The notes under the pieces: generated by a model
Told to the model about the DNA's origin: nothing
Database searches by the model: none
The model's input: the letters and a program-made list of their open reading frames with translations, nothing else
DNA from: Actinomycetota bacterium
GTDB lineage: Bacteria; Actinomycetota; Geothermincolia; Geothermincolales; RBG-13-55-18
Length of the DNA stretch: 64,000 nt
Direction of reading: 5' to 3'
Assembly (NCBI GenBank): GCA_014360655.1
Contig: JACIXC010000009.1
Span: 62,001 to 126,000, forward strand
Position numbers and translations under genes: made by a program
Shown: in pieces, positions 1-64,000 of the stretch
Position numbering within the stretch: position 1 is the stretch's first letter
Layout: each line of letters opens with the position of its first letter

Positions 1-834
1 TTCTTCGTCCTGGCGGACTGCGATGCGGAGAAGACGGCGGGGGTCGGCGAGCATTCCCTTGCCTCCATGGGGGAGACGGCGGCAGGCGTCCTTGCTTCCC
101 TCCAGGAAAGAATTTCCAGGGAAGAGGAGGAGAAGGAGGCGGGTGGCGGCGGCGCACCGGGGACCGGGACGGCGGCACCCCAAGATCCCCGGGAGGATGT
201 TGCCGAGCCCGCGGGCACCGGAGCCGCGGGCGCCCTCGCGGAGGCGCGGGATCTCGAGGCCGCACGCGAGGAGCACGACTACTTCGAGATAGCGCGCCGC
301 CTGAAGGGTCACGAGGAAGCGGTGGACGCCCTGCCGCTGTGGTCGCAGGAAGCGCCCGACAGGGCGGTCCCCTCGGCCCGCGGCATCGACCTCGGCGCAC
401 TGCTCGTGGACCTCAAGGAATATTATTCCAGGAGAAGACCGGGAAGCAACATCTTCCTCGAGCTGGACGAGGACATCCCCCTCGTCCATACCGATAAGAA
501 GATGCTGAGGGAGGCCCTCATGTGCCTGCTGGACAACGCCCTGAAGTTCTCCCCGCGGGGTTCCCCGGTGATCCTGGGGGCGGAGCGCTGGGGCGACGAG
601 GTCCTCCTGCGCGTGGAGGATCAGGGCCCGGGCATCCCGCCGGAGGTGGTGAGGCAGGTCATGCAGGAGGGCGGGGGCGGAGAGGGTCGCGGGAGGCGGG
701 CCAAGAGCCTCGTGGTATGCAGGGATTTCGTCAAGGCCATGGGCGGCGAGCTCACCCTGAAGGGAAAGGGGGGCGAGGGGACCACCGCCTACATAAGGTT
801 GCGCCTCCTGCCTTTCTTGCGCGATGTGAGATGA
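1..834 (+). CDS. Sensor histidine kinase, C-terminal part (5' end outside window)
   Basis: The frame is open from base 1, so this is the C-terminal 277 residues of a longer protein. A GHKL ATPase domain fills the second half. The N-box reads EALMCLLDNALKFS (about residues 171-184) and the G1 box DQGPGIP (about 207-213). The usual G2 loop (GTGLGL) is replaced by a glycine/arginine-rich stretch GGGGEGRGRRAKSL, and the first Asn of the N-box is Cys. This may be a fast-evolving or weak kinase. The region before the ATPase domain is acidic and low in complexity, and no His phosphoacceptor is visible in the fragment. The stop codon overlaps the next start as ATGA, so the two genes are probably translationally coupled. 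Family assignment is fairly secure; signal and partner are unknown. Confidence 0.72.
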   Translation, partial: FFVLADCDAEKTAGVGEHSLASMGETAAGVLASLQERISREEEEKEAGGGGAPGTGTAAPQDPREDVAEPAGTGAAGALAEARDLEAAREEHDYFEIARRLKGHEEAVDALPLWSQEAPDRAVPSARGIDLGALLVDLKEYYSRRRPGSNIFLELDEDIPLVHTDKKMLREALMCLLDNALKFSPRGSPVILGAERWGDEVLLRVEDQGPGIPPEVVRQVMQEGGGGEGRGRRAKSLVVCRDFVKAMGGELTLKGKGGEGTTAYIRLRLLPFLRDVR

Positions 835-1517
835 AAGATGCGCCTGAATACCCACGGGTTAAGGTCCTGGGCATAAGCGGAAGCCCCGTGAAGGGCGGGA
901 ACGTGGAGGAATTGTTGCGCGCCTCCCTGCGCGCGCAGGAAGACGTTCCCGGCGTGGAGTGGGAGCTGCTCAGCCTGGCGGAGCTGCGCGTGGAGGACTG
1001 CGCGCACTGCAACTGGTGCCTGCGCAAGCAGGGCGGCGGGCGCAGGTGCTCCCGCGACGACGACCTGGCCGCCGTCTACCCCAGGGTGGAGGAGTGTGAC
1101 GCCCTCATCCTGGCCACCCCGGTCTATTTCGGCCGCCTCTCCGGGTACCTGGCCGCCTTCATAGACCGCATGCGCGTTTACGTGCACGGCAACGAGACCG
1201 CGGGGATGCTGCGCAACAAGGTCGGCGGATCCCTGGCCGTGGCCTGGTTCCGCATGGCCGGCCTGGAGATGGCCCTGCTCTCCGTCAACCAGTTCTTCTA
1301 CGCCGTGAACATGGTCATCGCCGCCCCCGACCTCGGTCTGCAGGGCGGCTCGGCCTTCTCCAGCCTGGAAGGGAGCGGGAAGAGGGAGGGTGGGGACAGG
1401 CTGCTGGTCCTGCATGACGAGCTGGGGATGGCCAGCGCAGCCTCCACCGTCTCCCGGGCGGTGGAGCTGGCGCGGCTGCTCAAGGCGGGCAGGGAGGCGC
1501 TGGGCGCTTCCCGCTGA
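831..1517 (+). CDS. Flavodoxin-fold FMN reductase / iron-sulfur flavoprotein-like
   Basis: 228 residues. The ATG overlaps the upstream kinase stop (ATGA), which decides this start over longer in-frame options. The N-terminal beta strand and FMN phosphate loop read VLGISGSPVKGGN (about residues 12-24). Next comes a cysteine cluster C-x2-C-x2-C-x9-C followed by Asp-Asp-Asp, close to the pattern of the Isf-type iron-sulfur flavoproteins within the NADPH-dependent FMN reductase superfamily. The flavodoxin signature ALILATPVYFGRLSG follows. The expected role is cytosolic electron transfer or quinone/flavin reduction. Whether a [4Fe-4S] cluster is bound cannot be read from sequence alone, because the cysteine spacing differs somewhat from archaeal Isf. 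Confidence 0.8.
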   Translation: MKDAPEYPRVKVLGISGSPVKGGNVEELLRASLRAQEDVPGVEWELLSLAELRVEDCAHCNWCLRKQGGGRRCSRDDDLAAVYPRVEECDALILATPVYFGRLSGYLAAFIDRMRVYVHGNETAGMLRNKVGGSLAVAWFRMAGLEMALLSVNQFFYAVNMVIAAPDLGLQGGSAFSSLEGSGKREGGDRLLVLHDELGMASAASTVSRAVELARLLKAGREALGASR

Positions 1518-1529
1518 CGACTGGCCCGC

Positions 1530-2201
1530 TCAGCAGGCCGGCATGATCTCGAGCTGCAGGTGGCCGTCGCGCTCCACGACGCCGCCCGTCGCGAAATCCA
1601 CGGGATGGGCGAAGAGGGGGCCGGAAAAGACGAAGGTGTGGAACTCGCCCCCCTCGCCGGATGGATCGACGCCCGCGGCCTCCAGATCGCGCAGGGCGGA
1701 GAGGTCCAGCACCCTCCCCAGCCAGTCCCTGGAAAGATATTCCATGCGAACGGAAATGATGACGGCCCGGTAGCCGAGGTTCACGAACTCCGTCACCAGC
1801 CCGCGGCGCTCCTGCCCCCAGAGGGGCAGTAGCGGCTCGATGCCCAGTTCCCCGCACACCCTCTCCACCCAGACGCGGTGCTCGGCGAGGTCGATGTCGC
1901 CGAAGACCCCGGCGGACACGCCATGCCCGCGCATGCGCCCCACCTCCTCCTTGAACGCCGCCTCGTATCCTTCCCAGGTGGCGCTGCCGAAGCGGATGGG
2001 AAGCTCCAGGGCCTCCGCCTGTGCGGCGAGGGCCTCCCGCGAGACCCCGTGGGAGCGGGAAAAAGCGCCTCCCTCGTGGAGCATGCAGAAGAGGGCGAGG
2101 ACCGGTCGCCCGGCCGCGACCGCACGGTGCAGTGCCAGGCAGGAGTCCTTGCCGCCGCTCCAGGAAACGAAGGCGGGCCCGTTACCCGTGTCTGACTCCA
2201 T
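1530..2201 (-). CDS. Dph6/diphthine-ammonia ligase-like PP-loop ATPase
   Basis: 223 residues. The N-terminal PP-loop WSGGKDS (residues 14-20) belongs to the adenine-nucleotide alpha-hydrolase superfamily. The later segments GVSAGVFGDIDL and EPLLPLWGQ resemble the ATP-binding domain called diphthine-ammonia ligase (Dph6 / MJ0570-related). In archaea and eukaryotes that enzyme amidates diphthine on EF-2. Bacteria lack diphthamide, so the substrate here is unknown and the protein should be called an amidoligase-type ATPase of unknown target. The start follows GGTGAGG; longer upstream reading has no domain support. It converges with the flavoprotein gene with only 12 bases between them. Confidence 0.75.
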   Translation of the reverse strand: MESDTGNGPAFVSWSGGKDSCLALHRAVAAGRPVLALFCMLHEGGAFSRSHGVSREALAAQAEALELPIRFGSATWEGYEAAFKEEVGRMRGHGVSAGVFGDIDLAEHRVWVERVCGELGIEPLLPLWGQERRGLVTEFVNLGYRAVIISVRMEYLSRDWLGRVLDLSALRDLEAAGVDPSGEGGEFHTFVFSGPLFAHPVDFATGGVVERDGHLQLEIMPAC

Positions 2202-2509
2202 GTGCCTCACCGGTTGCCCTCGCTTTTCTGTCCATGGATACCTCCAACGGATACCTCCGGTTCCTTCCCGGAGCCTCCGCCGGCACCCTGGCCGGCGCCT
2301 CAAGGCCCTCGCGTGGCCGCGAGCGTCGCGCGACCGCTCACGCGGTAGACCATGACCGATTATACCGGATGCCCAAGGGCAGGTTGAGAGGGGGGAGAGG
2401 GAGGGTGTATGGATCATACATCCCGAAATAACCGAAGATGAAGTGGGACAAGGTTGAAAAAAGGGGGGAGAGGGAGGGTGCATGGACAATCCGCATGCCT
2501 TCATGTTGC
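2202..2509. other. Intergenic region with short direct repeats
   Basis: No gene is supported. Two structures are visible. A 10-bp unit GGATACCTCC occurs twice with a 13-bp period (2236-2245 and 2249-2258), just upstream of the minus-strand PP-loop gene. A larger imperfect direct repeat lies at about 2381-2413 and 2451-2485: AGGTTGA, then a purine run, then GGGAGAGGGAGGGTG and YATGGA, with a period of about 70 bp. Confidence 0.5.
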
Positions 2510-2538
2510 TTGACCCGGGAACGAGGCCGGGGTAAAAT
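2510..2538 (+). promoter_or_regulatory. Sigma-70-type promoter of the TetR/RLP cassette
   Basis: A -35 box TTGACC (2510-2515) and a -10 box TAAAAT (2533-2538) are separated by exactly 17 bases. The predicted start falls near 2545, about 70 bases before the TetR gene. Confidence 0.7.
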
Positions 2539-2545
2539 ATAGTTA

Positions 2546-2563
2546 AGACTGACCGGTTGGTCT
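2546..2563 (+). promoter_or_regulatory. Palindromic operator overlapping the transcription start
   Basis: AGACTGACC/GGTTGGTCT is an 18-bp imperfect palindrome (7 of 9 pairs) immediately after the -10 box. The core GACCGGTTGGTC is the GACC...GGTC type often bound by TetR-family repressors. Its position over the start site, directly in front of a TetR gene, suggests autoregulation and control of the downstream cassette. That is inference; no binding data exist. Confidence 0.6.
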
Positions 2564-2614
2564 AAAGTTGGTAGCCGGGAAAACGGAAACGGTGGAAGCA
2601 GGGAAAGGGAGCTC

Positions 2615-3364
2615 ATGGAGGCCAGCAGGGGGACGCCGGCACGAAGGAAACCGCGGCCGGAGACGAGCGACGGCAGGCTGCCCGGGGCCAAATCGCTGGG
2701 CCTGCGCAGGAACCCCGCCAAGGACGAGCGGGAGCGGGCTTTCAAGGAGGCGGCCCTCAGGCTCTTTTCCTCCAGGGGTTACCACAAGACCACCATGTCG
2801 GAGGTCGCCCTGGAAGCTGGCTTCGGTAAGGGGACCCTCTACTGGTACTGGAAATCCAAGGAAGAGCTCTACTTCGACCTCGTCGAGGATTCGCACAGGG
2901 AGTTCGTCGCCCTGGTGAGGCGCGCGGCGGACATGGAAGGCGATGCCCTCGAGAAGCTTGGGTGGCTGGGGAGGGAGATGGTAGAGCTGCATTACCGCAA
3001 CCGCGAGTACACCAAGCTCTCCTGGAAGATGCGGGCGGAGGAACTGGAGACCTTCTCGCCCGAGTACGTGGAAAGGCTGCGCCGCAACAACGAGGAGACC
3101 AAGCGGGAGTTGCAGCGCATCGTCAGCCAGGGAATCGATGAAGGTTTACTGCCTGCCGGAGACCCCTACTACCTGACCTGCATGCTGCTGGGGCTGGTGG
3201 AGGGGATGGAGATACAGTGGCTGGAGGACCCCGAGGCCTTCGACCTGCGCAAGGCCATGGAGATGGTCCTCTCGCTGGTCTCCGCCGTGCGGCCTTACCT
3301 CGGAAGCGTTTCCCTTTCCGGGCAGGGTCCTGGCTCCGGCGGAAAAGCGCACATGGACGAGTGA
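2615..3364 (+). CDS. TetR/AcrR family transcriptional regulator
   Basis: 249 residues. A basic, low-complexity tail of about 40 residues precedes a typical TetR helix-turn-helix (residues 43-89), with the core SEVALEAGFGKGTLYWYWKSKEELY. The rest is the all-helical ligand-binding and dimerisation domain, with no recognisable ligand signature. The start is preceded by GGAAAGGGAG. It is the first gene after the promoter and palindromic operator, and the oxidoreductase gene starts 34 bases downstream, so it probably controls itself and the oxidoreductase-kinase-RuBisCO-like cassette. The inducer is presumably an intermediate of that pathway. Confidence 0.88.
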   Translation: MEASRGTPARRKPRPETSDGRLPGAKSLGLRRNPAKDERERAFKEAALRLFSSRGYHKTTMSEVALEAGFGKGTLYWYWKSKEELYFDLVEDSHREFVALVRRAADMEGDALEKLGWLGREMVELHYRNREYTKLSWKMRAEELETFSPEYVERLRRNNEETKRELQRIVSQGIDEGLLPAGDPYYLTCMLLGLVEGMEIQWLEDPEAFDLRKAMEMVLSLVSAVRPYLGSVSLSGQGPGSGGKAHMDE

Positions 3365-3398
3365 CGGTGGGCAGGGAAGAGTGACGGGAGGTGGCGAT

Positions 3399-4616
3399 AT
3401 GGCAAGGCTTTTGATCCTTGGAGGTTGCGGAGCGGTGGGGAGCACCGCGGCGAAGTACCTTGCGGCGGGCGATTACTTCGACGAGATCGTCATCGCGGAC
3501 CGCGAGGAAGAGGCGGCGCGGAAGCTGGCGGCGGAGCTGGGCGGCAGGGTGTCGGCGCGGGGCGTGAACGCGGACGATGCCGCCGACCTCAAGGAGCTCA
3601 TGGCCGGCTGCGACCTCGTGCTCAACTGCATCGGTCCCTTCTACCGTTACGGTCCGCCCATACTGCGGGCCGCCATCGAGGCGGGCGTTGACTACGTGGA
3701 TATCTGCGACGACATGGACGCCACCGAGGAGATGCTCGCCATGGACGAGGAGGCGAAGAAGGCCGGCATCTCCGCCCTCATAGGCATGGGGAGCTCCCCC
3801 GGCATGGCCAACCTGCTGGTGAAGTTCACGGCGCAGACCCTGCTGGACCAGGTGGATTCCGTGGACATCTACCACGCCCACGGCGGGGAGCCGGTGGAGG
3901 GCCCCGCGGTCATCAAGCATCGCTTCCATTCCATGGAAATAGATATCCCCATGTTCCTGGACGGTGAGTACAGGACGGTGCGCCTCTTCGAGGAGAGCGG
4001 CAGGGCCCTGGAGGAGGAGACCGACTTCCGCGACGTGGGCACCTACCCCGTCTACGCCTACCCCCACCCGGAGACCATAACCCTCCCCAAGTACATCAAG
4101 GGCGTGAAGAGGGTCACCAACCTGGGGCTGGTCATCCCCGTCTCGTACGCCAACCTAATCAAGGACATGGTCAGGCTGGGACTGACCTCCGACGAGCCCA
4201 TCGAGGTGCAGGGGCAGAAGGTCGTGCCCCGCGAGTTCGCCGTGGCCTTCGTCATCTCCCGGCGCGACGGGCTGCTCAGGGAGGCGGGGATAGATTCCCC
4301 GCGGGGTTGCCTGAAGATCGTGGTGAAGGGCGTGAAGGACGGCGAACCGCATACCTATATCTTCCAGATGTCCTCGAGCGGCATGGGCATGGGCGAGGGG
4401 ACGGGCATCCCCGCCGCGCTGGGGGCCATCGTCATGGGACAGGGAAAGATAACCCTGAAGGGCGTCTTCCCGCCCGAGGCCGGGGTGGAGCCCATGGACA
4501 TGATCAAGCTGGCCGGTGAGGTCATCAAGTCCTCCGGCAAGGGGGAGCGGGCCCCCATCTTCATCGAGCACGTGGACAAGGACGGCAACGTGGAGGCCAT
4601 GGACTTCAAGTTATAG
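3399..4616 (+). CDS. Saccharopine dehydrogenase-family NAD(P)-dependent oxidoreductase
   Basis: 405 residues. The N-terminal Rossmann motif GGCGAVGS (residues 8-15) begins the saccharopine dehydrogenase NADP-binding domain. DLVLNCIGPFYRYGPPILRA and VDYVDICDD (about 70-110) are characteristic of this family, and the C-terminal half is the family's alpha/beta catalytic domain. Start chosen at the ATG after GGGAGGTGGCGAT; the six-codon longer frame has no ribosome site. The family includes lysine-pathway, carboxynorspermidine and polyol/lipid-linked reductases, so the substrate cannot be named. Its place between TetR and a sugar kinase suggests it oxidises or reduces a sugar or sugar acid before phosphorylation. 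Confidence 0.82.
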   Translation: MARLLILGGCGAVGSTAAKYLAAGDYFDEIVIADREEEAARKLAAELGGRVSARGVNADDAADLKELMAGCDLVLNCIGPFYRYGPPILRAAIEAGVDYVDICDDMDATEEMLAMDEEAKKAGISALIGMGSSPGMANLLVKFTAQTLLDQVDSVDIYHAHGGEPVEGPAVIKHRFHSMEIDIPMFLDGEYRTVRLFEESGRALEEETDFRDVGTYPVYAYPHPETITLPKYIKGVKRVTNLGLVIPVSYANLIKDMVRLGLTSDEPIEVQGQKVVPREFAVAFVISRRDGLLREAGIDSPRGCLKIVVKGVKDGEPHTYIFQMSSSGMGMGEGTGIPAALGAIVMGQGKITLKGVFPPEAGVEPMDMIKLAGEVIKSSGKGERAPIFIEHVDKDGNVEAMDFKL

Positions 4617-4623
4617 GGATCAC

Positions 4624-4647
4624 TTGACATGGAAAATAATGCCATGT
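4624..4647 (+). promoter_or_regulatory. Inverted repeat with embedded TTGACA before the sugar kinase
   Basis: ACATGG (4627-4632) and CCATGT (4642-4647) form a perfect 6-bp inverted repeat around a 9-base A/T-rich spacer. A consensus -35 box TTGACA (4624-4629) overlaps the left arm. No convincing -10 lies 17 bases downstream, so this may be an operator or transcript hairpin rather than a full promoter. Confidence 0.35.
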
Positions 4648-4666
4648 AAGGGGAGGGAGGTGCACC

Positions 4667-6247
4667 TTGGGCGAGAAGTTCATCGTGAGCCACGACGTGG
4701 GCACGGGCGGGAGCAAGGCGGTACTCTGCGACCTGGAAGGGAGCATCATCGCCTCCAGCTTCGAGCCCTACCCCACCTCCTACCCGCGGGCCAACTGGGC
4801 GGAACAGGACCCGCGAGACTGGTGGAAGGCGGTCACCACGAGCACGCAACGCCTGCTCAAAGAAACCAGGATAAACCCGCGCCAGGTCATAGGCACGGGT
4901 TTCGCCACCCAGATGCTTGGGGTGCTGCCGGTGGACGCCTCCGGTGATCCCCTGCGCCCGGCCATCATCTGGATCGACAGCCGCGCCGACGAGCAGGCGG
5001 CGAGGATGGTGAGGAGGTTGGGAGGACCCCGCGTGCTCATGGCGCTGGCAGGTGCGGTCCCCTCGGGCAAGGACGTCGTGTGCAAGATCCTGTGGCTCAA
5101 GGAGAAGGAGCCGGACGTCTACGCCGCCACCCACAAGATACTAGACGTCACCGGCTACCTGGTCTACCGGGCGACTGGGAACATGACCATCGACCACACC
5201 GCCGCAGGCGCCACCGGCCTGCTCAAGAACAAGACGCGGGAGTGGGACACGCTTCTCGCCAGGCTGCTGGGTATCTCCCTCGAGAAGCTCCCCGAGGTGA
5301 AGAGCTCCGTGGAGGTGGTCGGCCTGCTCACGCGCGATGCCGCAGCGGAGATGGGGCTGGAGGCGGGGACTCCCGTGATCGGCGGCATGGGGGACATCCC
5401 CGCGGCGGCCACCGGTTCCGGCGCCCTGGAGAACGGGGACGCACACATCTACCTGGGCACTTCGGGATGGCTGGTGCTCTCGGTGGCCAAGCCCAAGAAC
5501 CTGGGCAGGAACGGCATCGCCTCCATAGCCTCGGCGGACCCCGGGATGTTCCTCATGATCGGGGAGACGGAGACGGCGGGGGCCTGCCTGAAATGGTTCG
5601 CGGACAACTTCGCCACCGCGGAGGAGCGGGAGAGGGCGGCGCGGAGCGAGGACGAGATGGCCATCTTCGCCGTCCTGGACGAGGTGGTGGAGGGGGTGGA
5701 GCCGGGCGCGAGGCGGCTGCTCTTCACCCCCTGGCTCTTCGGGGAGCGCGCCCCCATCACCGACACCACCCTGCGCGCCGCCTTCGTCAACCTCTCCCTG
5801 GGTCACGAGAGGGAACACATGCTGCGCGCCATCTACGAGGGGGTGGCCTACAACTTCCGCTGGCTGGTGGACGCCGTCGCCGGGGCTGGGTTCCCCTGCC
5901 GCACCCTGCGCGCCATCGGCGGGGGGGCGCGCAGCGACGTCTGGATGCAGATCATGGCCGACGTGACGCGGCGCCCTGTGGAGGCGGTGGCGGATCCCCA
6001 GGAGGCGGGGGCCATGGGGTGCGCCCTGGCGGTGGCGGTGGCCCTGCGCGAATACGGGAGCTACCGGGATTTGAAGAAGGTGATCAGGGTGCGCCGCGCC
6101 TTCGAGCCCGACCCGCAATGCTGCACCGAGTACGACGAGCTCTACGGCGTTTTCCGCGCCCTGTACGGAAACCTGACCGGGATATGCCGGCGCCTGAACG
6201 AGACGGGGCAGGCCTGCGAGGCGCCGGCCGGTGAGGCGAGGCCATGA
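4667..6247 (+). CDS. FGGY-family carbohydrate kinase (xylulokinase-like)
   Basis: 526 residues, with a TTG start fixed by GGGAGGGAGG five bases upstream. The N-terminal phosphate loop DVGTGGSK starts at residue 10. The ATP-domain features (IGGMGDIPAAATGSG, HIYLGTSGW, and the FGGY-like FTPWLFGERAPI) are all present, followed by GGGARSDVWMQIMADV, so the kinase looks complete and active. FGGY enzymes phosphorylate ketoses, polyols or sugar acids at a terminal hydroxyl. With an oxidoreductase before it and a RuBisCO-like protein after it, the likely product is a phosphorylated ketose or ketonate used by the RuBisCO-like enzyme. The exact substrate is not determinable here. Confidence 0.9.
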   Translation: MGEKFIVSHDVGTGGSKAVLCDLEGSIIASSFEPYPTSYPRANWAEQDPRDWWKAVTTSTQRLLKETRINPRQVIGTGFATQMLGVLPVDASGDPLRPAIIWIDSRADEQAARMVRRLGGPRVLMALAGAVPSGKDVVCKILWLKEKEPDVYAATHKILDVTGYLVYRATGNMTIDHTAAGATGLLKNKTREWDTLLARLLGISLEKLPEVKSSVEVVGLLTRDAAAEMGLEAGTPVIGGMGDIPAAATGSGALENGDAHIYLGTSGWLVLSVAKPKNLGRNGIASIASADPGMFLMIGETETAGACLKWFADNFATAEERERAARSEDEMAIFAVLDEVVEGVEPGARRLLFTPWLFGERAPITDTTLRAAFVNLSLGHEREHMLRAIYEGVAYNFRWLVDAVAGAGFPCRTLRAIGGGARSDVWMQIMADVTRRPVEAVADPQEAGAMGCALAVAVALREYGSYRDLKKVIRVRRAFEPDPQCCTEYDELYGVFRALYGNLTGICRRLNETGQACEAPAGEARP

Positions 6248-6327
6248 GGACAAGGCCGTGGGAATGAGGTCATGAAAAACAGAACCCTGATCCTAACGGG
6301 TACGACGAGAGAAGAGGAGTGATGAGC

Positions 6328-7674
6328 ATGCTTTACTACGAGGCCCAGCCCAAGGCCCTCCCCGAGGGCATCGACTACGATGACTTCATCGTGGCCACCT
6401 ACTACGCCGCCCTTCCCCGCGACATGATCATGTATTACCTGGCGCCCTTCCTGGCCATAGAGCAGTCCACGGGTACCTGGACGCCGGTCCCCGGGGAGAC
6501 ACCCGAGGTGAGGGCAAAGCACGTGGCCAAGGTCATCGGCATCCACGAGGTCCCCTTCTACGAGTTCGAGGTGCCGCGGGGGGTGGAGGAGCGCACCTAC
6601 GTGGTGCAGGTCGCCTTCCCCTTCCGCAACATCGAGCACCAGATCCCCATGCTGCTCACCGCAGTAGTGGGGAACATCTCCATGGGAGGGAAGATCAAGC
6701 TCATCGACCTATACCTGCCGAAGAAGTATACGGAGGGGTTCCAGGGACCGAGGTTCGGCATCGACGGCATCTACGAGGCACTGGGGCTCGAGGAGCGGCG
6801 GCCCCTGCTCAACAACATGATCAAGCCCTGCACCGGGTATTCCTGCGAGGTGGGGGAGAAGCTCTTCTACGAGGCGGCGCTGGGCGGTTGCGACGTCATC
6901 AAGGACGACGAGCTCATCGCGGACATGGCCTTCAACCGCGTGGAGGACCGCGTGAAGGCCTACATGGCCATGGAGAAGCGCGTCTACGAGGAGACGGGCG
7001 AGCACACCCTGTACACGGTGAACGTCTCGGACAACATCCCCAGGATGTTCGAGGTGGCCAGGCGCGCCGTGGACGCCGGCGCCAACGCCATCATGGTCAA
7101 CTACCTGGCGGTGGGGCTTCCCGCGCTGCAGGCCCTGGCCGAGGATCCGGACATAAACGTGCCCATCCTGGCGCACATGGATTGCGCCGGCGCTCTCTAC
7201 GAGTCGCCCATCTCGGGCATCGCCTCCCACCTGGTGCTGGCCAAGCTGCCGCGCCTGGCGGGCGCGGACGCCATCGTCTTCCCTGCCCCCTACGGGAAGG
7301 CGCCCTACCTCAAGGACCGCTTCGTGTATACCGCGGACGTCATGCATTACCCCATGCACGACATCAAGCCAACCATGCCCATGCCCTCCGGGGGGATCAC
7401 CCCGGAGATGGTGCCCACCTGCGTTGCCGATATCGGCAGGGAGATCATGATCGGGTCCGGGGGCGGCATACACGCACATCCCATGGGCCCGGCCGCGGGC
7501 GCACGCGCCTTCCGGCAGGCCATAGACGCCACCATGCGGGGTATACCCCTGCACGAGTACGCGCGGGAGCACCAGGAGCTGGCCGTGGCCCTGGGGCTGT
7601 GGGAAGGCTTCTTCCAGGAGACCACGGCCGATAGCGGCATCGAGGCCAAGGCCCACAAGCTGGGGGAGAATTAG
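6328..7674 (+). CDS. RuBisCO-like protein (form IV-type large subunit homologue)
   Basis: 448 residues from the ATG eight bases after AGAGGAG; ATG 6322 and GTG 6319 are possible but too close to that site. The N-terminal domain keeps the RuBisCO loop EQSTGTWT (E45, W51) and VVGN (N116). The barrel has IKP (K166, equivalent to K175), the carbamylation/metal motif DVIKDDE (K192, D194, E195, equivalent to K201/D203/E204), H283 (H294), K324 (K334), PSGG (S354, equivalent to S379) and GSGGG. By eye K177 is Cys168, R295 is Met284 and H327 is Val317. Loss of these bisphosphate-binding and catalytic residues argues against RuBP carboxylation and for an enolase, isomerase or decarboxylase on another phosphorylated sugar. 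The clade is unassigned. Confidence 0.88.
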   Translation: MLYYEAQPKALPEGIDYDDFIVATYYAALPRDMIMYYLAPFLAIEQSTGTWTPVPGETPEVRAKHVAKVIGIHEVPFYEFEVPRGVEERTYVVQVAFPFRNIEHQIPMLLTAVVGNISMGGKIKLIDLYLPKKYTEGFQGPRFGIDGIYEALGLEERRPLLNNMIKPCTGYSCEVGEKLFYEAALGGCDVIKDDELIADMAFNRVEDRVKAYMAMEKRVYEETGEHTLYTVNVSDNIPRMFEVARRAVDAGANAIMVNYLAVGLPALQALAEDPDINVPILAHMDCAGALYESPISGIASHLVLAKLPRLAGADAIVFPAPYGKAPYLKDRFVYTADVMHYPMHDIKPTMPMPSGGITPEMVPTCVADIGREIMIGSGGGIHAHPMGPAAGARAFRQAIDATMRGIPLHEYAREHQELAVALGLWEGFFQETTADSGIEAKAHKLGEN

Positions 7675-7676
7675 GA

Positions 7677-7697
7677 GGAGCGGGAAAGCCCGCTTCC
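7677..7697 (+). terminator. Hairpin after the RuBisCO-like gene
   Basis: GGAGCGGG-AAAG-CCCGCTTCC can fold into a stem with one bulge directly after the stop codon. There is no T-run, so factor-independent termination is uncertain. A very similar hairpin core (GAGCGGG-ATAG-CCCGCTC) sits at 19126-19143. Confidence 0.4.
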
Positions 7698-8312
7698 CGT
7701 AGAAGATCCCTCGCTCCGGGGTCGGCGGTTCGCGGACCGTCGCGGGAATCCGCGTGAATCGGTAATACACGGTATCAGGTCCTCCCGCTCGAGGACGGCG
7801 TGCGGCTGCCCTTCGTGGCGCGCCGAGAGGCGTTGCACCCGGCCTGGATTCTTGGAAGCCGCCAGTCCCGGCCGGCGCTCCGGGGGTTGGAGGGGAGCGG
7901 CGGACCACCCCATCCTCCGCCGGCAAGGCGGGCAGGTTATCAAGAATGGAAAGCGGCAACGGGGAGCGGCGGCGGGAGGTGGCCTCCCACGGGGTAAGAT
8001 CCGTGGCCCACGACATGTCTCTATTGTCTCGGTGGGAAGCCTGTGCTAACATGATGCTACTTTTCCCACGGCCCGTAGTGGCGCGAGGGGCTTCACGGAA
8101 AGCGGGCTGTATTATCCGTCAGGAATCGGTCAAGACTACCGGCTGAACAACCCGGCTGAAAACCCGTGATAACGGTGATGGATCCGGCGACGGCCGGTAC
8201 CGAGGGCGTTTCGAGGTCTTCGCTGCCGACGCCGGGCACCGGGCTTCATCCGTGAAAGGCGGGCAAGACCGGTCGCGGGCAGCCGGTTTCACGGCCGGGA
8301 AGGGGGATGGCG
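7698..8312. other. Long leader/intergenic region before the PEP carboxylase gene
   Basis: About 615 bases without a supported gene; the short frames here lack ribosome sites and family features. It contains a good promoter (8024-8052), which would give a 5' untranslated leader of about 250 bases before the PEPC gene. The leader is rich in GCCGG/CCGGC complements (for example around 8160-8300), but I could not match it to a known riboswitch class. Confidence 0.5.
8024..8052 (+). promoter_or_regulatory. Promoter for the PEP carboxylase gene
   Basis: TTGTCT (8024-8029) and TAACAT (8047-8052) are separated by exactly 17 bases. It is the best sigma-70-like pair in the gap and points toward the PEPC gene, leaving a long untranslated leader. 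Confidence 0.5.
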
Positions 8313-9842
8313 ATGCGAAAAATCCCGAGGACCATGGCGACGCAGCACCCCGATAACGCGGCAAGCGCCTTCTGGCTGGGGAACAGCTTCATCGACAGCC
8401 GCGACGAGGTGAGGGAATGCGTGGTAGCCTTCGGCGAGCTGGGGTGCGACGAGTTCATGTGGGACTGGGAGGGCAAGTACGTCGACGAGGCGGTCATCGA
8501 GCGCGTTTTCGAGGAGAACTACTCCTTCTTCAAGAGAAAGGCCCTGGGGAGGGACATCTTTCTCACCTACCGCCTGCCCAACATATGGGTGGAGAAGGGG
8601 AGCTACCGCATCCTGCGCGCCTATGCCAACATCCTCACCGCCTGCGACATCGCCAGGGACGTGGGGTTGCATTCGCCCCCCGTCTTCGAGGTCATCCTCC
8701 CCATGACCACCTCGGCGGAGCAGCTCGTGTACCTGCAGACCAGCTTCGCGGAGATGGCGCGCCTGGTCAGGGAGGATCCGGAGAAGAGGATAGGGAGCGG
8801 GAACCCGGCGCTTATCGAAGTGATACCGCTGGTGGAGGACATCCCCGACATGCTGGGGATCGCGGACCTCATCCGCAGTTACGTGGCCCTTTACAGGAAG
8901 AGGGGCCTGGAAAAGATCAGGAAGCTCTCTTACCTGAGGCCCTTCATCGCCCGTTCGGACCCCGCCCTTAACTACGGGATGGTCTGCGCGGTCCTCGGCG
9001 TGAAGGTCGCCCTGGCGGGGGCTTACCGGGCGGCCAGCGAAAGCGGCATACGTGTTTTCCCCATCATAGGGTGCGGGAGCGTGCCCTTCCGCGGGAACCT
9101 GACGCCCGCCAGTGTCGGCCGCTTTCTCAAGGAATACTCCGGCATCAGCACGGCTACCGTCCAGTCGTCGTTCCGATACGATCATCCCGTGGAGGAGGCG
9201 GCCAGGGGCATCAGGACCCTCAAGAGGGAACTGGGGAAGCCGGTCGCCGCGGTGGAGATGGGCGGCGAGGAACGCCGGGAAGTGGAGAGGCTGCTCGGCA
9301 TCTTCAAGAAATATTACCGGGAGACCATCATGGGGGTGGCGCCGCTCATCAACGAGGCCTCGCGGCACGTGCCGCGGCGCAGGGAGAGGAGGCTGCACAC
9401 GGGGCTTTTCGGCTATTCCAGGAAGATGACCAGGGGGGTGCAGCTGCCGCGCGCCATCACCTTCACCGCTTCCCTCTATTCCCTGGGCATACCGCCGGAG
9501 ATCGTTGGAACGGGCAGGGCACTGCGCGAGGTGTACGACAAGGGGCTGAGCGAGGCGCTGAACCGCCATTACCGCAACCTGAAGCGGGACCTGCAGGACG
9601 CCTGCGCTTATGTGAACCGCGACAATATAACGCGCCTGCGGGACAGGTTACCCGTGCTGGCCGGGCTGGAGGAGGACCTGAAGTGGCTTGAAGGCGTGCT
9701 GGGCATCCCCACAGAGCCCACGGAAACCCCTCACCTCATCCACAAGAACATCACCTCGAACATACTTCTCCTGCTGGAGGAGGGCAGGGACGTTTCGGAG
9801 ATGGTGGAGGAAGCCGCCGTGCTCCGTCGCTTCCTCGGCTGA
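8313..9842 (+). CDS. ppcA: Archaeal-type phosphoenolpyruvate carboxylase
   Basis: 509 residues, about half the size of the usual bacterial PEPC and matching the compact archaeal-type family (PpcA/PEPcase_2). The hallmark N-terminus KIPRTMATQHPDN (residues 3-15) is intact. Conserved blocks include DEFMWDWEGKYVDE, FEVILPMTT, EVIPLVED and TVQSSFRYDH. It carboxylates PEP with bicarbonate to oxaloacetate, an anaplerotic step. The start is taken at the second ATG, six bases after a G-run; the ATG at 8307 touches that run. In bacteria this form is known from scattered clostridia and deep lineages, so its presence here suggests old transfer or lineage-specific retention. No neighbouring gene is functionally linked. 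Confidence 0.92.
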   Translation: MRKIPRTMATQHPDNAASAFWLGNSFIDSRDEVRECVVAFGELGCDEFMWDWEGKYVDEAVIERVFEENYSFFKRKALGRDIFLTYRLPNIWVEKGSYRILRAYANILTACDIARDVGLHSPPVFEVILPMTTSAEQLVYLQTSFAEMARLVREDPEKRIGSGNPALIEVIPLVEDIPDMLGIADLIRSYVALYRKRGLEKIRKLSYLRPFIARSDPALNYGMVCAVLGVKVALAGAYRAASESGIRVFPIIGCGSVPFRGNLTPASVGRFLKEYSGISTATVQSSFRYDHPVEEAARGIRTLKRELGKPVAAVEMGGEERREVERLLGIFKKYYRETIMGVAPLINEASRHVPRRRERRLHTGLFGYSRKMTRGVQLPRAITFTASLYSLGIPPEIVGTGRALREVYDKGLSEALNRHYRNLKRDLQDACAYVNRDNITRLRDRLPVLAGLEEDLKWLEGVLGIPTEPTETPHLIHKNITSNILLLLEEGRDVSEMVEEAAVLRRFLG

Positions 9843-9887
9843 GCCGCCGGACATACGCGGAGACCTTGCCCATGAGGGGTGTGGGGA

Positions 9888-9952
9888 GGCCGGGCCGCCG
9901 GGTAACGGTCTCGCTCGCAGGCTCGCTGCGACCGACCCTGTAGTTCCCCGGG
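9888..9952. repeat. REP-like interspersed repeat, single core copy
   Basis: About 65 bp beginning GGCCGGGCCGCCGGGTAAC and ending GTAGTTCCCCGGG. It is nearly identical to the cores at 35217-35283 and 35353-35419. The centre can form the hairpin TCGCAG-GCTCG-CTGCGA. It is intergenic, like the other copies. Confidence 0.8.
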
Positions 9953-10166
9953 CTGGGTGGTTGGAAATCCGGAGGCCGCTTGCGATGTCCCTCGCCCGAC
10001 CCCCGGACCCGGCCTGGCCATTTGCTGCGGTTTAAAGGTGTTCGATTTGTTTATCTGGAATAATATGTATAAAATGGATTGAGGATATGTGCATGGCCGT
10101 GGCTCGCGCTCTCGTCGCCGTACGGGTGCGGCGAAGGGGGTCGATGCGTCGAACCGAGGTACGGAC
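9953..10166 (+). promoter_or_regulatory. AT-rich upstream region of the DUF72 gene
   Basis: An AT-rich island (about 10031-10080) contains TAATAT (10061-10066) and TATAAA (10068-10073), with TTGTTT (10047-10052) upstream at a short 15-base spacing. A promoter here is likely but the exact boxes are uncertain. With 9843-9952 (which holds the REP-like copy), this is the whole gap between PEPC and the DUF72 gene. Confidence 0.35.
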
Positions 10167-10892
10167 TTGGAGTTAAAGGTCGGTTGCTGCGGTTTTCCAC
10201 AGGCACGCCAGATCTATTACCGGACCCTCCCGCTGGTAGAGATCCAGAAGACGTTTTACCAGCTGCCAAGGGTTAAGACCTCGCTTAAATGGCGCCAGGA
10301 AGCGCCCCCTCACTTCGAGTTCACCATCAAGGCCTGGCAGCTTATAACCCACCGTCCCTCCAGCCCCACCTACCGGCGCCTTACCCACCCCATACCGGAG
10401 GAGCTCAAGGAGGCGTACGGCTCCTTCAGGCCCACGCCCGAGAACTACGCCGCCTGGAGGGAGACCATGGAGGTCGCCCACGCCCTGGAGGCCGAGATAG
10501 TGGTCTTCCAGACGCCGCCGACCTTCGGCCCGGGGCCGAAGAACGTGGCGCAGATGCGCGAGTTCATGTCCACCATAGAGAGGGACGGCCTCCGGCTGGC
10601 ATGGGAGCCGCGGGGCTCCTGGAGCTCCGAGGAGGTGGGCAGGATATGCCGCGAACTGGACCTCATACACGTGGTCGACCCTTTCCAGGGGAGGGAGAAA
10701 TGGGGTTCCGTCATCTACTGGCGCCTGCACGGGATAGGGGGCTACAAGCACCGCTATACCGACCAGGAGCTGGGGAAGATCGTGACCATGCTCAAGAAGA
10801 GCAAGAAGAAGAAGGCATACGTCCTTTTCAACAACATCTTCATGTGGGAGGACGCTCAGCGCTTCCTGGAGATCTGGGGTAAGAGGGCCTGA
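10167..10892 (+). CDS. DUF72 (YecE-like) TIM-barrel protein
   Basis: 241 residues from a TTG six bases after GAGGT; the homologous part starts exactly there (KVGCCGFP). A longer ATG frame at 10089 adds only low-complexity arginine-rich sequence. DUF72 features include the N-terminal GCCGF, EIQKTFYQLPRVKTSLKW, FEFTIKAWQ, the helix with PENYAAWRET, VVFQTPPTF, LAWEPRGSW and the C-terminal YVLFNNIFMWEDA. The family is widespread and conserved, but its reaction is unproven. No operon partner is evident. Confidence 0.85.
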   Translation: MELKVGCCGFPQARQIYYRTLPLVEIQKTFYQLPRVKTSLKWRQEAPPHFEFTIKAWQLITHRPSSPTYRRLTHPIPEELKEAYGSFRPTPENYAAWRETMEVAHALEAEIVVFQTPPTFGPGPKNVAQMREFMSTIERDGLRLAWEPRGSWSSEEVGRICRELDLIHVVDPFQGREKWGSVIYWRLHGIGGYKHRYTDQELGKIVTMLKKSKKKKAYVLFNNIFMWEDAQRFLEIWGKRA

Positions 10893-10937
10893 TCCTGAAG
10901 TGGTCCGTGGGGGCCGGTTACCCCCTTCTTCCTCGCC

Positions 10938-10957
10938 GCGGGGATGCCCATCCCCGC
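10938..10957. terminator. Hairpin between convergent genes
   Basis: GCGGGGAT-GCCC-ATCCCCGC is a perfect 8-bp stem with a four-base loop, midway between the convergent DUF72 and HEPN genes. It has no T-tract; a bidirectional transcript end is plausible. Confidence 0.5.
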
Positions 10958-10985
10958 CGGGCGAATGCGGGCAGGAGGGTTTCCT

Positions 10986-11414
10986 TCACTCGCGCCCGCC
11001 CCGGTGCGAGCCGCCCCCGCCCGTCTCGAGGACTCTCGATATCTCCAGCAAGAAGGCCCTTGCATCATTCAGGCACGCCGACGTCGTCAGGGGATCCGCC
11101 TCCATCTCCCCCGATACGGCCACCCTGTAGTAGAGGTCGCGCACGATGACGAGGGCGCGCCGGTTCCCTGGGCTCAGGCCCATGGAGAGAGCCGCCTCCC
11201 GGAAACGCTCCACCACGTCATCCCATCCCGCGATCTCCTCGTGCCTCCCGCTCAAGGCCGCCCTCGCCGCGTAGAGCATGGCCAGGAACGAGTTGGTGAT
11301 GGCTTCCTCGTGGAGTCCCCCCAGCATCATCTCCTCCGCCGCGCCCAGGGCCATCCCGGCCTGCTCCAGCCAGGCATCCCTCTGCGCTTCCTGGTCCCAC
11401 GGGTCTTCCGTCAC
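10986..11414 (-). CDS. HEPN-domain protein (UPF0332-like), solitary
   Basis: 142 residues from a GTG start with GGGAGG eleven bases upstream. The helical core EEAITNSFLAMLYAARAALSGRH, a middle helix and the C-terminal LYYRVAVSG...ACLNDARAFLLEISRVL match the HEPN/UPF0332 layout, in which an N-terminal helical hairpin is followed by an R/Y-rich helix and a last amphipathic helix. Many HEPN proteins are RNases or toxins paired with MNT nucleotidyltransferase antitoxins. No MNT gene is adjacent and the best RX4-6H candidate (R-A-A-L-S-G-R-H) lies in the middle of the protein. It could be an orphan toxin-like domain or a house-keeping HEPN. Confidence 0.65.
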   Translation of the reverse strand: MTEDPWDQEAQRDAWLEQAGMALGAAEEMMLGGLHEEAITNSFLAMLYAARAALSGRHEEIAGWDDVVERFREAALSMGLSPGNRRALVIVRDLYYRVAVSGEMEADPLTTSACLNDARAFLLEISRVLETGGGGSHRGGRE

Positions 11415-11909
11415 TTCCCGTCCGTCCTCCCGATACTCTTCCTTCCGGGGCCTTTCCTTCCGGCGCCCCTCCTTCCGACACCTCTCGATATATCGCGTGC
11501 CGGGCTACGGCCCGATACACGACGCGGCCCGTCACGACGCTTGACCCACGTCCCATCCCCCACATCCCCTATTCTCTCACCTGGAGACGTCGCTGTCCCG
11601 GCAGTCCCGCACCGGGCCCGGGTCCCCGGACCAAACCGGCATTCCCGGACAAGGCGGGAGCTGGCGCGATCGCAACCGGATTGGCCATCGCTCACGCGCC
11701 CTTCTTGCCGGGACGGGTACGGGCACATGGATGCCGCGGGAACGCGACTGGCATATAATCTGGTGGGCGACTACGTCGCGGGCGCCGGCCCGACTTAGCG
11801 GCCTGCGGACGACGGTTCTGGAGGGTCCGGGAAGCGACGTCCCGGGGCCTGTGCAAGAATGGGTGAATGCGAGGCGGGAGTGTGGACCCGAGGAGGAAGG
11901 CGGCGAGCG
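11415..11909. other. Intergenic region between HEPN gene and dapF-like gene
   Basis: About 495 bases between divergently oriented genes. Open frames here are compositional and have no family features. I see no convincing promoter pair; GGCATATAATC (around 11750) contains TATAAT, a possible -10 for the dapF-like gene. AGGAGG at 11891-11896 is the nearest ribosome site to dapF. Confidence 0.4.
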
Positions 11910-12773
11910 GTGGAGTTCTTCAAGTATCACAGCCTGGGCAACGACTTCATCCTGCTTAACGCGATGGAGGCGCCGCTCCGCCTGCCCCCCGAGGACATCC
12001 GCGACCTGTGCGACCGCCACCGGGGTATCGGCGGGGACGGCATAATCATGATCGAACCCTCTGCGAAGGCGGTCTGCCGCATGGTCAACTACAACCCCGA
12101 CGCCAGCGAGGCGGACGTGAGCGGCAACGGGCTGCGCTGCCTGGCCAAGCACCTCTATGACACGGGTTTCTTCCCGCACAGCGTCATGGAGGTGGAAACG
12201 CCTTCCGGGATCCGCGAGGTGCGGGTGCACGTGGCGGTGGGGAGGGTGGGCACAATAGAGGTGAACATGGGAAAGCCCGACTTTCGCCGCAGCTCCATAC
12301 CCATGAAAGGAGAGGGCGAGGAGGCGGTGGACATACCCATCCCGGTGGGTGAAACCGTGCTGTCGGCGACCTGCCTCTCCATGGGAACCCCCCACTGCGT
12401 CATCTTCGTGAACGATCTCGTAGCCACGCCGGTGAGCGAATTGGGGCCGCGGGTGGAGAACCATCCCCTCTTTCCCCTGAGGGTGAACGCGGAGTTCGCG
12501 CAGGTGATCGACGTCTCGGAGATGAGGTTGCGATCCTGGGAGAGGGGCGCCGGCGAAACGCTGGCCAGCGCCGCGGGCGCCTCGGCGGCGGTGGCTGCCG
12601 CCCTGCGCACCGGCAGGTGCAAGAGGAAGGTGCATGTGCAGCTCCCCGGCGGCCTCATGGAGGTGGAGGTGAACGACGCGGGCGAGGTGCTCACGCGGGG
12701 GACGGCGCGACGCGTCTTCCGGGGTATCCTGGACGAGGACTGGCGGGAAAGGAGTCGCCTCTTCCTCGCATAA
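11910..12773 (+). CDS. dapF: Diaminopimelate epimerase homologue with both catalytic Cys replaced by Ser
   Basis: 287 residues. The fold markers are clear: FFKYHSLGNDFILL at the start, GGDG (41-44), YNPDASEADVSGNGLRC (61-77), NAEFAQVI and ERGAGETLASAAGASA (about 211-226). In DapF the two catalytic bases are cysteines in (E)xxCGNGxRC and GETxACGTGAC. Here they are Ser71 (AGC, 12120-12122) and Ser220 (AGC, 12567-12569), and the adjacent glycines also differ. Classical cofactor-independent racemisation of LL-DAP is therefore doubtful: it may be a paralogue with another substrate, a binding protein, or an enzyme using serines. The GTG start is set by homology; an AGGAGG lies 13 bases upstream. 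The gene stands alone. Confidence 0.8.
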   Translation: MEFFKYHSLGNDFILLNAMEAPLRLPPEDIRDLCDRHRGIGGDGIIMIEPSAKAVCRMVNYNPDASEADVSGNGLRCLAKHLYDTGFFPHSVMEVETPSGIREVRVHVAVGRVGTIEVNMGKPDFRRSSIPMKGEGEEAVDIPIPVGETVLSATCLSMGTPHCVIFVNDLVATPVSELGPRVENHPLFPLRVNAEFAQVIDVSEMRLRSWERGAGETLASAAGASAAVAAALRTGRCKRKVHVQLPGGLMEVEVNDAGEVLTRGTARRVFRGILDEDWRERSRLFLA

Positions 12774-12798
12774 CCCCCCGAACCCCCCGAACCCCCCG
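12772..12798. repeat. Three tandem copies of AACCCCCCG
   Basis: A perfect 9-bp tandem repeat starting inside the stop codon of the dapF-like gene. It may simply be slippage; no function is proposed. Confidence 0.7.
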
Positions 12799-13077
12799 AT
12801 GGTGCACATGTGATCAACGCCCGCTCCCTAACCGCGCCACCGGCACCATCCCCCTTCCTCGCGCGGGTTCTTCCCACCGTTTCGGTTCACGCCGGACTCA
12901 ACACCTTTCCACATCCGGGTACGGACTCCTCGATGCCATGTCAGGCATCCCTTGAGACAGACGCGTCTTATGGCAACACGACCTCCGGGCGTAGTAGAAG
13001 GGGTAACGTCCCTGGGCGGCGAAAGATGCTCTAGCGACCCGGAAGATATAAAGTGATCCGGGAGGTATGTTGAGGGG
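12799..13077. other. Region upstream of mscL
   Basis: No gene seen. It contains the 10-bp palindrome AGACGCGTCT (12959-12968). GGGAGG (13060-13065) and a G-rich run serve the mscL start. No strong promoter pair is evident. Confidence 0.35.
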
Positions 13078-13392
13078 GTGTTGAGGTTGAAGGGTTTTAT
13101 CGATTTCATACGCAAGCAGGGAGTAGTGGGCCTTGCCATCGGCTTCATCGTAGGCGGCGCGGCCAAGGTGGTCGTCGATGCGCTGGTCTCCGACCTGATC
13201 AACCCCATCATCGGTGCCCTCGTGGGCAAGGGCAGCCTGGACACCCTGACCTTCAAGATCGGGGATGCCGTGTTCAGTTACGGCCACTTTATAGGCATCG
13301 TCATCACCTTCATCATCATACTCGCCGTGGTATACCTGATCTTCAAGGTCCTGCGCCTCGAGAGGCTGGACCTCGAGGAAGAAGAGGACTGA
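13078..13392 (+). CDS. mscL: Large-conductance mechanosensitive channel, short form
   Basis: 104 residues, GTG start. The N-terminal amphipathic helix (LKGFIDFIRKQG) leads into TM1 (VVGLAIGFIVGGAAKVVVDALVSDLINPIIGAL), a short periplasmic loop (GKGSLDTLTFKIGDAVFSYG) and TM2 (HFIGIVITFIIILAVVYLIFKVLRL). This is the MscL plan. The protein ends right after TM2 with an acidic DLEEEED tail, so the usual cytoplasmic helical bundle is nearly absent. The N-terminal Asn/Asp of the canonical GNVVDLAVG are replaced. It should still form an osmotic safety valve in the membrane, but gating may differ. Confidence 0.82.
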   Translation: MLRLKGFIDFIRKQGVVGLAIGFIVGGAAKVVVDALVSDLINPIIGALVGKGSLDTLTFKIGDAVFSYGHFIGIVITFIIILAVVYLIFKVLRLERLDLEEEED

Positions 13393-13401
13393 GCAACGGA
13401 A

Positions 13402-13511
13402 GGTAGAGAAGGTCACGAGGCAAGGTCGAGAGGACCCCACCTGACCGGGTCTTGACCGGCTGGTTCGCAACCGACCGCCGCAGGGGCAGGGGAGGCGGAA
13501 CCTTCTCTACC
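13402..13511. other. 110-bp block bounded by a perfect 12-bp inverted repeat
   Basis: GGTAGAGAAGGT (13402-13413) pairs perfectly with ACCTTCTCTACC (13500-13511). Inside, GACCC/GGGTC (about 13434-13451) and GGTT-CGC-AACC (about 13462-13472) could form further hairpins, giving a closed multi-branched fold. A second GGTTCGCAAC lies just outside (about 13537). It sits between the convergent mscL and radical SAM genes. It could be a structured RNA, a read-through terminator or a tiny non-autonomous element. Confidence 0.55.
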
Positions 13512-13636
13512 CCCACCTTATATGGTTTTCGCTGACAGGTTCGCAACTCCCGACCCGGTGCGGATTTTTCCTGCCCGTGAACGTGATCCTGGTCTTGCCC
13601 CTTCTCATCCGGACAGGGGCCGACCCCGCATCATCC

Positions 13637-15109
13637 TCACTTCATCTCCGGGCGGGGCGGTGCGGCTTTCAGTTCCTTTACGGGAGTCGGTGTGTCATCA
13701 TCCCTATCCTTGGGGCGGAAATGCCGCTCCTTGAGGTCCTTGAGGAACTGCTTGTTGCGCGCCTGCCAGCGGCTGATGGTGTGATGGGCGTAAGCGTAGA
13801 TGGCGAAATCCCACCAGCGGAAGAGAAGGCCGAGCTTCCAGCACTGCCAGAGGGAATAGAAACGACGCATGGACCGTATGGACCCCTCCTTCTGCAACTG
13901 GTAAGGGGTCATGTTGCGCGGCTTGAAGACCACGTGGTGGCCGCTGTATTTCGACCAGTCCTCCACCAGTATCCGCCCCTGGCGCCACAGCTCGTCGAAG
14001 GTCTCCGTTCCCGGCAGGGGGGTTAGGACCAGGAACTGCACCGTGTCTATCTTGAGCTTGCGCGCGAAGCGGACGGTCTCGCGGATGGTGCTCACGTCGT
14101 CCTCGTCGGAACCGAGGACGAACATGCCGTGCACCCTGATCTTGTAGGAATGCAGGACATCCACCGCCTCCGCAATCTCCTGCACCGTCTGCTCCTTGCG
14201 GTAAAGCTCCAGCGTGCGCGGATTTATGGACTCCAGGCCCAGGTAGAGGAAGAGGCAGCCGCTGTCGCGCATGAGCTCGAGCAGCTCCCGGTCGCGTATC
14301 ACGTGTACGGTAGCCTGGGCCGTCCATCTCACCTTGATGCCGCGCTCGAGCATCCCCCGCAGGAGCTCCTTGGTGCGCCGGGTGCTGGCGGTGAAATTAT
14401 CGTCGTAGAAGAATATGCTGGCGCGGGGGTTGCGCCGGTGCAGCATCTCGAGCTCGCGCAGCACGTCCTCGGTCTCCCGGAAGCGATAGCGGCGGCCGAA
14501 CATCTTGGTGACGGAGCAGAACTTGCAGTTGTGCGGGCACCCCCTGCTGGTCATGACGGGAATGATGGGTATCTTCTCGAAGTTGTGTATGAGGGTGAGA
14601 TCGGGCCAGGGGAGGTCGTCGAGGTTCTCCACCCGGGGGGCGCCGGGATTGTGGACCAGCACGTCCTCCTCACCCTTTTTCCGGTAGGACATGCCGGGGA
14701 TGTCGCTGAAGTCATCCTCGCCGGCCCGCAGCCTCCTCACCAGTTCCACGAAGGCGTACTCACCCTCGCCTCGGATGACGAAGTCAGCGCCCTTGCGCAG
14801 GGCTTCCTCGGGGAGGAAGGTCACGTGAGGCCCCCCCATGACCACCGGGGAGGACGATTCGCGCTTCACGCGCTCCAGGATTGCGTACGCCTCGGGGGCG
14901 GTGGTGGTGATGGTGGATATGCCGACCAGGTCGGCCGCCAGCACGTCCTCCCACGGCAGTCCGCCGAGCTCCTGGAAATATATCGTGGGCCTGATGCCGA
15001 GCTCGCGCTCGAGCATGGCGCCGAGCAGCGGCAGCCCCAGGCGCGGCAGCTTGAACTTGGAATAGACGTGCACGCCGGGCGACCGCGGCTCGATGAGAAC
15101 CACCTTCAT
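13637..15109 (-). CDS. B12-binding-domain radical SAM protein
   Basis: 490 residues. An N-terminal B12-binding-like Rossmann domain (MKVVLIEPRSPGV..., with VVMGGPHVTFLPEEAL and FVIRGEGEYAFVELVRRL) precedes the radical SAM core with RGCPHNCKFC (CxxxCxxC) and then FYDDNFTAS, LYLGLESINP, GMFVLGSDEDD and TPLPGTETFDEL. The layout is that of the BchE/HpnJ/HpnP-like class, which carries out methylations, cyclisations and oxygen-free oxidations, often on lipids or tetrapyrroles. The basic, aromatic C-terminus (CWKLGLLFRWWDFAIYAYAHHTISRW) suggests membrane association. The 19-codon upstream extension is rejected because the B12 domain begins at this Met. Substrate unknown. Confidence 0.88.
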   Translation of the reverse strand: MKVVLIEPRSPGVHVYSKFKLPRLGLPLLGAMLERELGIRPTIYFQELGGLPWEDVLAADLVGISTITTTAPEAYAILERVKRESSSPVVMGGPHVTFLPEEALRKGADFVIRGEGEYAFVELVRRLRAGEDDFSDIPGMSYRKKGEEDVLVHNPGAPRVENLDDLPWPDLTLIHNFEKIPIIPVMTSRGCPHNCKFCSVTKMFGRRYRFRETEDVLRELEMLHRRNPRASIFFYDDNFTASTRRTKELLRGMLERGIKVRWTAQATVHVIRDRELLELMRDSGCLFLYLGLESINPRTLELYRKEQTVQEIAEAVDVLHSYKIRVHGMFVLGSDEDDVSTIRETVRFARKLKIDTVQFLVLTPLPGTETFDELWRQGRILVEDWSKYSGHHVVFKPRNMTPYQLQKEGSIRSMRRFYSLWQCWKLGLLFRWWDFAIYAYAHHTISRWQARNKQFLKDLKERHFRPKDRDDDTPTPVKELKAAPPRPEMK

Positions 15110-15444
15110 CTCCGTGCCTTTCTCTCCCGTGTCCGCGGGGGTGGCTCCGCGGGGACTTCCCCGCACAACGGTTTACGCCGGCTCGACTCGCACCCGCGTA
15201 ACTCGTACCCACCCGACAACATGCACCCGCTCATCTTAACCCACTCAACAACGTATACCCACTCGGCAAGCGAATTAACCCACTTCACGAGCCGCTTCTT
15301 GCCGTGGTCGCGAAGCGCGGCGGCGTCAATATATTAACCCCACCGTCCCTCGCAGGTTACCGTACGGCGTTCCCGCCGCTTCTGCTCTATAATAGGGACA
15401 TCAGGGTGGAAAGGAAAGGCTTGGCATGGAACGGGGGCGACGTC
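15110..15444. other. Divergent intergenic region with ACCC(A/G)C repeats
   Basis: Between the radical SAM gene and the response regulator. Six ACCC(A/G)C motifs start at 15192, 15207, 15225, 15239, 15257 and 15278, spaced 14-21 bp, and three extend to ACCCACTC/T. A consensus -10 TATAAT (15388-15393) faces the response regulator; its -35 region is poor. Confidence 0.5.
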
Positions 15445-15831
15445 TTGGCGCAGAAGGTGCTTCTGGTCGACGATAACGCGGTGATCCTCGAGATGCTGCA
15501 GCGCAGGTTGCTGCGGGAGGGTTACCAGGTCCTCACCTGCACGGAGAGCATGCGCGCAGTCGAGATGTGCAGGGAGGAAGCCCCCGACATCGTGGTCCTG
15601 GACATCCTCATGCCGGGCAAGAACGGTTGGGAGATTATGGAAGAGCTGGCTGCCGACCCCGCGCTCTCCTCCATACCCGTGATCATCTCCACGGTGAAGA
15701 ACCGTCCCGAGGACGTGGAGCGAGGGAGGGAACTCCACGCCGCGGACTATATCGCCAAGCCCTACGTGTTCAGCGATCTGCTCGAGAAGATAGAGAAGGT
15801 GCTGGGGAGGGACGTGGATCAGCGGGAATAG
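15445..15831 (+). CDS. Single-domain response regulator (CheY-like)
   Basis: 128 residues from the TTG placed eight bases after a G-run, immediately before the receiver domain (QKVLLVDDN); TTG 15421 and GTG 15406 are alternatives. Receiver residues are complete: DD (acid pair), the phospho-acceptor Asp in DIVVLDILMPGKNGWE, Thr in IISTVK and Lys in YIAKPY. There is no output domain, so it should act by protein contact or as a phosphorelay intermediate. No kinase is adjacent; it is an orphan. Its last 13 bases overlap the convergent metallophosphoesterase gene. Confidence 0.88.
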   Translation: MAQKVLLVDDNAVILEMLQRRLLREGYQVLTCTESMRAVEMCREEAPDIVVLDILMPGKNGWEIMEELAADPALSSIPVIISTVKNRPEDVERGRELHAADYIAKPYVFSDLLEKIEKVLGRDVDQRE

Positions 15832-16649
15832 CCGGCGAACCTCTCGTGGCACCACCAGCGCGGGTGGACTTCCGTGCGGCGCTCCCCGTTCGGGGAGGAG
15901 ACGATGTGCACGGTGATCTCCTCGCCCTCGATCTCCACGATGTTGTAGGATGGCGGCGTATGACCGCGCGTCCTCCAGGTGCAGGCCGTCCCCGAGGTTA
16001 TCAGGTACATCCTGTCCAGCGGCCAGACGTAAGGGACGTGCTTGTGCCCGCTCAACACGATGTCCACGCCCACGTTCCGCAACACCTGCAGCACGTCGCC
16101 CGCGTCCCAGACGATGTTGCGCTCCCTTCCCGTGCCCGGTACGTGCACCAGGTGGTGGTGCAGCACGAAGATCTTGAAGGTCACGTCGCCCGAGAACTTC
16201 TCCTCTATGAAGCGGTAGTTGTGGCGCCCCACCTCGCCGTCGTCGAGGTCGGCCTTGTTGGAGTCCACGGCCACCACCTCCACCCTCTCGCTCAGGTGCT
16301 TCCCGCAGGCGCCGCTGTGGGTGAAGACGAGGGTGGAGGTGCGGGGCCCGAAGATCTCCTCAAAGTGGAGGTAACCGACATTGCGGCAGTCGTGGTTGCC
16401 GGCTATGACGATCTTGCGTGGACACTCCATGGCGTCGATGTATTCCCGCGCTTCCTCGAACTCCTCGCGGTAGCCGTTCGCGGTCAGGTCGCCCGCCACC
16501 ACCAGCAGGTCGGGGCGCAGGGCGTTGACCGCATCCACGCAGTTCGTGATGAGACGGCTGTCGAAGCGCAGGTCCCCGCAATGCAGGTCGGACAACTGGA
16601 CGACGAGGAATTTCCTCTCCCCGCTCTCCATGGGCACGTCATTCTCCAT
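15819..16649 (-). CDS. Calcineurin-like metallophosphoesterase
   Basis: 276 residues. All metallophosphatase motifs are in order: SDLHCG, VAGDLT, GNHD, LHHHLV and SGHKHVP, which supply the two-metal centre. The compact cytosolic type (no signal peptide) resembles 3',5'-cyclic nucleotide phosphodiesterase/Icc-like enzymes, but the substrate is not readable. The ATG overlaps the end of the upstream desaturase-like gene by 11 bases, so the two form an operon and are probably co-translated. That pairing suggests a role linked to isoprenoid or lipid phosphates, which is speculative. Confidence 0.85.
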   Translation of the reverse strand: MENDVPMESGERKFLVVQLSDLHCGDLRFDSRLITNCVDAVNALRPDLLVVAGDLTANGYREEFEEAREYIDAMECPRKIVIAGNHDCRNVGYLHFEEIFGPRTSTLVFTHSGACGKHLSERVEVVAVDSNKADLDDGEVGRHNYRFIEEKFSGDVTFKIFVLHHHLVHVPGTGRERNIVWDAGDVLQVLRNVGVDIVLSGHKHVPYVWPLDRMYLITSGTACTWRTRGHTPPSYNIVEIEGEEITVHIVSSPNGERRTEVHPRWWCHERFAGYSR

Positions 16650-18906
16650 CGGCGGTCCCTCCCTTGACCCTGCTCCTCTCGCGTTTCCGCGGTCTTACGC
16701 GGGGCGAGGGCTCCTTTTCTTCCCCCCGCCTCACCCTGCCGCCCCGCTCCGGTTGCCGGAAGGAGACCATGCCGTAGGGCTTTTCCCCGCAGAGCTCCCG
16801 CGCCACAAGGGCGCCGCTGAGCACCGCCCCCTCCACTCCCCCGCCGAAGCGGCTCCAGGCCCCTACCAGGTAGAGGTTGCACAGGGGAAGCCGGGGTCCG
16901 GGGAGGTGGTAGTACCATTGCGAGGCAAGGGGGGCGAAACCGAATGCGGAGCCGTTCTCGTTGCCGGTGAGGCGCGCGAAATGGGAGGGAAGGGTCACGA
17001 ACTCCCGCACCGCTTTCTTGACGGCGGGCAGCATGAGGGAGACCTCTTCCTTCACCAGGGTCGCCAGCTCGGCCCCCAGCTCGTTCGCCTGCGCCTCGCC
17101 CTCGAATGCATGCAGGCAGCGATGGGGCACGTTGACGCGGAGCATGAGCACGCAACCCTCGCGCGACGGGTCCAAGGGCTTTTCCTTGCTGAGGATGATG
17201 GAAGCGACCTCCAGGAAGGTGTTCCCGGTGCGGACCCTTCGCGGCTTTGCGGGAAGCAGGATGACGCGCTCGGGGATGCGCAGCTCCTCGTCGAAGACGA
17301 GATGCAGGGCGAAGGCGGAGCCCGAAGGCTGCAGCCTCCCCACCTCGCGCAGAAAGTCGTGCCCCAGGCAGGAAGGGGGGATGAGGCCGGACGCCGCGCG
17401 GCGGGGGTCCGCATCCAGGACTATGACGTTACAGCGCACCTGCGTCCCGTCGACGAGGCGGAGGCCGATGGGTTCGGCGCCCGTTCCCTCGCCTCTGACC
17501 AGGATCTCCTCCGCCCGGCAGGAGGTCATCACCTCGCCGCCCGTTTCGCGCACCAGGGTCGCCATCCTGCCGGTGAGAAGCGAGAGGTGACCCTCGGGGT
17601 AATGGATGCCGTCGATGAAAAGGGAGAGGAGGAGGCGCGCCCCCTCGTATGCCGGGAAGGAGGCAGGCTCCCCGCCGAGGATGGAGGAGAGCCTCCCAAG
17701 CATGAGCACGAGCTCCTCGTCGTGCAGGTAACGCTCCAGCATCTCCTGGAAGGTGAGGTTCTGCCATGCGGCGGAAACGGGATGGCGCACGAACTGCTCG
17801 TGGTAATCGTCCAGATCCGCCGGAAAGGGAGACGAGAGGAAGTCCGCGCGGTCCTTCCACTCGCCCCGGAAGCGGCGGAGGTCGGCGAAGAGGCGCCCCA
17901 GGCCCTCCCTGCTGGCCGGGAACTTATTTCCTAATTTTGCCATATCGGCCTCCTGGCCCTGCCCCAGCCTCAGCGCGATCTTTCCGCCCACCAGCCCCCA
18001 CTCCATGCGGCGCATCTTCACCGTCTCCTCCAGCCCCAGGCGCCGCAGGAGTGCGTTTAGCGCCCCTCCTTCCACCGCGCCCGTCAGCAAGGTGGGGCCG
18101 GAGTTGAGGGGGAAGCCCTGCCAGTCATAGGTCCGGGCATAACCGCCGACCTGCGTGGCTTGCTCTACCACCAGCGTTTTCAGGCCCGCCTGGGAGAGGA
18201 TGGCGGCGCAGGCCAGGCCGCCCATGCCCGCACCCACCACCACCGCGTCGTACTCGTTCCGGGCGAGCGTCCTTCCCGGGGAGAGGAGGGGAGGCTCCCA
18301 GCGTGCGGAAAGGGCCCGCTTGGTCAGCAGTGAGGCCTCCATGCGCCGGGGCAGGATGAGCACGATGAGCGGGGTGGCGATGATGCCCAGCGCGAGGAGG
18401 GACAGGGAGGAGAGGGCGGCCGCCTCGCGCGAGGTGTCGCCGCGCAGCGCGAGCATGCTCACCAGGCAGGCGGCGAGTCCCGCGACGAAGAGCAGGTCCC
18501 AGAAGAGCGTCACGACCCGGAAGGCCCGCCTGAGGGTGGGGCTCTCGCGCATGCTCTCCGGGTAATCCGCCGCGAGGTACTGGAAGGGAAAGGAAATGCC
18601 CTCCACGGCGCCGTAGCCCGCCATGATGGCCAGGGTCGCGAACCCCCCGGCGAGCAGGTTGGGGATGCGCGTCTCCAGGTCCTTGCCCATGACCAGCACC
18701 GCGGCGCAGGCCACCGCGAAGAAGAGCAGGGAGAATATCTGCAGCAGGGGCCACCTGCCGCCCCGGGGAAGGAGCGGGAACATGGCCAGCACGAGGGCCA
18801 GCGCGGCCACCGTCCCCCAGAGCGTGAGCTCCAGGCGGTAGAGGACGGCGAGGGCGAGCCAGGGTAGAAACGCCAGGAGCAAGAGGCAGAGCCCTTTTCT
18901 GCGCAT
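16639..18906 (-). CDS. Membrane-domain fused phytoene-desaturase/retinol-saturase-like flavoprotein
   Basis: 755 residues from an ATG eight bases after GGGAGG. The first ~210 residues contain about six hydrophobic helices (for example GLCLLLLAFLPWLALAVLY and LLALGIIATPLIVLIL). From about residue 225 a carotenoid-desaturase/CrtI-type FAD domain begins: YDAVVVGAGMGGLACA, then VVEQATQVGGYARTY, the substrate-domain helices and a C-terminal YLVGAWSRFGGGVEGAVLSGALVA. The tail is strongly basic. CrtI enzymes are normally not fused to a polytopic domain, so this is an unusual architecture that would place the redox domain at the membrane. It may act on a carotenoid, polyprenyl lipid or retinoid-like substrate. 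Co-transcribed with the metallophosphoesterase. Confidence 0.8.
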   Translation of the reverse strand: MRRKGLCLLLLAFLPWLALAVLYRLELTLWGTVAALALVLAMFPLLPRGGRWPLLQIFSLLFFAVACAAVLVMGKDLETRIPNLLAGGFATLAIMAGYGAVEGISFPFQYLAADYPESMRESPTLRRAFRVVTLFWDLLFVAGLAACLVSMLALRGDTSREAAALSSLSLLALGIIATPLIVLILPRRMEASLLTKRALSARWEPPLLSPGRTLARNEYDAVVVGAGMGGLACAAILSQAGLKTLVVEQATQVGGYARTYDWQGFPLNSGPTLLTGAVEGGALNALLRRLGLEETVKMRRMEWGLVGGKIALRLGQGQEADMAKLGNKFPASREGLGRLFADLRRFRGEWKDRADFLSSPFPADLDDYHEQFVRHPVSAAWQNLTFQEMLERYLHDEELVLMLGRLSSILGGEPASFPAYEGARLLLSLFIDGIHYPEGHLSLLTGRMATLVRETGGEVMTSCRAEEILVRGEGTGAEPIGLRLVDGTQVRCNVIVLDADPRRAASGLIPPSCLGHDFLREVGRLQPSGSAFALHLVFDEELRIPERVILLPAKPRRVRTGNTFLEVASIILSKEKPLDPSREGCVLMLRVNVPHRCLHAFEGEAQANELGAELATLVKEEVSLMLPAVKKAVREFVTLPSHFARLTGNENGSAFGFAPLASQWYYHLPGPRLPLCNLYLVGAWSRFGGGVEGAVLSGALVARELCGEKPYGMVSFRQPERGGRVRRGEEKEPSPRVRPRKRERSRVKGGTADGE

Positions 18907-18979
18907 GCGGTAAACCTCCCGTGAGCTTCGGTCGTCGTTCCGGGTTCGGGTCACAATAAAATATACAGCAAAACCCAAC
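18907..18979 (-). promoter_or_regulatory. AT-rich promoter region of the desaturase-like gene
   Basis: An AT-rich patch (about 18951-18972) includes, on the minus strand, TATATTTTATT. Exact -35/-10 boxes cannot be assigned with confidence. Confidence 0.3.
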
Positions 18980-19082
18980 CCCTCACCTTTGCGCGAGGCG
19001 CGCGGCAGCGCGGTACCATGCTCGCGACTTCACCGCAGATCTCGCACCCCCTCACCTTTGCGCGAGGCGCGCGGCAGCGCGG
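18980..19082. repeat. Pair of ~34-bp direct repeats
   Basis: Bases 18980-19013 and 19049-19082 are identical over 34 bases (starting CCCTCACCTTTGCGCGAGG and ending CGGCAGCGCGG), with a 69-bp period. The unit can form a small GCGCG-containing hairpin. It lies between two minus-strand genes. Confidence 0.85.
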
Positions 19083-19125
19083 GGAAGAGACACGATGTCG
19101 GCGTGCCCCGCCCACCTGTTTCCGA

Positions 19126-19143
19126 GAGCGGGATAGCCCGCTC
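19126..19143 (-). terminator. Hairpin after a small membrane-protein gene
   Basis: GAGCGGG-ATAG-CCCGCTC is a perfect 7-bp stem 15 bases after the stop of the minus-strand membrane protein. No T-run. It is nearly the same as the hairpin at 7677-7697. Confidence 0.45.
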
Positions 19144-19158
19144 CCCCGTTGCCGGGCT

Positions 19159-19575
19159 TCACGGCCCTTCGCCCAGGTCGGCAAGGATGAGGAGCACCAG
19201 GTCGCGCAGGAGGAGGAGGGAGACCAGGAGGGAGAGCAGGATGATGCCTGCACCGCAGAGCAGGAGGGCGAGCCCGGGCAGCCTGGAGAACAAGGTCAGC
19301 AGCGCGCAGCAGGTGAAGACGGTGACCAGGAGCGCGGACAGGATGACGGTGCAGCGGCGGAAGCGCGCCAGCAGCTCCATGGCGCCCTCGCGCAGCGTTT
19401 CCTCGTCGCTTTCCCGCCCCTCCTCCACCCCCTCCCCGGCCAGCGCCCGGGAGAGGGCGGAACGCAGGGAACGCGCCCCCATACGGAGCGAGCGGTTACG
19501 GAAATGCAGCAGGTAGAGGAAGAGGAGCACCCCCAGGGCCGCAAGGAACAGAAACGCCGCGATGTAGACGTCCAT
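19159..19575 (-). CDS. Hypothetical membrane protein, three hydrophobic segments
   Basis: 138 residues from ATG 19575; an in-frame TTG at 19593 is equally possible, and neither has a clear ribosome site. An N-terminal helix (YIAAFLFLAALGVLLFLYLL) is followed by a charged cytosolic stretch (RSLRSALSRALAGEGVEEGRESDEETLREGA) and two C-terminal helices (VILSALLVTVFTCCALLTL and LALLLCGAGIILLSLLVSLLLL). I do not recognise a family. It follows the desaturase-like operon on the other side of a repeat pair. Confidence 0.55.
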   Translation of the reverse strand: MDVYIAAFLFLAALGVLLFLYLLHFRNRSLRMGARSLRSALSRALAGEGVEEGRESDEETLREGAMELLARFRRCTVILSALLVTVFTCCALLTLFSRLPGLALLLCGAGIILLSLLVSLLLLRDLVLLILADLGEGP

Positions 19576-19842
19576 ACGAGGATTTTCCGTCAAACGAAGC
19601 CTTTTGACCAGCCCCTGCAGCTTTTACCGGAGCTCGGCCGGCGGGCCCGCGAGGGCATCGTAGGCGAGAAGACGTTTTATGGTATGTAGCTTGGTTGGTG
19701 TAATATACCTGTTATGCCGGGCCTGGTATGCCGGGCGGCCGCGGCCGGACGGCGGTTCTGCCCGGCAGGATGACCATGCGGCGGCGCGCGCGTCGCCGCG
19801 ACGCGGATGCTCTCCCGGCCGCGGAGACGAAAGGAGGGGATC

Positions 19843-20040
19843 ATGCCCAACGGCTTCCTGTCCAAGACCCCGGCGGAGGTCGCCCTGGACCTGGTCGGAA
19901 GATACCTCGAGTTCACCGGCGAGGAGGAACGCGCCAGGTACCGTGACGCCGATTCCTACCTGCAGCTCTACGAGCGCGCCTATCGCCTCATCCTGGAGGT
20001 GGGCGAGGGCGGGAGGGCGCCCACGGGCTTCAAGGTCTGA
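19843..20040 (+). CDS. Small hypothetical protein, 65 residues
   Basis: Start fixed by AGGAGGGGATC directly before ATG. The sequence (for example FLSKTPAEVALDLVGRYLEF and DSYLQLYERAYRLILEVGEG) is helical and amphipathic, with no cysteine or membrane segment. Family not recognised. It converges on the lysine-rich membrane protein gene, with 13 bases between stops. Confidence 0.6.
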   Translation: MPNGFLSKTPAEVALDLVGRYLEFTGEEERARYRDADSYLQLYERAYRLILEVGEGGRAPTGFKV

Positions 20041-20053
20041 ACGAGGCCGGAAC

Positions 20054-20422
20054 TCAGGCCTGTTCCGTTGCCTCGACCAGTTTCTTGCCCAGCTTGCCCC
20101 TGGAGAGATCGACCTCCATCTGCTTGATCTGCTCCGAGATCACCTTTTTCATGAGCTGGAAGACGGCGAAGCGGATGAGCTGCTCGAGCAGGGAACGCTC
20201 CTTCCCCTTCTTGCTTTTCTTCTTCTCGCGCCCCTTGGCTTTCTCGGCCCCTTTCGCCTTCCGCCGCGCCTTTTCCGCCTGGTCCCTTACTTTCGCCCTG
20301 GCCTTGAGGATCTTCTTGACCTTGCGTTTCTGCCGCCAGCGGTGGAAGAGAAGGAGGACGGCCAGCCCGGCCGCGATCATGCCCCACTTCTGCGCCTGCT
20401 TCTCCGGTGCGGTATCTACCAT
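20054..20422 (-). CDS. Small lysine-rich single-pass membrane protein
   Basis: 122 residues from ATG 20422 with AGGAGG six bases upstream. One hydrophobic segment near the N-terminus (WGMIAAGLAVLLLF) precedes a long Lys/Arg-rich predicted helix (RQKRKVKKILKARAKVRDQ and similar) and a C-terminal amphipathic part (LLEQLIRFAVFQLMKKVISEQIKQME). The layout suggests a membrane-anchored, possibly nucleic-acid- or lipid-head-group-contacting protein. No family recognised. Confidence 0.6.
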   Translation of the reverse strand: MVDTAPEKQAQKWGMIAAGLAVLLLFHRWRQKRKVKKILKARAKVRDQAEKARRKAKGAEKAKGREKKKSKKGKERSLLEQLIRFAVFQLMKKVISEQIKQMEVDLSRGKLGKKLVEATEQA

Positions 20423-20816
20423 CCCATACCTCCTCGCACAAGCGCGCATCGCCCTGCGGACCATGCAGACTCGACCATGCAGATATTATAACCGCTGAGA
20501 GTGCATGACGGCGCGCCGGTTCCCCTTACGCCGCCCGGGGGACGGCCGTCCGCGGAGCCCCTCGCGGCCCCCGCGGTTGTGAGTCGCCTCCCCGGTCTTC
20601 CTGGAAGAAAGCGGCAGAGACCATTCCCCGGCAGGAGCTCGGCCGCCGTTTCGGGGATGCTATGGCGTTCCGGCGGGCGTTTCTCGGGTTGAAAAAAGGG
20701 GAGAAAGCCCGTGTCCCGTCATACCTGCGAAGCAGGCGACAACAGGAGAAAAGTGCGCTCTCTCCTGGCGGCGGCCTTATCGCCGCTTTGGGCCTGCGGG
20801 GCAAGGGAAGGAGGAG
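20423..20816. repeat. Intergenic region with first copy of an ~85-bp repeat
   Basis: No gene supported before the small ORF at 20817. Bases about 20649-20735 are an imperfect copy of 20809-20892: both contain GATGCT, CGTT-CGG-GGCG-TT, GGTTGAAAAA and GTCAT-CCTGC in the same order. CAGGAGA (about 20742) and TCTCCTG (about 20760) form a separate inverted repeat. Confidence 0.55.
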
Positions 20817-20912
20817 ATGCTGTATCGTTTCGGTAGGCGCTTTAGGTTGAAAAAGGTTGAGAGACCACCCTGTCATCCTGCCAAAACCATTCAACAAGGA
20901 AGAAAGGGGTGA
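20817..20912 (+). CDS. Possible 31-residue small ORF
   Basis: ATG is preceded by an excellent GGAAGGAGGAG. The encoded peptide starts MLYRFGRRFRLKKVERP and is strongly basic. Its stop overlaps an in-frame GTG of the next reading frame as GTGA. The first part matches, with a frameshift, the upstream repeat copy at 20658 (MLWRSGGRF then stop). It may be a leader peptide, a small protein or just part of the repeat. Low confidence. Confidence 0.3.
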   Translation: MLYRFGRRFRLKKVERPPCHPAKTIQQGRKG

Positions 20913-20986
20913 TCTCCCAAATGTTCAACCTGACAACCGTGGTACCACGTCTGGTTTCCGAAGCGAAGGGCATCGAAGACGGAAGA

Positions 20987-21015
20987 TTGACGGGAGAGAA
21001 GGCGCTGTTTATGTT
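20987..21015 (+). promoter_or_regulatory. Promoter candidate for the multi-pass membrane protein
   Basis: TTGACG (20987-20992) and TATGTT (21010-21015) are exactly 17 bases apart, about 60 bases before the preferred start at 21074. If real, it argues that the upstream in-frame sequence (20909-21073) is untranslated. Confidence 0.45.
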
Positions 21016-21073
21016 AATAGAGCTTTTCGTTGACCCCTTGCAGGCGGTCCTTTCGGGCGGGAGAGGAGCGACC

Positions 21074-21931
21074 ATGCCCGCGACATCAGCGAGACCGACG
21101 CGCGCCATGGCCCGCGAGGCGTGGGGCGACATGAGGTCCTTCCCCCTCATGTGGTTCCTCCTTTCCGCGTCCGCGCTGCCCCAGGTCTTCCTCTTCTACT
21201 TCCTGGTGCCCGCCGCGCCGGCCAGCCTCTTCCTCCTCCTGCTGCTTGCCGGATACGCCGTCTGCTTCGCCCTGCACTTCCTCTTCTGGAGCATCGCGGT
21301 GCTGCGCTACGAGGGCCGCGTCTCGGGTGGGGAGGCGCTCACCCTGGGCGCGGCTTACCGGCGCATGCTGCGCGGCGCGAGGAGCACCCTGCTCACCGGA
21401 TTGACGTGGGGCGCGATCTCGGTGATGGCCTACATGGCCGCGCAGATGGTGGTGAGCTTCATCCTGAGCATGCTGGTGGCGGGGGGAGCCAGCGAAGGGA
21501 GCCTCATCGCCCTCACCTTCATCCACTTCTACCTGAGCTACCTGGTCGCCGACCTGGTCATGGTGCTGCTGGCCATGGCACCCCAGTTCATCTGCCTGGG
21601 AGAGGTGCGCAAGGTGGAGGAGGCGTTGCGCCTCAGCTACCGTTTCGCCAGGGCGGGTTACGGGGATGCGCTCACCCTCTTCATCATCCCCGAGATCATC
21701 GCGCGCACCCTGTTCCTAGGCGCCTCGTTCCTCTTCTACTACCTCCCGCGGCCGGGGCTGGTATTCGCCGTCCTGCTGGTCTCGATGTCCCTGCTGGAAG
21801 GTGGTAGGACGGCCTTCATCGCCGCGGCCTTCAACCGCTTCTATCACCGCGCCATGGAGGAGGAGAGGCGCAGGAAGAAGGAGAAGGGGAAGGGGAAGAA
21901 GCAGGCCTCAAGGCAGACCAGGAAGAAGTAA
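21074..21931 (+). CDS. Hypothetical polytopic membrane protein
   Basis: 285 residues from the ATG five bases after GAGAGGAG. GTG 20909 and ATG 20921 would add about 50 residues of unlike composition. About six hydrophobic segments alternate with short loops; the C-terminus is a Lys/Arg-rich tail. Helical stretches such as KVEEALRLSYRFARAGYGDAL followed by TLFIIPEIIARTLFLGASFLFYYL resemble the general plan of uncharacterised membrane families (glycerophosphodiester-phosphodiesterase membrane-domain-like), but I cannot assign one. It converges on the sigma factor gene. Confidence 0.6.
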   Translation: MPATSARPTRAMAREAWGDMRSFPLMWFLLSASALPQVFLFYFLVPAAPASLFLLLLLAGYAVCFALHFLFWSIAVLRYEGRVSGGEALTLGAAYRRMLRGARSTLLTGLTWGAISVMAYMAAQMVVSFILSMLVAGGASEGSLIALTFIHFYLSYLVADLVMVLLAMAPQFICLGEVRKVEEALRLSYRFARAGYGDALTLFIIPEIIARTLFLGASFLFYYLPRPGLVFAVLLVSMSLLEGGRTAFIAAAFNRFYHRAMEEERRRKKEKGKGKKQASRQTRKK

Positions 21932-21964
21932 GCAGCCGGGCGGCCCTCGCGCGGCCCGGGGCAC

Positions 21965-22621
21965 TCAATTCAGCAGGGGCTCCACGTGGTTCTTTATCTT
22001 CACCTTGATGCGGCAGAGGGCGTTGTCCACCACCTTGGTATCGCGCTTGATCTCACCCGCTATCTCCTTGTAGCTCTTGCCCTCCAGGTAGGAGACCAGC
22101 ACCTTCCACTCCAGCCCGCTCAGCTTTTCGCGCAGGATGTGGATGATGCGGGAGACCTCGTCCTCGAAGATGAAGAGCTCGAGGGGGTCCTCCACCTTTG
22201 AGCCGGTGCCGTTTCCGGCGAAATAGACGACGTCCCCGCTCTCATCGAAGGTGTTGGCCTCCAGGGGTCGGTAGCAACTGAGGGGGTTGTGCTTCTTCCT
22301 GGTGTGGGTCTTAACCGCGGTGATTATCTGCCTCGTGATGCAGAGGACGGCGAAGGAGCGGAAGGAACAGATGTCGTTGAACTTGTAATCCCGTATGGCC
22401 TTGTAGAGCCCGATCATCCCCTCCTGTATGGTGTCGTCGTGCTCGGCTCCGTCCAGGAAATAGGATTTCGCCTTCACGTGGACGAGGTACTGGTACTTCT
22501 GCAGGAGATAGGCCTCCGCCTGGGAATCACCCCCCCTGATGCAGGCTATAAGGTCCTCGTCGCTCATCTCGTCGTAGGAAGCCTCCAGGAACACAGGCCG
22601 CGTTCTCACTTTGACAGGCAA
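21965..22621 (-). CDS. sigH: RNA polymerase sigma factor, Spo0H/SigH type
   Basis: 218 residues from TTG 22621, four to five bases after AAGGAGGGG; this gives the same length as Bacillus SigH. Region 1.2/2 reads DEDLIACIRGGDSQAEAYLLQKYQYLV and KAKSYFLDGAEHDDTIQEGMIGLYKAIRDY, with the SigH-like SFRSFAVLCITRQIITAVK-(8)-NPLS. Region 4 is LSGLEWKVLVSYLEGKSYKEIAGEIKRDTKVVDNALCRIKVKIKNH. In Bacillota it drives entry to sporulation and competence; related factors occur in some actinobacterial lineages with other roles. The regulon here is unknown. The AT-rich upstream region is shared with a divergent DNA-glycosylase-like gene. Confidence 0.85.
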   Translation of the reverse strand: MPVKVRTRPVFLEASYDEMSDEDLIACIRGGDSQAEAYLLQKYQYLVHVKAKSYFLDGAEHDDTIQEGMIGLYKAIRDYKFNDICSFRSFAVLCITRQIITAVKTHTRKKHNPLSCYRPLEANTFDESGDVVYFAGNGTGSKVEDPLELFIFEDEVSRIIHILREKLSGLEWKVLVSYLEGKSYKEIAGEIKRDTKVVDNALCRIKVKIKNHVEPLLN

Positions 22622-22648
22622 GGCACCCCTCCTTCTCTTACAGCCCAC

Positions 22649-22740
22649 ATCTTGTATATTTTGAGAAATAATAAACCATACATGTTGTTGTTGTCAATAT
22701 TTTGTGGAAGGAATTTTAAGAAATATACAATATAGTGTAT
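22649..22740. promoter_or_regulatory. AT-rich divergent promoter region
   Basis: This block is far more AT-rich than its surroundings and separates sigH (minus) from the glycosylase-like gene (plus). It contains TTGTCA (22691-22696) and TTTTAA (22714-22719) 17 bases apart on the plus strand, and TTTATTATTT on the minus strand. GAAGGAATT (22707-22715) matches a SigH -35 box, but no matching -10 follows. Confidence 0.4.
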
Positions 22741-22753
22741 AAAGGATCGCGTT

Positions 22754-23395
22754 ATGCGGGTCGCGGTCGCGGGTCAAGCCGGGGGGCGGCAGATGGACGG
22801 GGAGGACAAAACGGCACGGCGGGAGGCCATGGAGGCGGTCGCCGGGAAGATCGCGGCGGACCTCGCCGCCCTGCGCGAGGATATAGCCTCGTGTTCCCTC
22901 TGTCGGGGAGGCGGGAGGGGACTTCCCGGCGCGGGCCGTCTGGGGGCGAGGCTCTATCTCCTTGCCGGCAGGCCGGGTCCGGGGGCGAGTCCGCGCAACC
23001 CGTGGGGCGGATGGTGGGATGCGCTGGGCGGGGAGATGCGGCGGAGATGGGGATGGAAGGAGGAGGACATCTACCTAGCCACGGCGCTGCGCTGCCCGCT
23101 CGGCAGGGTGACGGGAAGGGACATCAGGTTGTGCGCGCCCTACCTGGCGGAGGAGTTGATGCTGCTGGGGCCGCGGGTGGTGCTGGCATGCGGGAAGGCC
23201 GCCGCGGTCGCCTTGCGGGAAGCGCTGGGGCAGGCGATGCCCGAGCAGCCGCACGCCGGGGACGTGTGCTCGCTTTACGCGACCAGCTTCGTCTTCCAGT
23301 TCGACGTTTCCAGGCTGGAGAAGGAGCGTGACCTGTGGGATCCCTTCTGGCGCATCGTGGAGAGATGCGATGGCATGCTGCGCGGGAGGGGGTGA
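22754..23395 (+). CDS. Divergent uracil-DNA glycosylase-superfamily protein
   Basis: 213 residues. Four cysteines are spaced like the [4Fe-4S] ligands of family 4 UDGs: CSLC (about residues 47-50), a Cys in IYLATALRCPLGR and one in IRLCAPYLAEEL. PRVVLACGKAAAVAL matches the conserved strand-helix after the fourth Cys. The catalytic motif A (GEAPG in family 4) is AGRPGPG here, and the C-terminal HPS motif is missing. It may be an inactive or re-purposed member, perhaps with other nucleic-acid specificity. ATG 22754 follows AAGGA; ATG 22793 is an alternative. The downstream prenyltransferase frame runs on from the end of this gene, but its chosen start is 170 bases away. Confidence 0.65.
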   Translation: MRVAVAGQAGGRQMDGEDKTARREAMEAVAGKIAADLAALREDIASCSLCRGGGRGLPGAGRLGARLYLLAGRPGPGASPRNPWGGWWDALGGEMRRRWGWKEEDIYLATALRCPLGRVTGRDIRLCAPYLAEELMLLGPRVVLACGKAAAVALREALGQAMPEQPHAGDVCSLYATSFVFQFDVSRLEKERDLWDPFWRIVERCDGMLRGRG

Positions 23396-23564
23396 GTTGA
23401 AGCGGGGGGTGACATCTGTTTTACTGGCGGTAGGGGATGTCCGCGCGCTCGCCGTGCGGCCCGCCTTCATGGGGTCCGGGGGAGGGGGGCGAAGCGGCCC
23501 CGGGCGGTTCCGGCGCCACCACGGGGAAGGCGCACGGGAGGTGAACTCGCGAGGGGAGGCGACG

Positions 23565-24485
23565 GTGGATAGGAGAACCCGCCTGGACGCGTTCATCCGC
23601 AAGTACGTCAGGCTCTTCCGCCCGCGCACCGCGGTCATCTTCGCCTTTCCCTTTGTCCTCGGCTTCGCGGCCTCCGCCGAGGGAGGGGGCTATGCCCCGG
23701 GTTACAAGATAGCCCTTGCGTATCTCGCCGTCGCCAGCGGCATACTCTTCTTCAGCTCCCTCAACTTCTACGTCGATGTGGAGTCCGACCGCCTGCACAA
23801 CGACATGTACAAGGGAGACGCCCACATGTCGGACCAGCCCTTCGTCACCGGGGAGATGGGCAGGGCGGAGACGGTTCTCCTCTTCGTCCTCTCCGTCCTG
23901 GCCTGCGTCGTATTTTCGTTCCTCGTGGACTGGCGCATGGCGTGTTTCCTGGTCGGCTCGTACGTGGTCATCCTGGGGGTTATCTACTCCCATCCCTGGT
24001 TCCGCTTCAAGAACAAGCCCGTCCTGGACGTCGTCACCAACGCCTCCGGGGCGTGTGCCGGGCTGGTGGCAGGGTGGAAGCTGCTGCAGCCGGGGACCTG
24101 GCCGCCCGCGTGGCCGCTTGTCTTCGGGTTTTTCTTCTCCGCCGCCCTCTACATGCCCAGCGTGGCCAACGACGTCCCCTTCGACGCCGCGGCCGGCTTC
24201 CGTACCTCCGGGGTGGTTTTCGGAGCCAAGCGCCTCCTCGACGCCATGATCCCCGTCTGCGTGCTCCTGGTCCCCCTGGCCGTCGTCAACTTCGTGGTGC
24301 CCCAGAGCTGGCTGTTCAAGCTCTTCATCGCCCTCGCCCTTCCCGGCGCCGTGGCCTTCACCGTCACCATGCACATCCTCTACCGCCCTCCCCACATCCG
24401 TTTCAACGCGGCCCTGCTCGTATACCCCCTCCTCGCGCTCCTGCTCTTCTACTTCGTCTACGGTATGCACGCCGTGTTCGGGTGA
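23565..24485 (+). CDS. UbiA-family prenyltransferase
   Basis: 306 residues from GTG 23565, five bases after GGGGAGG (GTG 23541 is the alternative). Hydrophobic helices are interrupted by the first Asp-rich motif NFYVDVESD (N67-D75) with a second pair RLHND, and by the second motif SVANDVPFD in the cytosolic loop. UbiA enzymes transfer a prenyl chain to an aromatic or lipid acceptor in the membrane (quinones, archaeal-type lipids, haem, chlorophyll). The acceptor here is undetermined. The remark that the genome also encodes a desaturase-like membrane flavoprotein nearby is only circumstantial. Confidence 0.85.
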   Translation: MDRRTRLDAFIRKYVRLFRPRTAVIFAFPFVLGFAASAEGGGYAPGYKIALAYLAVASGILFFSSLNFYVDVESDRLHNDMYKGDAHMSDQPFVTGEMGRAETVLLFVLSVLACVVFSFLVDWRMACFLVGSYVVILGVIYSHPWFRFKNKPVLDVVTNASGACAGLVAGWKLLQPGTWPPAWPLVFGFFFSAALYMPSVANDVPFDAAAGFRTSGVVFGAKRLLDAMIPVCVLLVPLAVVNFVVPQSWLFKLFIALALPGAVAFTVTMHILYRPPHIRFNAALLVYPLLALLLFYFVYGMHAVFG

Positions 24486-24743
24486 CGGTACCCGTACTCG
24501 GAGGCCACCCTCCCGGAGACTACCTTTAAGGGTCGGGGGATGGGATCGCCCGCTTCTCGGTGCGGAAGCCGGACTCCATTTGTCTTCCAGAACGGGGTTC
24601 GGGCCTGCTTGCCCCCGGAAGCAAAGACATCAGCCGGGCTTTCAGGCGGAAGCGGAGGACGCCGCCTCCTGCCGAGCGTCCACAAATACTTCCAGCTGGT
24701 CTTTTGCAACTTGGGCACCCCCGGGGATAAGGTTCCGGAAATA
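24486..24743. other. Intergenic region before the heat-shock promoter
   Basis: No gene seen. Composition shifts from GC-rich to AT-rich toward the dnaK promoter. No HAIR (CTTGAGT-N7-ACTCAAG) or CIRCE (TTAGCACTC-N9-GAGTGCTAA) sequence is present here or in the following 120 bases. Confidence 0.5.
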
Positions 24744-24761
24744 TTACAAAAAATATTGTAA
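24744..24761 (+). promoter_or_regulatory. Inverted repeat upstream of the dnaK promoter
   Basis: TTACAA-AAAATA-TTGTAA is a perfect 6-bp inverted repeat ending six bases before the -35 box of dnaK. Its position fits an operator for a heat-shock regulator, but it does not match the known HspR or HrcA consensus. Confidence 0.45.
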
Positions 24762-24767
24762 AAACTC

Positions 24768-24796
24768 TTGACAATAATAATGTAAAGTTTTATATT
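24768..24796 (+). promoter_or_regulatory. Consensus promoter of the dnaK cluster
   Basis: TTGACA (24768-24773), a 17-base spacer and TATATT (24791-24796). It is the strongest promoter pair in the window and gives a leader of about 60 bases before dnaK. Confidence 0.8.
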
Positions 24797-24864
24797 AACA
24801 TCAGGCTTAAATAAGATCGCGTACGACTGTATAAAAATCGGTCGAATAAAGGAGGAAAAGCGAA

Positions 24865-26703
<1,839 letters not shown>

Positions 26704-26736
26704 GGACAACGGGTTGCTGTTGGTCAATTATGGCAA

Positions 26737-26752
26737 AGCCGCACCTGCGGCT
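26737..26752 (+). terminator. Small hairpin between dnaK and hsp20
   Basis: AGCCGC-ACCT-GCGGCT forms a perfect 6-bp stem in the 79-base gap. Without a T-run it is better viewed as an attenuator or mRNA-processing hairpin that could set dnaK expression above the downstream genes. Confidence 0.35.
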
Positions 26753-26782
26753 AGGAAATAAACAGGAAAGGAGTGAGGTGAC

Positions 26783-27241
26783 ATGGCTATCGTGAGATGG
26801 GATCCGTTCCGTGACCTCATGAACCTGCAGGACGAGGTCAACCGGCTCTTCCGACGCAGCTTCTTCAGGGGAGTCGAGCCGGCGGCGGAGACCGTGGCCA
26901 CCTGGGCTCCCGCCATCGACATGTACGAGACTGACGACAAGCTCACCGTCGAGGTGGAGTTGCCCGGTCTCGAGGCCAAGGATGTCGAGATCTCCCTGGA
27001 GGACGACATCCTGCATATCAAGGGAGAGCGGCGTTTCTCCTCGGAGGTCAAGGAGGAGAACTACCATCGCATCGAGCGGGCTTACGGTCTGTTCGAGCGG
27101 ACCATACCTCTCCCGCGCAAGGTGGACGAGAGCAAGGTCTCCGCTACCGTGGCGGACGGCGTCCTGAAGATAGAGATGCCCAAGGCGGAAGAGGCCAAGC
27201 CCAAGAAGATCCCCATCAAGGTCGAGGGGGGAAAGAAGTAA
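26783..27241 (+). CDS. Small heat-shock protein, Hsp20/alpha-crystallin family
   Basis: 152 residues. The N-terminus MAIVRWDPFRDLMNLQDEVNRLFRR is typical of bacterial class A Hsp20. The alpha-crystallin domain spans about residues 40-130 (APAIDMYETDDKLTVEVELPG to VADGVLKIEMPK), and the C-terminal IPIKVE supplies the I-x-I anchor for oligomers. It holds unfolding proteins until DnaK/ClpB refold them, consistent with its insertion between dnaK and grpE. That order is less common than dnaK-grpE directly. Confidence 0.95.
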   Translation: MAIVRWDPFRDLMNLQDEVNRLFRRSFFRGVEPAAETVATWAPAIDMYETDDKLTVEVELPGLEAKDVEISLEDDILHIKGERRFSSEVKEENYHRIERAYGLFERTIPLPRKVDESKVSATVADGVLKIEMPKAEEAKPKKIPIKVEGGKK

Positions 27242-27266
27242 TACCCCCCCGTGTCGAGCGAGGAGA

Positions 27267-27292
27267 GGGGCTGGCCTTCCGGGACCAGCCCC
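27267..27292 (+). terminator. Strong hairpin between hsp20 and grpE
   Basis: GGGGCTGG-CCTTCCGGGA-CCAGCCCC is a perfect 8-bp stem in the 89-base gap. No T-run follows, so partial termination or RNA processing is more likely than full termination. Confidence 0.4.
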
Positions 27293-27330
27293 CTCCATGA
27301 AGGGGACGAGGCAGGAAGAGGTGAAGGCGC

Positions 27331-28017
27331 ATGAAGGGCGATCGTCGTGACGACGAGAACGTGCGGCGGGACGGGGAACCCGGACCCGGTAAGGAGGCTT
27401 TCTCCGGCACGCCGCACGAGGAGAAGGCGCAGGAGGCGGTGCGGGAGACGGCTCAGGAAGTTGCGCAGGGAGACGATCCCCGCGCGGCGAGGCGCCGCGA
27501 GCTCCATCGCCTCAATAAGAAGGAGCTGGAAGAGAGGATGTTGGAACTGGAGGAGAGGCTGGAAAGGGCCGAGGCGAAGGCCAGGGAATACCTGGATGAC
27601 GCCCAGCGGCAGAGGGCGGAGCTCGAGAATTACCGCAAGAGGATGATACGGGAGCAGACGCGAGTGGTGGAACAGGCCAACCGCTCTCTCATCGCCAAGC
27701 TGCTTCCCGTTATAGATAACCTGGAGAAGGCGCTCGCGTCCTGCGGGGAGAGGGAGGACGGGCTGGCACGCGGCGTACGCATGGTCTACGACCAGCTTAT
27801 GGACATCCTGAGGAAGGAGGGCCTCGAGGAGATCGACCCGCACGGGCACCCCTTCGACCCGGAGTTCTGCGAGGCGGTGATGACCGTGGTCAGCGACGAC
27901 CACGAGGACGAGACGGTGGTCGAGGTGCACCAGAAGGGTTACCGCTACAAGGGCAATCTCCTGCGCCCCGCCAGGGCCACGGTGAGCAAGTGTGACCGGG
28001 GAGAGGCGGGGCAATGA
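27331..28017 (+). CDS. grpE: Nucleotide exchange factor GrpE
   Basis: 228 residues. A long charged N-terminal region (about 65 residues) leads into the coiled coil (NKKELEERMLELEERLERAEAKAREYLDDAQRQRAELENYRKR) and then the beta domain with the GrpE signature (HGHPFDPEFCEAVMTV...VVEVHQKGYRYKGNLLRPARVTV-like, here ATVSK). It releases ADP from DnaK. The ATG follows AGAGGTGAAGG. It is co-directional with dnaJ, 100 bases downstream. Confidence 0.96.
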   Translation: MKGDRRDDENVRRDGEPGPGKEAFSGTPHEEKAQEAVRETAQEVAQGDDPRAARRRELHRLNKKELEERMLELEERLERAEAKAREYLDDAQRQRAELENYRKRMIREQTRVVEQANRSLIAKLLPVIDNLEKALASCGEREDGLARGVRMVYDQLMDILRKEGLEEIDPHGHPFDPEFCEAVMTVVSDDHEDETVVEVHQKGYRYKGNLLRPARATVSKCDRGEAGQ

Positions 28018-28117
28018 TCGCGGGAGGCGGAGGCGGGTCCCGTTCTTCCCGGCGCACGGGAAAGGGGCGGGGTCCGTCTTCGTTCCGCGAAATATCGGCG
28101 CGTACGGGTGATGGTCG

Positions 28118-29251
28118 ATGGACGGCGTAAAGGATTATTACAAGATACTGGGAGTAGATAAAAAGGCGTCCGACAAGGAGATAAGGGACGCCTACCGCCG
28201 CCTTGCGCGCAAGTACCACCCGGACGCGAACCCCGGGGACAAGAGCTCGGAGGAGAAGTTCAAGGAGATAAACGAGGCCTACGAGGTGCTCTCCAACCCC
28301 GAGAAGCGCAAGCAGTACGACGCGGGCGGCATGTTCGCGGGTACGGGAGGCGCCGGGTTCGGCCCCTTCGATTTCTCCTCCTTCGGCGCGCGCCCGGGAG
28401 CCCGCACCTACACGTACACGGGGAACCTTGAGGACCTGGGTGACCTCGGAGACCTCTTCAATCTCTTCGGAGGCATGGGCACGGCGGGCGCCCGGCGACG
28501 CGAGGCGCGACGCGGCAGGGACCTGACCACGGACGTGACCATCTCCTTCGAGGACGCCATAAACGGCGTCACCATCCCCCTCACGGTGAGCGGACGTACC
28601 GTCTGCCCCACCTGCCGGGGGAGCGGGGCCAGGCCGGGGACGCTGCCCAAGACCTGCCCCACGTGTAACGGAAGGGGAAACATCTCCCAGAACCAGGGGC
28701 TTTTCGCGTTTTCCCGCCCCTGCCCGGAGTGCGGGGGCAGGGGAACGGTTATCGAGAACCCCTGCCCCGCCTGTGGCGGGACGGGCACGGTGGACAGGCC
28801 CCGCAGCATCAAGGTGAAGATACCTGCGGGGATCAATGACGGGGGCAGGGTCCGTTTCCCCGGCAAGGGGGAGGCGGCCCCCCTTGGCGGCACCCCCGGC
28901 GATCTTTACGTGAAGGTGCACGTGAAGCCGCACAAGTACTTCAAGAGGAAGGACGGGGACATCCTCCTGGACCTCCCGCTGACCTTCCCGGAGGCGGCGC
29001 TGGGGACCACGGTGGAGGTCCCCACCCTCGACGGAAAGGTCAAGCTGAAGATACCCGCGGGGACCTCCGACGGCCGCAGGTTCCGCCTGCGGGGAAAGGG
29101 CGCCCCCCGGCCCCGGGGCAGGGGCAAGGGTGACATGATCGTCACCGCGCGGGTCCAGGTGCCCAGGAAGCTGGGGGCCAAGGAGAAGGAGCTCATCAGG
29201 AAGCTCCAGGAGATGGAGAGGGAGAACCCCCGCGCTTTCCTGGAAGGGTAG
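28118..29251 (+). CDS. dnaJ: Molecular chaperone DnaJ (Hsp40)
   Basis: 377 residues. The J-domain is complete with HPD at 34-36, then a Gly/Phe-rich linker with an unusual [18 protein letters not shown] segment. The zinc-binding domain has all four CxxCxGxG repeats ([32 protein letters not shown]), followed by the C-terminal beta domains. It delivers clients to DnaK and stimulates its ATPase. The linker and the close linkage to hspR recall the actinobacterial DnaJ1 group. The stop is followed within 11 bases by the hspR start. Confidence 0.97.
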
Positions 29252-29261
29252 GTGAGTGTGG

Positions 29262-29702
29262 ATGGACAAGAAACGAGCGAGCGAGGAACCACTCTACGTG
29301 ATAAGCGTGGCGGCGCGCCTGGCGGACGTGCACCCCCAGACCCTGCGCATCTACGAGCGCAAGGGGCTGCTCACGCCGGCACGGGTCCGCAACCGCAGGC
29401 GCTACTCGGAGGCTGACATCGAGCGGTGCAGGCTCATCCAGGAGCTCACGCAGGAGATGGGCGTCAACCTGGCCGGGGTGAAGATGATCCTCGACATGCG
29501 CAGGAGCATGGAGGGGATGCGGCTGCGCATGAAGTCCCTGGAGGAAGAGCTGGAAGCCATGAGGAAGGAGATGGAGGAGCGGGTGCGCCAGGTGCGGGAG
29601 AGCCTGCGCAACGATATCGTGCCCGTCTCCCGCGGGGAGCTCATGCACCCCCGCTACAGCGATCCCTTCCGGGGGATACGGGCGGCGCGCCGCGCGGAGT
29701 GA
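29262..29702 (+). CDS. hspR: Heat-shock regulator HspR (MerR family)
   Basis: 146 residues from the ATG five bases after AGGTGAG (GTG 29256 is also in frame). The MerR-type DNA-binding domain reads YVISVAARLADVHPQTLRIYERKGLLTPARVRNRRRYSEADIERC (about residues 11-55), followed by a long coiled coil. In Streptomyces and mycobacteria HspR represses the dnaK operon and clpB, using DnaK as co-repressor. Position directly behind dnaJ and before clpB fits that circuit. The classical HAIR operator was not found, so its binding site here may differ. Confidence 0.92.
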   Translation: MDKKRASEEPLYVISVAARLADVHPQTLRIYERKGLLTPARVRNRRRYSEADIERCRLIQELTQEMGVNLAGVKMILDMRRSMEGMRLRMKSLEEELEAMRKEMEERVRQVRESLRNDIVPVSRGELMHPRYSDPFRGIRAARRAE

Positions 29703-29757
29703 GCGGGCGAATGCGCTCCGGACGCGGGCGGGGCAAGACCCCGTCAGCGTCCGGGGG

Positions 29758-29819
29758 TTGACATACAGGCCCCGCAGGGGGCCCGCAAGGACGGCACTTT
29801 CCCGCAAGGGATTGACATA
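29758..29819 (+). promoter_or_regulatory. Repeated TTGACATA boxes upstream of clpB
   Basis: TTGACATA occurs at 29758-29765 and 29812-29819, each followed by dissimilar sequence, and CCCGCAAGG occurs twice between them. The TTGACA parts look like -35 boxes, but no good -10 follows at 17 bases. They may be regulator or alternative-sigma elements for clpB. Confidence 0.35.
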
Positions 29820-29871
29820 AAACGGGCGGTCCGGGACACGAGGACCCGGTCCGCCGAAGGAGGTAAATGAC

Positions 29872-32502
<2,631 letters not shown>

Positions 32503-32543
32503 GACGGTCACCCGCTGCCTGTGCCGCGGTTGGTATATAAAGA

Positions 32544-32577
32544 CCCTCCCCCGGCAACGGGGGAGGGCCCGTTTTCT
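32544..32577 (+). terminator. Strong intrinsic terminator after clpB
   Basis: CCCTCCCCCG-GCAA-CGGGGGAGGG is a perfect 10-bp stem with a GNRA-like loop, followed by CCCGTTTTCTT. It ends the heat-shock cluster. Its tail abuts the stop codon of the convergent gene. Confidence 0.92.
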
Positions 32578-33662
32578 TAACCGGCAGCGGTCAGGGGCGT
32601 TACTTCCACCTGAAGGGAGTCCTTATCGGATAACTCCCATTCCACGTGCGAGTCCCTGTCGTAGACCCTCTCGAAGCTCCCCTGCAGCAGGCCCACCAGG
32701 AGCAGTTGCATGCAGGAATTGTCCAGGCGCATGGCGGCACCGTCCGCTTCCATGCGCAGCTCGCGCAGGTTTCCCAGGCCGCGCAGGGCGAGACCCGTCC
32801 GCACTTCCTCGAACCCCAGGGTGAAGTCGATGGGCATGAAGCCCTCCCGGACGAGGCGGCGCTGGGCGTCCACCACCAGCGTGGGTATCTCCTCCCCCAG
32901 TTCCAGCTCCAGAGCCTCGAAGAGGCTTTCCATGACAGCCGGCCCCAGCAATGCCATGCGATACCCGTTCTCCGCGTTGGTGATCATCCCGTTCTCGATA
33001 TCCCACCGGCACATGGGGGCAAGCCTCGACGGAGACCCGCAGTGCGGGCACCTCTCCAGCTCCAGGTCGCCGTTTTCGGCCCTGTGCAACCTTATCTCGA
33101 GCCTCTCCTTCACGACATCCGGGTAGGTGGTCCACCTCGCCGTCATCTCGTAGATGCCCGGGGACACCTCCTCGTAGGTCACCATGTTCTCGCCGCCCGT
33201 GGCGGAGGTGATGGCACCCACGATGGCCCCGGACGTCTCCAGGACGGAGAAGGGCCTGGTTATGCGTATCTTGAGGAAGTCATCGTCATCTTCCTCGTAG
33301 CGGTAGCCCAGGAACTCGAACTTACCGTACCCCATGTTGTGGGCCAGGCCGAATATGGTCTCCGCGAAGGTCGGTATGTCCATGGTCCTGTTGCGCACCA
33401 TCTCCTTGATGGCGGGCGGGATCAGGGCGTCCAGGTAGAGCTCGAGACCGCGACCCACCAGGTTGATGACCAGGTGGTCGATGGACATCCCGATGGCCTT
33501 TCCCACTTCCCAGAAAACGGCGTCGATCCTGTCGCTCTCCACGAAGGCGACGCGCAGCTCGCGGTTCAGCTCCTGCACGATGTCGCCGTTGTCCAGCCAG
33601 GTGGTCATCTGCACGAAGACGTCGGGCATCCCGCAACCTTCACAGGAAAAGACCTCGCTCAT
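32577..33662 (-). CDS. Conserved hypothetical protein with CxxC motifs (paralogue 1)
   Basis: 361 residues. The N-terminus MSEVFSCEGCGMPDVFVQMTTWLDNGD has CxxC, and the middle has CPHCGSPSRLAPMCRW, enough for one or two zinc or Fe-S sites. The protein is otherwise soluble and mixed alpha/beta, without signal peptide or membrane segment. It shares full-length similarity with the next gene (33939-35012), including WLDNGDIVQ, SIDHLVINLV, TTYPDVVKERL and the C-terminal SFERVYDRDSHVEWELS. I do not recognise the family; a V4R-like or regulatory sensor role is only a guess. It ends in the clpB terminator region. Confidence 0.7.
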   Translation of the reverse strand: MSEVFSCEGCGMPDVFVQMTTWLDNGDIVQELNRELRVAFVESDRIDAVFWEVGKAIGMSIDHLVINLVGRGLELYLDALIPPAIKEMVRNRTMDIPTFAETIFGLAHNMGYGKFEFLGYRYEEDDDDFLKIRITRPFSVLETSGAIVGAITSATGGENMVTYEEVSPGIYEMTARWTTYPDVVKERLEIRLHRAENGDLELERCPHCGSPSRLAPMCRWDIENGMITNAENGYRMALLGPAVMESLFEALELELGEEIPTLVVDAQRRLVREGFMPIDFTLGFEEVRTGLALRGLGNLRELRMEADGAAMRLDNSCMQLLLVGLLQGSFERVYDRDSHVEWELSDKDSLQVEVTPLTAAG

Positions 33663-33752
33663 GCCTTCCTCCTCAGGGCCTCCCCCGCTGCTGCGAAGCC
33701 TGCCGTGGCGCGGGAACGTTTTCCTTAGGGGATTATCGTCAACCCAACGGAT

Positions 33753-33770
33753 AGGTTAACCTTGATTATA
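33753..33770 (-). promoter_or_regulatory. -10 box and palindrome upstream of paralogue 1
   Basis: On the minus strand TATAAT (33770-33765) is followed directly by the palindrome AGGTTAACCT (33762-33753), about 90 bases before the gene. The palindrome would cover the transcription start and could be an operator. No -35 box is clear. Confidence 0.4.
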
Positions 33771-33938
33771 CATCCTTGTAAAGGCCCGCGCGGGAGCGCC
33801 CCTCGGCCTCTTTCAACCCCGAAGGCGCCTGCCGGAACGGTATGGTATCCGGGAAGCGGAAGCTTTGGGGGGAGGCGGCTGGCTAGCGGGAGCGGCGGCG
33901 GAACGCGCGGTCACACCGGGCAAGGGAAACGTGCGGGG
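33771..33938. other. Spacer between the two paralogues
   Basis: No gene seen. GC-rich spacer without recognisable repeat; it belongs to the 276-base gap between the paralogous genes. Confidence 0.4.
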
Positions 33939-35012
33939 TCAACCCGCACGGATCTCCATCTGCAGCGCTCCCTCTTCGGAGATCTCCCATTCCACGTGCG
34001 AGTCCACGCCGAAAGCCCTCTCGAAGCTGCCCTGTACCAGGCCCACGAGGAGCAGCCGCATGCACGAGTTATCCAGGTGCATCTGCACCCCGTCGCTGCG
34101 CAGGCGGAAGCGGCGAAGCCTTCCCAGCCCGCGCACGGCGAACTGCAGGCGCAGCTCGTCTTCGTCCCACGAGAAGTCGATGGGGGCGAACCCCGCCCTC
34201 GCGAAGCGTCGCTGGGCGTCCACCACCAGGCTCGGGATTTCCTCCCCCAGCTCCCACTCCAGGGCCTCGAAGATGGAGTCCATGAGCCCGGGCCCCAGCT
34301 CGGCCATGCGGTACCCCGTTCTCGCGTTGATGATGATGCCGTTTTCCATGTCCCAGCGACAGGTGGAGGAAATGAGCAGGGGTGTCCCGCAGGTGGCGCA
34401 GCGCTCCAGCGCCAGGCCCCCTTCCTTCGGCTTGTACATGCGGAGCTGCAGTTTTTCCTTGAGTGCCTGTGGATAGGTGGTCCAGTGGGTGGTCAGCTCG
34501 TACAGTTCCGGGGAGACCTCCTCGAAGGTCACGAGGTGCTCGCCTCCCACCGAGGAGGCCACCACCCCGGCGAAGGCGCCGGATGTCTCAAGGATGGAGA
34601 ACGGGCGGTAGATGCTTATCCTGCAGAAGTCATCCTCGTCTTCCTCGTAGCGGTAGCTCAGGAAGGTGTATTTCCCGTAACCCATGGCGTGGCAGAGGTC
34701 CATTATGGGCTGGGAGAAGGTCGGGATATCAAGTGACCTGTTGCGGATCATCTCCTTCACCTGGGGCAGGATGAGGGTGTCCATGTAGAGCTGGGTGGCG
34801 CGGGCCACGATGTTTATGACGATGTGGTCTATGGAGATGCCGATGGCGTTGCCCACGTCGCGGAATACGGGGTCGACGTGCTCGCACTCCACGAAGGCCA
34901 TGCGGGCCTGCTCGTTGGTCGCCTGCACGACGTCCCCGTTGTCCAGCCAGCGGTTCATCTGTGCGAACATCTCCGGGATCCCGCATCCCTGACACGTCGG
35001 GAACTCGGCCAT
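33939..35012 (-). CDS. Conserved hypothetical protein with CxxC motifs (paralogue 2)
   Basis: 357 residues from ATG 35012, after GGGAGGGGAG. It aligns along its whole length with the preceding downstream gene: MAEFPTCQGCGIPEMFAQMNRWLDNGDVVQ, GISIDHIVINIV, YRYEEDEDDF, TTYPQALKEKLQLRM, CATCGTPLLISSTCRW, SIFEALEWELGEEIPSLVVDAQRR and SFERAFGVDSHVEWEIS. Both cysteine sites are kept, so the motif is likely metal-binding. The tandem arrangement points to a local duplication followed by divergence. Function unknown. Confidence 0.72.
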   Translation of the reverse strand: MAEFPTCQGCGIPEMFAQMNRWLDNGDVVQATNEQARMAFVECEHVDPVFRDVGNAIGISIDHIVINIVARATQLYMDTLILPQVKEMIRNRSLDIPTFSQPIMDLCHAMGYGKYTFLSYRYEEDEDDFCRISIYRPFSILETSGAFAGVVASSVGGEHLVTFEEVSPELYELTTHWTTYPQALKEKLQLRMYKPKEGGLALERCATCGTPLLISSTCRWDMENGIIINARTGYRMAELGPGLMDSIFEALEWELGEEIPSLVVDAQRRFARAGFAPIDFSWDEDELRLQFAVRGLGRLRRFRLRSDGVQMHLDNSCMRLLLVGLVQGSFERAFGVDSHVEWEISEEGALQMEIRAG

Positions 35013-35150
35013 GGGCTCCCCTCCCTTGTTCACATGTCCTTCAATCCCACAGACCTCTGCCTTTACATTATCGGCCGCCGCGGGCCGCTTCTTCATTTTA
35101 TACCCGGTGTAGGGTCCAGGCATGCAGGCACGAAGGCCTCTTGGGCTGAG
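35013..35150. other. Upstream region of paralogue 2
   Basis: Short spacer before the repeat doublet. It contains no gene. ATTATC (around 35068) on the plus strand reads GATAAT on the minus strand and could be a weak -10. Confidence 0.3.
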
Positions 35151-35422
35151 TGGGTGCGTATAAGGAGGCCGGGCCGGGGGCTCGTGCTCGCTCCGCGATG
35201 CTCCTCTTTCTTCCGACGGCCGGGCCGCCGGGTAACGGTCTCGCTCGCAGGCTCGCTGCGACCGACCCGGTCGTTCCCGGCCTCGGTGGGTGCGTATAAG
35301 GAGGCCGGGCCGGGGGCTCGTGCTCGCTCCGCGACGCTCCTCTTTCTTCCGACGGCCGGGCCGCCGGGTAACGGTCTCGCTCGCAGGCTCGCTGCGAACG
35401 ACCCGGTAGTTCCCCGGGCAAG
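35151..35422. repeat. Tandem doublet of a 136-bp REP-like unit
   Basis: Two almost identical units (35151-35286 and 35287-35422) start TGGGTGCGTATAAGGAGG and contain the core 35217-35283 and 35353-35419 that also occurs at 9888-9952. Differences are single bases (for example CGATG versus CGACG). The core can form TCGCAG-GCTCG-CTGCGA. It lies in an intergenic region and codes for nothing supported. Confidence 0.88.
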
Positions 35423-35431
35423 TGAGGTTCA

Positions 35432-35462
35432 GGCATGAACGTATACTGGCCCCGTTCATGCC
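35432..35462. other. Perfect 9-bp inverted repeat next to the repeat doublet
   Basis: GGCATGAAC and GTTCATGCC flank a 13-base loop. It could be a terminator for the minus-strand membrane protein gene upstream (stop at 35528) or an operator. No T-run is present. Confidence 0.5.
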
Positions 35463-35527
35463 CGCGACACCCGGGATAAGATACGGTTGTTGTCTTTCAC
35501 GATGGTCAGGGTAATGCCATGCTTTGG

Positions 35528-36631
35528 CTATATGTCATGAATACCCTTCGATCTGATCAGTTCTTTAACGGCTTCTCTTCTATCCTGGTCAGGAGCGTGT
35601 TCTATAAGGAGACGCATGGCGCCCTTTGCCCTCGTCGGTCCGACCGTTGACCTTTCCGTTCCGTAATCGATCTCGTCTTTCAAGCAGCGTATGGTAAAGT
35701 CGCAGTTCGACTCCTTTTCCCGCTCCCAGATCGTTTTCGCAGCCGCTATCTTAACCGTTGAAGACGGGTCGCTTCCGAGTATGTCCACGAGCACCTGGGT
35801 GACTCTTGACGATGCGCTCATTGCCGCGTATTCCATGGTTCTTATCCTTATATCGGGATCGGGGTGTTGTAGATAACCGATCAGCAGGGACGTTCGTTTT
35901 GCTTCTGTCGAAGCCACTTCTTCCCAAAAACTCCTGTTCCTGTCGGAAAGTGTCTGGATCACCGGGGGCTCGTCGCTGTTGAGCAGGCGCTCGAGGTCGG
36001 GTGATTCCTCCACGATCAACGGCGAGTCGTCGTACAAACCGTAACTCTTCGGTATCACGTGTGTCCTGGGCTCTCGGCCCGAGGCGGCGGTTGCCCATGG
36101 CTGCAGTCCAGCGCCGGGAACAAGAGCGGGCTTACGCTGGGCCATCGAAATGACGTAACCCCCATCCACCAAAGCGACGATTGCGGGGTATTTGTGCTTG
36201 TATTTCAATGGCTTTGTGCCGTTCAATAGCCTCTTCATGCTTTTTCTGATCCATAAGGCAAAGCCTAGGCTATTGATTAAAAGTGCGAGGATGATCAGGA
36301 TAGTGGCGATCACCACCAACGCGTCGTTCCGTCCGGCGCTTGACGTGGACAAGAGAGAGATGATGACCATCATGCCTATAAAAAGAACCAACCACGCTAT
36401 CCCTGCTATCAACAGGCTCTTACGCGCATGTTTTGACGCTTTATCGTGTTTATCGCGGCAGCTCATGCACCTCGGCACTTCCACATGGATATACTCCCAT
36501 TGTCTCTGCAACCCGCTCGCCCCGAAGCTTCTTTCCTTTATTATTCTTTCTAGTCGAACCGGGATCGCAGACCCCTTGTGGGCACCCATCTTCTCGCAGA
36601 ACCAGCAGGTTTCAAGCCCTTGATGCGACAC
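35528..36631 (-). CDS. Zinc-ribbon-like, two-TM protein with HEAT-like C-terminus
   Basis: 367 residues, GTG start after GGGGGGTGAGC. The N-terminus has CWFC and CMSC pairs (about residues 9-12 and 55-58), probably one metal site. Two membrane segments follow (LLIAGIAWLVLFIGMMVIISLL and LVVIATILIILALLINSLGFALW). The C-terminal half has alpha-helical HEAT-like units such as LIGYLQHPDPDIRIRTMEYAAM and LVDILGSDPSSTVKIAAAKTI. Base and codon use is visibly less GC-rich than its neighbours, with many AT-ending codons, suggesting recent acquisition. No defence or toxin partner is adjacent. Function unknown. Confidence 0.65.
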   Translation of the reverse strand: MSHQGLETCWFCEKMGAHKGSAIPVRLERIIKERSFGASGLQRQWEYIHVEVPRCMSCRDKHDKASKHARKSLLIAGIAWLVLFIGMMVIISLLSTSSAGRNDALVVIATILIILALLINSLGFALWIRKSMKRLLNGTKPLKYKHKYPAIVALVDGGYVISMAQRKPALVPGAGLQPWATAASGREPRTHVIPKSYGLYDDSPLIVEESPDLERLLNSDEPPVIQTLSDRNRSFWEEVASTEAKRTSLLIGYLQHPDPDIRIRTMEYAAMSASSRVTQVLVDILGSDPSSTVKIAAAKTIWEREKESNCDFTIRCLKDEIDYGTERSTVGPTRAKGAMRLLIEHAPDQDRREAVKELIRSKGIHDI

Positions 36632-36936
36632 CGCTCACCCCCCTGTCATCACGAGAGACATAATCTACTTAATAAGCATAAACAAGAAGAAGAGGGGCGT
36701 CAATTTCATCGCGGCGCGGCAGCCGGCCCGAAGGTGGAACTACAGGACCGGCGGTAACGCTACCCACCCGCCATCTCCCCGGACGCGGCCTTGATGGGAT
36801 ATGTCGCCGTTGGCGCCGTTGTGTACCGGGCGGGTTCCTCAAGGGAAGGGGCGGCGTCATCGATGTTAAGATATGGGTGCGGAAAGGCGGGGGAGCGTAA
36901 GGCAGGAGCAAGCACGCGAGGAATGGGAGCAAGGCT
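36632..36936. other. Intergenic region, nothing recognised
   Basis: About 305 bases between divergent genes; GC content recovers toward the FAD gene. TTAAGATAT (around 36865) could hold a -10 for the FAD gene. No repeat or gene is supported. Confidence 0.35.
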
Positions 36937-38313
36937 GTGGCGAAGGATTATGACGTGGTCATCGTGGGGGCGGGCCCGGCGGGCATCTTCGCCGCCCTGG
37001 AGCTGGTGAAGCGGGACGGCATGCGCGTGCTCATGCTGGAGAAGGGGCCGGATATAGAGAAGCGGGAGTGTCCCGCCCGGGTAGGGAAGTGCCGCAAGTG
37101 CGAGACCTGCGCCATCACCAGCGGCTGGGGAGGCGCCGGCGCCTTCAGCGACGGTAAGCTGTCCCTCTCTCCCGAGGTGGGGGGTTGGCTGCAGGAGTAC
37201 GTGGGCACGCGCATGCTGCGCGACTTGATCGAGCGCGTTGACCAGCTCTACCTGGAGTTCGGCGCCCCGGAAAGGGTTTACGGCGAGGAAGGGGACAAGG
37301 TGGAGGCCTGGAGGAGGAAAGCGGTGCTCTCCAACCTCATCCTCACCCCCTGCCCTTTCCGCCATATGGGGACGGAACGCTGCCGGGACCTCCTGATGGC
37401 CATGCACGATTTCCTCCGGGACAAGGTGGAGGTGCGGACGGAGAGCCACGTGGAGTCCGTGCTCGTCTCCGGCCGCAAAGTGGCCGGGGTCCGGCTTACC
37501 ACCGGCGAGGAGGTAAAGGCGCCCTTCGTCGTCGTGGCCCCGGGGAGGGAAGGGGCGGACTGGCTGGTGGGCGAGATGGGCAGGCTGGGGGTGCCGGTGC
37601 AGAACAACCAGGTGGACATCGGCCTGCGGGTGGAGGTCCCGGCGCCGGTCCTCGAGCCCCTCACCGACGACCTCTACGAGCCCAAGCTCCATTACTTCTC
37701 CCGCCGTTTCGAGGACCGCGTGCGCGTCTTCTGCATGAACCCCCACGGGCAGGTATGCGTGGAGCGTTACGGCGACGTGCTCACCGTGAACGGCCACAGC
37801 TACGCGGAGCGGCGCACGGAGAACTCCAACTTCGCGCTGCTGGTGAGCACCACCTTCACCGAGCCCTTCCGCGAGCCCATATCCTACGGCAAGTACATCG
37901 CCCGCCTGGCCAACCTGCTGGGGGAGGGGATACTCGTGCAGAGGCTGGGGGACCTCCTCGCGGGCAGGCGCTCCACGGCGCGGCGCATCGCGCGGTCCAC
38001 GGTGCGTCCCACGCTCGAGGACGCCACGCCCGGCGACCTCAGCTTCGCCCTTCCCTACCGCTATATAAGCGACATCCTGGAGATGCTGGAAGCCCTTGAC
38101 AGCCTGTGCCCCGGGCTGAATTCACGCGACACCCTCCTCTACGGGGTGGAGGTGAAGTTCTACTCCTCCCGGCCCAGCCTGGGGAAGGACCTCCAGTCGG
38201 ACATCAATGGCCTCTATGCGGTGGGGGACGGCGCGGGCATCACCCGCGGGCTGGTGCAGGCGTCGGCCTCGGGCATCATCGCCGCCCGCTCCATCCTCGG
38301 ACAGGGCGGGTAA
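36937..38313 (+). CDS. FAD-dependent oxidoreductase (uncharacterised NAD(P)/FAD flavoprotein)
   Basis: 458 residues from GTG after GGAATGGGAG. The FAD-binding signature VVIVGAGPAGIFAALELVK is at residues 7-25. An unusual CPARVGKCRKCETC cluster (about residues 46-59) is followed by SGWGGAGAFSDGKLSLS, which is typical of the uncharacterised flavoprotein group annotated as FAD-dependent dehydrogenases. VVAPGREGADWL and the C-terminal LYAVGDGAGITRGLVQASASGIIAA complete the fold. Substrate unknown. It appears to be a single-gene unit. Confidence 0.85.
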   Translation: MAKDYDVVIVGAGPAGIFAALELVKRDGMRVLMLEKGPDIEKRECPARVGKCRKCETCAITSGWGGAGAFSDGKLSLSPEVGGWLQEYVGTRMLRDLIERVDQLYLEFGAPERVYGEEGDKVEAWRRKAVLSNLILTPCPFRHMGTERCRDLLMAMHDFLRDKVEVRTESHVESVLVSGRKVAGVRLTTGEEVKAPFVVVAPGREGADWLVGEMGRLGVPVQNNQVDIGLRVEVPAPVLEPLTDDLYEPKLHYFSRRFEDRVRVFCMNPHGQVCVERYGDVLTVNGHSYAERRTENSNFALLVSTTFTEPFREPISYGKYIARLANLLGEGILVQRLGDLLAGRRSTARRIARSTVRPTLEDATPGDLSFALPYRYISDILEMLEALDSLCPGLNSRDTLLYGVEVKFYSSRPSLGKDLQSDINGLYAVGDGAGITRGLVQASASGIIAARSILGQGG

Positions 38314-39055
38314 GCACATGGGGCGCCCGGTGTGCACGCGCGCCTTCACGGGATCGCCGCCTTCACCCGAAAGACTCCCGGAGGTTCGAGGACACACCGG
38401 AGCGACCGCACCGTTTTTTTGCGCCGTCTCCTGGCGTCGCGGCTGTAATTTTCTGGTATGATATGTGAAGTGGGCAGAGCCTTCACCGCGCGGAGCACGC
38501 TTCTTTCGGCATGCGGCCGCGTGGGGACATCGGATATGATCCTGGAATGGAGACGCAAAAGTTGATGACACCACCGGACTTCAGCAGGGGGGTGCCGGAA
38601 GGCCATTCTCTTACTGGCATCGTGGATGGCATCGGCAGTTCTCCGTCTCTCCGCCGTGATCCAACTACGCGAGCCGGAAAAGGCCACGCGCACATGTCTT
38701 TTCCTCCCGTTACCGGCCATAGCTCCCTGACTGGCCGTATCCTTCCCGCATCTGTGATCCGGAGGCGTGATGCCCGGGTTCATCACCTCACGGTTCCGCA
38801 TGTGCTTCGCGAGGAACGGAGAGGTCGGGCCCTGCTCCTTCTGCCCGGTCTCAGGCCCTGTTCCCTCGTGGCGTTTCTGCTAGGCGGCATCACCCCGCTG
38901 TTCGTGGGAGGGGGGGCAAGGGGGGGCAAAGGCTTCGCGGTGCCGGTTCCCGGAGGGCGCCTTTTCCGCGAGGCCGCGTTTCGCGAGGCGTTGCCGGCTA
39001 GATACTGCCCCGCGGGATATATTGCATGTCACACCGGGAAAGAGCGGGAGGCCGC
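38314..39055. other. Long intergenic region, nothing recognised
   Basis: About 740 bases. The longest plus-strand frame (38511-39059) has no ribosome site, no domain and biased low-complexity composition, so it is not called. Short direct repeats such as CGCGAGGC occur near 38970-38990. TTGCCG (38991) and TATATT (39018-39023) precede the kinase gene but are 21 bases apart. Confidence 0.4.
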
Positions 39056-41308
39056 ATGATATCCCTTGCGCTTTCCTACCTGGTAGCCACGCTGGCTTTG
39101 TACGTGGCCTACTCGGTTTTCCGGCCCCGCCCGCGAAACCTGGTTCGCGTATCCTTCGCCATCGCCCTTTTCGCGTTCTCCCTGTGGCTCATCGTCGCCT
39201 ATATCCATTACATGGTGCCCGAACCCGGCGATGTCCTTGTAACCTGGGAATACCGCGTGGTCTTCTTCGCGGAGAGCCTGGGGTCCGCGTTCCTTGCCCT
39301 CTTCGGGCTGGCCTTCCTGCGGGAGGGAAGGATCGGCCGACGCGCCCTGACCCTCTTTCTGGCCCTCACCCTTGCGCCATCCCTACTGAATTTCACGGGC
39401 CTGGTCATACGCCACGCCTCTTTCACCGGAGGATATTACATCCAGGAGGGTGGACCGCTGATCGCCTTCTCGATCGGCCTGTCCTCCTCCCTCGCCCTTT
39501 TCATGCTCGCCTGCGTGTTCATCAGGTGGCGCCGTTCGCGTGGACAGGAGAAGGCGAGGGCAGCCTACATCCTGGCGGGCTTCGGGGTTTACGTACCCCT
39601 GGTGGTGATCTTCATGGGTATCGTGCCCGCCTTGCTGGAGAAGGACTTCACCAGCGAATACGTCTTTCCCCTGGCCATCATCCCCTACGGCATGACCGCC
39701 TATGCCCTCCTCCGCCACCGCCTGCTGGACGTGCGCCTGGCGGTGCGCCGGGTTTTCTCCTACCTGCTCACCGTCTTCCTCTTCGGGGCGCCCTTCCTCC
39801 TCGTCTACCTCCTCTTCACCCGTTACCTCACCGACCGCCCCCGTGCCGTGGCCGCCCTATCCCTGGCCTCGCTGGCCGCCTGCGTGGCCCTCTCACCCAT
39901 GGCCCTGCGCCTCTCCTCCCGCCTCTCCTCCCGCCTTTTCTTCCCCGGCCTCTACGACGAGGTTGAGCTCCTGCACGAGGCCATGGCGCTGGCCCGCTCC
40001 CGGGAGGACCTGCGGGAGGGGATACAAGAGGCACTGCTCCTCGTGGCGGAGAGGCTGATGCTGGAGGAGCTTTGGGTGGAGATCCCCGTGGCCTTTCCGT
40101 ACGGAGGGGAGCGCTCCTCGCGCCGGGAGGCGGGCGGGGATTTCGGGCGGGAAGAGCGGGGAGCGGGTGGGAGACCCGCCGCGGAGGAGGACCCCGTGGG
40201 TCGCGCTCCCGGTGAGGAGCCTGCCGGGGAGGCGCTGCTCCTGGGCTGCCGCCGGGAAGAAGGGCTCCTCCTTCCCTTCATGGAACGGGGGAGGCGGTCC
40301 CCTCACTTCCCCCCGCCCTGCCCCCTTCTTGCGGGGGAGGAGGCGGAAGAGGATGGGGAATGCGCGAGGGCCCGCGAAGAGATGAGGGAGAAGGGCGCCC
40401 AGGCCGCCTTTGCCCTGCACGGCGTCGTTGGCTCCTGCGGCACACTCCTCGTGGGGGGAAAGGCAAGGGGTTTCCCGCTGGACCCCCTGGACGTGGATCT
40501 CCTGGAATCCCTGGCCCGCTCCCTGGGTCCCCTGGTGGAGAGCCACCTCCAGTCCCTGGAGCTCACCCTCCGCCTGGAGGAGGTGGAGAGGGCGAGGAGG
40601 GAACTCGAGGAATCGGACCGCTTCAAGACGGACATCATAAACATAACCTCCCACGAGTTCCGTACCCCCGTCACCGTCCTCTACGGCTTCACCACCACCC
40701 TCGGGAGGCGCATGGAGGAGATGGACCGGGAGGAGGTGCGCGAAGGCCTCGCCCACATCGAGGCCGCGGCGGTCAGGCTCAAGCAGGTCCTGGACAAGTT
40801 CCTGACCGTCTCCCTCCTGAGGAGCGGGAAGGAGAAGCCCGTCCCCGTTCCCTGCGGGGTTGCGGGATTCCTGGAGCGGGTCCTCTCCTCCCTTTCCGGG
40901 GAGGAGAGAAAGAGGCTCCGCGTGGAGGGAAGGGCGGAAGGGCTTTTCCTCGAGACGGATCCCCGGCTGCTCTCCCTCGTCCTCGCGAACCTCCTCGAGA
41001 ACGCCTTCCGCTTCAGCGACGACTTCTCCCCCGTGACCCTGCGCGTGGCGGAGGAACAGGGGGCGGTGCTCCTCTCCGTGGAGGACCGCGGAGAGGGGAT
41101 CGAGCCGGAAAAGCTGGAGTTCCTCTTCACGCCCTTCACCCGGCTCGGGGAAACGGACAAGCACGGTAAGGGGACGGGGCTGGGCCTCTACATCGTGCGC
41201 ATGTGTGCTGACCTCCTGGGCTTCGATGTCCGGGTGGACTCCGCCCCCGGGAGGGGAAGCAGGTTCGCGGTGCTTGTGCCCGGGGGGCGCTTGCCCCATC
41301 CACGATGA
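39056..41308 (+). CDS. Membrane-bound sensor histidine kinase with 7TM-like and GAF-like regions
   Basis: 750 residues; GGGAGG five bases before the ATG. About seven to nine hydrophobic segments occupy the first ~290 residues (start ISLALSYLVATLALYVAYSVF), as in 7TM-type sensors. A long, partly low-complexity Glu/Gly/Arg linker with GAF-like elements follows. The HisKA domain has the phospho-acceptor His533 in TSHEFRTPV. The HATPase has a complete N-box (LVLANLLENAFRFSDD), G1 (VEDRGEGIEPE) and G2 (GKGTGLGLYIV). It should autophosphorylate and pass phosphate to a response regulator not encoded next to it. The ligand of the membrane domain is unknown. Confidence 0.85.
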   Translation: MISLALSYLVATLALYVAYSVFRPRPRNLVRVSFAIALFAFSLWLIVAYIHYMVPEPGDVLVTWEYRVVFFAESLGSAFLALFGLAFLREGRIGRRALTLFLALTLAPSLLNFTGLVIRHASFTGGYYIQEGGPLIAFSIGLSSSLALFMLACVFIRWRRSRGQEKARAAYILAGFGVYVPLVVIFMGIVPALLEKDFTSEYVFPLAIIPYGMTAYALLRHRLLDVRLAVRRVFSYLLTVFLFGAPFLLVYLLFTRYLTDRPRAVAALSLASLAACVALSPMALRLSSRLSSRLFFPGLYDEVELLHEAMALARSREDLREGIQEALLLVAERLMLEELWVEIPVAFPYGGERSSRREAGGDFGREERGAGGRPAAEEDPVGRAPGEEPAGEALLLGCRREEGLLLPFMERGRRSPHFPPPCPLLAGEEAEEDGECARAREEMREKGAQAAFALHGVVGSCGTLLVGGKARGFPLDPLDVDLLESLARSLGPLVESHLQSLELTLRLEEVERARRELEESDRFKTDIINITSHEFRTPVTVLYGFTTTLGRRMEEMDREEVREGLAHIEAAAVRLKQVLDKFLTVSLLRSGKEKPVPVPCGVAGFLERVLSSLSGEERKRLRVEGRAEGLFLETDPRLLSLVLANLLENAFRFSDDFSPVTLRVAEEQGAVLLSVEDRGEGIEPEKLEFLFTPFTRLGETDKHGKGTGLGLYIVRMCADLLGFDVRVDSAPGRGSRFAVLVPGGRLPHPR

Positions 41309-41440
41309 AACCCCTGCTTTCCCGCATGTGGAACCCAAACACGGTTCGTGTAAAGGATAAGTGGGTTCGAGGAAAAACCTCCACAACGGGAGAGAAACCT
41401 CTTTGGGAGGGCGCGTCGTGAACCCGCGGGCACGGGGTGT

Positions 41441-41446
41441 TATAAT
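41441..41446 (+). promoter_or_regulatory. -10 box for purA
   Basis: Consensus TATAAT about 80 bases before the purA start. Seventeen bases upstream is GTGAAC, a weak -35. Confidence 0.45.
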
Positions 41447-41526
41447 GTTTCTCCGTGTGGCACGGATGAACGAGCGAAAAAGGAAAACAAGCATATAAAA
41501 AGAGCCGAGTGGCAAGGGGAAGGACA

Positions 41527-42858
41527 ATGCCCGGGATCGTGGTCGTCGGAACCCAGTGGGGTGACGAGGGGAAGGGGAAGGTCATCGACCTCCTCTCCGA
41601 CGACATGCACATGGTGGTGCGCTTCCACGGCGGCAACAACGCGGGGCACACCATCGTGTACGACGGGGAGACCCTGAAGCTGCACCTCGTCCCCTCGGGT
41701 ATCCTCTATCCCCACATCGTCCCCGTCATCGGCAACGGGGTCATCGTGAACCCGGCGGTGCTCATAAGCGAGATGGATAATCTTACCAGGATGGGCGTGG
41801 ACGTCGACCGCCTGCGTATCTCATACAACGCGCATGTCATCCTCCCCTCCCACGAGATCCTGGACGGGCTCATGGAGGAGGGTAGGGGGGCGAGGAGCCT
41901 GGGCACCACGCGCCGCGGCATAGGTCCCACCTACGCGGACAAGGCGTCACGCGTGGGGCTGCGCATGCAGGACATGCTGGACCCCGGGGCATTCCGGGAA
42001 AGGGTGCGCGGCGCGGTGGAGGAGAAGAACCGCGTGATCACCTGCGTGTACGGCGCGGACCCCCTGGACGCCGAGGGGGTGGCTGACGCGTATGCCGGCT
42101 ACGCGGAGAGGCTGCGGCATCTCCTCGCCGACACCTCCCTCCTGGCGAAAAGGGCGCTGGAGGAGGGGAAGAACGTCCTCTTCGAGGGAGCCCAGGGACT
42201 CATGCTCGACCTGGACCACGGTACCTATCCCTACGTGACCTCCTCCAACACGGTGGCCGGGGCCGTCTGTGCGGGGGCGGGGGTGGGCCCGCGCGACCTG
42301 GACGAGATCATCGGGGTCACAAAGGCATATGTCACCCGGGTGGGGGCGGGCCCGTTCCCCACCGAGCAGGACAACGAGATCGGAGAGGCCATGCAGGAGG
42401 CAGGGAAGGAGTTCGGCACCACCACGGGGCGCAGGCGCCGCTGCGGCTGGTTCGACCTGGTGGTGCTGCGCTACGCGGCGCGCCTCAACACCCTCACCAG
42501 CCTGGCCGTGACCAAGCTGGACGTGCTCTCCCGGTTCGAGACGCTCAAGGTATGCGTGGCCTACCGCAGGGGCGGGGAGACCGGCGAGGAATTCCCCCCG
42601 CTCTACGATGAATTCTCCGATTGCGAGCCCGTTTACGAGGAGTTGCCTGGCTGGAAAACCGACATCTCTGGTGTCACCCGCATGGAGGACCTGCCGGTGC
42701 AGGCCAGGGATTACCTGGAGTTCATACAGGAACGGGTGGGCGTCCCGGTAAAGCTCGTCTCCGTGGGGCCCGAACGCCAGCAGTCGATCTTCCTCGACGG
42801 GGGAGGGGAGCCCCTGCGCCAGGGCCGTTTCCTCTTCTACGACGACCTCCCGCTGTGA
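41527..42858 (+). CDS. purA: Adenylosuccinate synthetase
   Basis: 443 residues from ATG 41527 after AAGGGGAAGG; an upstream six-codon extension is not needed. The GTP-binding P-loop GTQWGDEGKGK (residues 8-18) and the phosphate site HGGNNAGHTIV are intact, as are the IMP/Asp segments SLGTTRRGIGPTYADKASR, FEGAQGLMLDLDHGTYPYVTSSN and GVTKAYVTRVGAGPFPTE. It joins IMP and aspartate to adenylosuccinate, the step before PurB on the AMP branch. It lies upstream of the other pur genes, separated by a repeat-rich gap. Confidence 0.98.
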   Translation: MPGIVVVGTQWGDEGKGKVIDLLSDDMHMVVRFHGGNNAGHTIVYDGETLKLHLVPSGILYPHIVPVIGNGVIVNPAVLISEMDNLTRMGVDVDRLRISYNAHVILPSHEILDGLMEEGRGARSLGTTRRGIGPTYADKASRVGLRMQDMLDPGAFRERVRGAVEEKNRVITCVYGADPLDAEGVADAYAGYAERLRHLLADTSLLAKRALEEGKNVLFEGAQGLMLDLDHGTYPYVTSSNTVAGAVCAGAGVGPRDLDEIIGVTKAYVTRVGAGPFPTEQDNEIGEAMQEAGKEFGTTTGRRRRCGWFDLVVLRYAARLNTLTSLAVTKLDVLSRFETLKVCVAYRRGGETGEEFPPLYDEFSDCEPVYEELPGWKTDISGVTRMEDLPVQARDYLEFIQERVGVPVKLVSVGPERQQSIFLDGGGEPLRQGRFLFYDDLPL

Positions 42859-43252
42859 TGGCGGGCGGCCGCCCCGCCGGCCCGGCGACGGCGCCCCCCC
42901 TCGCGTGGGGCTGAACATCCCGTGGCTTAAAGCCGGGTGTCCTGCCGCATTGAGCCGGATGCCCTCTCGCCTCGGGCCCGCCGTTCTGTGACGTCGGGAT
43001 AGATGCCCCGTCGCTTCGGGCGTGATGCCCCGTCTCGTCCGGCTGAAGGTCATGATCCCCGTTGCGGTGATATAGTTTGCGGTATTATCCGTGTCGGTGT
43101 TATCCGTTGCGGTGATCCCCGTTACGGAGAGACCTTCGCGAAAGCCCCTTAATCCATCGTGGTCAACATGCGGAAAGATATGCGCGGCGGAGGATTGTCA
43201 CCCCCCTCCATAAAATATTAGTAGGTAACGGCGCGGTCGTAGGGAGGTGGCG
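42859..43252. other. Repeat-rich gap between purA and purD
   Basis: No gene. From about 42957 to 43052 three imperfect copies of ATGCCC(C)-GTC-GC-TCGGGC, each able to pair GCCC with GGGC, are followed by a run of TGCGGTGAT/GTATTATCCG units (43068-43125). TTGTCA (43195-43200) and TATTAG (43216-43221) precede purD but with only 15 bases between. Confidence 0.4.
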
Positions 43253-44530
43253 ATGAAGGTTCTGGTGGTTGGAGGAGGGGGCCGCGAGCACGCCCTTGCC
43301 TGGAAGATAGCGCAGTCGCCGCTCGTGGACGGCCTCTGGTGCGCTCCCGGAAACGCGGGCATGGCCTCCATCGCGCAGTGCGTTCCCCTGGGCGCCGAGG
43401 ATATCGCGGCGCTGGCCGATTTCGCGCAGGCGGAGGGCATAGACCTCACGGTGGTGGGGCCGGAGGCGCCACTGGTGGCGGGCATCGCCGACGTCTTCCG
43501 GGAGCGCGGCCTCGCGGTGTTCGGTCCCTCGCGCGACGCGGCCCGCATGGAGGGGAGCAAGCATTTCGCCAAGCAGGTCATGCTGGAGGCCGGGGTTCCC
43601 ACCGGCCGGGCCGAGGTCTTCTCCGATTTCGACGCGGCGGTCGACTGCGTGCGCAGGGGCGACCCACCCTACGTCGTGAAGGCGGACGGACTGGCCGCCG
43701 GCAAGGGGGTGGTCATCGCCAGGGACGACAGCGCCGCATACGAGGCGCTGAAGGCCTGCTTCGTGGAGCGCCGCTTCGGTGACGCGGGCTCCAGGGTCCT
43801 CCTCGAGGAGTACCTGGAGGGGCAGGAGGTCTCCGTCCTCGCCTTCGTGGACGGGGAGAAGATCCTGCCCCTGGCCCCCGCCCAGGATTACAAGCGCGTG
43901 GGCGACGGGGACACGGGGCCCAATACGGGGGGAATGGGTTCCTACTCGCCGGTGCCGGTGCTGTCCGCCGAGGATTACCGCCGCGTGGTCGACGAGATAC
44001 TGAAACCGACGGCTGGGGCCCTCGCGGAGAGGGGCATACACTACCGGGGCATCCTCTACGCGGGCCTCATGCTTACCGCCGATGGCCCCAAGGTCCTCGA
44101 GTTCAACGTGCGCTTCGGAGACCCCGAAACCCAGGCGGTGCTGCCTCGGCTGGAGAGCGATATCGTGCCCGCCATGCTGGCCACCGTAGAGGGCGGGCTG
44201 GAGGACATCGCTCTGCGGTGGAGGGAGGGCCCCTGCGTGACGGTGGTCATCGCCTCCGGGGGCTACCCCGGGGATTACCGCAAGGGTTATCCTATAGACG
44301 GCCTGGAGGAAGCGGCATCCCTGGAGGACGTGGTGGTCTTTCATGCCGGGACGCGGCTGGGCGAGGGAGGCACGGTTCTCACCGACGGCGGTAGGGTGCT
44401 CAACGTGAGCGCCATGGGAAAGGACTTCCGGGAAGCAAGGGAAAGGGCTTACCGGGCCGTGGAGCTCATACGTTTCACGGACATCTATTACCGCCGGGAT
44501 ATAGCCCTGCGCGCCGTGGAAGCCCGCTGA
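43253..44530 (+). CDS. purD: Phosphoribosylamine-glycine ligase
   Basis: 425 residues from the ATG after GGGAGGTGG. The N-terminal domain starts KVLVVGGGGREHALAWKIA. The ATP-grasp core has KADGLAAGKGVVIA, DYKRVGDGDTGPNTGGMGSYSP and EFNVRFGDPETQ. It is the second step of purine synthesis (5-phosphoribosylamine to GAR). It opens the purD-E-B-C-Q-L-F-M-N-H cluster; the purD-purE gap (271 bases) may hold regulatory sequence. Confidence 0.97.
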   Translation: MKVLVVGGGGREHALAWKIAQSPLVDGLWCAPGNAGMASIAQCVPLGAEDIAALADFAQAEGIDLTVVGPEAPLVAGIADVFRERGLAVFGPSRDAARMEGSKHFAKQVMLEAGVPTGRAEVFSDFDAAVDCVRRGDPPYVVKADGLAAGKGVVIARDDSAAYEALKACFVERRFGDAGSRVLLEEYLEGQEVSVLAFVDGEKILPLAPAQDYKRVGDGDTGPNTGGMGSYSPVPVLSAEDYRRVVDEILKPTAGALAERGIHYRGILYAGLMLTADGPKVLEFNVRFGDPETQAVLPRLESDIVPAMLATVEGGLEDIALRWREGPCVTVVIASGGYPGDYRKGYPIDGLEEAASLEDVVVFHAGTRLGEGGTVLTDGGRVLNVSAMGKDFREARERAYRAVELIRFTDIYYRRDIALRAVEAR

Positions 44531-44646
44531 TGCCGGCACTCGAGGGCGTACGTTTCGATGGTTGGTCGGTGATGCGGGGGTATGGGTTTGGGAAGGGCCA
44601 TATTGAAGCGTCGCAATGAGGCGATATGTTAAGGCGACGTGGCGAA

Positions 44647-44674
44647 ATAACATGATGAGGCGGCATGATGTTAT
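44647..44674. promoter_or_regulatory. Inverted repeat upstream of purE
   Basis: ATAACATGAT-GAGGCGGC-ATGATGTTAT is a 10-bp inverted repeat with one mismatch, AT-rich within GC-rich sequence, about 130 bases before purE. It could be an operator for the main pur cluster. Confidence 0.4.
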
Positions 44675-44801
44675 CGTTAACTCACGCCGTTATCCGCCAC
44701 GTGCATGGCGGGGTGCCATGCCCCGTTCGCGTTGACGGTGGCCCGCGCGGCGGGTTCATTTTTCTCGGTGGTTGTTCTTAACGGTCAGGAGGTGCGTGAG
44801 G

Positions 44802-45260
44802 ATGGCTCCCGTGGTCGCTCTGCTCATGGGCTCGGAGTCCGACCGTGACAAGGTGGGACCGGCGGAGGAAACCCTGCGGAAGATGGGGGTGGAGGTGATA
44901 AGCGAGGTCATATCGGCCCACCGCCAGCCTGAGAAGCTGCGCCACTTCGTGCGGGAGGCACCCGGACGGGGGGTGGAGGTCTTCATCGCGGCCGCGGGCA
45001 TGGCCGCCCACCTCCCCGGTGTGGTGGCCTCGCTCACCACCCTGCCCGTCATCGGCGTCCCCCTTTCCGCGGGCAACCTCGGGGGCCTCGACGCCCTCCT
45101 CTCCATCGCGCAGATGCCGCGCGGGGTCCCCGTGGCCACGGTGGCGGTGGACGGCGCCGTCAACGCGGCGCTGCTCGCCTGCGCCATACTGGCTCTCAAG
45201 TACGAGGAGGTGGCGGAGGGCTGGCGTTCCTTTCGGGAGCAGATGGCGGGGAAGGTATGA
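44802..45260 (+). CDS. purE: 5-(carboxyamino)imidazole ribonucleotide mutase
   Basis: 152 residues; AGGAGGTG eight bases before the ATG. Class I PurE motifs are in place: LLMGSESDRDK, SAHRQPEKL (catalytic His), AAAGMAAHLPGVVA and VPLSAGNLGGLDALLSIAQMP. Class I enzymes use N5-CAIR made by PurK; no purK is in this window, so it must be elsewhere, or the enzyme may carboxylate AIR directly at high CO2. The latter is speculation. Confidence 0.95.
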   Translation: MAPVVALLMGSESDRDKVGPAEETLRKMGVEVISEVISAHRQPEKLRHFVREAPGRGVEVFIAAAGMAAHLPGVVASLTTLPVIGVPLSAGNLGGLDALLSIAQMPRGVPVATVAVDGAVNAALLACAILALKYEEVAEGWRSFREQMAGKV

Positions 45261-45413
45261 CGGGGCGGCCCGAAGCGCGGGACAGCTTGGCAAGGCGGAC
45301 CCTTTTTCGAGGGGCACGGCGGAAAAAGACCTGTTACCGGCGGCGCAAATGAAAGATAATATTGGTGTCCGCGAGCGATGAGGCGACGGTTACATGGAAA
45401 AGGTCGGTAAGGC

Positions 45414-46715
45414 ATGATCCCGCGTTACACCTTGCCGGAGATGGCCGAGGTCTGGAGCGAGGAGAACAAGCTCCGTAATTGGTTGGAGATCGAGATACTG
45501 GCCGTGGAGGCCCGCGTGGAGCGGGGGGAGGTCCCGGCGGAGGCCCTCCGCAAGATAAGGGAGAAGGCGTCCTTCGACCCGGCAAGGGTGCGCGAGATAG
45601 AGGAGACGGTGCACCATGACGTCATCGCCTTCCTCACCAACGTGGCGGAGACGGTGGGGGAGAGCTCGCGCTACATTCATTACGGCATGACCTCCTCCGA
45701 CATCCTGGACACCGGGCTCGCCCTGCAGATGCGGGAGGCCATGGACCTCATCATCGCGGAGACGTCCTCGCTCTTCGCCCTCTTGCGCGAGAAGGCCTTC
45801 CAGTGCCGGGACATGGCCGTGGTGGGCCGAACCCATGGGGTGCATGCCGAGCCCATGGTGTTCGGGCAGAAGCTCGCGCTGTGGGCTTTCGAGACGGCGC
45901 GCAACCTGAGGAGGTTGCGGGAAGCGCGCGAGGTCGTCTCCTACGGCAAGCTCTCGGGGGCCGTCGGCACCTACGCCCACCTGCCTCCCGCGGTGGAGGA
46001 GTACGTCTGCCGCAAGCTGGGCCTGAAGCCGGCGGAGGTCTCCACGCAGGTCCTGCAGAGGGACCGGCACGCGGAATACCTCGCGGCCATAGCCATCGCC
46101 GGGTCCAGCCTTGAAAAGTTCGCCCTCGAGATCAGGGGGCTGCAGCGTACCGAGGTCCTGGAGGCCGAGGAGCCCTTCCGCGCAGGACAGAAGGGTTCCA
46201 GCGCCATGCCCCACAAGCGCAATCCCGTGCTCTGCGAGCGCATCTGCGGGCTGGCAAGGATACTGAGGGCCAATGCGGCCGCGGCCATGGAGAACATCGC
46301 CCTGTGGCACGAGAGGGACATCTCCCATTCCTCGGTGGAACGGGTGATCATCCCCGATTCCACCACCCTTCTGCACTACATGCTGGTGAAGTTCCAGGGC
46401 GTGCTGCGCGACCTGCGCCTGCATCCCGACAACATGCGGCGCAACCTCGAGCTGACGCGGGGGCTTATCTTCTCGGAGAGCGTGTTGCTGGCGCTGGTGG
46501 ACACGGGACTGACCAGGGAGGAGGCCTATGCGCTGGTGCAGCGCAACGCCATGGAGAGCTGGGCATCGGGGAGAGAGCTCCTCTCCCTGCTGTTGGAGGA
46601 CGCCGAGGTGACCGCGAGGCTGAGCCGGGAGGAGTTGGAGGCCTGCTTCGACCTCCAGGTCCACCTACGTAACGTGGACCGGGTCTTCGAACGCCTGGAG
46701 GCCCTGGCGGTCTGA
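45414..46715 (+). CDS. purB: Adenylosuccinate lyase
   Basis: 433 residues. The fumarase/aspartase superfamily signature SSAMPHKRNPVLCERI is intact, together with HYGMTSSDILDTGLALQM, VVGRTHGVHAEPMVFGQ and WHERDISHSSVERVIIPD, giving the catalytic His and Ser. It acts twice in purine synthesis: SAICAR to AICAR, and adenylosuccinate to AMP. The next gene, purC, makes its first substrate. Confidence 0.97.
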   Translation: MIPRYTLPEMAEVWSEENKLRNWLEIEILAVEARVERGEVPAEALRKIREKASFDPARVREIEETVHHDVIAFLTNVAETVGESSRYIHYGMTSSDILDTGLALQMREAMDLIIAETSSLFALLREKAFQCRDMAVVGRTHGVHAEPMVFGQKLALWAFETARNLRRLREAREVVSYGKLSGAVGTYAHLPPAVEEYVCRKLGLKPAEVSTQVLQRDRHAEYLAAIAIAGSSLEKFALEIRGLQRTEVLEAEEPFRAGQKGSSAMPHKRNPVLCERICGLARILRANAAAAMENIALWHERDISHSSVERVIIPDSTTLLHYMLVKFQGVLRDLRLHPDNMRRNLELTRGLIFSESVLLALVDTGLTREEAYALVQRNAMESWASGRELLSLLLEDAEVTARLSREELEACFDLQVHLRNVDRVFERLEALAV

Positions 46716-46734
46716 GAGAGCGGAGAGGGAAAGA

Positions 46735-47691
46735 ATGGAAAAAAGAGAGTTGATCTACGAGGGCAAGGCCAAGCGCGTTTACGCCACCGACCAGATCGGG
46801 CAGGTGATCCACGAGTTCAAGGACGACGCCACCGCCTTCGACGGCAAGAAGCGCGGCACCATAGCGGGCAAGGGACGGGTGAACGCGCAGATGAGCGACA
46901 TCATCTTCCGCCTGCTGGAGAAGAGGGGCGTCCATACGCACCATATCAGGCTCCTCTCCGAGAACGAGATACTGACGTGGTGGCTGGAGATGATCCCCCT
47001 GGAGCTCATCGTGCGCAACTACGCCGCCGGCAGCCTGGCCAGGAGGCTCGGTCTCCCGGAGCGCACGGAGATGAGGTCCCCGCTGGTGGAATACTACTAC
47101 AAGAGCGACGAGCTGGGAGACCCCATGCTTTCGCGCGAGCACATAAGGGAGCTGGGCCTGGCGGATGACGAACAGGTGGACGAGATGACCGCCATAGCCC
47201 TCAAGGTCAACGAGATCCTCCGCCCCTATTTCGAGGCGCGCGGCCTCGTCCTCGCCGATTTCAAGCTGGAGTTCGGGCTGCGGGAGGGAAGGATATACCT
47301 GGGAGACGAGTTCAGCCCCGACATCTGCCGCCTCTGGGACATGGAAAGTGGCGAGATCATGGACAAGGACCGCTTCCGGCAGGACCTCGGAAACGTGGAA
47401 GAGACCTACGCCGAGGTGTTGAGGCGCATCAGGGAGGAGGAGGCTGGCGTCACGGCCTCCGTCTTCATCAGCCCGAAGAGGGGTATCCTCGATCCAGCGG
47501 GACAGGCCACTCTGGGGGCCCTCAAGTCGCTCGGGTTCGACGAGGTGGGGGAGGTGCGTATCGGGAAATACATCACCCTGCGACTGCAGGGCGCGGACGC
47601 GGAGGAGATGGGCAGGCGGGTGAGGGAGATGTGCGAACGCCTGCTGGCCAACCCCATAATCGAGGACTACAGGATAGAGATCGAGGAGTAG
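46735..47691 (+). CDS. purC: SAICAR synthetase fused to PurS
   Basis: 318 residues, about 80 longer than a usual PurC. Residues 1-236 are a complete SAICAR synthetase ([72 protein letters not shown]). Residues 238-318 are a PurS domain: [40 protein letters not shown] and [20 protein letters not shown]. The frame is uninterrupted, so the fusion is real in this sequence. PurS is the small bridging subunit of FGAM synthase, and purQ and purL follow immediately. The fusion ties step 8 (SAICAR) to the FGAM synthase complex. Confidence 0.95.
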
Positions 47692-47792
47692 AGGGACGCG
47701 CGCCCGCGTGGCCGGCCCGTGACCGGTCGCGGCGGGGAGGGGCCAGGGCACGCGGGGAGCCGCCTGGGGAAAGTGACAGGAGGAGACGGCGC

Positions 47793-48491
47793 ATGAAGTT
47801 CGGGGTGGTGGTCTTTCCCGGCTCCAATTGCGAGGCGGACTGTTATTACGTCATAGACAAGGTCCTGCGGGAGGACGTGGAGTACGTCTGGCACCGCGAG
47901 ACCTACGTCTCGCACTACGACTGCCTGGTGCTGCCTGGCGGCTTCTCCTACGGCGATTACCTCCGTTGCGGCGCCATCGCGCGTTTCAGTCCCGTGATGG
48001 ACGCGGTCACCTCCTTCGCCCGCGAGGGAGGCCTGGTGATCGGCATCTGCAACGGCTTCCAGATCCTGCTTGAGGCGGGACTGCTTCCGGGGGCCATGCT
48101 GCGCAACACAAGCCTCCACTTCATCTGCCGCTTCGTCAACGTGCGCGTGGAGAACGCCGCCACCCCCTGGACCAACAGGGCCGTTCCCGGGCAGGTGCTG
48201 CGCATCCCCATCGCCCACAACGAGGGCAACTACGTCGTGGACCGCGAGACCCACCGGCGCATGGTGGAGGAAGGGCGGATCATCCTCCGCTACTGCGATA
48301 CCGACGGCAGGGTGAGCGATGAGGCCAACCCCAACGGGGCCCTGGACAACATCGCGGGAATATGCAACGAGGGCTTCAACGTCTTCGGGCTCATGCCCCA
48401 CCCCGAGAGGGCCTCGGAGGAGATACTCGGCAGCGAGGACGGCCTTTTCATATGGGAATCCGTCATGGCGTACCACGCGGAGAGAGGGTAG
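47793..48491 (+). CDS. purQ: FGAM synthase glutaminase subunit PurQ
   Basis: 232 residues from the ATG after AGGAGG; the 54-codon upstream extension lacks any match. A class I glutamine amidotransferase with the nucleophile Cys in [15 protein letters not shown] and the His-Glu pair in [22 protein letters not shown] at the start is the PurQ-type N-terminus. It supplies ammonia to PurL with the PurS domain of the upstream fusion. A 101-base gap separates it from purC/S. Confidence 0.97.
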
Positions 48492-48500
48492 GGTGAAAAG

Positions 48501-50699
48501 ATGACGGAGCTTTACGAGGAACTGGGACTCAGCGAGGACGAGTACCGGGACATAGTGCGCCTGCTGGGCCGCGAGCCCAACAGGGTGGAGCTTGGCATGT
48601 ACTCTTTGATGTGGAGCGAGCACTGTTCCTACAAGAGCTCGAAGATGGTGCTCTCGCAACTGCCCACGCGCGCCTCCTATGTACTGCAGGGTCCGGGCGA
48701 GAACGCGGGAGTCATAGACATAGGAGGGGGGCTGGCGGTGGCCTTCAAGATGGAGTCGCACAACCACCCCAGCGCGGTGGAGCCCTACCAGGGGGCCGCG
48801 ACGGGGATCGGGGGGATCGTGCGCGACATCTTCACCATGGGGGCGAGGCCCATCGCATGCCTGGATCCGCTGCGCTTCGGGGACCCCTCCCGCGCCAGGA
48901 CGCGCTACCTTCTGGGCGGAGTGGTGGCTGGCATCGCCGGGTACGGGAACTGCCTGGGGATACCGACCGTGGGCGGCGACATCTACTTCGATCCCTGTTA
49001 CGACGAGAATCCCCTGGTCAACGTGATGTGCATAGGGATCATGCGCAAGGAGAACATCACCCGGGGCATCGCCACCGGGGCGGGCAACGCGGTGGTGCTC
49101 ATCGGAAACCGTACCGGGCGGGACGGGATCGGGGGTGCCTCCATCCTCGCCTCCCAGGAGTTCGACGAGTCCAGCCAGGAGAAAAGGCCAAGCGTGCAGG
49201 TGGGGGATCCATTCACGGAAAAGCTGCTCATCGAGGCCTGCCTGGAGCTTCTCGAGAAGGGCCTCCTGGTGGGATTGCAGGACCTGGGCGCCGCCGGGCT
49301 TTCCTGCGCCTGCTCCGAGACGGCGGCCCGCGGAGGGGTGGGGATGAAGATCTGGCTGGAGAGGGTGCCCCTGCGGGAGGAGATGGAGCCCTTCGAGATC
49401 GTCATCTCCGAGTCCCAGGAGCGGATGCTGGCCGTGGTGGAGCCGGAGAAGCTGCATGATATTATGGAAATATGTGGCAAGTGGGGCCTCAACGCCGTGG
49501 TCATCGGCGAGGTATGCGAGGGCGACCTCCTGGAGGTCTTCTGGTACGGCGAGAAGGTCGCGGAGGTGCCGGCTTCCACCCTGGCCCACGGCCCCGTCTA
49601 CGATCGCCGCGCGGAAAGGCCGGCTTACCTCGACGAGGTCGCCTCCCTGGACGTCGCCGCCCTTTCCCACCCCACCGATTACGGCCGCGTGCTGCTGGAC
49701 CTCGCGGGCGGCCCGAACCTCTGCTGCAAGAGATGGGTCTACGAGCAGTACGACCACATGGTGCAGCTCAACACCGTGGTCTTCCCCGGCTCCGATGCGG
49801 CGGTGTTGCGGGTGAAGGGCACCAGCAAGGCGCTGGCCGTTTCCTGCGACGGGAACTCCCGCTACGTCTACCTGGACCCCTACCTGGGAACGCAGATCGC
49901 CGTGGCGGAGGCGGCGCGCAACGTGGTCGCCTCGGGAGGCGTGCCCATGGCGCTCACCAACTGCCTCAATTTCGGCAATCCCGAGCGACCCGACATATTC
50001 TGGCAATTCAGGGAGGCGGTGCGCGGGCTGGCGGACGCCGCGCGTTACCTGGAGCTGCCGGTGGTGAGCGGGAACGTGAGCTTCTACAACGAGTCTTTCG
50101 GCGAGGCCATCTACCCCACGCCCATCGTGGGCATGGTGGGCTTGATCGGCAACATGGCGCATCGCAGGACCATGGGCTTTCCCGGGGAGGGGCTGCTGGT
50201 GATCATGCTGGGCGAGACCCTGGCGGAGCTGGGAGGTTCCGAGTATCTGAAACTGGTGCACGGTTTGACGGCGGGAAAGCCGCCCTCGCTCGACCTCGCC
50301 CGGGAGAAGGTGGTGCAGACCGCCTGCATAGAGGCCATCCGGAGGGGGATCATACGCTCGGCGCATGACTGCAGCGAGGGCGGCGCGGCGGTTGCCTTGC
50401 TCGAATGCTGTTGCGCGGGCGACGTCGGCGCCGAGCTCCGCGTGGAGAGCGAACTCCGCCCGCACGAGTGGCTCTTCGGAGAGAGCCAGTCGCGCTTCGT
50501 GGTCACCGTGGCGGAGGAGGACCTGGAATCCCTGCGCAGGCTGGCCGCGGTGCGCGACGTGCCGCTGCAAGTGCTGGGAAAGACCGGCGGCGGACGCCTG
50601 GTGATCAACGACTGGATCGACCTGGAGGTGGCCGAGATGCGCCGGGTGCGGGAGGAAGCCCTGGAGAGGATACTCTCCGGCGGGGGAAGGAAGGATTGA
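48501..50699 (+). CDS. purL: FGAM synthase catalytic subunit PurL (small type)
   Basis: 732 residues, the length of the small PurL that requires separate PurQ and PurS. Features include [46 protein letters not shown] and the second-half [22 protein letters not shown] and HDCSEGG. It converts FGAR to FGAM with ATP and ammonia. The start is nine bases after the purQ stop, so the two are probably co-translated. Confidence 0.98.
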
Positions 50700-50806
50700 A
50701 GGGTGCGTACGAGGTCTGCGCCGGCGCTCCGTCTGCGGGAACTTGCGTGTGCGCTTCCCGTGCGCGGGCGGCATGGGCGCGGGCGGCATGAGAGGGGTGC
50801 ACGGCG

Positions 50807-52222
50807 GTGAGCCTGGAGATCAACGAATCATGCGGCGTCTTCGGCATATACACGCGCGAGGACGACGTGGCCAAGCTGACCTATTACGCTCTCTACGCCC
50901 TGCAGCACCGGGGACAGGAGAGCGCGGGGATAGCGGTGGCCGACGGCCGGGAGAGCGTGATGCTCAAGGACATGGGCATGGTCTCCCAGGTCTTCAGCGA
51001 GAGGGACCTGCAGAGCCTGCGAGGCCACATGGCCCTGGGCCACGTGCGCTACTCTACCACCGGTTCCTCCTTCTGGGAGAACTCCCAGCCCATACAGGTT
51101 CCCCGCAGGGGCGGTTCGCTTTACGTCGCCCACAACGGGAACCTGGTCAACACGGACGAGCTGCGCGGTCGGCTGGAGGCGCAGGGAGCCAGGTTCCGCA
51201 GCACCTCCGACACCGAGGTCATAGCCGTGCTCCTGGCGCGCTGCGGGGAGGAGGACATCGTGGAGGCGGCGAAAGAGGTCATGCCCGTGCTGCGGGGGGC
51301 GTACAGCCTGGGCATCATGACCGAGGACACGCTCCTGGGAATACGGGACCCTTACGGTATCCGGCCCCTGTGCGTGGGGAAGTACATGGACGGCTACGTC
51401 ATCTCCAGCGAGAGCTGCGGCCTGGATATCATCGGGGCGGAATACGTGCGCGAGATCGCGCCCGGGGAGATGGCGGTCATCGCGGAGGGCGAGCTCCGTT
51501 TCGAAAGGATCATGGAACCGCGCAAGCCCTCCCTGTGCATCTTCGAGTTCATCTACTTCGCGCGCCCGGACTCCGTCATGTACGGCACCTATCTTTACCA
51601 TGCCCGCAAGCACATGGGCATGAGCCTGGCGGACGAGGCGCCGGTGGAGGCGGACGTGGTCATGCCCATCCCGGACACGGGGGTGCCGGCGGCCATAGGT
51701 TACTCGCAGGCTTCGGGCATCCCCTTCGGCGAGGGGCTTATCAAAAACCGTTACGTGGGACGAACCTTCATCCAGCCGACGCAGGCCATCAGGCAGCTGG
51801 GCGTGCGGCTGAAGCTGAACCCGCTGGTGAGGGACATACGCGGCAAGCGGCTGGTCGTGGTCGACGACTCCATAGTGCGCGGCAACACCACCCAGGAGAT
51901 CGTGAAGATGCTGCGGGACGCGGGGGCCAGGGAGGTGCACATGCGTATCAGCTCTCCTCCCGACAGGTTCCCCTGCTTCTACGGCATAGATACCGCGACC
52001 CGCCAGGAGCTCATCGCCTCCTCCCGCAGCGTGGAGGAGATACGGAAGTTCATAGGGGCCGATACCCTGCATTACCTGAGCATGGAGAACCTGGTCAGGG
52101 CGACGGGAAGGCCGCGGGAGGAGTTCTGCATGGCCTGCTTTGACGGGAACTACCCCATCCCCGTGCCCGACGAGATGAAGATGGCGAAGTGCAGGCTGGA
52201 GACCGTCCGGCGGGCGACGTGA
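50807..52222 (+). CDS. purF: Amidophosphoribosyltransferase
   Basis: 471 residues, GTG start. A short propeptide (MSLEINES) precedes the Ntn nucleophile Cys9 in CGVFGIY. The glutaminase domain has LQHRGQESAGIA and HNGNLVN, and the PRPP site is VVVDDSIVRGNTTQ. C-terminal cysteines in CFYGID and CMACF fit the [4Fe-4S] type. It commits PRPP to purine synthesis by making phosphoribosylamine, and is the usual point of nucleotide feedback. It is unusually placed after purL, not at the head of the cluster. Confidence 0.97.
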   Translation: MSLEINESCGVFGIYTREDDVAKLTYYALYALQHRGQESAGIAVADGRESVMLKDMGMVSQVFSERDLQSLRGHMALGHVRYSTTGSSFWENSQPIQVPRRGGSLYVAHNGNLVNTDELRGRLEAQGARFRSTSDTEVIAVLLARCGEEDIVEAAKEVMPVLRGAYSLGIMTEDTLLGIRDPYGIRPLCVGKYMDGYVISSESCGLDIIGAEYVREIAPGEMAVIAEGELRFERIMEPRKPSLCIFEFIYFARPDSVMYGTYLYHARKHMGMSLADEAPVEADVVMPIPDTGVPAAIGYSQASGIPFGEGLIKNRYVGRTFIQPTQAIRQLGVRLKLNPLVRDIRGKRLVVVDDSIVRGNTTQEIVKMLRDAGAREVHMRISSPPDRFPCFYGIDTATRQELIASSRSVEEIRKFIGADTLHYLSMENLVRATGRPREEFCMACFDGNYPIPVPDEMKMAKCRLETVRRAT

Positions 52223-52288
52223 AGGAAGGGACGTGATGCGGCGGGTGCGGTCGGCCCGTGAGGCGGTACGGAGATTGGGTGGTAAAAG

Positions 52289-53347
52289 ATGGAAGACGAG
52301 AAGGACTCGTGCCGGAAACCCCTGACCTACAGCGGCGCCGGCGTTGACATAGAAGCGGGAAAAAAGGCCGTGGAGCTCATGCGTAGCGAGGTATCCTCCA
52401 CCATGCGGCCGGAGGTGATCTCGGAACTGGGTGGGTTCGGCGCCCTTTTCGCCGCGGGCTTCCGGGAAATGCGGGAACCGGTGCTGGTGTCCTCCGTTGA
52501 CGGCGTGGGCACCAAGGTCAAGGTGGCCCAGATGCTCGACCGTCACGACACCATCGGTCTCGACCTGGTGGCCATGTGCGTGGATGACGTGGTGACCTGC
52601 GGGGCGGAGCCCCTCTTCCTCCTCGATTACTTGGCCATGGGAAAGGTGCGTCCGGAAAAGGCGGCGCAGATCGTCTCGGGCATCGCGCGAGGATGTCGGC
52701 GCGCCGGTTGCGCCCTCATCGGGGGGGAGACGGCGGAGCACCCCGGCCTCATGGAGGAGGAAGAGTACGACCTCGCCGGCTTCGCGGTGGGCGTGGTGGA
52801 GAGGGAGAGGATCATCGACGGTTCGCGCATCCGGCCCGGGGACGTCATCCTGGGGCTGCGCAGCACCGGCCTGCATGCCAACGGCTATTCCCTCGCTCGC
52901 AAGGTGTTCTTCGAGCTGAACGACTTCGATCCCGAAGACCGCCTCAAGGGACTCTCGGGCCCCCTGGGTGAGGTGTTGCTGACCCCGACGGAGATCTACG
53001 CCCCGGGGATACTGAGATTGCTGCGCGAGGTGGAGGTCAAGGGGATCGCGCACATCACGGGAGGCGGCATCATCGAGAACGTGCCCCGCATCCTCCCCTG
53101 CGACGTGGACGCCGTGATAGACCTCACCACCTGGCATCCTCACAATATTTTCCGTGTCATCCAGAAGATGGGCGGCATAGAGGAAGTGGAGATGTTCCGC
53201 ACCTTCAACATGGGCATAGGCATGGTCCTCGTGGTGGACCTGAACCACTACCGCCAGGCCATCCACGTCCTCGGCCTCGCGCAGTACCACGCGGTGAGGA
53301 TCGGCGAGATACGCGAGGGGACGGGGGGCATCTGCCTGACCCGTTGA
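52289..53347 (+). CDS. purM: AIR synthetase (PurM)
   Basis: 352 residues. YSGAGVDIEAGKKAVELM, SSVDGVGTKVKVAQ, GLDLVAMCVDDVVTCGAEPLFLLDYLA and the C-terminal ITGGGIIENVPRIL are the ATP and FGAM sites of the PurM/SelD/HypE fold. It closes the imidazole ring: FGAM to AIR. Co-directional with purF, with purN next. Confidence 0.97.
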   Translation: MEDEKDSCRKPLTYSGAGVDIEAGKKAVELMRSEVSSTMRPEVISELGGFGALFAAGFREMREPVLVSSVDGVGTKVKVAQMLDRHDTIGLDLVAMCVDDVVTCGAEPLFLLDYLAMGKVRPEKAAQIVSGIARGCRRAGCALIGGETAEHPGLMEEEEYDLAGFAVGVVERERIIDGSRIRPGDVILGLRSTGLHANGYSLARKVFFELNDFDPEDRLKGLSGPLGEVLLTPTEIYAPGILRLLREVEVKGIAHITGGGIIENVPRILPCDVDAVIDLTTWHPHNIFRVIQKMGGIEEVEMFRTFNMGIGMVLVVDLNHYRQAIHVLGLAQYHAVRIGEIREGTGGICLTR

Positions 53348-53523
53348 TGAAGGTCTCCCAGCGGGCGATGCGGGCGACGCCCTGATTCCCCGGCAGAGGC
53401 ACGCGGAGGTCGCCCTCCGGGCGGGGCCGCGAAGCGGGCGACGGAAACCGCGTAGTGACGGCACGTCATGTCCGCGGGAAGTCGGGAGAAGTAGAAATAA
53501 GAGGACGGAACGAGGTCAGGATC

Positions 53524-54201
53524 ATGGCGAAGGGGGAAGACGCGGGAGAGCGCAGGGAGGCGCGATTCTGCCGCCTGGGGGTGCTCATCTCGGGCAGCGG
53601 GACCAACCTGGAGAACATCGCGGCGAAGATAGAGGAGGGCTACCTGCGGGCGCGCATCGTGGTGGTCATAAGCGACCGCGGGGACGCCTACGGGCTGGTG
53701 CGAGCCCGGCGTCACGGGTTGCAGGCGGTCTTCCTCGACCCGGGATCCTTTCCCGACCGGGTTTCCTTCGACCGCGAGCTCGTGCGCATACTGAGGGAGA
53801 ACGGGGTGGACCTGGTGGTCCTCGCCGGCTACATGCGCCTGGTGAGCCCCGAGTTCGTGGAGGCCTTCCGCAACCGCATCATGAACATACATCCCGCGCT
53901 GCTGCCATCTTTCCCGGGGACATCCGGGGTGGCGGACGCCCTTGCCTACGGGGTCAAGGTGAGCGGGGTCACCGTGCACTTCGTCGACGAGGGGCTGGAC
54001 ACCGGCCCCATCATACTCCAGGAAGCCGTCCCCGTGCTGCCGGGCGATGATGTGGCCAGCCTGCACGAGAGGATCCACGGCGTGGAGTACCGCCTCTACC
54101 CCGAGGCCATACGCCTCTTCTGCGAGGGCCGCTTGCGGGTGGAGGGAAGGCAGGTGCGCATCCTGGAGGGAGCCGGGGAGGAAAGCATCGGCCTGGCCTG
54201 A
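53524..54201 (+). CDS. purN: Phosphoribosylglycinamide formyltransferase
   Basis: 225 residues from ATG 53524; the 23-codon upstream extension is not supported. A folate-dependent GART with LGVLISGSGTNLENIA at the N-terminus, the catalytic Asn/His in NIHPALLPSFPG and the catalytic Asp in VDEGLDTGPIILQ. It transfers formyl to GAR. The formate-using PurT is not present in the window. Confidence 0.96.
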   Translation: MAKGEDAGERREARFCRLGVLISGSGTNLENIAAKIEEGYLRARIVVVISDRGDAYGLVRARRHGLQAVFLDPGSFPDRVSFDRELVRILRENGVDLVVLAGYMRLVSPEFVEAFRNRIMNIHPALLPSFPGTSGVADALAYGVKVSGVTVHFVDEGLDTGPIILQEAVPVLPGDDVASLHERIHGVEYRLYPEAIRLFCEGRLRVEGRQVRILEGAGEESIGLA

Positions 54202-54278
54202 GCCGGTGCGGCCCGCGGGCGTCCCTGCCGGGCGCGGCGTGAGGGTTGCGGGGGAGTACACAGGAGGAGGGAAAGGGA

Positions 54279-55823
54279 ATGTCGGGTATCAAGCGGGCGC
54301 TCCTGAGCGTCTCCAACAAGGCTGGCATCGTGACCTTCGCCAGGGAGTTGCGGGAGATGGGGGTGGAGATCATTTCCACGGGAGGGACGGAGGCCAAGCT
54401 CAGGGAGGAGGGCGTCGAGGTCACCCCCATCAGCAGCGTCACCGGCTTCCCGGAGATGCTGGGGGGCAGGGTGAAGACGCTGCACCCTCATATCCACGCG
54501 GCGCTGCTGGCGAGGAGAGACGATCCCGGGCACATGCGGGAACTTGAGGAGATGGGCATAGGCCTCATCGACCTGGTGGTGGTGAACCTCTACCCCTTCG
54601 CAGAGACGGTGGCGCGCCCGGAGACCACCCTGGAGGAGGCGGTGGAGCAGATCGACATAGGAGGGGTGACCCTTATACGCGCCGCCGCCAAGAATTTCGC
54701 CAACGTGGCCGTGGTCACCAACCCCAAGAGGTACCATGCGCTCCTCCTGGAGATGAGGAGGAACGACGGCGGCATCTCGCTCGAGACCCGCCGCGCCCTG
54801 GCGGCGGAGGCATTCCGTCACACCGCCAATTACGACGCCGCCATCTATGCCTACCTTTCCCGGGCCCTCGAGGAGTTCCCCGACACCCTGAACATGGTCT
54901 TCAAGAAGAAGGCGGACCTGCGCTACGGCGAGAACCCGCACCAGAAGGCCGCCCTGTACCAGGAGATCGGCGCCCCTTCCTCCTCCCTCGTCTTCGCGGA
55001 GCAGCTGCACGGGAAGGAGCTCTCCTTCAACAACGTGCTGGACCTCGACGCCGCCTGGGCGCTGGTCAAGGAGTTCGAGCTGCCCGCGGCCGTGATCATC
55101 AAGCACAACAACCCGTGCGGCGTTGCGCTGTCCGACAGGCTGGAAGACGCGTACCGGCGCGCTTACGAGTGCGACCCCGTGAGCGCCTTCGGGAGCGTCA
55201 TCGCCTTCAACCGGCCCGTGGACGAGGAGACGGCGGTGCGGGTCAACGAGACCTTCGTGGAAGCGGTGATCGCCCCCGCTTTCCCCGCGGCGTCGCTGAA
55301 CATACTGGAAAGCAAGGAGGATATCCGCCTCCTCAGGCTGCCCCTGGAAAGGGAGAGCCACTCCTTCCTCAAGGACGTGAAGCGGGTCGAGGGGGGGCTC
55401 CTGGTGCAGGATTACGACCGCGGCGAGGAGATGTGGAGCGAGATGCTCTGCGTGGGAGAGCGCGTGCCCGACGAAGACCTGTGGGAGGAGCTCATGTTCG
55501 CCTGGAAGGTGGCCAAACACGTGCGCTCCAACGCCATCGTCCTCACCCGCGGGCGCACCACGGTGGGTATCGGCACCGGGCAGATGAGCAGGGTGGACGC
55601 GACCAGGGTGGCCTTGATGAAGGCGGGGGAGAAGGCGCGGGGTTCCGTCCTGGCCTCCGACGCCTTCTTTCCCTTCACGGACTCGATCATCCTGGCGGCG
55701 GAAGCCGGCGTGAAGGCCTTCATCCAGCCCGGCGGGTCGGTGCGGGACGAGGAGATATTCGAGGAGGTGAAGAAGCGGGGCCTGGTGATGGTGCTCACCG
55801 GGAGACGCCATTTCCGCCACTGA
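54279..55823 (+). CDS. purH: Bifunctional AICAR transformylase/IMP cyclohydrolase
   Basis: 514 residues; AGGAGGAGGG precedes the ATG. The N-terminal IMP cyclohydrolase (RALLSVSNKAG, STGGTEAKL, GRVKTLHPHIHAALLARR) and the C-terminal transformylase (LRYGENPHQKAAL, IIKHNNPCGVA, VRSNAIVLTRG, AFIQPGGSVRDEE) are both complete. Two final steps to IMP. It ends the pur cluster. Confidence 0.98.
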   Translation: MSGIKRALLSVSNKAGIVTFARELREMGVEIISTGGTEAKLREEGVEVTPISSVTGFPEMLGGRVKTLHPHIHAALLARRDDPGHMRELEEMGIGLIDLVVVNLYPFAETVARPETTLEEAVEQIDIGGVTLIRAAAKNFANVAVVTNPKRYHALLLEMRRNDGGISLETRRALAAEAFRHTANYDAAIYAYLSRALEEFPDTLNMVFKKKADLRYGENPHQKAALYQEIGAPSSSLVFAEQLHGKELSFNNVLDLDAAWALVKEFELPAAVIIKHNNPCGVALSDRLEDAYRRAYECDPVSAFGSVIAFNRPVDEETAVRVNETFVEAVIAPAFPAASLNILESKEDIRLLRLPLERESHSFLKDVKRVEGGLLVQDYDRGEEMWSEMLCVGERVPDEDLWEELMFAWKVAKHVRSNAIVLTRGRTTVGIGTGQMSRVDATRVALMKAGEKARGSVLASDAFFPFTDSIILAAEAGVKAFIQPGGSVRDEEIFEEVKKRGLVMVLTGRRHFRH

Positions 55824-55863
55824 GTACGGAACGGCCGCCGGGAAATATCCGCGGCGGGTTTCC

Positions 55864-55901
55864 GCGGCCGCCGGCGCGGGTCATCCCGCGGCCGCCGGCG
55901 C
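55864..55901. repeat. Two copies of GCGGCCGCCGGCGC
   Basis: Identical 14-bp units at 55864-55877 and 55888-55901, with a 24-bp period, directly before the small membrane protein gene. Confidence 0.7.
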
Positions 55902-55919
55902 ATGAGGTATTATGGGAAC

Positions 55920-56228
55920 ATGAACAAGTTCTACCTGGCGATAAGGATACTGGTGCTTCTGGCCCTGCTGTTCCTGCTGGCGGCGGTCTTCTGGGGGGTC
56001 GCGAACAGGGAAAGGACCGTCGCTCACGACGGGAGCGAGGTGGCCCCGGAGTATCGCAGGACGAAACCCGCCGCCTACACATCAATTCTTCTCATCACCC
56101 TCGTGGTGCTCGGCATCTTCGTGGTCCTGGGGTCGATCGTTTTCGAGTACCACCGCTCGCGCTCCTTCAGGATCCCGCCGCGGGACGGGGAAGGAGGGGG
56201 GCGGCGGCGCGGCACGACCTGGTCTTGA
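55920..56228 (+). CDS. Small two-helix membrane protein
   Basis: 102 residues from ATG 55920 (55902 is an in-frame alternative). Two hydrophobic segments (FYLAIRILVLLALLFLLAAVFW and YTSILLITLVVLGIFVVLGSIVF) enclose a polar loop with HDGSEVAPEYRRTKPA. The tail is basic and rich in Gly/Arg. No family recognised. Confidence 0.6.
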   Translation: MNKFYLAIRILVLLALLFLLAAVFWGVANRERTVAHDGSEVAPEYRRTKPAAYTSILLITLVVLGIFVVLGSIVFEYHRSRSFRIPPRDGEGGGRRRGTTWS

Positions 56229-56306
56229 CGCCGGGAAAGAGCGCGCGCAAGCGTCCCGGTGCAGTCCGCGAGCTCGCGGGGGAGCGGCGGGATATGGAGG
56301 GAGACG

Positions 56307-57533
56307 ATGCGCAAGGTCACCGTTCCCGATCTCCGCTGGTATGAGAACGAGCCGGCGGAGATCTCCTTCCCGGACCGCTGGACGGTGGAGGTGCTTGAGC
56401 CCCCGGGGTTCGGGAAGCCCGCCCTGGACGCACAGGGGATAGAGGCGGCCTTCCGGCATCCCATCGCCTGCCCTCCCCTGGCCGAGCTGGCGGGAGGCGC
56501 GAAGGAGGCGGTTATCGTCTTCGACGACATCACCCGGCCCACCCCGGTCAGCGAGGTGCTCCCCTACGTCCTGGAGCCGTTGAGGGAGGCGGGCATACCG
56601 CGTTCCAACATCCGCTTCATCCCCGCCCTGGGCATGCACGGGCCCATGAACAACATCGATTTCCGCAAGAAGCTGGGCGCGGATGTCGTGGAAGATTATG
56701 CCATCTACAACCACAATCCCTACGAGAACTGCGTCGACCTGGGGGAAAGCCCCAGCGGCATACCCGTCCATATCAACCGCGAGTTCATGTCCTGCGACCT
56801 GCGCATCGGCATAGGATGCATCACCCCCCACGTGCACGTGGGTTTCGGCGGGGGAGGAAAGATAATCCTCCCCGGCATCTGCGGGGTCCGCACCATCAAG
56901 GCCTTCCACCGCGACGTGGCCCAGAGAGGGCCGGAGACCATGGGCTTGGGCAAGGTGGAGGGCAACGTCATGTACGAGGAGATCAAGCACGTGACGAGGA
57001 TGTCCGGCCTGCAGGTAAAGGTTGACGCGCTCATCAACGGAAGGGGGGAGATCAGCGACCTTTTCGTGGGGGATCCCCTCGCGGTTTACGACGCGGGGGT
57101 GGCGGCGGCCAGGGAACATTACGGCACGCAGGCGAGCCCGGGCAAGGACATCGTGGTCACCAACGCCTACGGCAAGTACAACGAGATGGCCATCTGCATG
57201 CTCATGTCCCTGATGACCGTGAACCTCGCGCGGGGGATCATCGTCCTGGTGGTCAACGCCCCCGAGGGCCAGGTATGCCATTACCTCATCCGCAGCTTCG
57301 GGAAGGATTACGGCGGCGAGTTCTACATGCGCATGGGACCGCCGCCCCCGGGGCTCAAGGTGATCGTCTGCTCGCGCTATCCCGACCGCACCATGTGCGA
57401 TCTCTTCGCGCCCATAGAGGCGGTGACCGTGACCCGCGACTGGGGTGAGACCCTCGCCCTCCTGGAGGAGGAATTCCCCGGCGAGGCCTCGGTGGCGGTC
57501 ATCCCCGACGGCACCATGCAGTATTTCAAGTGA
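56307..57533 (+). CDS. LarA-family nickel-pincer racemase/epimerase homologue
   Basis: 408 residues; GGAGGGAG precedes the ATG. LarA landmarks are present: DDITRPTP (D73/R77), GMHGP (H111), TPHVHVGFGGGGKIILPG (H175 and K185, the lysine that anchors the nickel-pincer cofactor) and FHRD (H201). Known members interconvert 2-hydroxyacid stereoisomers such as lactate or malate. The exact substrate cannot be assigned. No larB, larC or larE cofactor genes occur in the window, so they would have to be elsewhere. The thioesterase gene follows 167 bases downstream. Confidence 0.88.
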   Translation: MRKVTVPDLRWYENEPAEISFPDRWTVEVLEPPGFGKPALDAQGIEAAFRHPIACPPLAELAGGAKEAVIVFDDITRPTPVSEVLPYVLEPLREAGIPRSNIRFIPALGMHGPMNNIDFRKKLGADVVEDYAIYNHNPYENCVDLGESPSGIPVHINREFMSCDLRIGIGCITPHVHVGFGGGGKIILPGICGVRTIKAFHRDVAQRGPETMGLGKVEGNVMYEEIKHVTRMSGLQVKVDALINGRGEISDLFVGDPLAVYDAGVAAAREHYGTQASPGKDIVVTNAYGKYNEMAICMLMSLMTVNLARGIIVLVVNAPEGQVCHYLIRSFGKDYGGEFYMRMGPPPPGLKVIVCSRYPDRTMCDLFAPIEAVTVTRDWGETLALLEEEFPGEASVAVIPDGTMQYFK

Positions 57534-57700
57534 CCCGGAGAAGCGGGCGGCCCGGAAGACACCCGCGGCAGGCGCTCCTTTCTTGCTTCTTGCGCCCCTC
57601 GCCAGGGAAAAGGCGGTACGGCGGAGCCGTCACGGGGAATAATACGGGGGAAAAAACGTAGAAGGCAGGGACAAGATTCGCATAAAGGGGTGAAAGCCTG

Positions 57701-58177
57701 GTGGACAAGGAGATGATCGTGCAGGTGGTGGAAGAGGCCTGTCCCTTCGCTCAGCGCACGCACCTGCGGCTGAGGGGAATGGACGAGGCGGGGGGAAGGG
57801 TCACGCTGGTCATGGAGGACGACCCCTCCAACCTCAACGCTTTCGGGCTGGTGCACGCCGGGGCCATCTGCGGGCTGGCGGAAACCGCCGGCGGCATGGC
57901 CATCATGCGTTACCTCGACCCGCGCGAAGTGCTGGTGCTCAATACCGTCTTCAACATCCGCTACGTGCATCCCCCGCGGGGGGAGCTGTCATGCACGGCC
58001 CGCGTGGTGGAGGAGGAGGCCCGGGCCCTCATGGAGGAGTTCAGGAGGGAGGGGAGGGCGGACAAGGCCATGGACCTGAAGGTCTTCGACGCCGCCGGCA
58101 CGCTGGTGGCCCAGGCGCAGGCCACCTTCCGTCTCGTCCCCACGCCGGAAGAATACGGGAAGTATTTCGGGAGCTGA
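57701..58177 (+). CDS. Hotdog-fold thioesterase (PaaI/DUF4442-like)
   Basis: 158 residues, GTG start after AAAGGGGTG. The central helix NAFGLVHAGAICGLAETAGGMA and the strand FNIRYVHPPRGELSCTARV are the hotdog core, with Asn-Ala...His-Ala-Gly near the active site. These enzymes hydrolyse acyl-CoA or acyl-ACP thioesters. Its last codons (GKYFGS-stop) are part of a 36-bp sequence repeated 72 bases downstream. Confidence 0.8.
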   Translation: MDKEMIVQVVEEACPFAQRTHLRLRGMDEAGGRVTLVMEDDPSNLNAFGLVHAGAICGLAETAGGMAIMRYLDPREVLVLNTVFNIRYVHPPRGELSCTARVVEEEARALMEEFRREGRADKAMDLKVFDAAGTLVAQAQATFRLVPTPEEYGKYFGS

Positions 58178-58265
58178 CGCGCTTCGCCGGCTGATACCGC
58201 GCTTTCTGGCCCGCAACCTCTTGGGGGAAGGAAGTATTTCGGGAGCTGGCGCGCTTAGCCGGCTG
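58158..58265. repeat. 36-bp direct repeat duplicating the 3' end of the thioesterase gene
   Basis: 58158-58193 and 58230-58265 differ at only two positions (GAAGTATTTCGGGAGCTG is common). The 36 bases between are unrelated. The second copy lies between the thioesterase and trpA genes, which converge. Confidence 0.85.
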
Positions 58266-58286
58266 GCGCCGCATGCTTGCCGGGGT

Positions 58287-59081
58287 TCAAGGCCGGTCCA
58301 GGGAGCGCCTGAGCTCCGCGGCCAGCGCCGCGGCCCTCGTCACCGGGTCCTCGCCGGCCGCGAGGGCGTCCAGGGCCGCCTTCACCAGGGCGCTCCCCAC
58401 CACCACCCCGTCCGCCATGCCGCCCACCTCGCGGCACTGCTCCGGGTTGGACACGCCCAAACCCGCCGCAAGGGGCACGGAACAGCACGAGCGCGCCCTC
58501 TCCAGGAAGGGCGCCAGATCGCGCGAGAGGCTTTCCCGCAGGCCGGTGGTCCCCTTCACCGCGAAGCAGTAGAGGAAGCCCCCGGTGTTCTTCCCCAGGA
58601 AGCGGAGCCGCTCCCTCGGGGTGGTCATGGAGGCGAAGAGAACGGCGTGCAACCCGCATCTCCCTGCCGCTTCCTTCCAGTCACCCATCTCCTCGGGCGG
58701 CAGGTCCGGGATGAGCACGCCGTCGACCCCGGCCGCGGCGGCGGCGGCGGCGAAGGAAGCGTGTCCCATGCGGTGCACGGGGTTGTAATAGGTCATGAGC
58801 AGCAGGGGCTTGTGCGTGGCCTCCCGCAGCCTCTCCGCCAGCGGGAATACGTCCCTCGGGCGGAAGCCCGTCTGCAGCGCCCTGTGGGATGATTCCTGTA
58901 TCACCGGCCCGTCCAGCACGGGGTCGGAGAAGGGGATGCCCAGCTCCAGCGCGTCACAGTGCTCGAGCAGTCCTTGCGCCAGGCGGAGGGAGGAATCCTC
59001 GTCCGGGAAGCCGGCGGTGGCGAATCCGATGAGGACGGACCTGCCGTCACTTTCCCGGAACATGACGTCTACGCGGTTCAT
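58287..59081 (-). CDS. trpA: Tryptophan synthase alpha subunit
   Basis: 264 residues from ATG 59081 with GGGAGGTG eight bases upstream; the 60-codon longer frame is rejected. Catalytic Glu and Asp are in LELGIPFSDPVLDGPVIQ. LLMTYYNPVHRMG and VPLAAGLGVSNPEQ complete the TIM barrel. It cleaves indole-3-glycerol phosphate and channels indole to TrpB. It is the last gene of the minus-strand trp operon. Confidence 0.97.
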   Translation of the reverse strand: MNRVDVMFRESDGRSVLIGFATAGFPDEDSSLRLAQGLLEHCDALELGIPFSDPVLDGPVIQESSHRALQTGFRPRDVFPLAERLREATHKPLLLMTYYNPVHRMGHASFAAAAAAAGVDGVLIPDLPPEEMGDWKEAAGRCGLHAVLFASMTTPRERLRFLGKNTGGFLYCFAVKGTTGLRESLSRDLAPFLERARSCCSVPLAAGLGVSNPEQCREVGGMADGVVVGSALVKAALDALAAGEDPVTRAAALAAELRRSLDRP

Positions 59082-59085
59082 GCGC

Positions 59086-60324
59086 TCACCTCCCGCCGCT
59101 CTCCCCCGCAACCCGCTGCCCCGCGCTCCTCGCCGCCATGAGGGTGGAGACGTCCTTGTCCCCGCGCCCGGAAAGGCAGACCACCACGCTGCTTCCGGGG
59201 GGCATCGCGGGAGCGAGGCGGGCGGCGTAGGCCACCGCGTGGGCGCTCTCCAGCGCCGCAAGGATGCCCTCGCTGCGGCAGAGGAGGTCCACCGCCGCCA
59301 GCGCCTCCGCGTCCTCGACCCTCACGTATTCCACCCTGCCGCTCTCCTTGAGGAAGGCGTGTTCCGGCCCCACCCCCGGGTAGTCCAGCCCGGCGGAGAT
59401 GGAATGTGTTTCCAGGACAAGGCCCTGCTCGTCCTGCAGCAGGTAGGAGCGGGCGCCGTGCAGCACCCCCACCGATCCCAGGCATAAGGTGCTCCCGTGC
59501 TCGCCGGGTCCCTCGCCCGTTCCTCCCGCCTCCACCCCGACCATGCGCACGGTGGTGTCCAGGAAGGGATGGAAGAGGCCGATGGAATTGCTGCCGCCGC
59601 CCACGCAGGCCACCAGGCAGTCGGGAAGGCGGCCCGTGCGCAGCAGGTGTTGCTCGCGCGCTTCCCGCCCGATGACCGACTGCAGGTCCCTCACCAGGGA
59701 GGGAAAGGGATGGGGCCCCACCACGGAGCCCAGGCAGTAATGCGTGTGCTCGCAGGTGGCCACCCAGTCCCGCAGGGCCTCGTTGACCGCATCCTTCAGG
59801 GTGCGCGAGCCGCTGCGCACGGGGATCACCCGTGCTCCCAGCAGCTCCATGCGGAAGACGTTGAGGGACTGCCTTTCCATGTCCACCTCGCCCATGTACA
59901 CGTCGCATTCCATCCCCAGCAGGGCGGCGGCGGTGGCGGTGGCCACCCCGTGCTGGCCGGCGCCCGTCTCCGCTATCACGCGGCGCTTTCCCATGCGCCG
60001 CGCCAGCAGGCACTGCCCCAGGGTGTTGTTTATCTTGTGCGAGCCCGTGTGGCAGAGGTCCTCGCGCTTGAGGAAGACGGTGGCCCCTCCCAGCTCCCTC
60101 GACAGGCGTCGCGCCTCGTAGAGCGGGGTGGGCCTTCCCGCGTAATCGGCAAGGTATGAGGACAGTTCCTCGCGGAAGGAGGCGTCCTCGCGCGCCTCCC
60201 GGTAGGCCTCCTCCAGTTCCCGCAGGGGAGCGATGAGGGTCTCGGGGACGTAGCGCCCGCCGAACTCCCCGAAATGGCCGTGACCGTCGGCCGCGCCCAT
60301 CGTTATTTGTTTTCCGGCTCTCAT
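59086..60324 (-). CDS. trpB: Tryptophan synthase beta subunit
   Basis: 412 residues. [14 protein letters not shown] is the standard N-terminus, the PLP lysine is K97 in [12 protein letters not shown], and the glycine-rich phosphate loop is [19 protein letters not shown] and the C-terminal LSGRGDKD follow. It condenses indole with serine. The stop is four bases before the trpA start. ATG 60300 is a later alternative start. Confidence 0.97.
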
Positions 60325-60384
60325 CTCCGCGCACCAGTCCTTTCCTTCTGGGTCTTGCTTTGCTTCTGCGCTCCCGTGCCGTGT

Positions 60385-61053
60385 TTACCAGGCGTTTCTC
60401 TCCTTCCCGCCCACGGGGCTTTCCCGCGTCTCCCCGCGCCGCAGCGCATCCCGCGCCGCGGAGGCGAAAGCCTCGAGGAGCGAGCGGTCCTTGCGTCCCG
60501 GGCGCCTCTCCACGCCGCTGGAGACGTCCACGCCGAAAGGCCCTACCGAGGAAACGGCGGCGCGCACGTTGCGCGGGTTGAGGCCGCCGGCCAGGATGAC
60601 CCTCGTCCTCCCGGCCGCGAGTGCCGCCAGCCTCCAGTCGCCGGTAAGGCCCGTTCCTCCCTCCATGCCCTCGTCCCAGGTGTCGACGAGGACGGCGAAC
60701 GCCCCGCGCCATTCCTCGATGATCTCCAGGTCTTCCGGGCAGCGGGGGCGCAGGCAGGGTATGGCGCGCTCCCCGAGCCTGCGCACGCTCTCCGCCGTGA
60801 ACTCCCCGTGCAGCTGCACCAGGTCCAGGGAGCAGAAACGGGCGACGCGCCTTATCTCGGACTCTTCCTCCCCCACGAAGACGCCCACGCGCAGCACGGA
60901 GGAAGGGAGGCGCGCGCAGATGCTCCTGGCCCGGTCGGGGTCCACCCGCCGCGGGCTTGCGGCGAAGACGAAGCCGAGGGCGGAAAAGCCCGCGGCGCAG
61001 GCCGCGAGGCCGTCCCCGAGGGCGGTTATCCCGCAGGCCTTAATGTAGGGCAT
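60385..61053 (-). CDS. trpF: Phosphoribosylanthranilate isomerase
   Basis: 222 residues from ATG 61053, after GAGGGGTG. KACGI carries the catalytic Cys, and VQLHGEFTAE, VDTWDEGMEGGTG (general acid Asp) and LAGGLNPRNV...GVDVSSGVE are as in the family. Its start overlaps the end of trpC by 14 bases. It converts PRA to CdRP. Confidence 0.95.
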   Translation of the reverse strand: MPYIKACGITALGDGLAACAAGFSALGFVFAASPRRVDPDRARSICARLPSSVLRVGVFVGEEESEIRRVARFCSLDLVQLHGEFTAESVRRLGERAIPCLRPRCPEDLEIIEEWRGAFAVLVDTWDEGMEGGTGLTGDWRLAALAAGRTRVILAGGLNPRNVRAAVSSVGPFGVDVSSGVERRPGRKDRSLLEAFASAARDALRRGETRESPVGGKERNAW

Positions 61054-61837
61054 CCGCAACACCCCTCAGGCGCATCAGCTCCCTCTCCGGGTCGTCGCTG
61101 CCGCAGAGCGCTTCCCCCACCAGGAAGGCATCCACCCCCGCCTCCTGCGCCCTGGCGATGTCCTCCCGGCGCGCGTAGCCGCTCTCCGCCACCAGGGTGA
61201 CGCCCGCGGGGACCAGCGGCGCCAGGCGCAGGGTCGTCTCCAGGTCCACGCGCAGCGTTTTGAGGTCGCGGTTGTTTATGCCGACCAGCTCAGCGTCCGA
61301 GCGCAGGGCGCGCGTCAGCTCCCGCTCGTCGTGCACCTCGACCAGGCATTCCAGGTGCAGCTCCCGCGCCCTTCCCATCAGCGCGGCCAGCGCCTCCTCC
61401 TCGAGCAGGGCGGTGATGAGCAGCACGGCCGAGGCCCCCGCGGCCCTCGCTTCCAGTAACTGGTAGGGATGGACGATGAAGTCCTTGCGCAGCAGGGGCA
61501 GCCGCGTGAGGGAGGCCGCTTCCCGCAGGTCCTCCAGGCTGCCGCCGAAATGGTACGGCTCGGTGAGCACGGAGACCGCCAGCGCCCCCCCGCGCTCGTA
61601 GGCGGACAGGATTGAGGCCAGCTCCAGGCCCTTGTTTATGTCGCCGCGCGAAGGGGAACGGCGCTTTATCTCCGCGATGATACCGCTCTCCCCATCCCGC
61701 CTGCCGGCGAGGGCGGCGCGCAGGGAGGGCGGCGCGGGAAGGCGGTCGCACCTTTCCTCCAGCCTCTCGGCGGGGAGGGCGCTCTCGTCGCGGCGCACCC
61801 TTTCGCGGCTCAGGGAGGCCATGCGTTCCAGGAACAT
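61040..61837 (-). CDS. trpC: Indole-3-glycerol phosphate synthase
   Basis: 265 residues from ATG 61837, after GAGGAGG. IIAEIKRRSPSRG, LLRKDFIVHPYQ, VGINNRDLKT and VAESGY are the IGPS signature blocks with the catalytic Lys/Glu set. The start is one base after the trpD stop (TAG-C-ATG). The following frame overlap with trpF suggests coupled translation. Confidence 0.96.
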   Translation of the reverse strand: MFLERMASLSRERVRRDESALPAERLEERCDRLPAPPSLRAALAGRRDGESGIIAEIKRRSPSRGDINKGLELASILSAYERGGALAVSVLTEPYHFGGSLEDLREAASLTRLPLLRKDFIVHPYQLLEARAAGASAVLLITALLEEEALAALMGRARELHLECLVEVHDERELTRALRSDAELVGINNRDLKTLRVDLETTLRLAPLVPAGVTLVAESGYARREDIARAQEAGVDAFLVGEALCGSDDPERELMRLRGVADALH

Positions 61838-61838
61838 G

Positions 61839-62858
61839 CTATCCTCCTCGCCTGGAAAAATGTACCAGCTCAAGGAGCTTGGCGAGGGCCCTTCCCGAAT
61901 CGATGGACTCCTCCGCGGCGGCCAGGCCTTCCTCAAGGTCGTCCGCCTTGCCGGCCAGCACCAGGGCGGCGGCGGCGTTGAGGACCGCGATGTCCCGGCG
62001 GGGACCCCTCTTTCCCGCCAGGATCTCGTCCCTGATGATGGCGGCGTTGGAAGGGGCGTCGCCCCCTCGCAGCTCGCTTCTTTTTCCCGGGGGAAGGCCC
62101 AGCTCGCCGGGGTCGATGCGGCCCTCCCGCAGCGCGCCGTTATCCACCTCCCAGACCAGGGTGGGGGCGGCGGTGCTGATCTCGTCCAGCCCGTCCTCAC
62201 CGTGCACCACCATGGCCCGCTTAGTGCCCATCTCCGCGAGGGCCCGCGCCAGCAGGGGCCCCTTTTCCCTCCTGCTCACGCCCAGGAGCTGCACCTCCGC
62301 GCCGGCGGGGTTGGCCAGGGGGCCCAGGAGATTGAACGCCGTCGGGATGCCCATCTCCTTCCTCGCCCGCATGACGTGGCGCATGGCGGGATGGTAGCGC
62401 GGGGCGAAGAGGAAGCCGATGCCCACCTCCTCTATGCAGGCGCGCGTCGCCTCCGGTTCCAGGTCGATGTTGACGCCGAGGGCCTCCAGCACGTCGGCGC
62501 TGCCGCAGGGGGAGCTCACGCCCCGGTTGCCGTGCTTGGCCACGGGGACCCCGGCGCCGGCGACTATGAAGGCCGCTGCCGTGGAGACGTTGAAGGTGCG
62601 TTGTCCGTCGCCCCCCGTGCCGCAGGTATCCACCAGGGGGGCCGCTGCCGGCTTGATGCGCACGGCGGACTCGCGCATACCCTGCGCGAAGCCGGCGATC
62701 TCCTCGGGTGTCTCCCCTCGCATCTTGAGTGCGGTGAGGAGCGAGGCGATCTGCGCGTCGCTGGCTTCCCCGCGCATGATGTGGAGCATGAGCGCGCGGC
62801 TCTCCTCGCGGTCCAGGCTCTCTCCTTCCGTGATCCTGGCGATGGCCTGAGAGATCAT
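61839..62858 (-). CDS. trpD: Anthranilate phosphoribosyltransferase
   Basis: 339 residues from ATG 62858, after GGAGGTGG. VDTCGTGGDGQRTFNVSTAAAF and VAKHGNRGVSSPCGSADVLEALG are the PRPP and anthranilate sites; FNLLGPLANPA follows. The start overlaps the trpG stop as ATGA. It uses PRPP, linking to the purine genes' precursor. Confidence 0.97.
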   Translation of the reverse strand: MISQAIARITEGESLDREESRALMLHIMRGEASDAQIASLLTALKMRGETPEEIAGFAQGMRESAVRIKPAAAPLVDTCGTGGDGQRTFNVSTAAAFIVAGAGVPVAKHGNRGVSSPCGSADVLEALGVNIDLEPEATRACIEEVGIGFLFAPRYHPAMRHVMRARKEMGIPTAFNLLGPLANPAGAEVQLLGVSRREKGPLLARALAEMGTKRAMVVHGEDGLDEISTAAPTLVWEVDNGALREGRIDPGELGLPPGKRSELRGGDAPSNAAIIRDEILAGKRGPRRDIAVLNAAAALVLAGKADDLEEGLAAAEESIDSGRALAKLLELVHFSRRGG

Positions 62859-63430
62859 CTTTCCACCTCCATGCGTAGGAAGTTGTGCAAGAGGTCCATG
62901 CCGCAAGCGGTGAGGAAGGACTCGGGATGGAACTGCACGCCTTCCACCGGCAGGCGGCGGTGGCGGATGCCCATGATCAGGTCGTCCTCGCTGCGGGCGC
63001 TCACCTCGAGCTGCGGCGGGAGGCCCTCCTCGAGCATGAGCGAGTGGTAGCGCGTGGCGGTGAAGGGGTTTTCCAGGCCATGGAAGATGGTGCGCCCGTC
63101 ATGGTGGATGCTGGAGGTCTTGCCGTGCACCGGGCGGGAGGAGCGTACCACCCGCGCTCCGTAGCAGTGGCCGATTATCTGGTGTCCCAGGCAGACGCCG
63201 AGGACGGGGACCTTCCCCGCGAAGGCACGGATGGCCGCGAGCGATATGCCGCCGTCCAGCGGCCCTCCCGGCCCCGGGGAGATGACCAAGTGGGTCGGCT
63301 TCATCCCCGCGAGGTCGCTCACGGCGAGCGCGTCGTTGCGCACGGCCGTCACCTCGGCCCCCAGGGCTTCCAGGGCCTGGGCGAGGTTGTAGGTGAAGGA
63401 ATCGTAGTTGTCGATGAGCAGCACCCTCAA
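62855..63430 (-). CDS. trpG: Anthranilate synthase glutaminase component
   Basis: 191 residues. A TTG start whose first bases overlap the trpE stop (TTGA); GTG 63424 is a second option. Class I amidotransferase with [17 protein letters not shown], the nucleophile Cys in VLGVCLGHQ and His-Glu in VQFHPES. Provides ammonia to TrpE. Confidence 0.96.
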
Positions 63431-64000
63431 CCCGTCATCACCCCCTCCCGCGCTTCCGCCATGCGTATGGCCCTGAGCAGTGCGCGGGCCTTGTTGCGCG
63501 TCTCCTCGTATTCCCGCGCGGGCACGGAGTCCGCCACCACGCCGCCTCCGGCCTGCACGTGGGCCGTCTTTCCCTGTATGACTATGGTGCGGATGGCGAT
63601 GCAGGTGTCCATGTCCCCGTGGTAGGAGATGTAGCCGACCGCGCCCGCGTAGGGTCCGCGCCGGTCTCTCTCCAGCTCGTCGATGAGCTGGCAGGCGCGC
63701 ACTTTGGGGGCTCCGGACACGGTGCCCGCCGGGAAGGAGGAGCGGAGCAGCTCGCGGTTGCCGTATCCCGGGCGCAGCTCCCCGGTCACCTCGCTCACCA
63801 GGTGCATGACGTGGGAGAAGCGTTCGACCTCCATGAGCCTGGAGACGCGCACGCTGCCCGCCCTGCAGACCCTCCCCAGGTCGTTGCGGGCCAGGTCCAC
63901 CAGCATGACGTGCTCGGCGCGCTCCTTCTCGTCTTGGAGGAGGTCGCGCTCCAGGGCCAGGTCCTCCACGGGAGTCTTGCCGCGGGGACGGGTGCCGGCT
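63427..64000 (-). CDS. trpE: Anthranilate synthase component I, C-terminal part
   Basis: Partial: the frame runs off the window edge (first complete codon ends at 63999). The chorismate-binding C-terminus [66 protein letters not shown] and [20 protein letters not shown] is intact. It makes anthranilate from chorismate with TrpG. It is the first visible gene of the operon, so the promoter and any attenuator lie outside the window. Confidence 0.97.

Follow-up and report, generated by a model that had tools for sequence, protein, structure and literature searches.

A RuBisCO-like protein (RLP) and an FGGY carbohydrate kinase form, as judged from their arrangement across genomes, an inseparable gene pair in one class of Actinomycetota, and the RLP belongs to a clade of its own within the RuBisCO superfamily. 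The chances are about even that this pair is the centre of a TetR-repressed catabolic module, in which the product of the kinase would pass to the RLP, acting as isomerase or epimerase, and then to an aldolase. A little short of even chances is given to the RLP catalyzing, in a class-wide pathway, a reaction new to its superfamily (isomerisation, epimerisation or decarboxylation) on a mono-phosphorylated ketose or sugar acid supplied by the dedicated FGGY kinase. The window, the whole stretch of DNA analysed, comprises 64,000 nucleotides (contig C9:62001-126000) from the 2.97 Mb genome of a Solincola-type actinobacterium. The named relatives closest to it are MAGs of Candidatus Solincola and further uncultured Actinomycetota. 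Families in the genome search were labelled f1 to f7, the window genome being in f1.

The operon (Table 1) occupies positions 2510-7674 of the + strand and comprises, in this order, a promoter, an 18-bp palindrome and the genes for a TetR regulator, a saccharopine-dehydrogenase-family oxidoreductase, the FGGY kinase and the RLP. The four reading frames have the order and strand reported in an earlier note on this DNA, and their Pfam scores agree with the families named there. Alternative in-frame starts of the RLP are GTG 6319 and ATG 6328. The gene of an archaeal PEP carboxylase at 8307 was rejected as a member of the operon, being ~630 bp downstream and adjoining the RLP in few loci; genes for an HNH endonuclease, an aminotransferase and a DUF3786 protein, which adjoin the RLP in f4-f7, were judged unrelated. 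No sugar importer was identified near the window operon.

Table 1. Features of the RLP operon, in positions of the window.
Feature	Position	Strand	Description
Promoter	2510..2538	+	-35 TTGACC 2510-2515, -10 TAAAAT 2533-2538; 10/12 consensus matches
Operator palindrome AGACTGACCGGTTGGTCT	2546..2563		3' of the -10; presumably bound by TetR
TetR-family regulator	2615..3364	+	PF00440 (TetR_N) 66.3 bits
Saccharopine-dehydrogenase-family NAD(P) oxidoreductase, accessory member	3399..4616	+	PF03435 (Sacchrp_dh_NADP) 88.5 bits
FGGY carbohydrate kinase	4667..6247	+	PF00370/PF02782 (FGGY_N/FGGY_C) 189/120 bits
RLP	6322..7674	+	PF00016 (RuBisCO_large) 159 bits; start ATG 6322

The core of the module is the pair formed by the FGGY kinase and the RLP. 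The latter was identified in 29 of the 31 genomes of the class and in all 29, belonging to 7 families, the kinase gene is directly upstream on the same strand; the count includes 28 retrieved loci and G017, where the kinase ends ~50 bp before the RLP. Exceptions are G001 (99% complete) and G006, missing the RLP, the RLP-linked kinase family and the oxidoreductase altogether. The kinase had been proposed as the dedicated partner of the RLP, and both the constant adjacency and the joint absence in two genomes bear this out. A genome from another class of the same phylum (G040) presents the order RLP-oxidoreductase-kinase (66/55/47% identity), and this changed order speaks for a functional link among the three proteins.

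The oxidoreductase is, by its gene neighbourhoods, an optional partner of the module. It belongs to the saccharopine dehydrogenase family (gathering score of PF03435, 25.1), with a C-terminal domain just below threshold (30.2 bits against 31) and 58 bits against the carboxynorspermidine synthase model (cut-off 800). Its gene is within the RLP operon only in family f1, with the exception of G023 where it is 7 kb off, and in G040. The RLP operons of f2-f7 lack it; in several f2-f5 genomes its gene is coupled, away from the RLP, with that of a paralogous FGGY kinase. The neighbours of these FGGY paralogues (SCP2-like, DUF1638, RadC, YchF and others) gave no consistent clue to a substrate. The earlier note had called for a neighbourhood analysis of the kinase and the oxidoreductase and had drawn a route in which a substrate is oxidised, phosphorylated and handed to the RLP; the kinase step of that route stands, whereas the oxidoreductase does not hold as a fixed member and an obligatory initial oxidation is unsupported, given its restriction to the f1 and G040 operons.

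The promoter identified by a consensus scan has a spacing of 17 nt between TTGACC and TAAAAT. Of the 18 genomes in the three nearest families (f1-f3), 16 have the 18-bp site at the operon, and the site is very rare elsewhere; a whole-genome pattern search yielded four further copies in all, the site being single per genome with few exceptions. Since the reversed pattern, used as control, matched in 2 of 31 genomes, the recurrence at the locus places the promoter and palindrome above chance. In most related loci TTGAC and an AT-rich -10 are at equal distance 5' of the operator, and in nearly all f1-f3 loci the arrangement TTGAC/-10/TAAGACyGACCGGTtGGTCTAA precedes the TetR gene. The promoter with palindrome claimed for the window is present, and its arrangement with the regulator is conserved in these families. 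Families f4-f7 contain neither this TetR gene nor the operator site. The TetR protein scores below every NCBIfam equivalog cut-off. The conserved palindrome co-occurs with its gene, as in TetR repressors with their operators, and behaves as an operator that is presumed to bind TetR.

A second copy of the operator was identified in G020 and G021, directly 5' of a class II aldolase gene which in these two genomes only is directly upstream of the TetR gene. This arrangement places the aldolase in the TetR/operator regulon of both, a member missing from the earlier note; elsewhere the gene is apart from the operator. Orthologues about 74-90% identical are found in the other sampled f1/f2 genomes, on contig C8 in the case of the window genome. 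All NCBIfam labels are below cut-off for this protein; the model that scores highest, at 138-148 bits (cut-off 250), is that of 3-oxo-tetronate-4-phosphate decarboxylase, for which reason this family member may have an activity other than aldolase.

The FGGY kinase is also below every NCBIfam equivalog cut-off. It reaches 341 bits with the XylB model TIGR01312 (cut-off 380) and falls outside XylB, a genuine paralogue of which scores 549 bits in G002. The comparison of specificity positions, of the kind used for FGGY kinases (PMC3245297), gave in the alignment the signature M-[L/I]-K-D-[V/I]-W, nearly invariant across the class and similar in G040; the residues are Met, Leu/Ile, Lys, Asp and Val/Ile where XylB presents Met, His, Gly, Asp and Asn. 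Judged by these residues, xylulose is an improbable substrate, and the true one probably has an end of lower polarity.

The RLP is the sole RuBisCO homologue of the window genome and a member of the RuBisCO superfamily, as indicated by its PF00016 score (cut-off 30.1) and by the equivalents of K201, D203 and E204 (spinach RuBisCO numbering unless stated). The 28 aligned loci keep 15 of the 18 RuBisCO active-site residues, that is E60, T65, W66, N123, K175, K201, D203, E204, H294, K334, S379, G380, G381, G403 and G404, without exception. The remaining three are replaced in every locus (K177C, R295M and H327V), which sets the group apart from RuBisCO forms I-III. The residues C168, M284, V317, K192, D194 and E195 listed in the earlier note are correct when counted from ATG 6328 (C171, M287, V320, K195, D197 and E198 from GTG 6319), and the three replacements noted there, which lie around the second-phosphate site, are found in all 28 loci. 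A site that has lost R295 and H327 and kept S379, T65, W66, G381, G403 and G404 can hold one phosphate but hardly the second one of RuBP. With the carbamylated Lys, H294, K175 and K334 still in place, a metal-assisted proton abstraction beside a ketone is expected. Between the RLP genes of the window genome and its congener G017, 84 codon differences are synonymous and 14 non-synonymous, which fits purifying selection. The AlphaFold model of the RLP (12 class sequences) was poor, with a mean pLDDT of 60.5.

No NCBIfam equivalog cut-off was reached by the RLP. The nearest curated model is MtnW PRK09549 (355.7 bits, cut-off 409), a further MtnW model giving 307 bits (cut-off 513.6) and the form III model 265 bits (cut-off 497); the protein is below the TIGR03326 and PRK04208 cut-offs. 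Two trees were inferred from a sample of Actinomycetota, plasmids and a few PDB sequences, without form II, IV-GOS, IV-AMC and Aful. The RLPs of the class and that of G040 form a single clade (100/100), whose sister comprises the RLPs L103-L105 of another actinobacterial family (100/95), followed by L110-L119. MtnW, the OiaX/DUF1537-linked RLPs, IV-Photo and forms I/III are separate from it, and the joining of the clade to MtnW was rejected (p-AU 7.7e-54). The tree placement proposed as a check thus leaves the window RLP outside every functionally assigned clade sampled, MtnW included. IV-Photo RLPs, grouping with 1tel/2qyg, present Arg334 and Glu123 in the positions of Lys and Asn in the window RLP. 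Cupin-linked RLPs of the MTA-isoprenoid shunt type (L139) differ in active-site residues, and no cupin gene was found in the window operon.

In the reading that we hold at even chances, the kinase would phosphorylate a ketose (or a related polyol or sugar acid), for instance a deoxy sugar, one end of which is non-polar. A mono-phosphorylated, probably deoxy, ketose is suggested because the kinase and the RLP are both non-polar at the expected far end of the substrate. The P1 site, which the RLP keeps, would bind the one phosphate while the Mg/carbamate machinery of the RLP abstracts a proton and shifts the carbonyl, as an isomerase or epimerase does, and the class II aldolase would split the resulting ketose phosphate into an aldehyde and DHAP. 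The saccharopine-dehydrogenase-like enzyme could, where it occurs, provide an NAD(P)-linked redox step ahead of phosphorylation. An inducer, probably an intermediate of the pathway, would free the repressor from the operator. Besides the gene pair, the operator and the residues of both enzymes, the surroundings of sister-clade RLPs favour this reading, with a rhamnulokinase-like FGGY kinase and a class II aldolase in L103 and sugar genes in L214. Points against it are that the aldolase is under the operator in two genomes only and may not be an aldolase, the lack of a sugar importer near the window operon and the separation of the L214 RLP from its sugar operon.

The main rival to isomerisation or epimerisation is decarboxylation by the RLP. 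This would be the case in a sugar-acid route, which we consider unlikely, where a 3-oxo acid formed by the oxidoreductase is phosphorylated by the FGGY kinase and then decarboxylated by the RLP in the manner of OiaX, the ketose phosphate going to the aldolase. Such a route agrees with K334, E60 and N123, which RuBisCO and most OiaX/DUF1537-linked RLPs have and MtnW lacks, with the oxidoreductase inside the f1 and G040 operons and with the Lys at the third signature position of the kinase, which could bind a carboxylate. However, the kinases that accompany known RLP decarboxylases are of the DUF1537 and not the FGGY family, R295 is kept in the OiaX/DUF1537-linked RLPs and is Met in the window RLP, the score with the OiaX model NF042437 is 185 bits (cut-off 700), and the RLP operons of f2-f7 are devoid of the oxidoreductase. 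Rather improbable is the disposal of MTA or 5'-deoxyadenosine, with the RLP acting on 5-methylthioribulose-1-phosphate, 5-deoxyribulose-1-phosphate or analogues made by the kinase. MTA phosphorylase-like genes were identified in 30 of the 31 class genomes (27 above cut-off) and MtnA in 28, the Met/Val pocket suits a non-polar end group and MtnW is the nearest curated RLP model. This explanation is weakened by the nearly complete G001, containing MtnA and MTAP yet no RLP, and by families f4-f6, where a class II aldolase adjoins MtnA, a pair that suffices for a DHAP shunt; moreover, MtnA in the window genome is away from the RLP, beside SAH hydrolase, and MTAP-based MTA routes have no need of an FGGY kinase. 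A logic of kinase, isomerase and aldolase is described for 5-deoxyribose (PMC6079011).

The two remaining assignments are given very little credence. MtnW, the classical methionine-salvage enolase, provides the closest solved structures by sequence, but position 123 is Asn (Asn119 in the window RLP) where 2oek, 4nas and the Priestia MtnW present Lys, which we take to be the general base of MtnW, and E60 and K334 are kept. Acireductone dioxygenase (ARD), required in classical methionine salvage, was identified above cut-off in none of the 31 class genomes, and this absence, together with the residues, the rejected joint clade and the two missed MtnW cut-offs, ruled the assignment out. A true RuBP carboxylase or carbon-fixing variant would account for the 15 active-site residues kept and is scarcely credible in view of the replacement of K177, R295 and H327 in all members, the scores under the form III and large-subunit cut-offs and the position outside forms I/III in the tree.

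Few reactions have been assigned to RLPs, and the mutual origin of RuBisCO and RLPs is still debated. The constant kinase partner of the clade described here offers a handle, as the product of the kinase should be the substrate of the RLP. Knowledge of its function would bring a further reaction and pathway to light and would show a phosphate site traded for a non-polar pocket. Automatic names would also be corrected, as the present results contradict methionine-salvage enolase, the label of the nearest curated model.

Among the known systems, MtnW/YkrW shares with the window RLP the RuBisCO fold family, the carbamyl-Lys/Asp/Glu metal site and the loss of the second-phosphate site. The differences are Lys123, Gly60, Ser334 and Pro295 in MtnW against Asn, Glu, Lys and Met in the window RLP, which has other gene neighbours, belongs to a separate clade and is found in a class without ARD. 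The kinase and XylB have in common the FGGY fold family, the catalytic Asp (D233 equivalent) and Met77, whereas Leu/Ile replaces His78, Val/Ile replaces Asn234 and Lys is found at the position of Tyr135 in GlpK. The OiaX/DUF1537-linked RLPs of apionate and acid-sugar pathways also belong to catabolic operons in which the gene of a dedicated kinase adjoins theirs, and keep the loop-6 Lys; unlike the window RLP, with an FGGY kinase in its place, they have a DUF1537 kinase, keep R295 and form a separate clade (100/100), which in our sample contains L123, L138, L142 and L143, all adjoined by DUF1537 kinases.

Candidatus Hakubanella, a sister lineage, has a related form IV RLP of unassigned function (PMC7325909). 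This protein and the actinobacterial L110-L119 are of the same phylum and a neighbouring clade, with a sugar-type context (DeoR, isomerase-like genes), and differ from the window RLP in being 41-47% identical, in Tyr, Met or Leu, and Thr or Ser at positions 295, 327 and 334, and in that no adjoining FGGY kinase was seen. The closest resemblance in the tree is that of the sister clade. In L214, counted with it, the RLP is at a contig end, and one opposite-strand gene separates it from a sugar operon with a LacI regulator, a sugar ABC importer, an L-rhamnose mutarotase, an SDR and an L-rhamnonate-dehydratase-like enzyme. The f11a RLPs of the sister clade (L103-L105 and L213) have Cys177, Leu295, Val/Ile327 and Lys334, and they are about 50% identical to the window RLP. 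A PfkB kinase is ~1 kb upstream of the RLP in L213. The partners also differ in L103, being a DeoC-family aldolase, an isomerase-like protein (nearest model sulfoquinovose isomerase, below cut-off), a rhamnulokinase-like FGGY kinase and a class II aldolase, in this order before the RLP.

The class II aldolase is tied to the regulon because the genomes of genus g3 carry the presumed TetR operator, an 18-bp palindrome, before the aldolase gene as well as before the TetR gene (one copy each, at 11570 and 12436 in locus L052 and at 2122 and 2971 in L055). Copies with one mismatch were identified outside the locus of the RuBisCO-like protein (RLP) in genomes G023 and G029 (L206, position 5922; L207, position 5585), the L207 site lying directly 5' of another TetR-like gene. 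MtnA and a class II aldolase-family gene stand side by side in genome G001 and in families f4-f6, where they likely form a DHAP-shunt pair. The features identified are listed below.

Features of the window and of the fetched loci (L numbers)
Feature	Location	Strand	Remarks
Histidine kinase (C-terminal part), then FMN-reductase-like gene	window 67-1517		
ATP-binding SGGKDS protein	window 1530-2504	-	diphthine-ammonia-ligase-like by eye
Archaeal-type PEP carboxylase	window 8307-9842		TIGR02751, 498 bits
RLP of genome G383	L125 1877-3187	-	
Class II aldolase-family gene	L150 3036-4737		directly adjoins MtnA
Further FGGY paralogue set	L174 5599-8770 and L171-L176		family f1; neighbours SCP2-like, DUF1638
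Short tandem partial RLP copies	L056 and L044 (G019:C106 3361-3626)		match to last 45 RLP residues

Upstream of the RLP operon, the pair of histidine kinase and FMN-reductase-like genes is found in many loci of family f1, to which the host genome belongs, and also in G016; in L205 its kinase is a PAS histidine kinase. The SGGKDS protein gene, divergent from the operon, is retained in several f1 loci. Downstream, the actinobacterial host genome has a PEP carboxylase of the archaeal type.

Among the other RLP sequences, the partial copies of G019 are arranged in tandem just 3' of the RLP gene and represent either a duplication or an assembly artefact. The RLP of G383, with an SAH-hydrolase-like gene just upstream, retains every listed RuBisCO active-site residue with the exception of K177, replaced by Cys, and its closest solved proteins are those of the IV-Photo clade.

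What the first reader, a model, noticed from the sequence alone, without database searches (positions are those of the whole stretch)
11910..12773. DapF homologue with both catalytic cysteines changed to serine
The two motifs that hold the catalytic thiols of diaminopimelate epimerase read VSGNGLRC and GETLASAAGASA here, with AGC codons at 12120-12122 and 12567-12569. Both changes occur at exactly equivalent positions while the rest of the fold motifs are kept, so random error is unlikely. Known: single Cys-to-Ser changes abolish racemisation in studied DapF enzymes. Inference: a re-purposed family member or a serine-based epimerase; the genome may carry a second, normal DapF or use an aminotransferase route to meso-DAP.
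Basis: partly seen in the sequence, partly recalled or inferred. Interest (0 to 1): 0.7.

Follow-up and report, generated by a model that had tools for sequence, protein, structure and literature searches.

The report
DapF paralogue with a serine pair
This bacterium carries, besides a normal diaminopimelate epimerase, a second conserved copy whose two catalytic cysteines are both serine; a related family of bacteria appears to have only the serine version, which suggests that the textbook two-thiol chemistry is not obligatory in this enzyme family.

Summary
At 11910-12773 lies a full-length DapF homologue with Ser (AGC) at both catalytic Cys positions (S71, S220). It is not an error: the Ser/Ser form is a single clade, Ser/Ser in 12 of 12 sequences from seven genera and two families of Ca. 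Solincola-type Actinomycetota, under strong purifying selection and more conserved than the true DapF of the same genomes. The genome also has a normal Cys/Cys DapF in a miaA-dapF-dapL block, and no Ddh. So this is a paralogue, not the housekeeping epimerase. It keeps most DAP ligands but has changed two whose loss nearly abolishes Corynebacterium DapF (N157 to T160, T219 to A222), so ordinary DAP epimerase activity is unlikely. It sits beside a DUF72 gene in all 12 genomes and is cleanly missing from that locus in one relative. Following the motif outwards gave a stronger result: one actinobacterial family, containing a genome whose length equals that of Conexibacter woesei (meso-DAP wall), has a single DapF, Ser/Ser in every copy inspected, beside miaA and dapL, with all ligands kept and no Ddh in the eight genomes tested. 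Hence Ser/Ser is probably not dead in this fold. Best reading: a re-purposed serine-pair family member. All function is inferred.

The parts
11910..12773 (+). Ser/Ser DapF paralogue, 287 aa
   Evidence: TIGR00652 246.4 bits; conserved in 12 genomes; AlphaFold2 model pLDDT 92.7, closest solved structure a DAP epimerase, Z 39.8, 1.4 A over 271 residues
12120..12122 (+). Ser71 codon (AGC), at the position of catalytic Cys73 of H. influenzae DapF
   Evidence: Ser in 12/12 orthologues, AGC or AGT
12567..12569 (+). Ser220 codon (AGC), at the position of catalytic Cys217
   Evidence: Ser in 12/12 orthologues
12570..12575 (+). Ala221-Ala222, at the positions of Gly218-Thr219 (carboxylate-binding loop)
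   Evidence: Ala221 in 12/12, Ala222 in 8/12 (Thr in 4)
12387..12389 (+). Thr160, at the position of DAP ligand Asn157
   Evidence: T 7, S 2, N 3 of 12; always Asn in the housekeeping DapFs of the order
12732..12770 (+). C-terminal tail DEDWRERSRxxLA specific to the Ser/Ser paralogues
   Evidence: alignment; absent from the Cys/Cys DapFs listed
10089..10892 (+). DUF72 protein gene, conserved upstream partner in all 12 loci
   Evidence: PF01904 123.6 bits; synteny; close orthologues only in families f1 and f2
10986..11414 (-). HEPN-domain protein gene between DUF72 and the paralogue; missing in G007
   Evidence: PF05168 30.5 bits; synteny in 11 of 12 loci

Best explanation
The gene encodes a neofunctionalised DapF paralogue. 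Shown: intact DapF family score and predicted fold, Ser/Ser fixed in a single conserved clade, a separate Cys/Cys DapF in the housekeeping operon position, retention of the residues that hold the distal L-amino-acid group of DAP (N62, N193, E211, R212) together with N11 and N73, and loss of two further DAP ligands. Inferred: it still closes over an amino acid or diamino acid, and its two helix-capping serines act as the general base and acid (or orient the substrate) in an epimerisation or elimination whose substrate is not, or no longer mainly, LL-DAP. The proline racemase superfamily is the model: Ser/Cys there epimerises and Ser/Thr dehydrates. It probably acts in a pathway with the neighbouring DUF72 protein. 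The substrate is unknown.
For: Single clade of 12, SH-aLRT 100. Ser/Ser in all 12. dN about 0.09, dS about 0.8 between G000 and G001, and SS identity above DapF identity in 36/36 genome pairs, mean 71 v 62%. Model close to a DAP epimerase solved with bound DAP analogues. Normal DapF between miaA and dapL. N157 and T219 positions changed, whose Ala mutants nearly abolish CgDapF activity (PMC5296763). DUF72 beside it in 12/12. Ser can replace Cys in a working active site of the same fold: 4HypE Ser93/Cys236 and t3HypD Ser90/Thr256 (PMC4113996). Ser/Ser is the only DapF form seen in family f43.
Against: No substrate, no assay, and no pathway gene nearby: DUF72 has no known function. Engineered Cys-to-Ser in DapF-fold racemases leaves under 0.1% activity (PMC8225329). 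Both serines use AGY codons only, so no TCN/AGY switching here proves selection for Ser. The gene is cleanly missing from its locus in G003, so the function is dispensable. Gly218 is Ala in all 12, which could obstruct substrate.
Confidence: 0.5

Rival explanations
1. Pseudoenzyme: a catalytically dead DapF kept as a ligand-binding or protein-binding regulator, for example a DAP sensor, a heterodimer partner of the Cys/Cys DapF, or an activator of another enzyme.
For: Both Cys gone and two further ligands changed. Precedent: E. coli DapF C73A/C217A still binds and activates RppH (PMC4227774). Distal recognition residues kept in 12/12. A conserved C-terminal tail absent from the Cys/Cys DapFs.
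Against: Both positions are Ser in 12/12 rather than a mix of Ala, Gly and Thr. Ser/Ser appears functional elsewhere in the family. No partner shown.
Confidence: 0.3
2. A second, oxidation-proof DAP epimerase: Ser/Ser cannot form the inactivating disulfide of Cys/Cys DapF and backs it up under oxidation.
For: CgDapF is switched off by a disulfide between its catalytic Cys (PMC5296763). Family f43, including the C. woesei genome, seems to depend on a Ser/Ser DapF. Three SS paralogues (L010, L013, L028) keep N157 and T219.
Against: The window protein has T160 and A222, positions where Ala mutants of CgDapF are almost inactive; Ala221 in all 12; not in the dap operon; absent from the locus in G003.
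Confidence: 0.15
3. Sequencing or assembly error, or a decaying pseudogene.
For: None found beyond the surprising residues themselves.
Against: Same Ser/Ser in 12 separately assembled genomes; open frame; dN/dS about 0.11.
Confidence: 0.01

Closest known systems
Diaminopimelate epimerase DapF (TIGR00652), Cys/Cys
   Same: Length, predicted fold, and most substrate-binding residues; 45% identity to the genome's own DapF
   Different: Both catalytic Cys are Ser; G218A, T219A, N157T; a C-terminal tail; not in the dap operon
Ser/Ser DapF of actinobacterial family f43 (includes a genome of exactly the C. woesei length)
   Same: Ser at both catalytic positions
   Different: Only DapF in its genomes, beside miaA and dapL, keeps G218, T219 and N157; 34-38% identity; common origin neither shown nor rejected (AU p 0.56-0.65)
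Proline racemase superfamily members with Ser: 4HypE Avi_0518 (Ser/Cys) and t3HypD Avi_7022 (Ser/Thr), PMC4113996
   Same: Same overall fold; Ser at the first catalytic position in working enzymes
   Different: About 11-15% identity; neither is Ser/Ser; different substrates
PLP-independent amino acid racemases of DapF type: histidine racemases HisR and CntK, PddB, O-ureidoserine racemase
   Same: DapF-like family members with other substrates
   Different: Described as Cys/Cys enzymes; Cys-to-Ser mutants of HisR and PddB are nearly inactive (PMC11602996, PMC8225329)

Membership tests
DapF (TIGR00652 / PF01678) | Sequence score above the curated cut-offs | tested here: met
   246.4 v 114.65 bits; 171.1 v 34.7 bits
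DapF (TIGR00652 / PF01678) | DapF fold over the full length | tested here: met
   Model pLDDT 92.7; 9mro_A Z 39.8, 1.4 A over 271 residues; the model itself was built from DapF-family rows
DapF (TIGR00652 / PF01678) | Two catalytic cysteines | tested here: not met
   Ser71 and Ser220, 12/12 orthologues
DapF (TIGR00652 / PF01678) | DAP ligands N11, N64, N75, N190, E208, R209 | tested here: met
   All present, 12/12
DapF (TIGR00652 / PF01678) | DAP ligands N157 and T219 (S219 in some DapFs) | tested here: not met
   T160 and A222 in the window protein; variable in the clade
DapF (TIGR00652 / PF01678) | Place in the dap operon | tested here: not met
   The Cys/Cys copy lies between miaA and dapL; this copy lies beside DUF72
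DapF (TIGR00652 / PF01678) | LL-DAP epimerase activity | not testable with these tools
   No assay
Ser-type proline racemase superfamily enzymes | Same overall fold | tested here: met
   4lb0, 4k7g Z about 27, 14-15% identity
Ser-type proline racemase superfamily enzymes | Catalytic Ser positioned by an Asn three residues on | tested here: not met
   S71-G72-N73-G74: the residue three on is Gly, by sequence (motif from PMC4113996)
Non-catalytic DapF regulator (RppH activator type) | Binding to and stimulation of a partner enzyme | not testable with these tools
   Precedent only (PMC4227774)

The most novel reading that the evidence does not exclude
The DapF fold supports two-base epimerisation with a serine-serine pair. 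Family f43, which includes a genome of exactly the Conexibacter woesei length, makes meso-DAP with a Ser/Ser DapF, and the Solincola paralogue is a further serine-pair enzyme, perhaps of separate origin, re-aimed at another substrate.
Probability: 0.4. Interest if true: 0.8.

Novelty: new variant of a known kind. Interest (0 to 1): 0.6.

Why it matters
DapF is the textbook example of a cofactor-free epimerase using two cysteine thiols to move a proton of pKa about 29, and an antibacterial drug target attacked through those thiols. A conserved Ser/Ser paralogue, and a family of bacteria with meso-DAP that seems to rely on Ser/Ser DapF alone, make it directly testable whether a hydroxyl pair can do the job and how proteins adjust to it. 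It also warns that the usual inference 'catalytic Cys missing, therefore dead' is unsafe in this family.

Tried and rejected
Error or pseudogene: rejected by 12 orthologues and by dN/dS. Functional guess from operon partners: the only constant neighbours are DUF72 (unknown function) and a HEPN protein on the other strand; downstream genes differ between genera (MscL here; FmdE-like and glyoxalase-like genes, named by eye, in others), so no pathway could be read. DUF72 homologues in G027 and G028 were examined, but no DapF was recognised in the parts of those loci I read. Common origin of the two Ser/Ser groups: AU test did not reject (p 0.65; 0.56 with the catalytic motifs masked), trees unresolved. 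Literature searches for a natural Ser/Ser DapF found none, but the library lacks most subscription journals. Species names of G handles are hidden; C. woesei was identified only by exact contig length.

Full report
Observation. The ORF 11910-12773 (GTG start, 287 aa) is a full-length DapF homologue with AGC at both catalytic positions, as reported. It passes the DapF equivalog cut-off by a wide margin (246.4 v 114.65 bits). In alignments to solved DapFs its S71 and S220 lie on Cys73 and Cys217 of H. influenzae DapF (H. influenzae numbering from established knowledge).

Not an error. The window lies in a nearly complete genome (99.96%, 35 contigs). The class search returned 31 genomes, and named hits from the same group include Candidatus Solincola. 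Twelve of the 31 carry an orthologue at 60% identity or more, in seven genera of two families. All 12 are Ser/Ser with Ala at 221. They form one clade with SH-aLRT 100. Between the window genome and its congener dN is 0.094 and dS 0.82. Over 36 genome pairs the paralogue is always more conserved than the true DapF (mean 71 v 62%; the pairs are not independent).

A normal DapF exists. The same genome has a Cys/Cys copy at G000:C10:85851-86696. It lies between miaA and an LL-DAP aminotransferase gene (dapL); the same gene order is seen in the five genomes of the order compared, with miaA and dapL confirmed by profile in two of them. No Ddh was found in the four genomes of the order tested, and LysA is present in all four. 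So the paralogue is not needed to explain meso-DAP or lysine.

Context. Upstream on the same strand, in all 12 loci, is a DUF72 gene; a HEPN gene on the other strand lies between in 11. Close DUF72 orthologues (65% or more) occur only in these two families. In G003 the contig reads DUF72, HEPN, about 150 bp, FmdE-like, glyoxalase-like, so the paralogue is cleanly missing from the place it holds in sister genera; G003 keeps a DapF with Cys at the first position (L017, partial). In G004 and G016 the contig ends soon after DUF72, so absence there means nothing.

Active site. CgDapF bound to DAP holds the reacting carboxylate with backbone NH of G84, N85, G222 and T223 and side chains of N85 and T223, and the distal end with N74, N159, N194, E212 and R213; N15A, N74A, N85A, N159A, N194A, E212A, R213A and T223A were almost inactive (PMC5296763). 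The window protein keeps the equivalents of N15, N74, N85, N194, E212 and R213, but not N159 (Thr) and T223 (Ala). Three members of the clade (L010, L013, L028), one from the second family, still have both. This suggests that Cys-to-Ser and G218A came first and drift away from the DAP ligand set later, in some lineages (inference). The AlphaFold2 model (pLDDT 92.7) is nearest to a DAP epimerase solved with bound DAP analogues (9mro, Z 39.8, 1.4 A).

Ser elsewhere in the family. A DNA pattern for Ser (AGY codon) at the second position, run on 396 Actinomycetota, found the 12 plus seven others. Three of these are Ser/Ser, from family f43; four are Cys/Ser, from f18 and f31. In f43, 77 of 81 genomes have exactly one DapF match and none has two. 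All f43 DapFs whose motifs could be read are Ser/Ser (31 loci, 32), with Ser written by TCN and AGY codons at both sites. All known DAP ligands, G218 and T219 are kept. None of eight f43 genomes tested has Ddh and all 12 tested have LysA. One member, G428, is a single contig of 6,359,369 bases, exactly the published C. woesei genome length. That paper gives C. woesei an A1gamma wall based on meso-DAP. In G428 the single dapF is Ser/Ser and lies between miaA and dapL. So either this Ser/Ser protein epimerises LL-DAP, or an enzyme not recognised here does. G428 itself was not searched for Ddh.

Intermediate forms. G007 has, in the miaA-dapF-dapL position, a Ser/Cys protein (Ser codon TCA, two bases from TGC), and no Cys/Cys copy was found (92% complete). 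L064 is also Ser/Cys. In the proline racemase superfamily Ser/Cys (4HypE) and Ser/Thr (t3HypD) enzymes are active (PMC4113996). Against this, engineered Cys-to-Ser mutants in DapF-like racemases retain under 0.1% (PMC8225329) or greatly reduced activity (HisR, PMC11602996).

Judgement. The window protein is a stable, selected, re-purposed DapF paralogue. Because Ser/Ser seems to work in f43, I rate an active serine-pair enzyme on another amino acid (0.5) above a non-catalytic binder (0.3; precedent PMC4227774) and above an oxidation-proof second DAP epimerase (0.15). Whether the two Ser/Ser groups share an origin is open: the tree test does not decide, though the C. woesei protein is closer to the Cys/Cys DapF of the window genome (42%) than to the window paralogue (34%).

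Noticed in passing
L236 (G428:C1:3459001-3471000), ORF 5097-5963 +; loci L199-L206, L210-L233: Family f43 of Actinomycetota, including a genome of exactly the C. woesei length, has a Ser/Ser DapF as its only DapF, beside miaA and dapL, with no Ddh in eight members tested: candidate serine-pair DAP epimerase.
   Followed up: partly
L183-L186, L191-L198: Two further actinobacterial families (f18, f31) have a Cys/Ser DapF (C73 kept, C217 to Ser) as the only copy found in the eight genomes read. f18 contains a contig of 3,225,748 bases (G069), which from memory is the Rubrobacter xylanophilus genome length.
   Followed up: partly
L020 / L247 6967-7809 - (G007:C63:31970-32788): In G007 the operon DapF is Ser/Cys (TCA codon), with no Cys/Cys copy found, while the Ser/Ser paralogue is also present. 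L064 is another Ser/Cys DapF.
   Followed up: partly
L159 (G003:C242) 1339-1488: Clean absence of the Ser/Ser gene between the HEPN and FmdE-like genes at an otherwise conserved locus.
   Followed up: yes
window 4667-9842 +: FGGY-family sugar kinase, RuBisCO large-subunit homologue and archaeal-type PEP carboxylase (PEPcase_2) genes in a row; RuBisCO form not determined.
   Followed up: no
L155 and L156 (G027, G028): More distant DUF72 homologues (45-49% identity) in two genomes of the class for which the searches returned only one DapF each.
   Followed up: partly
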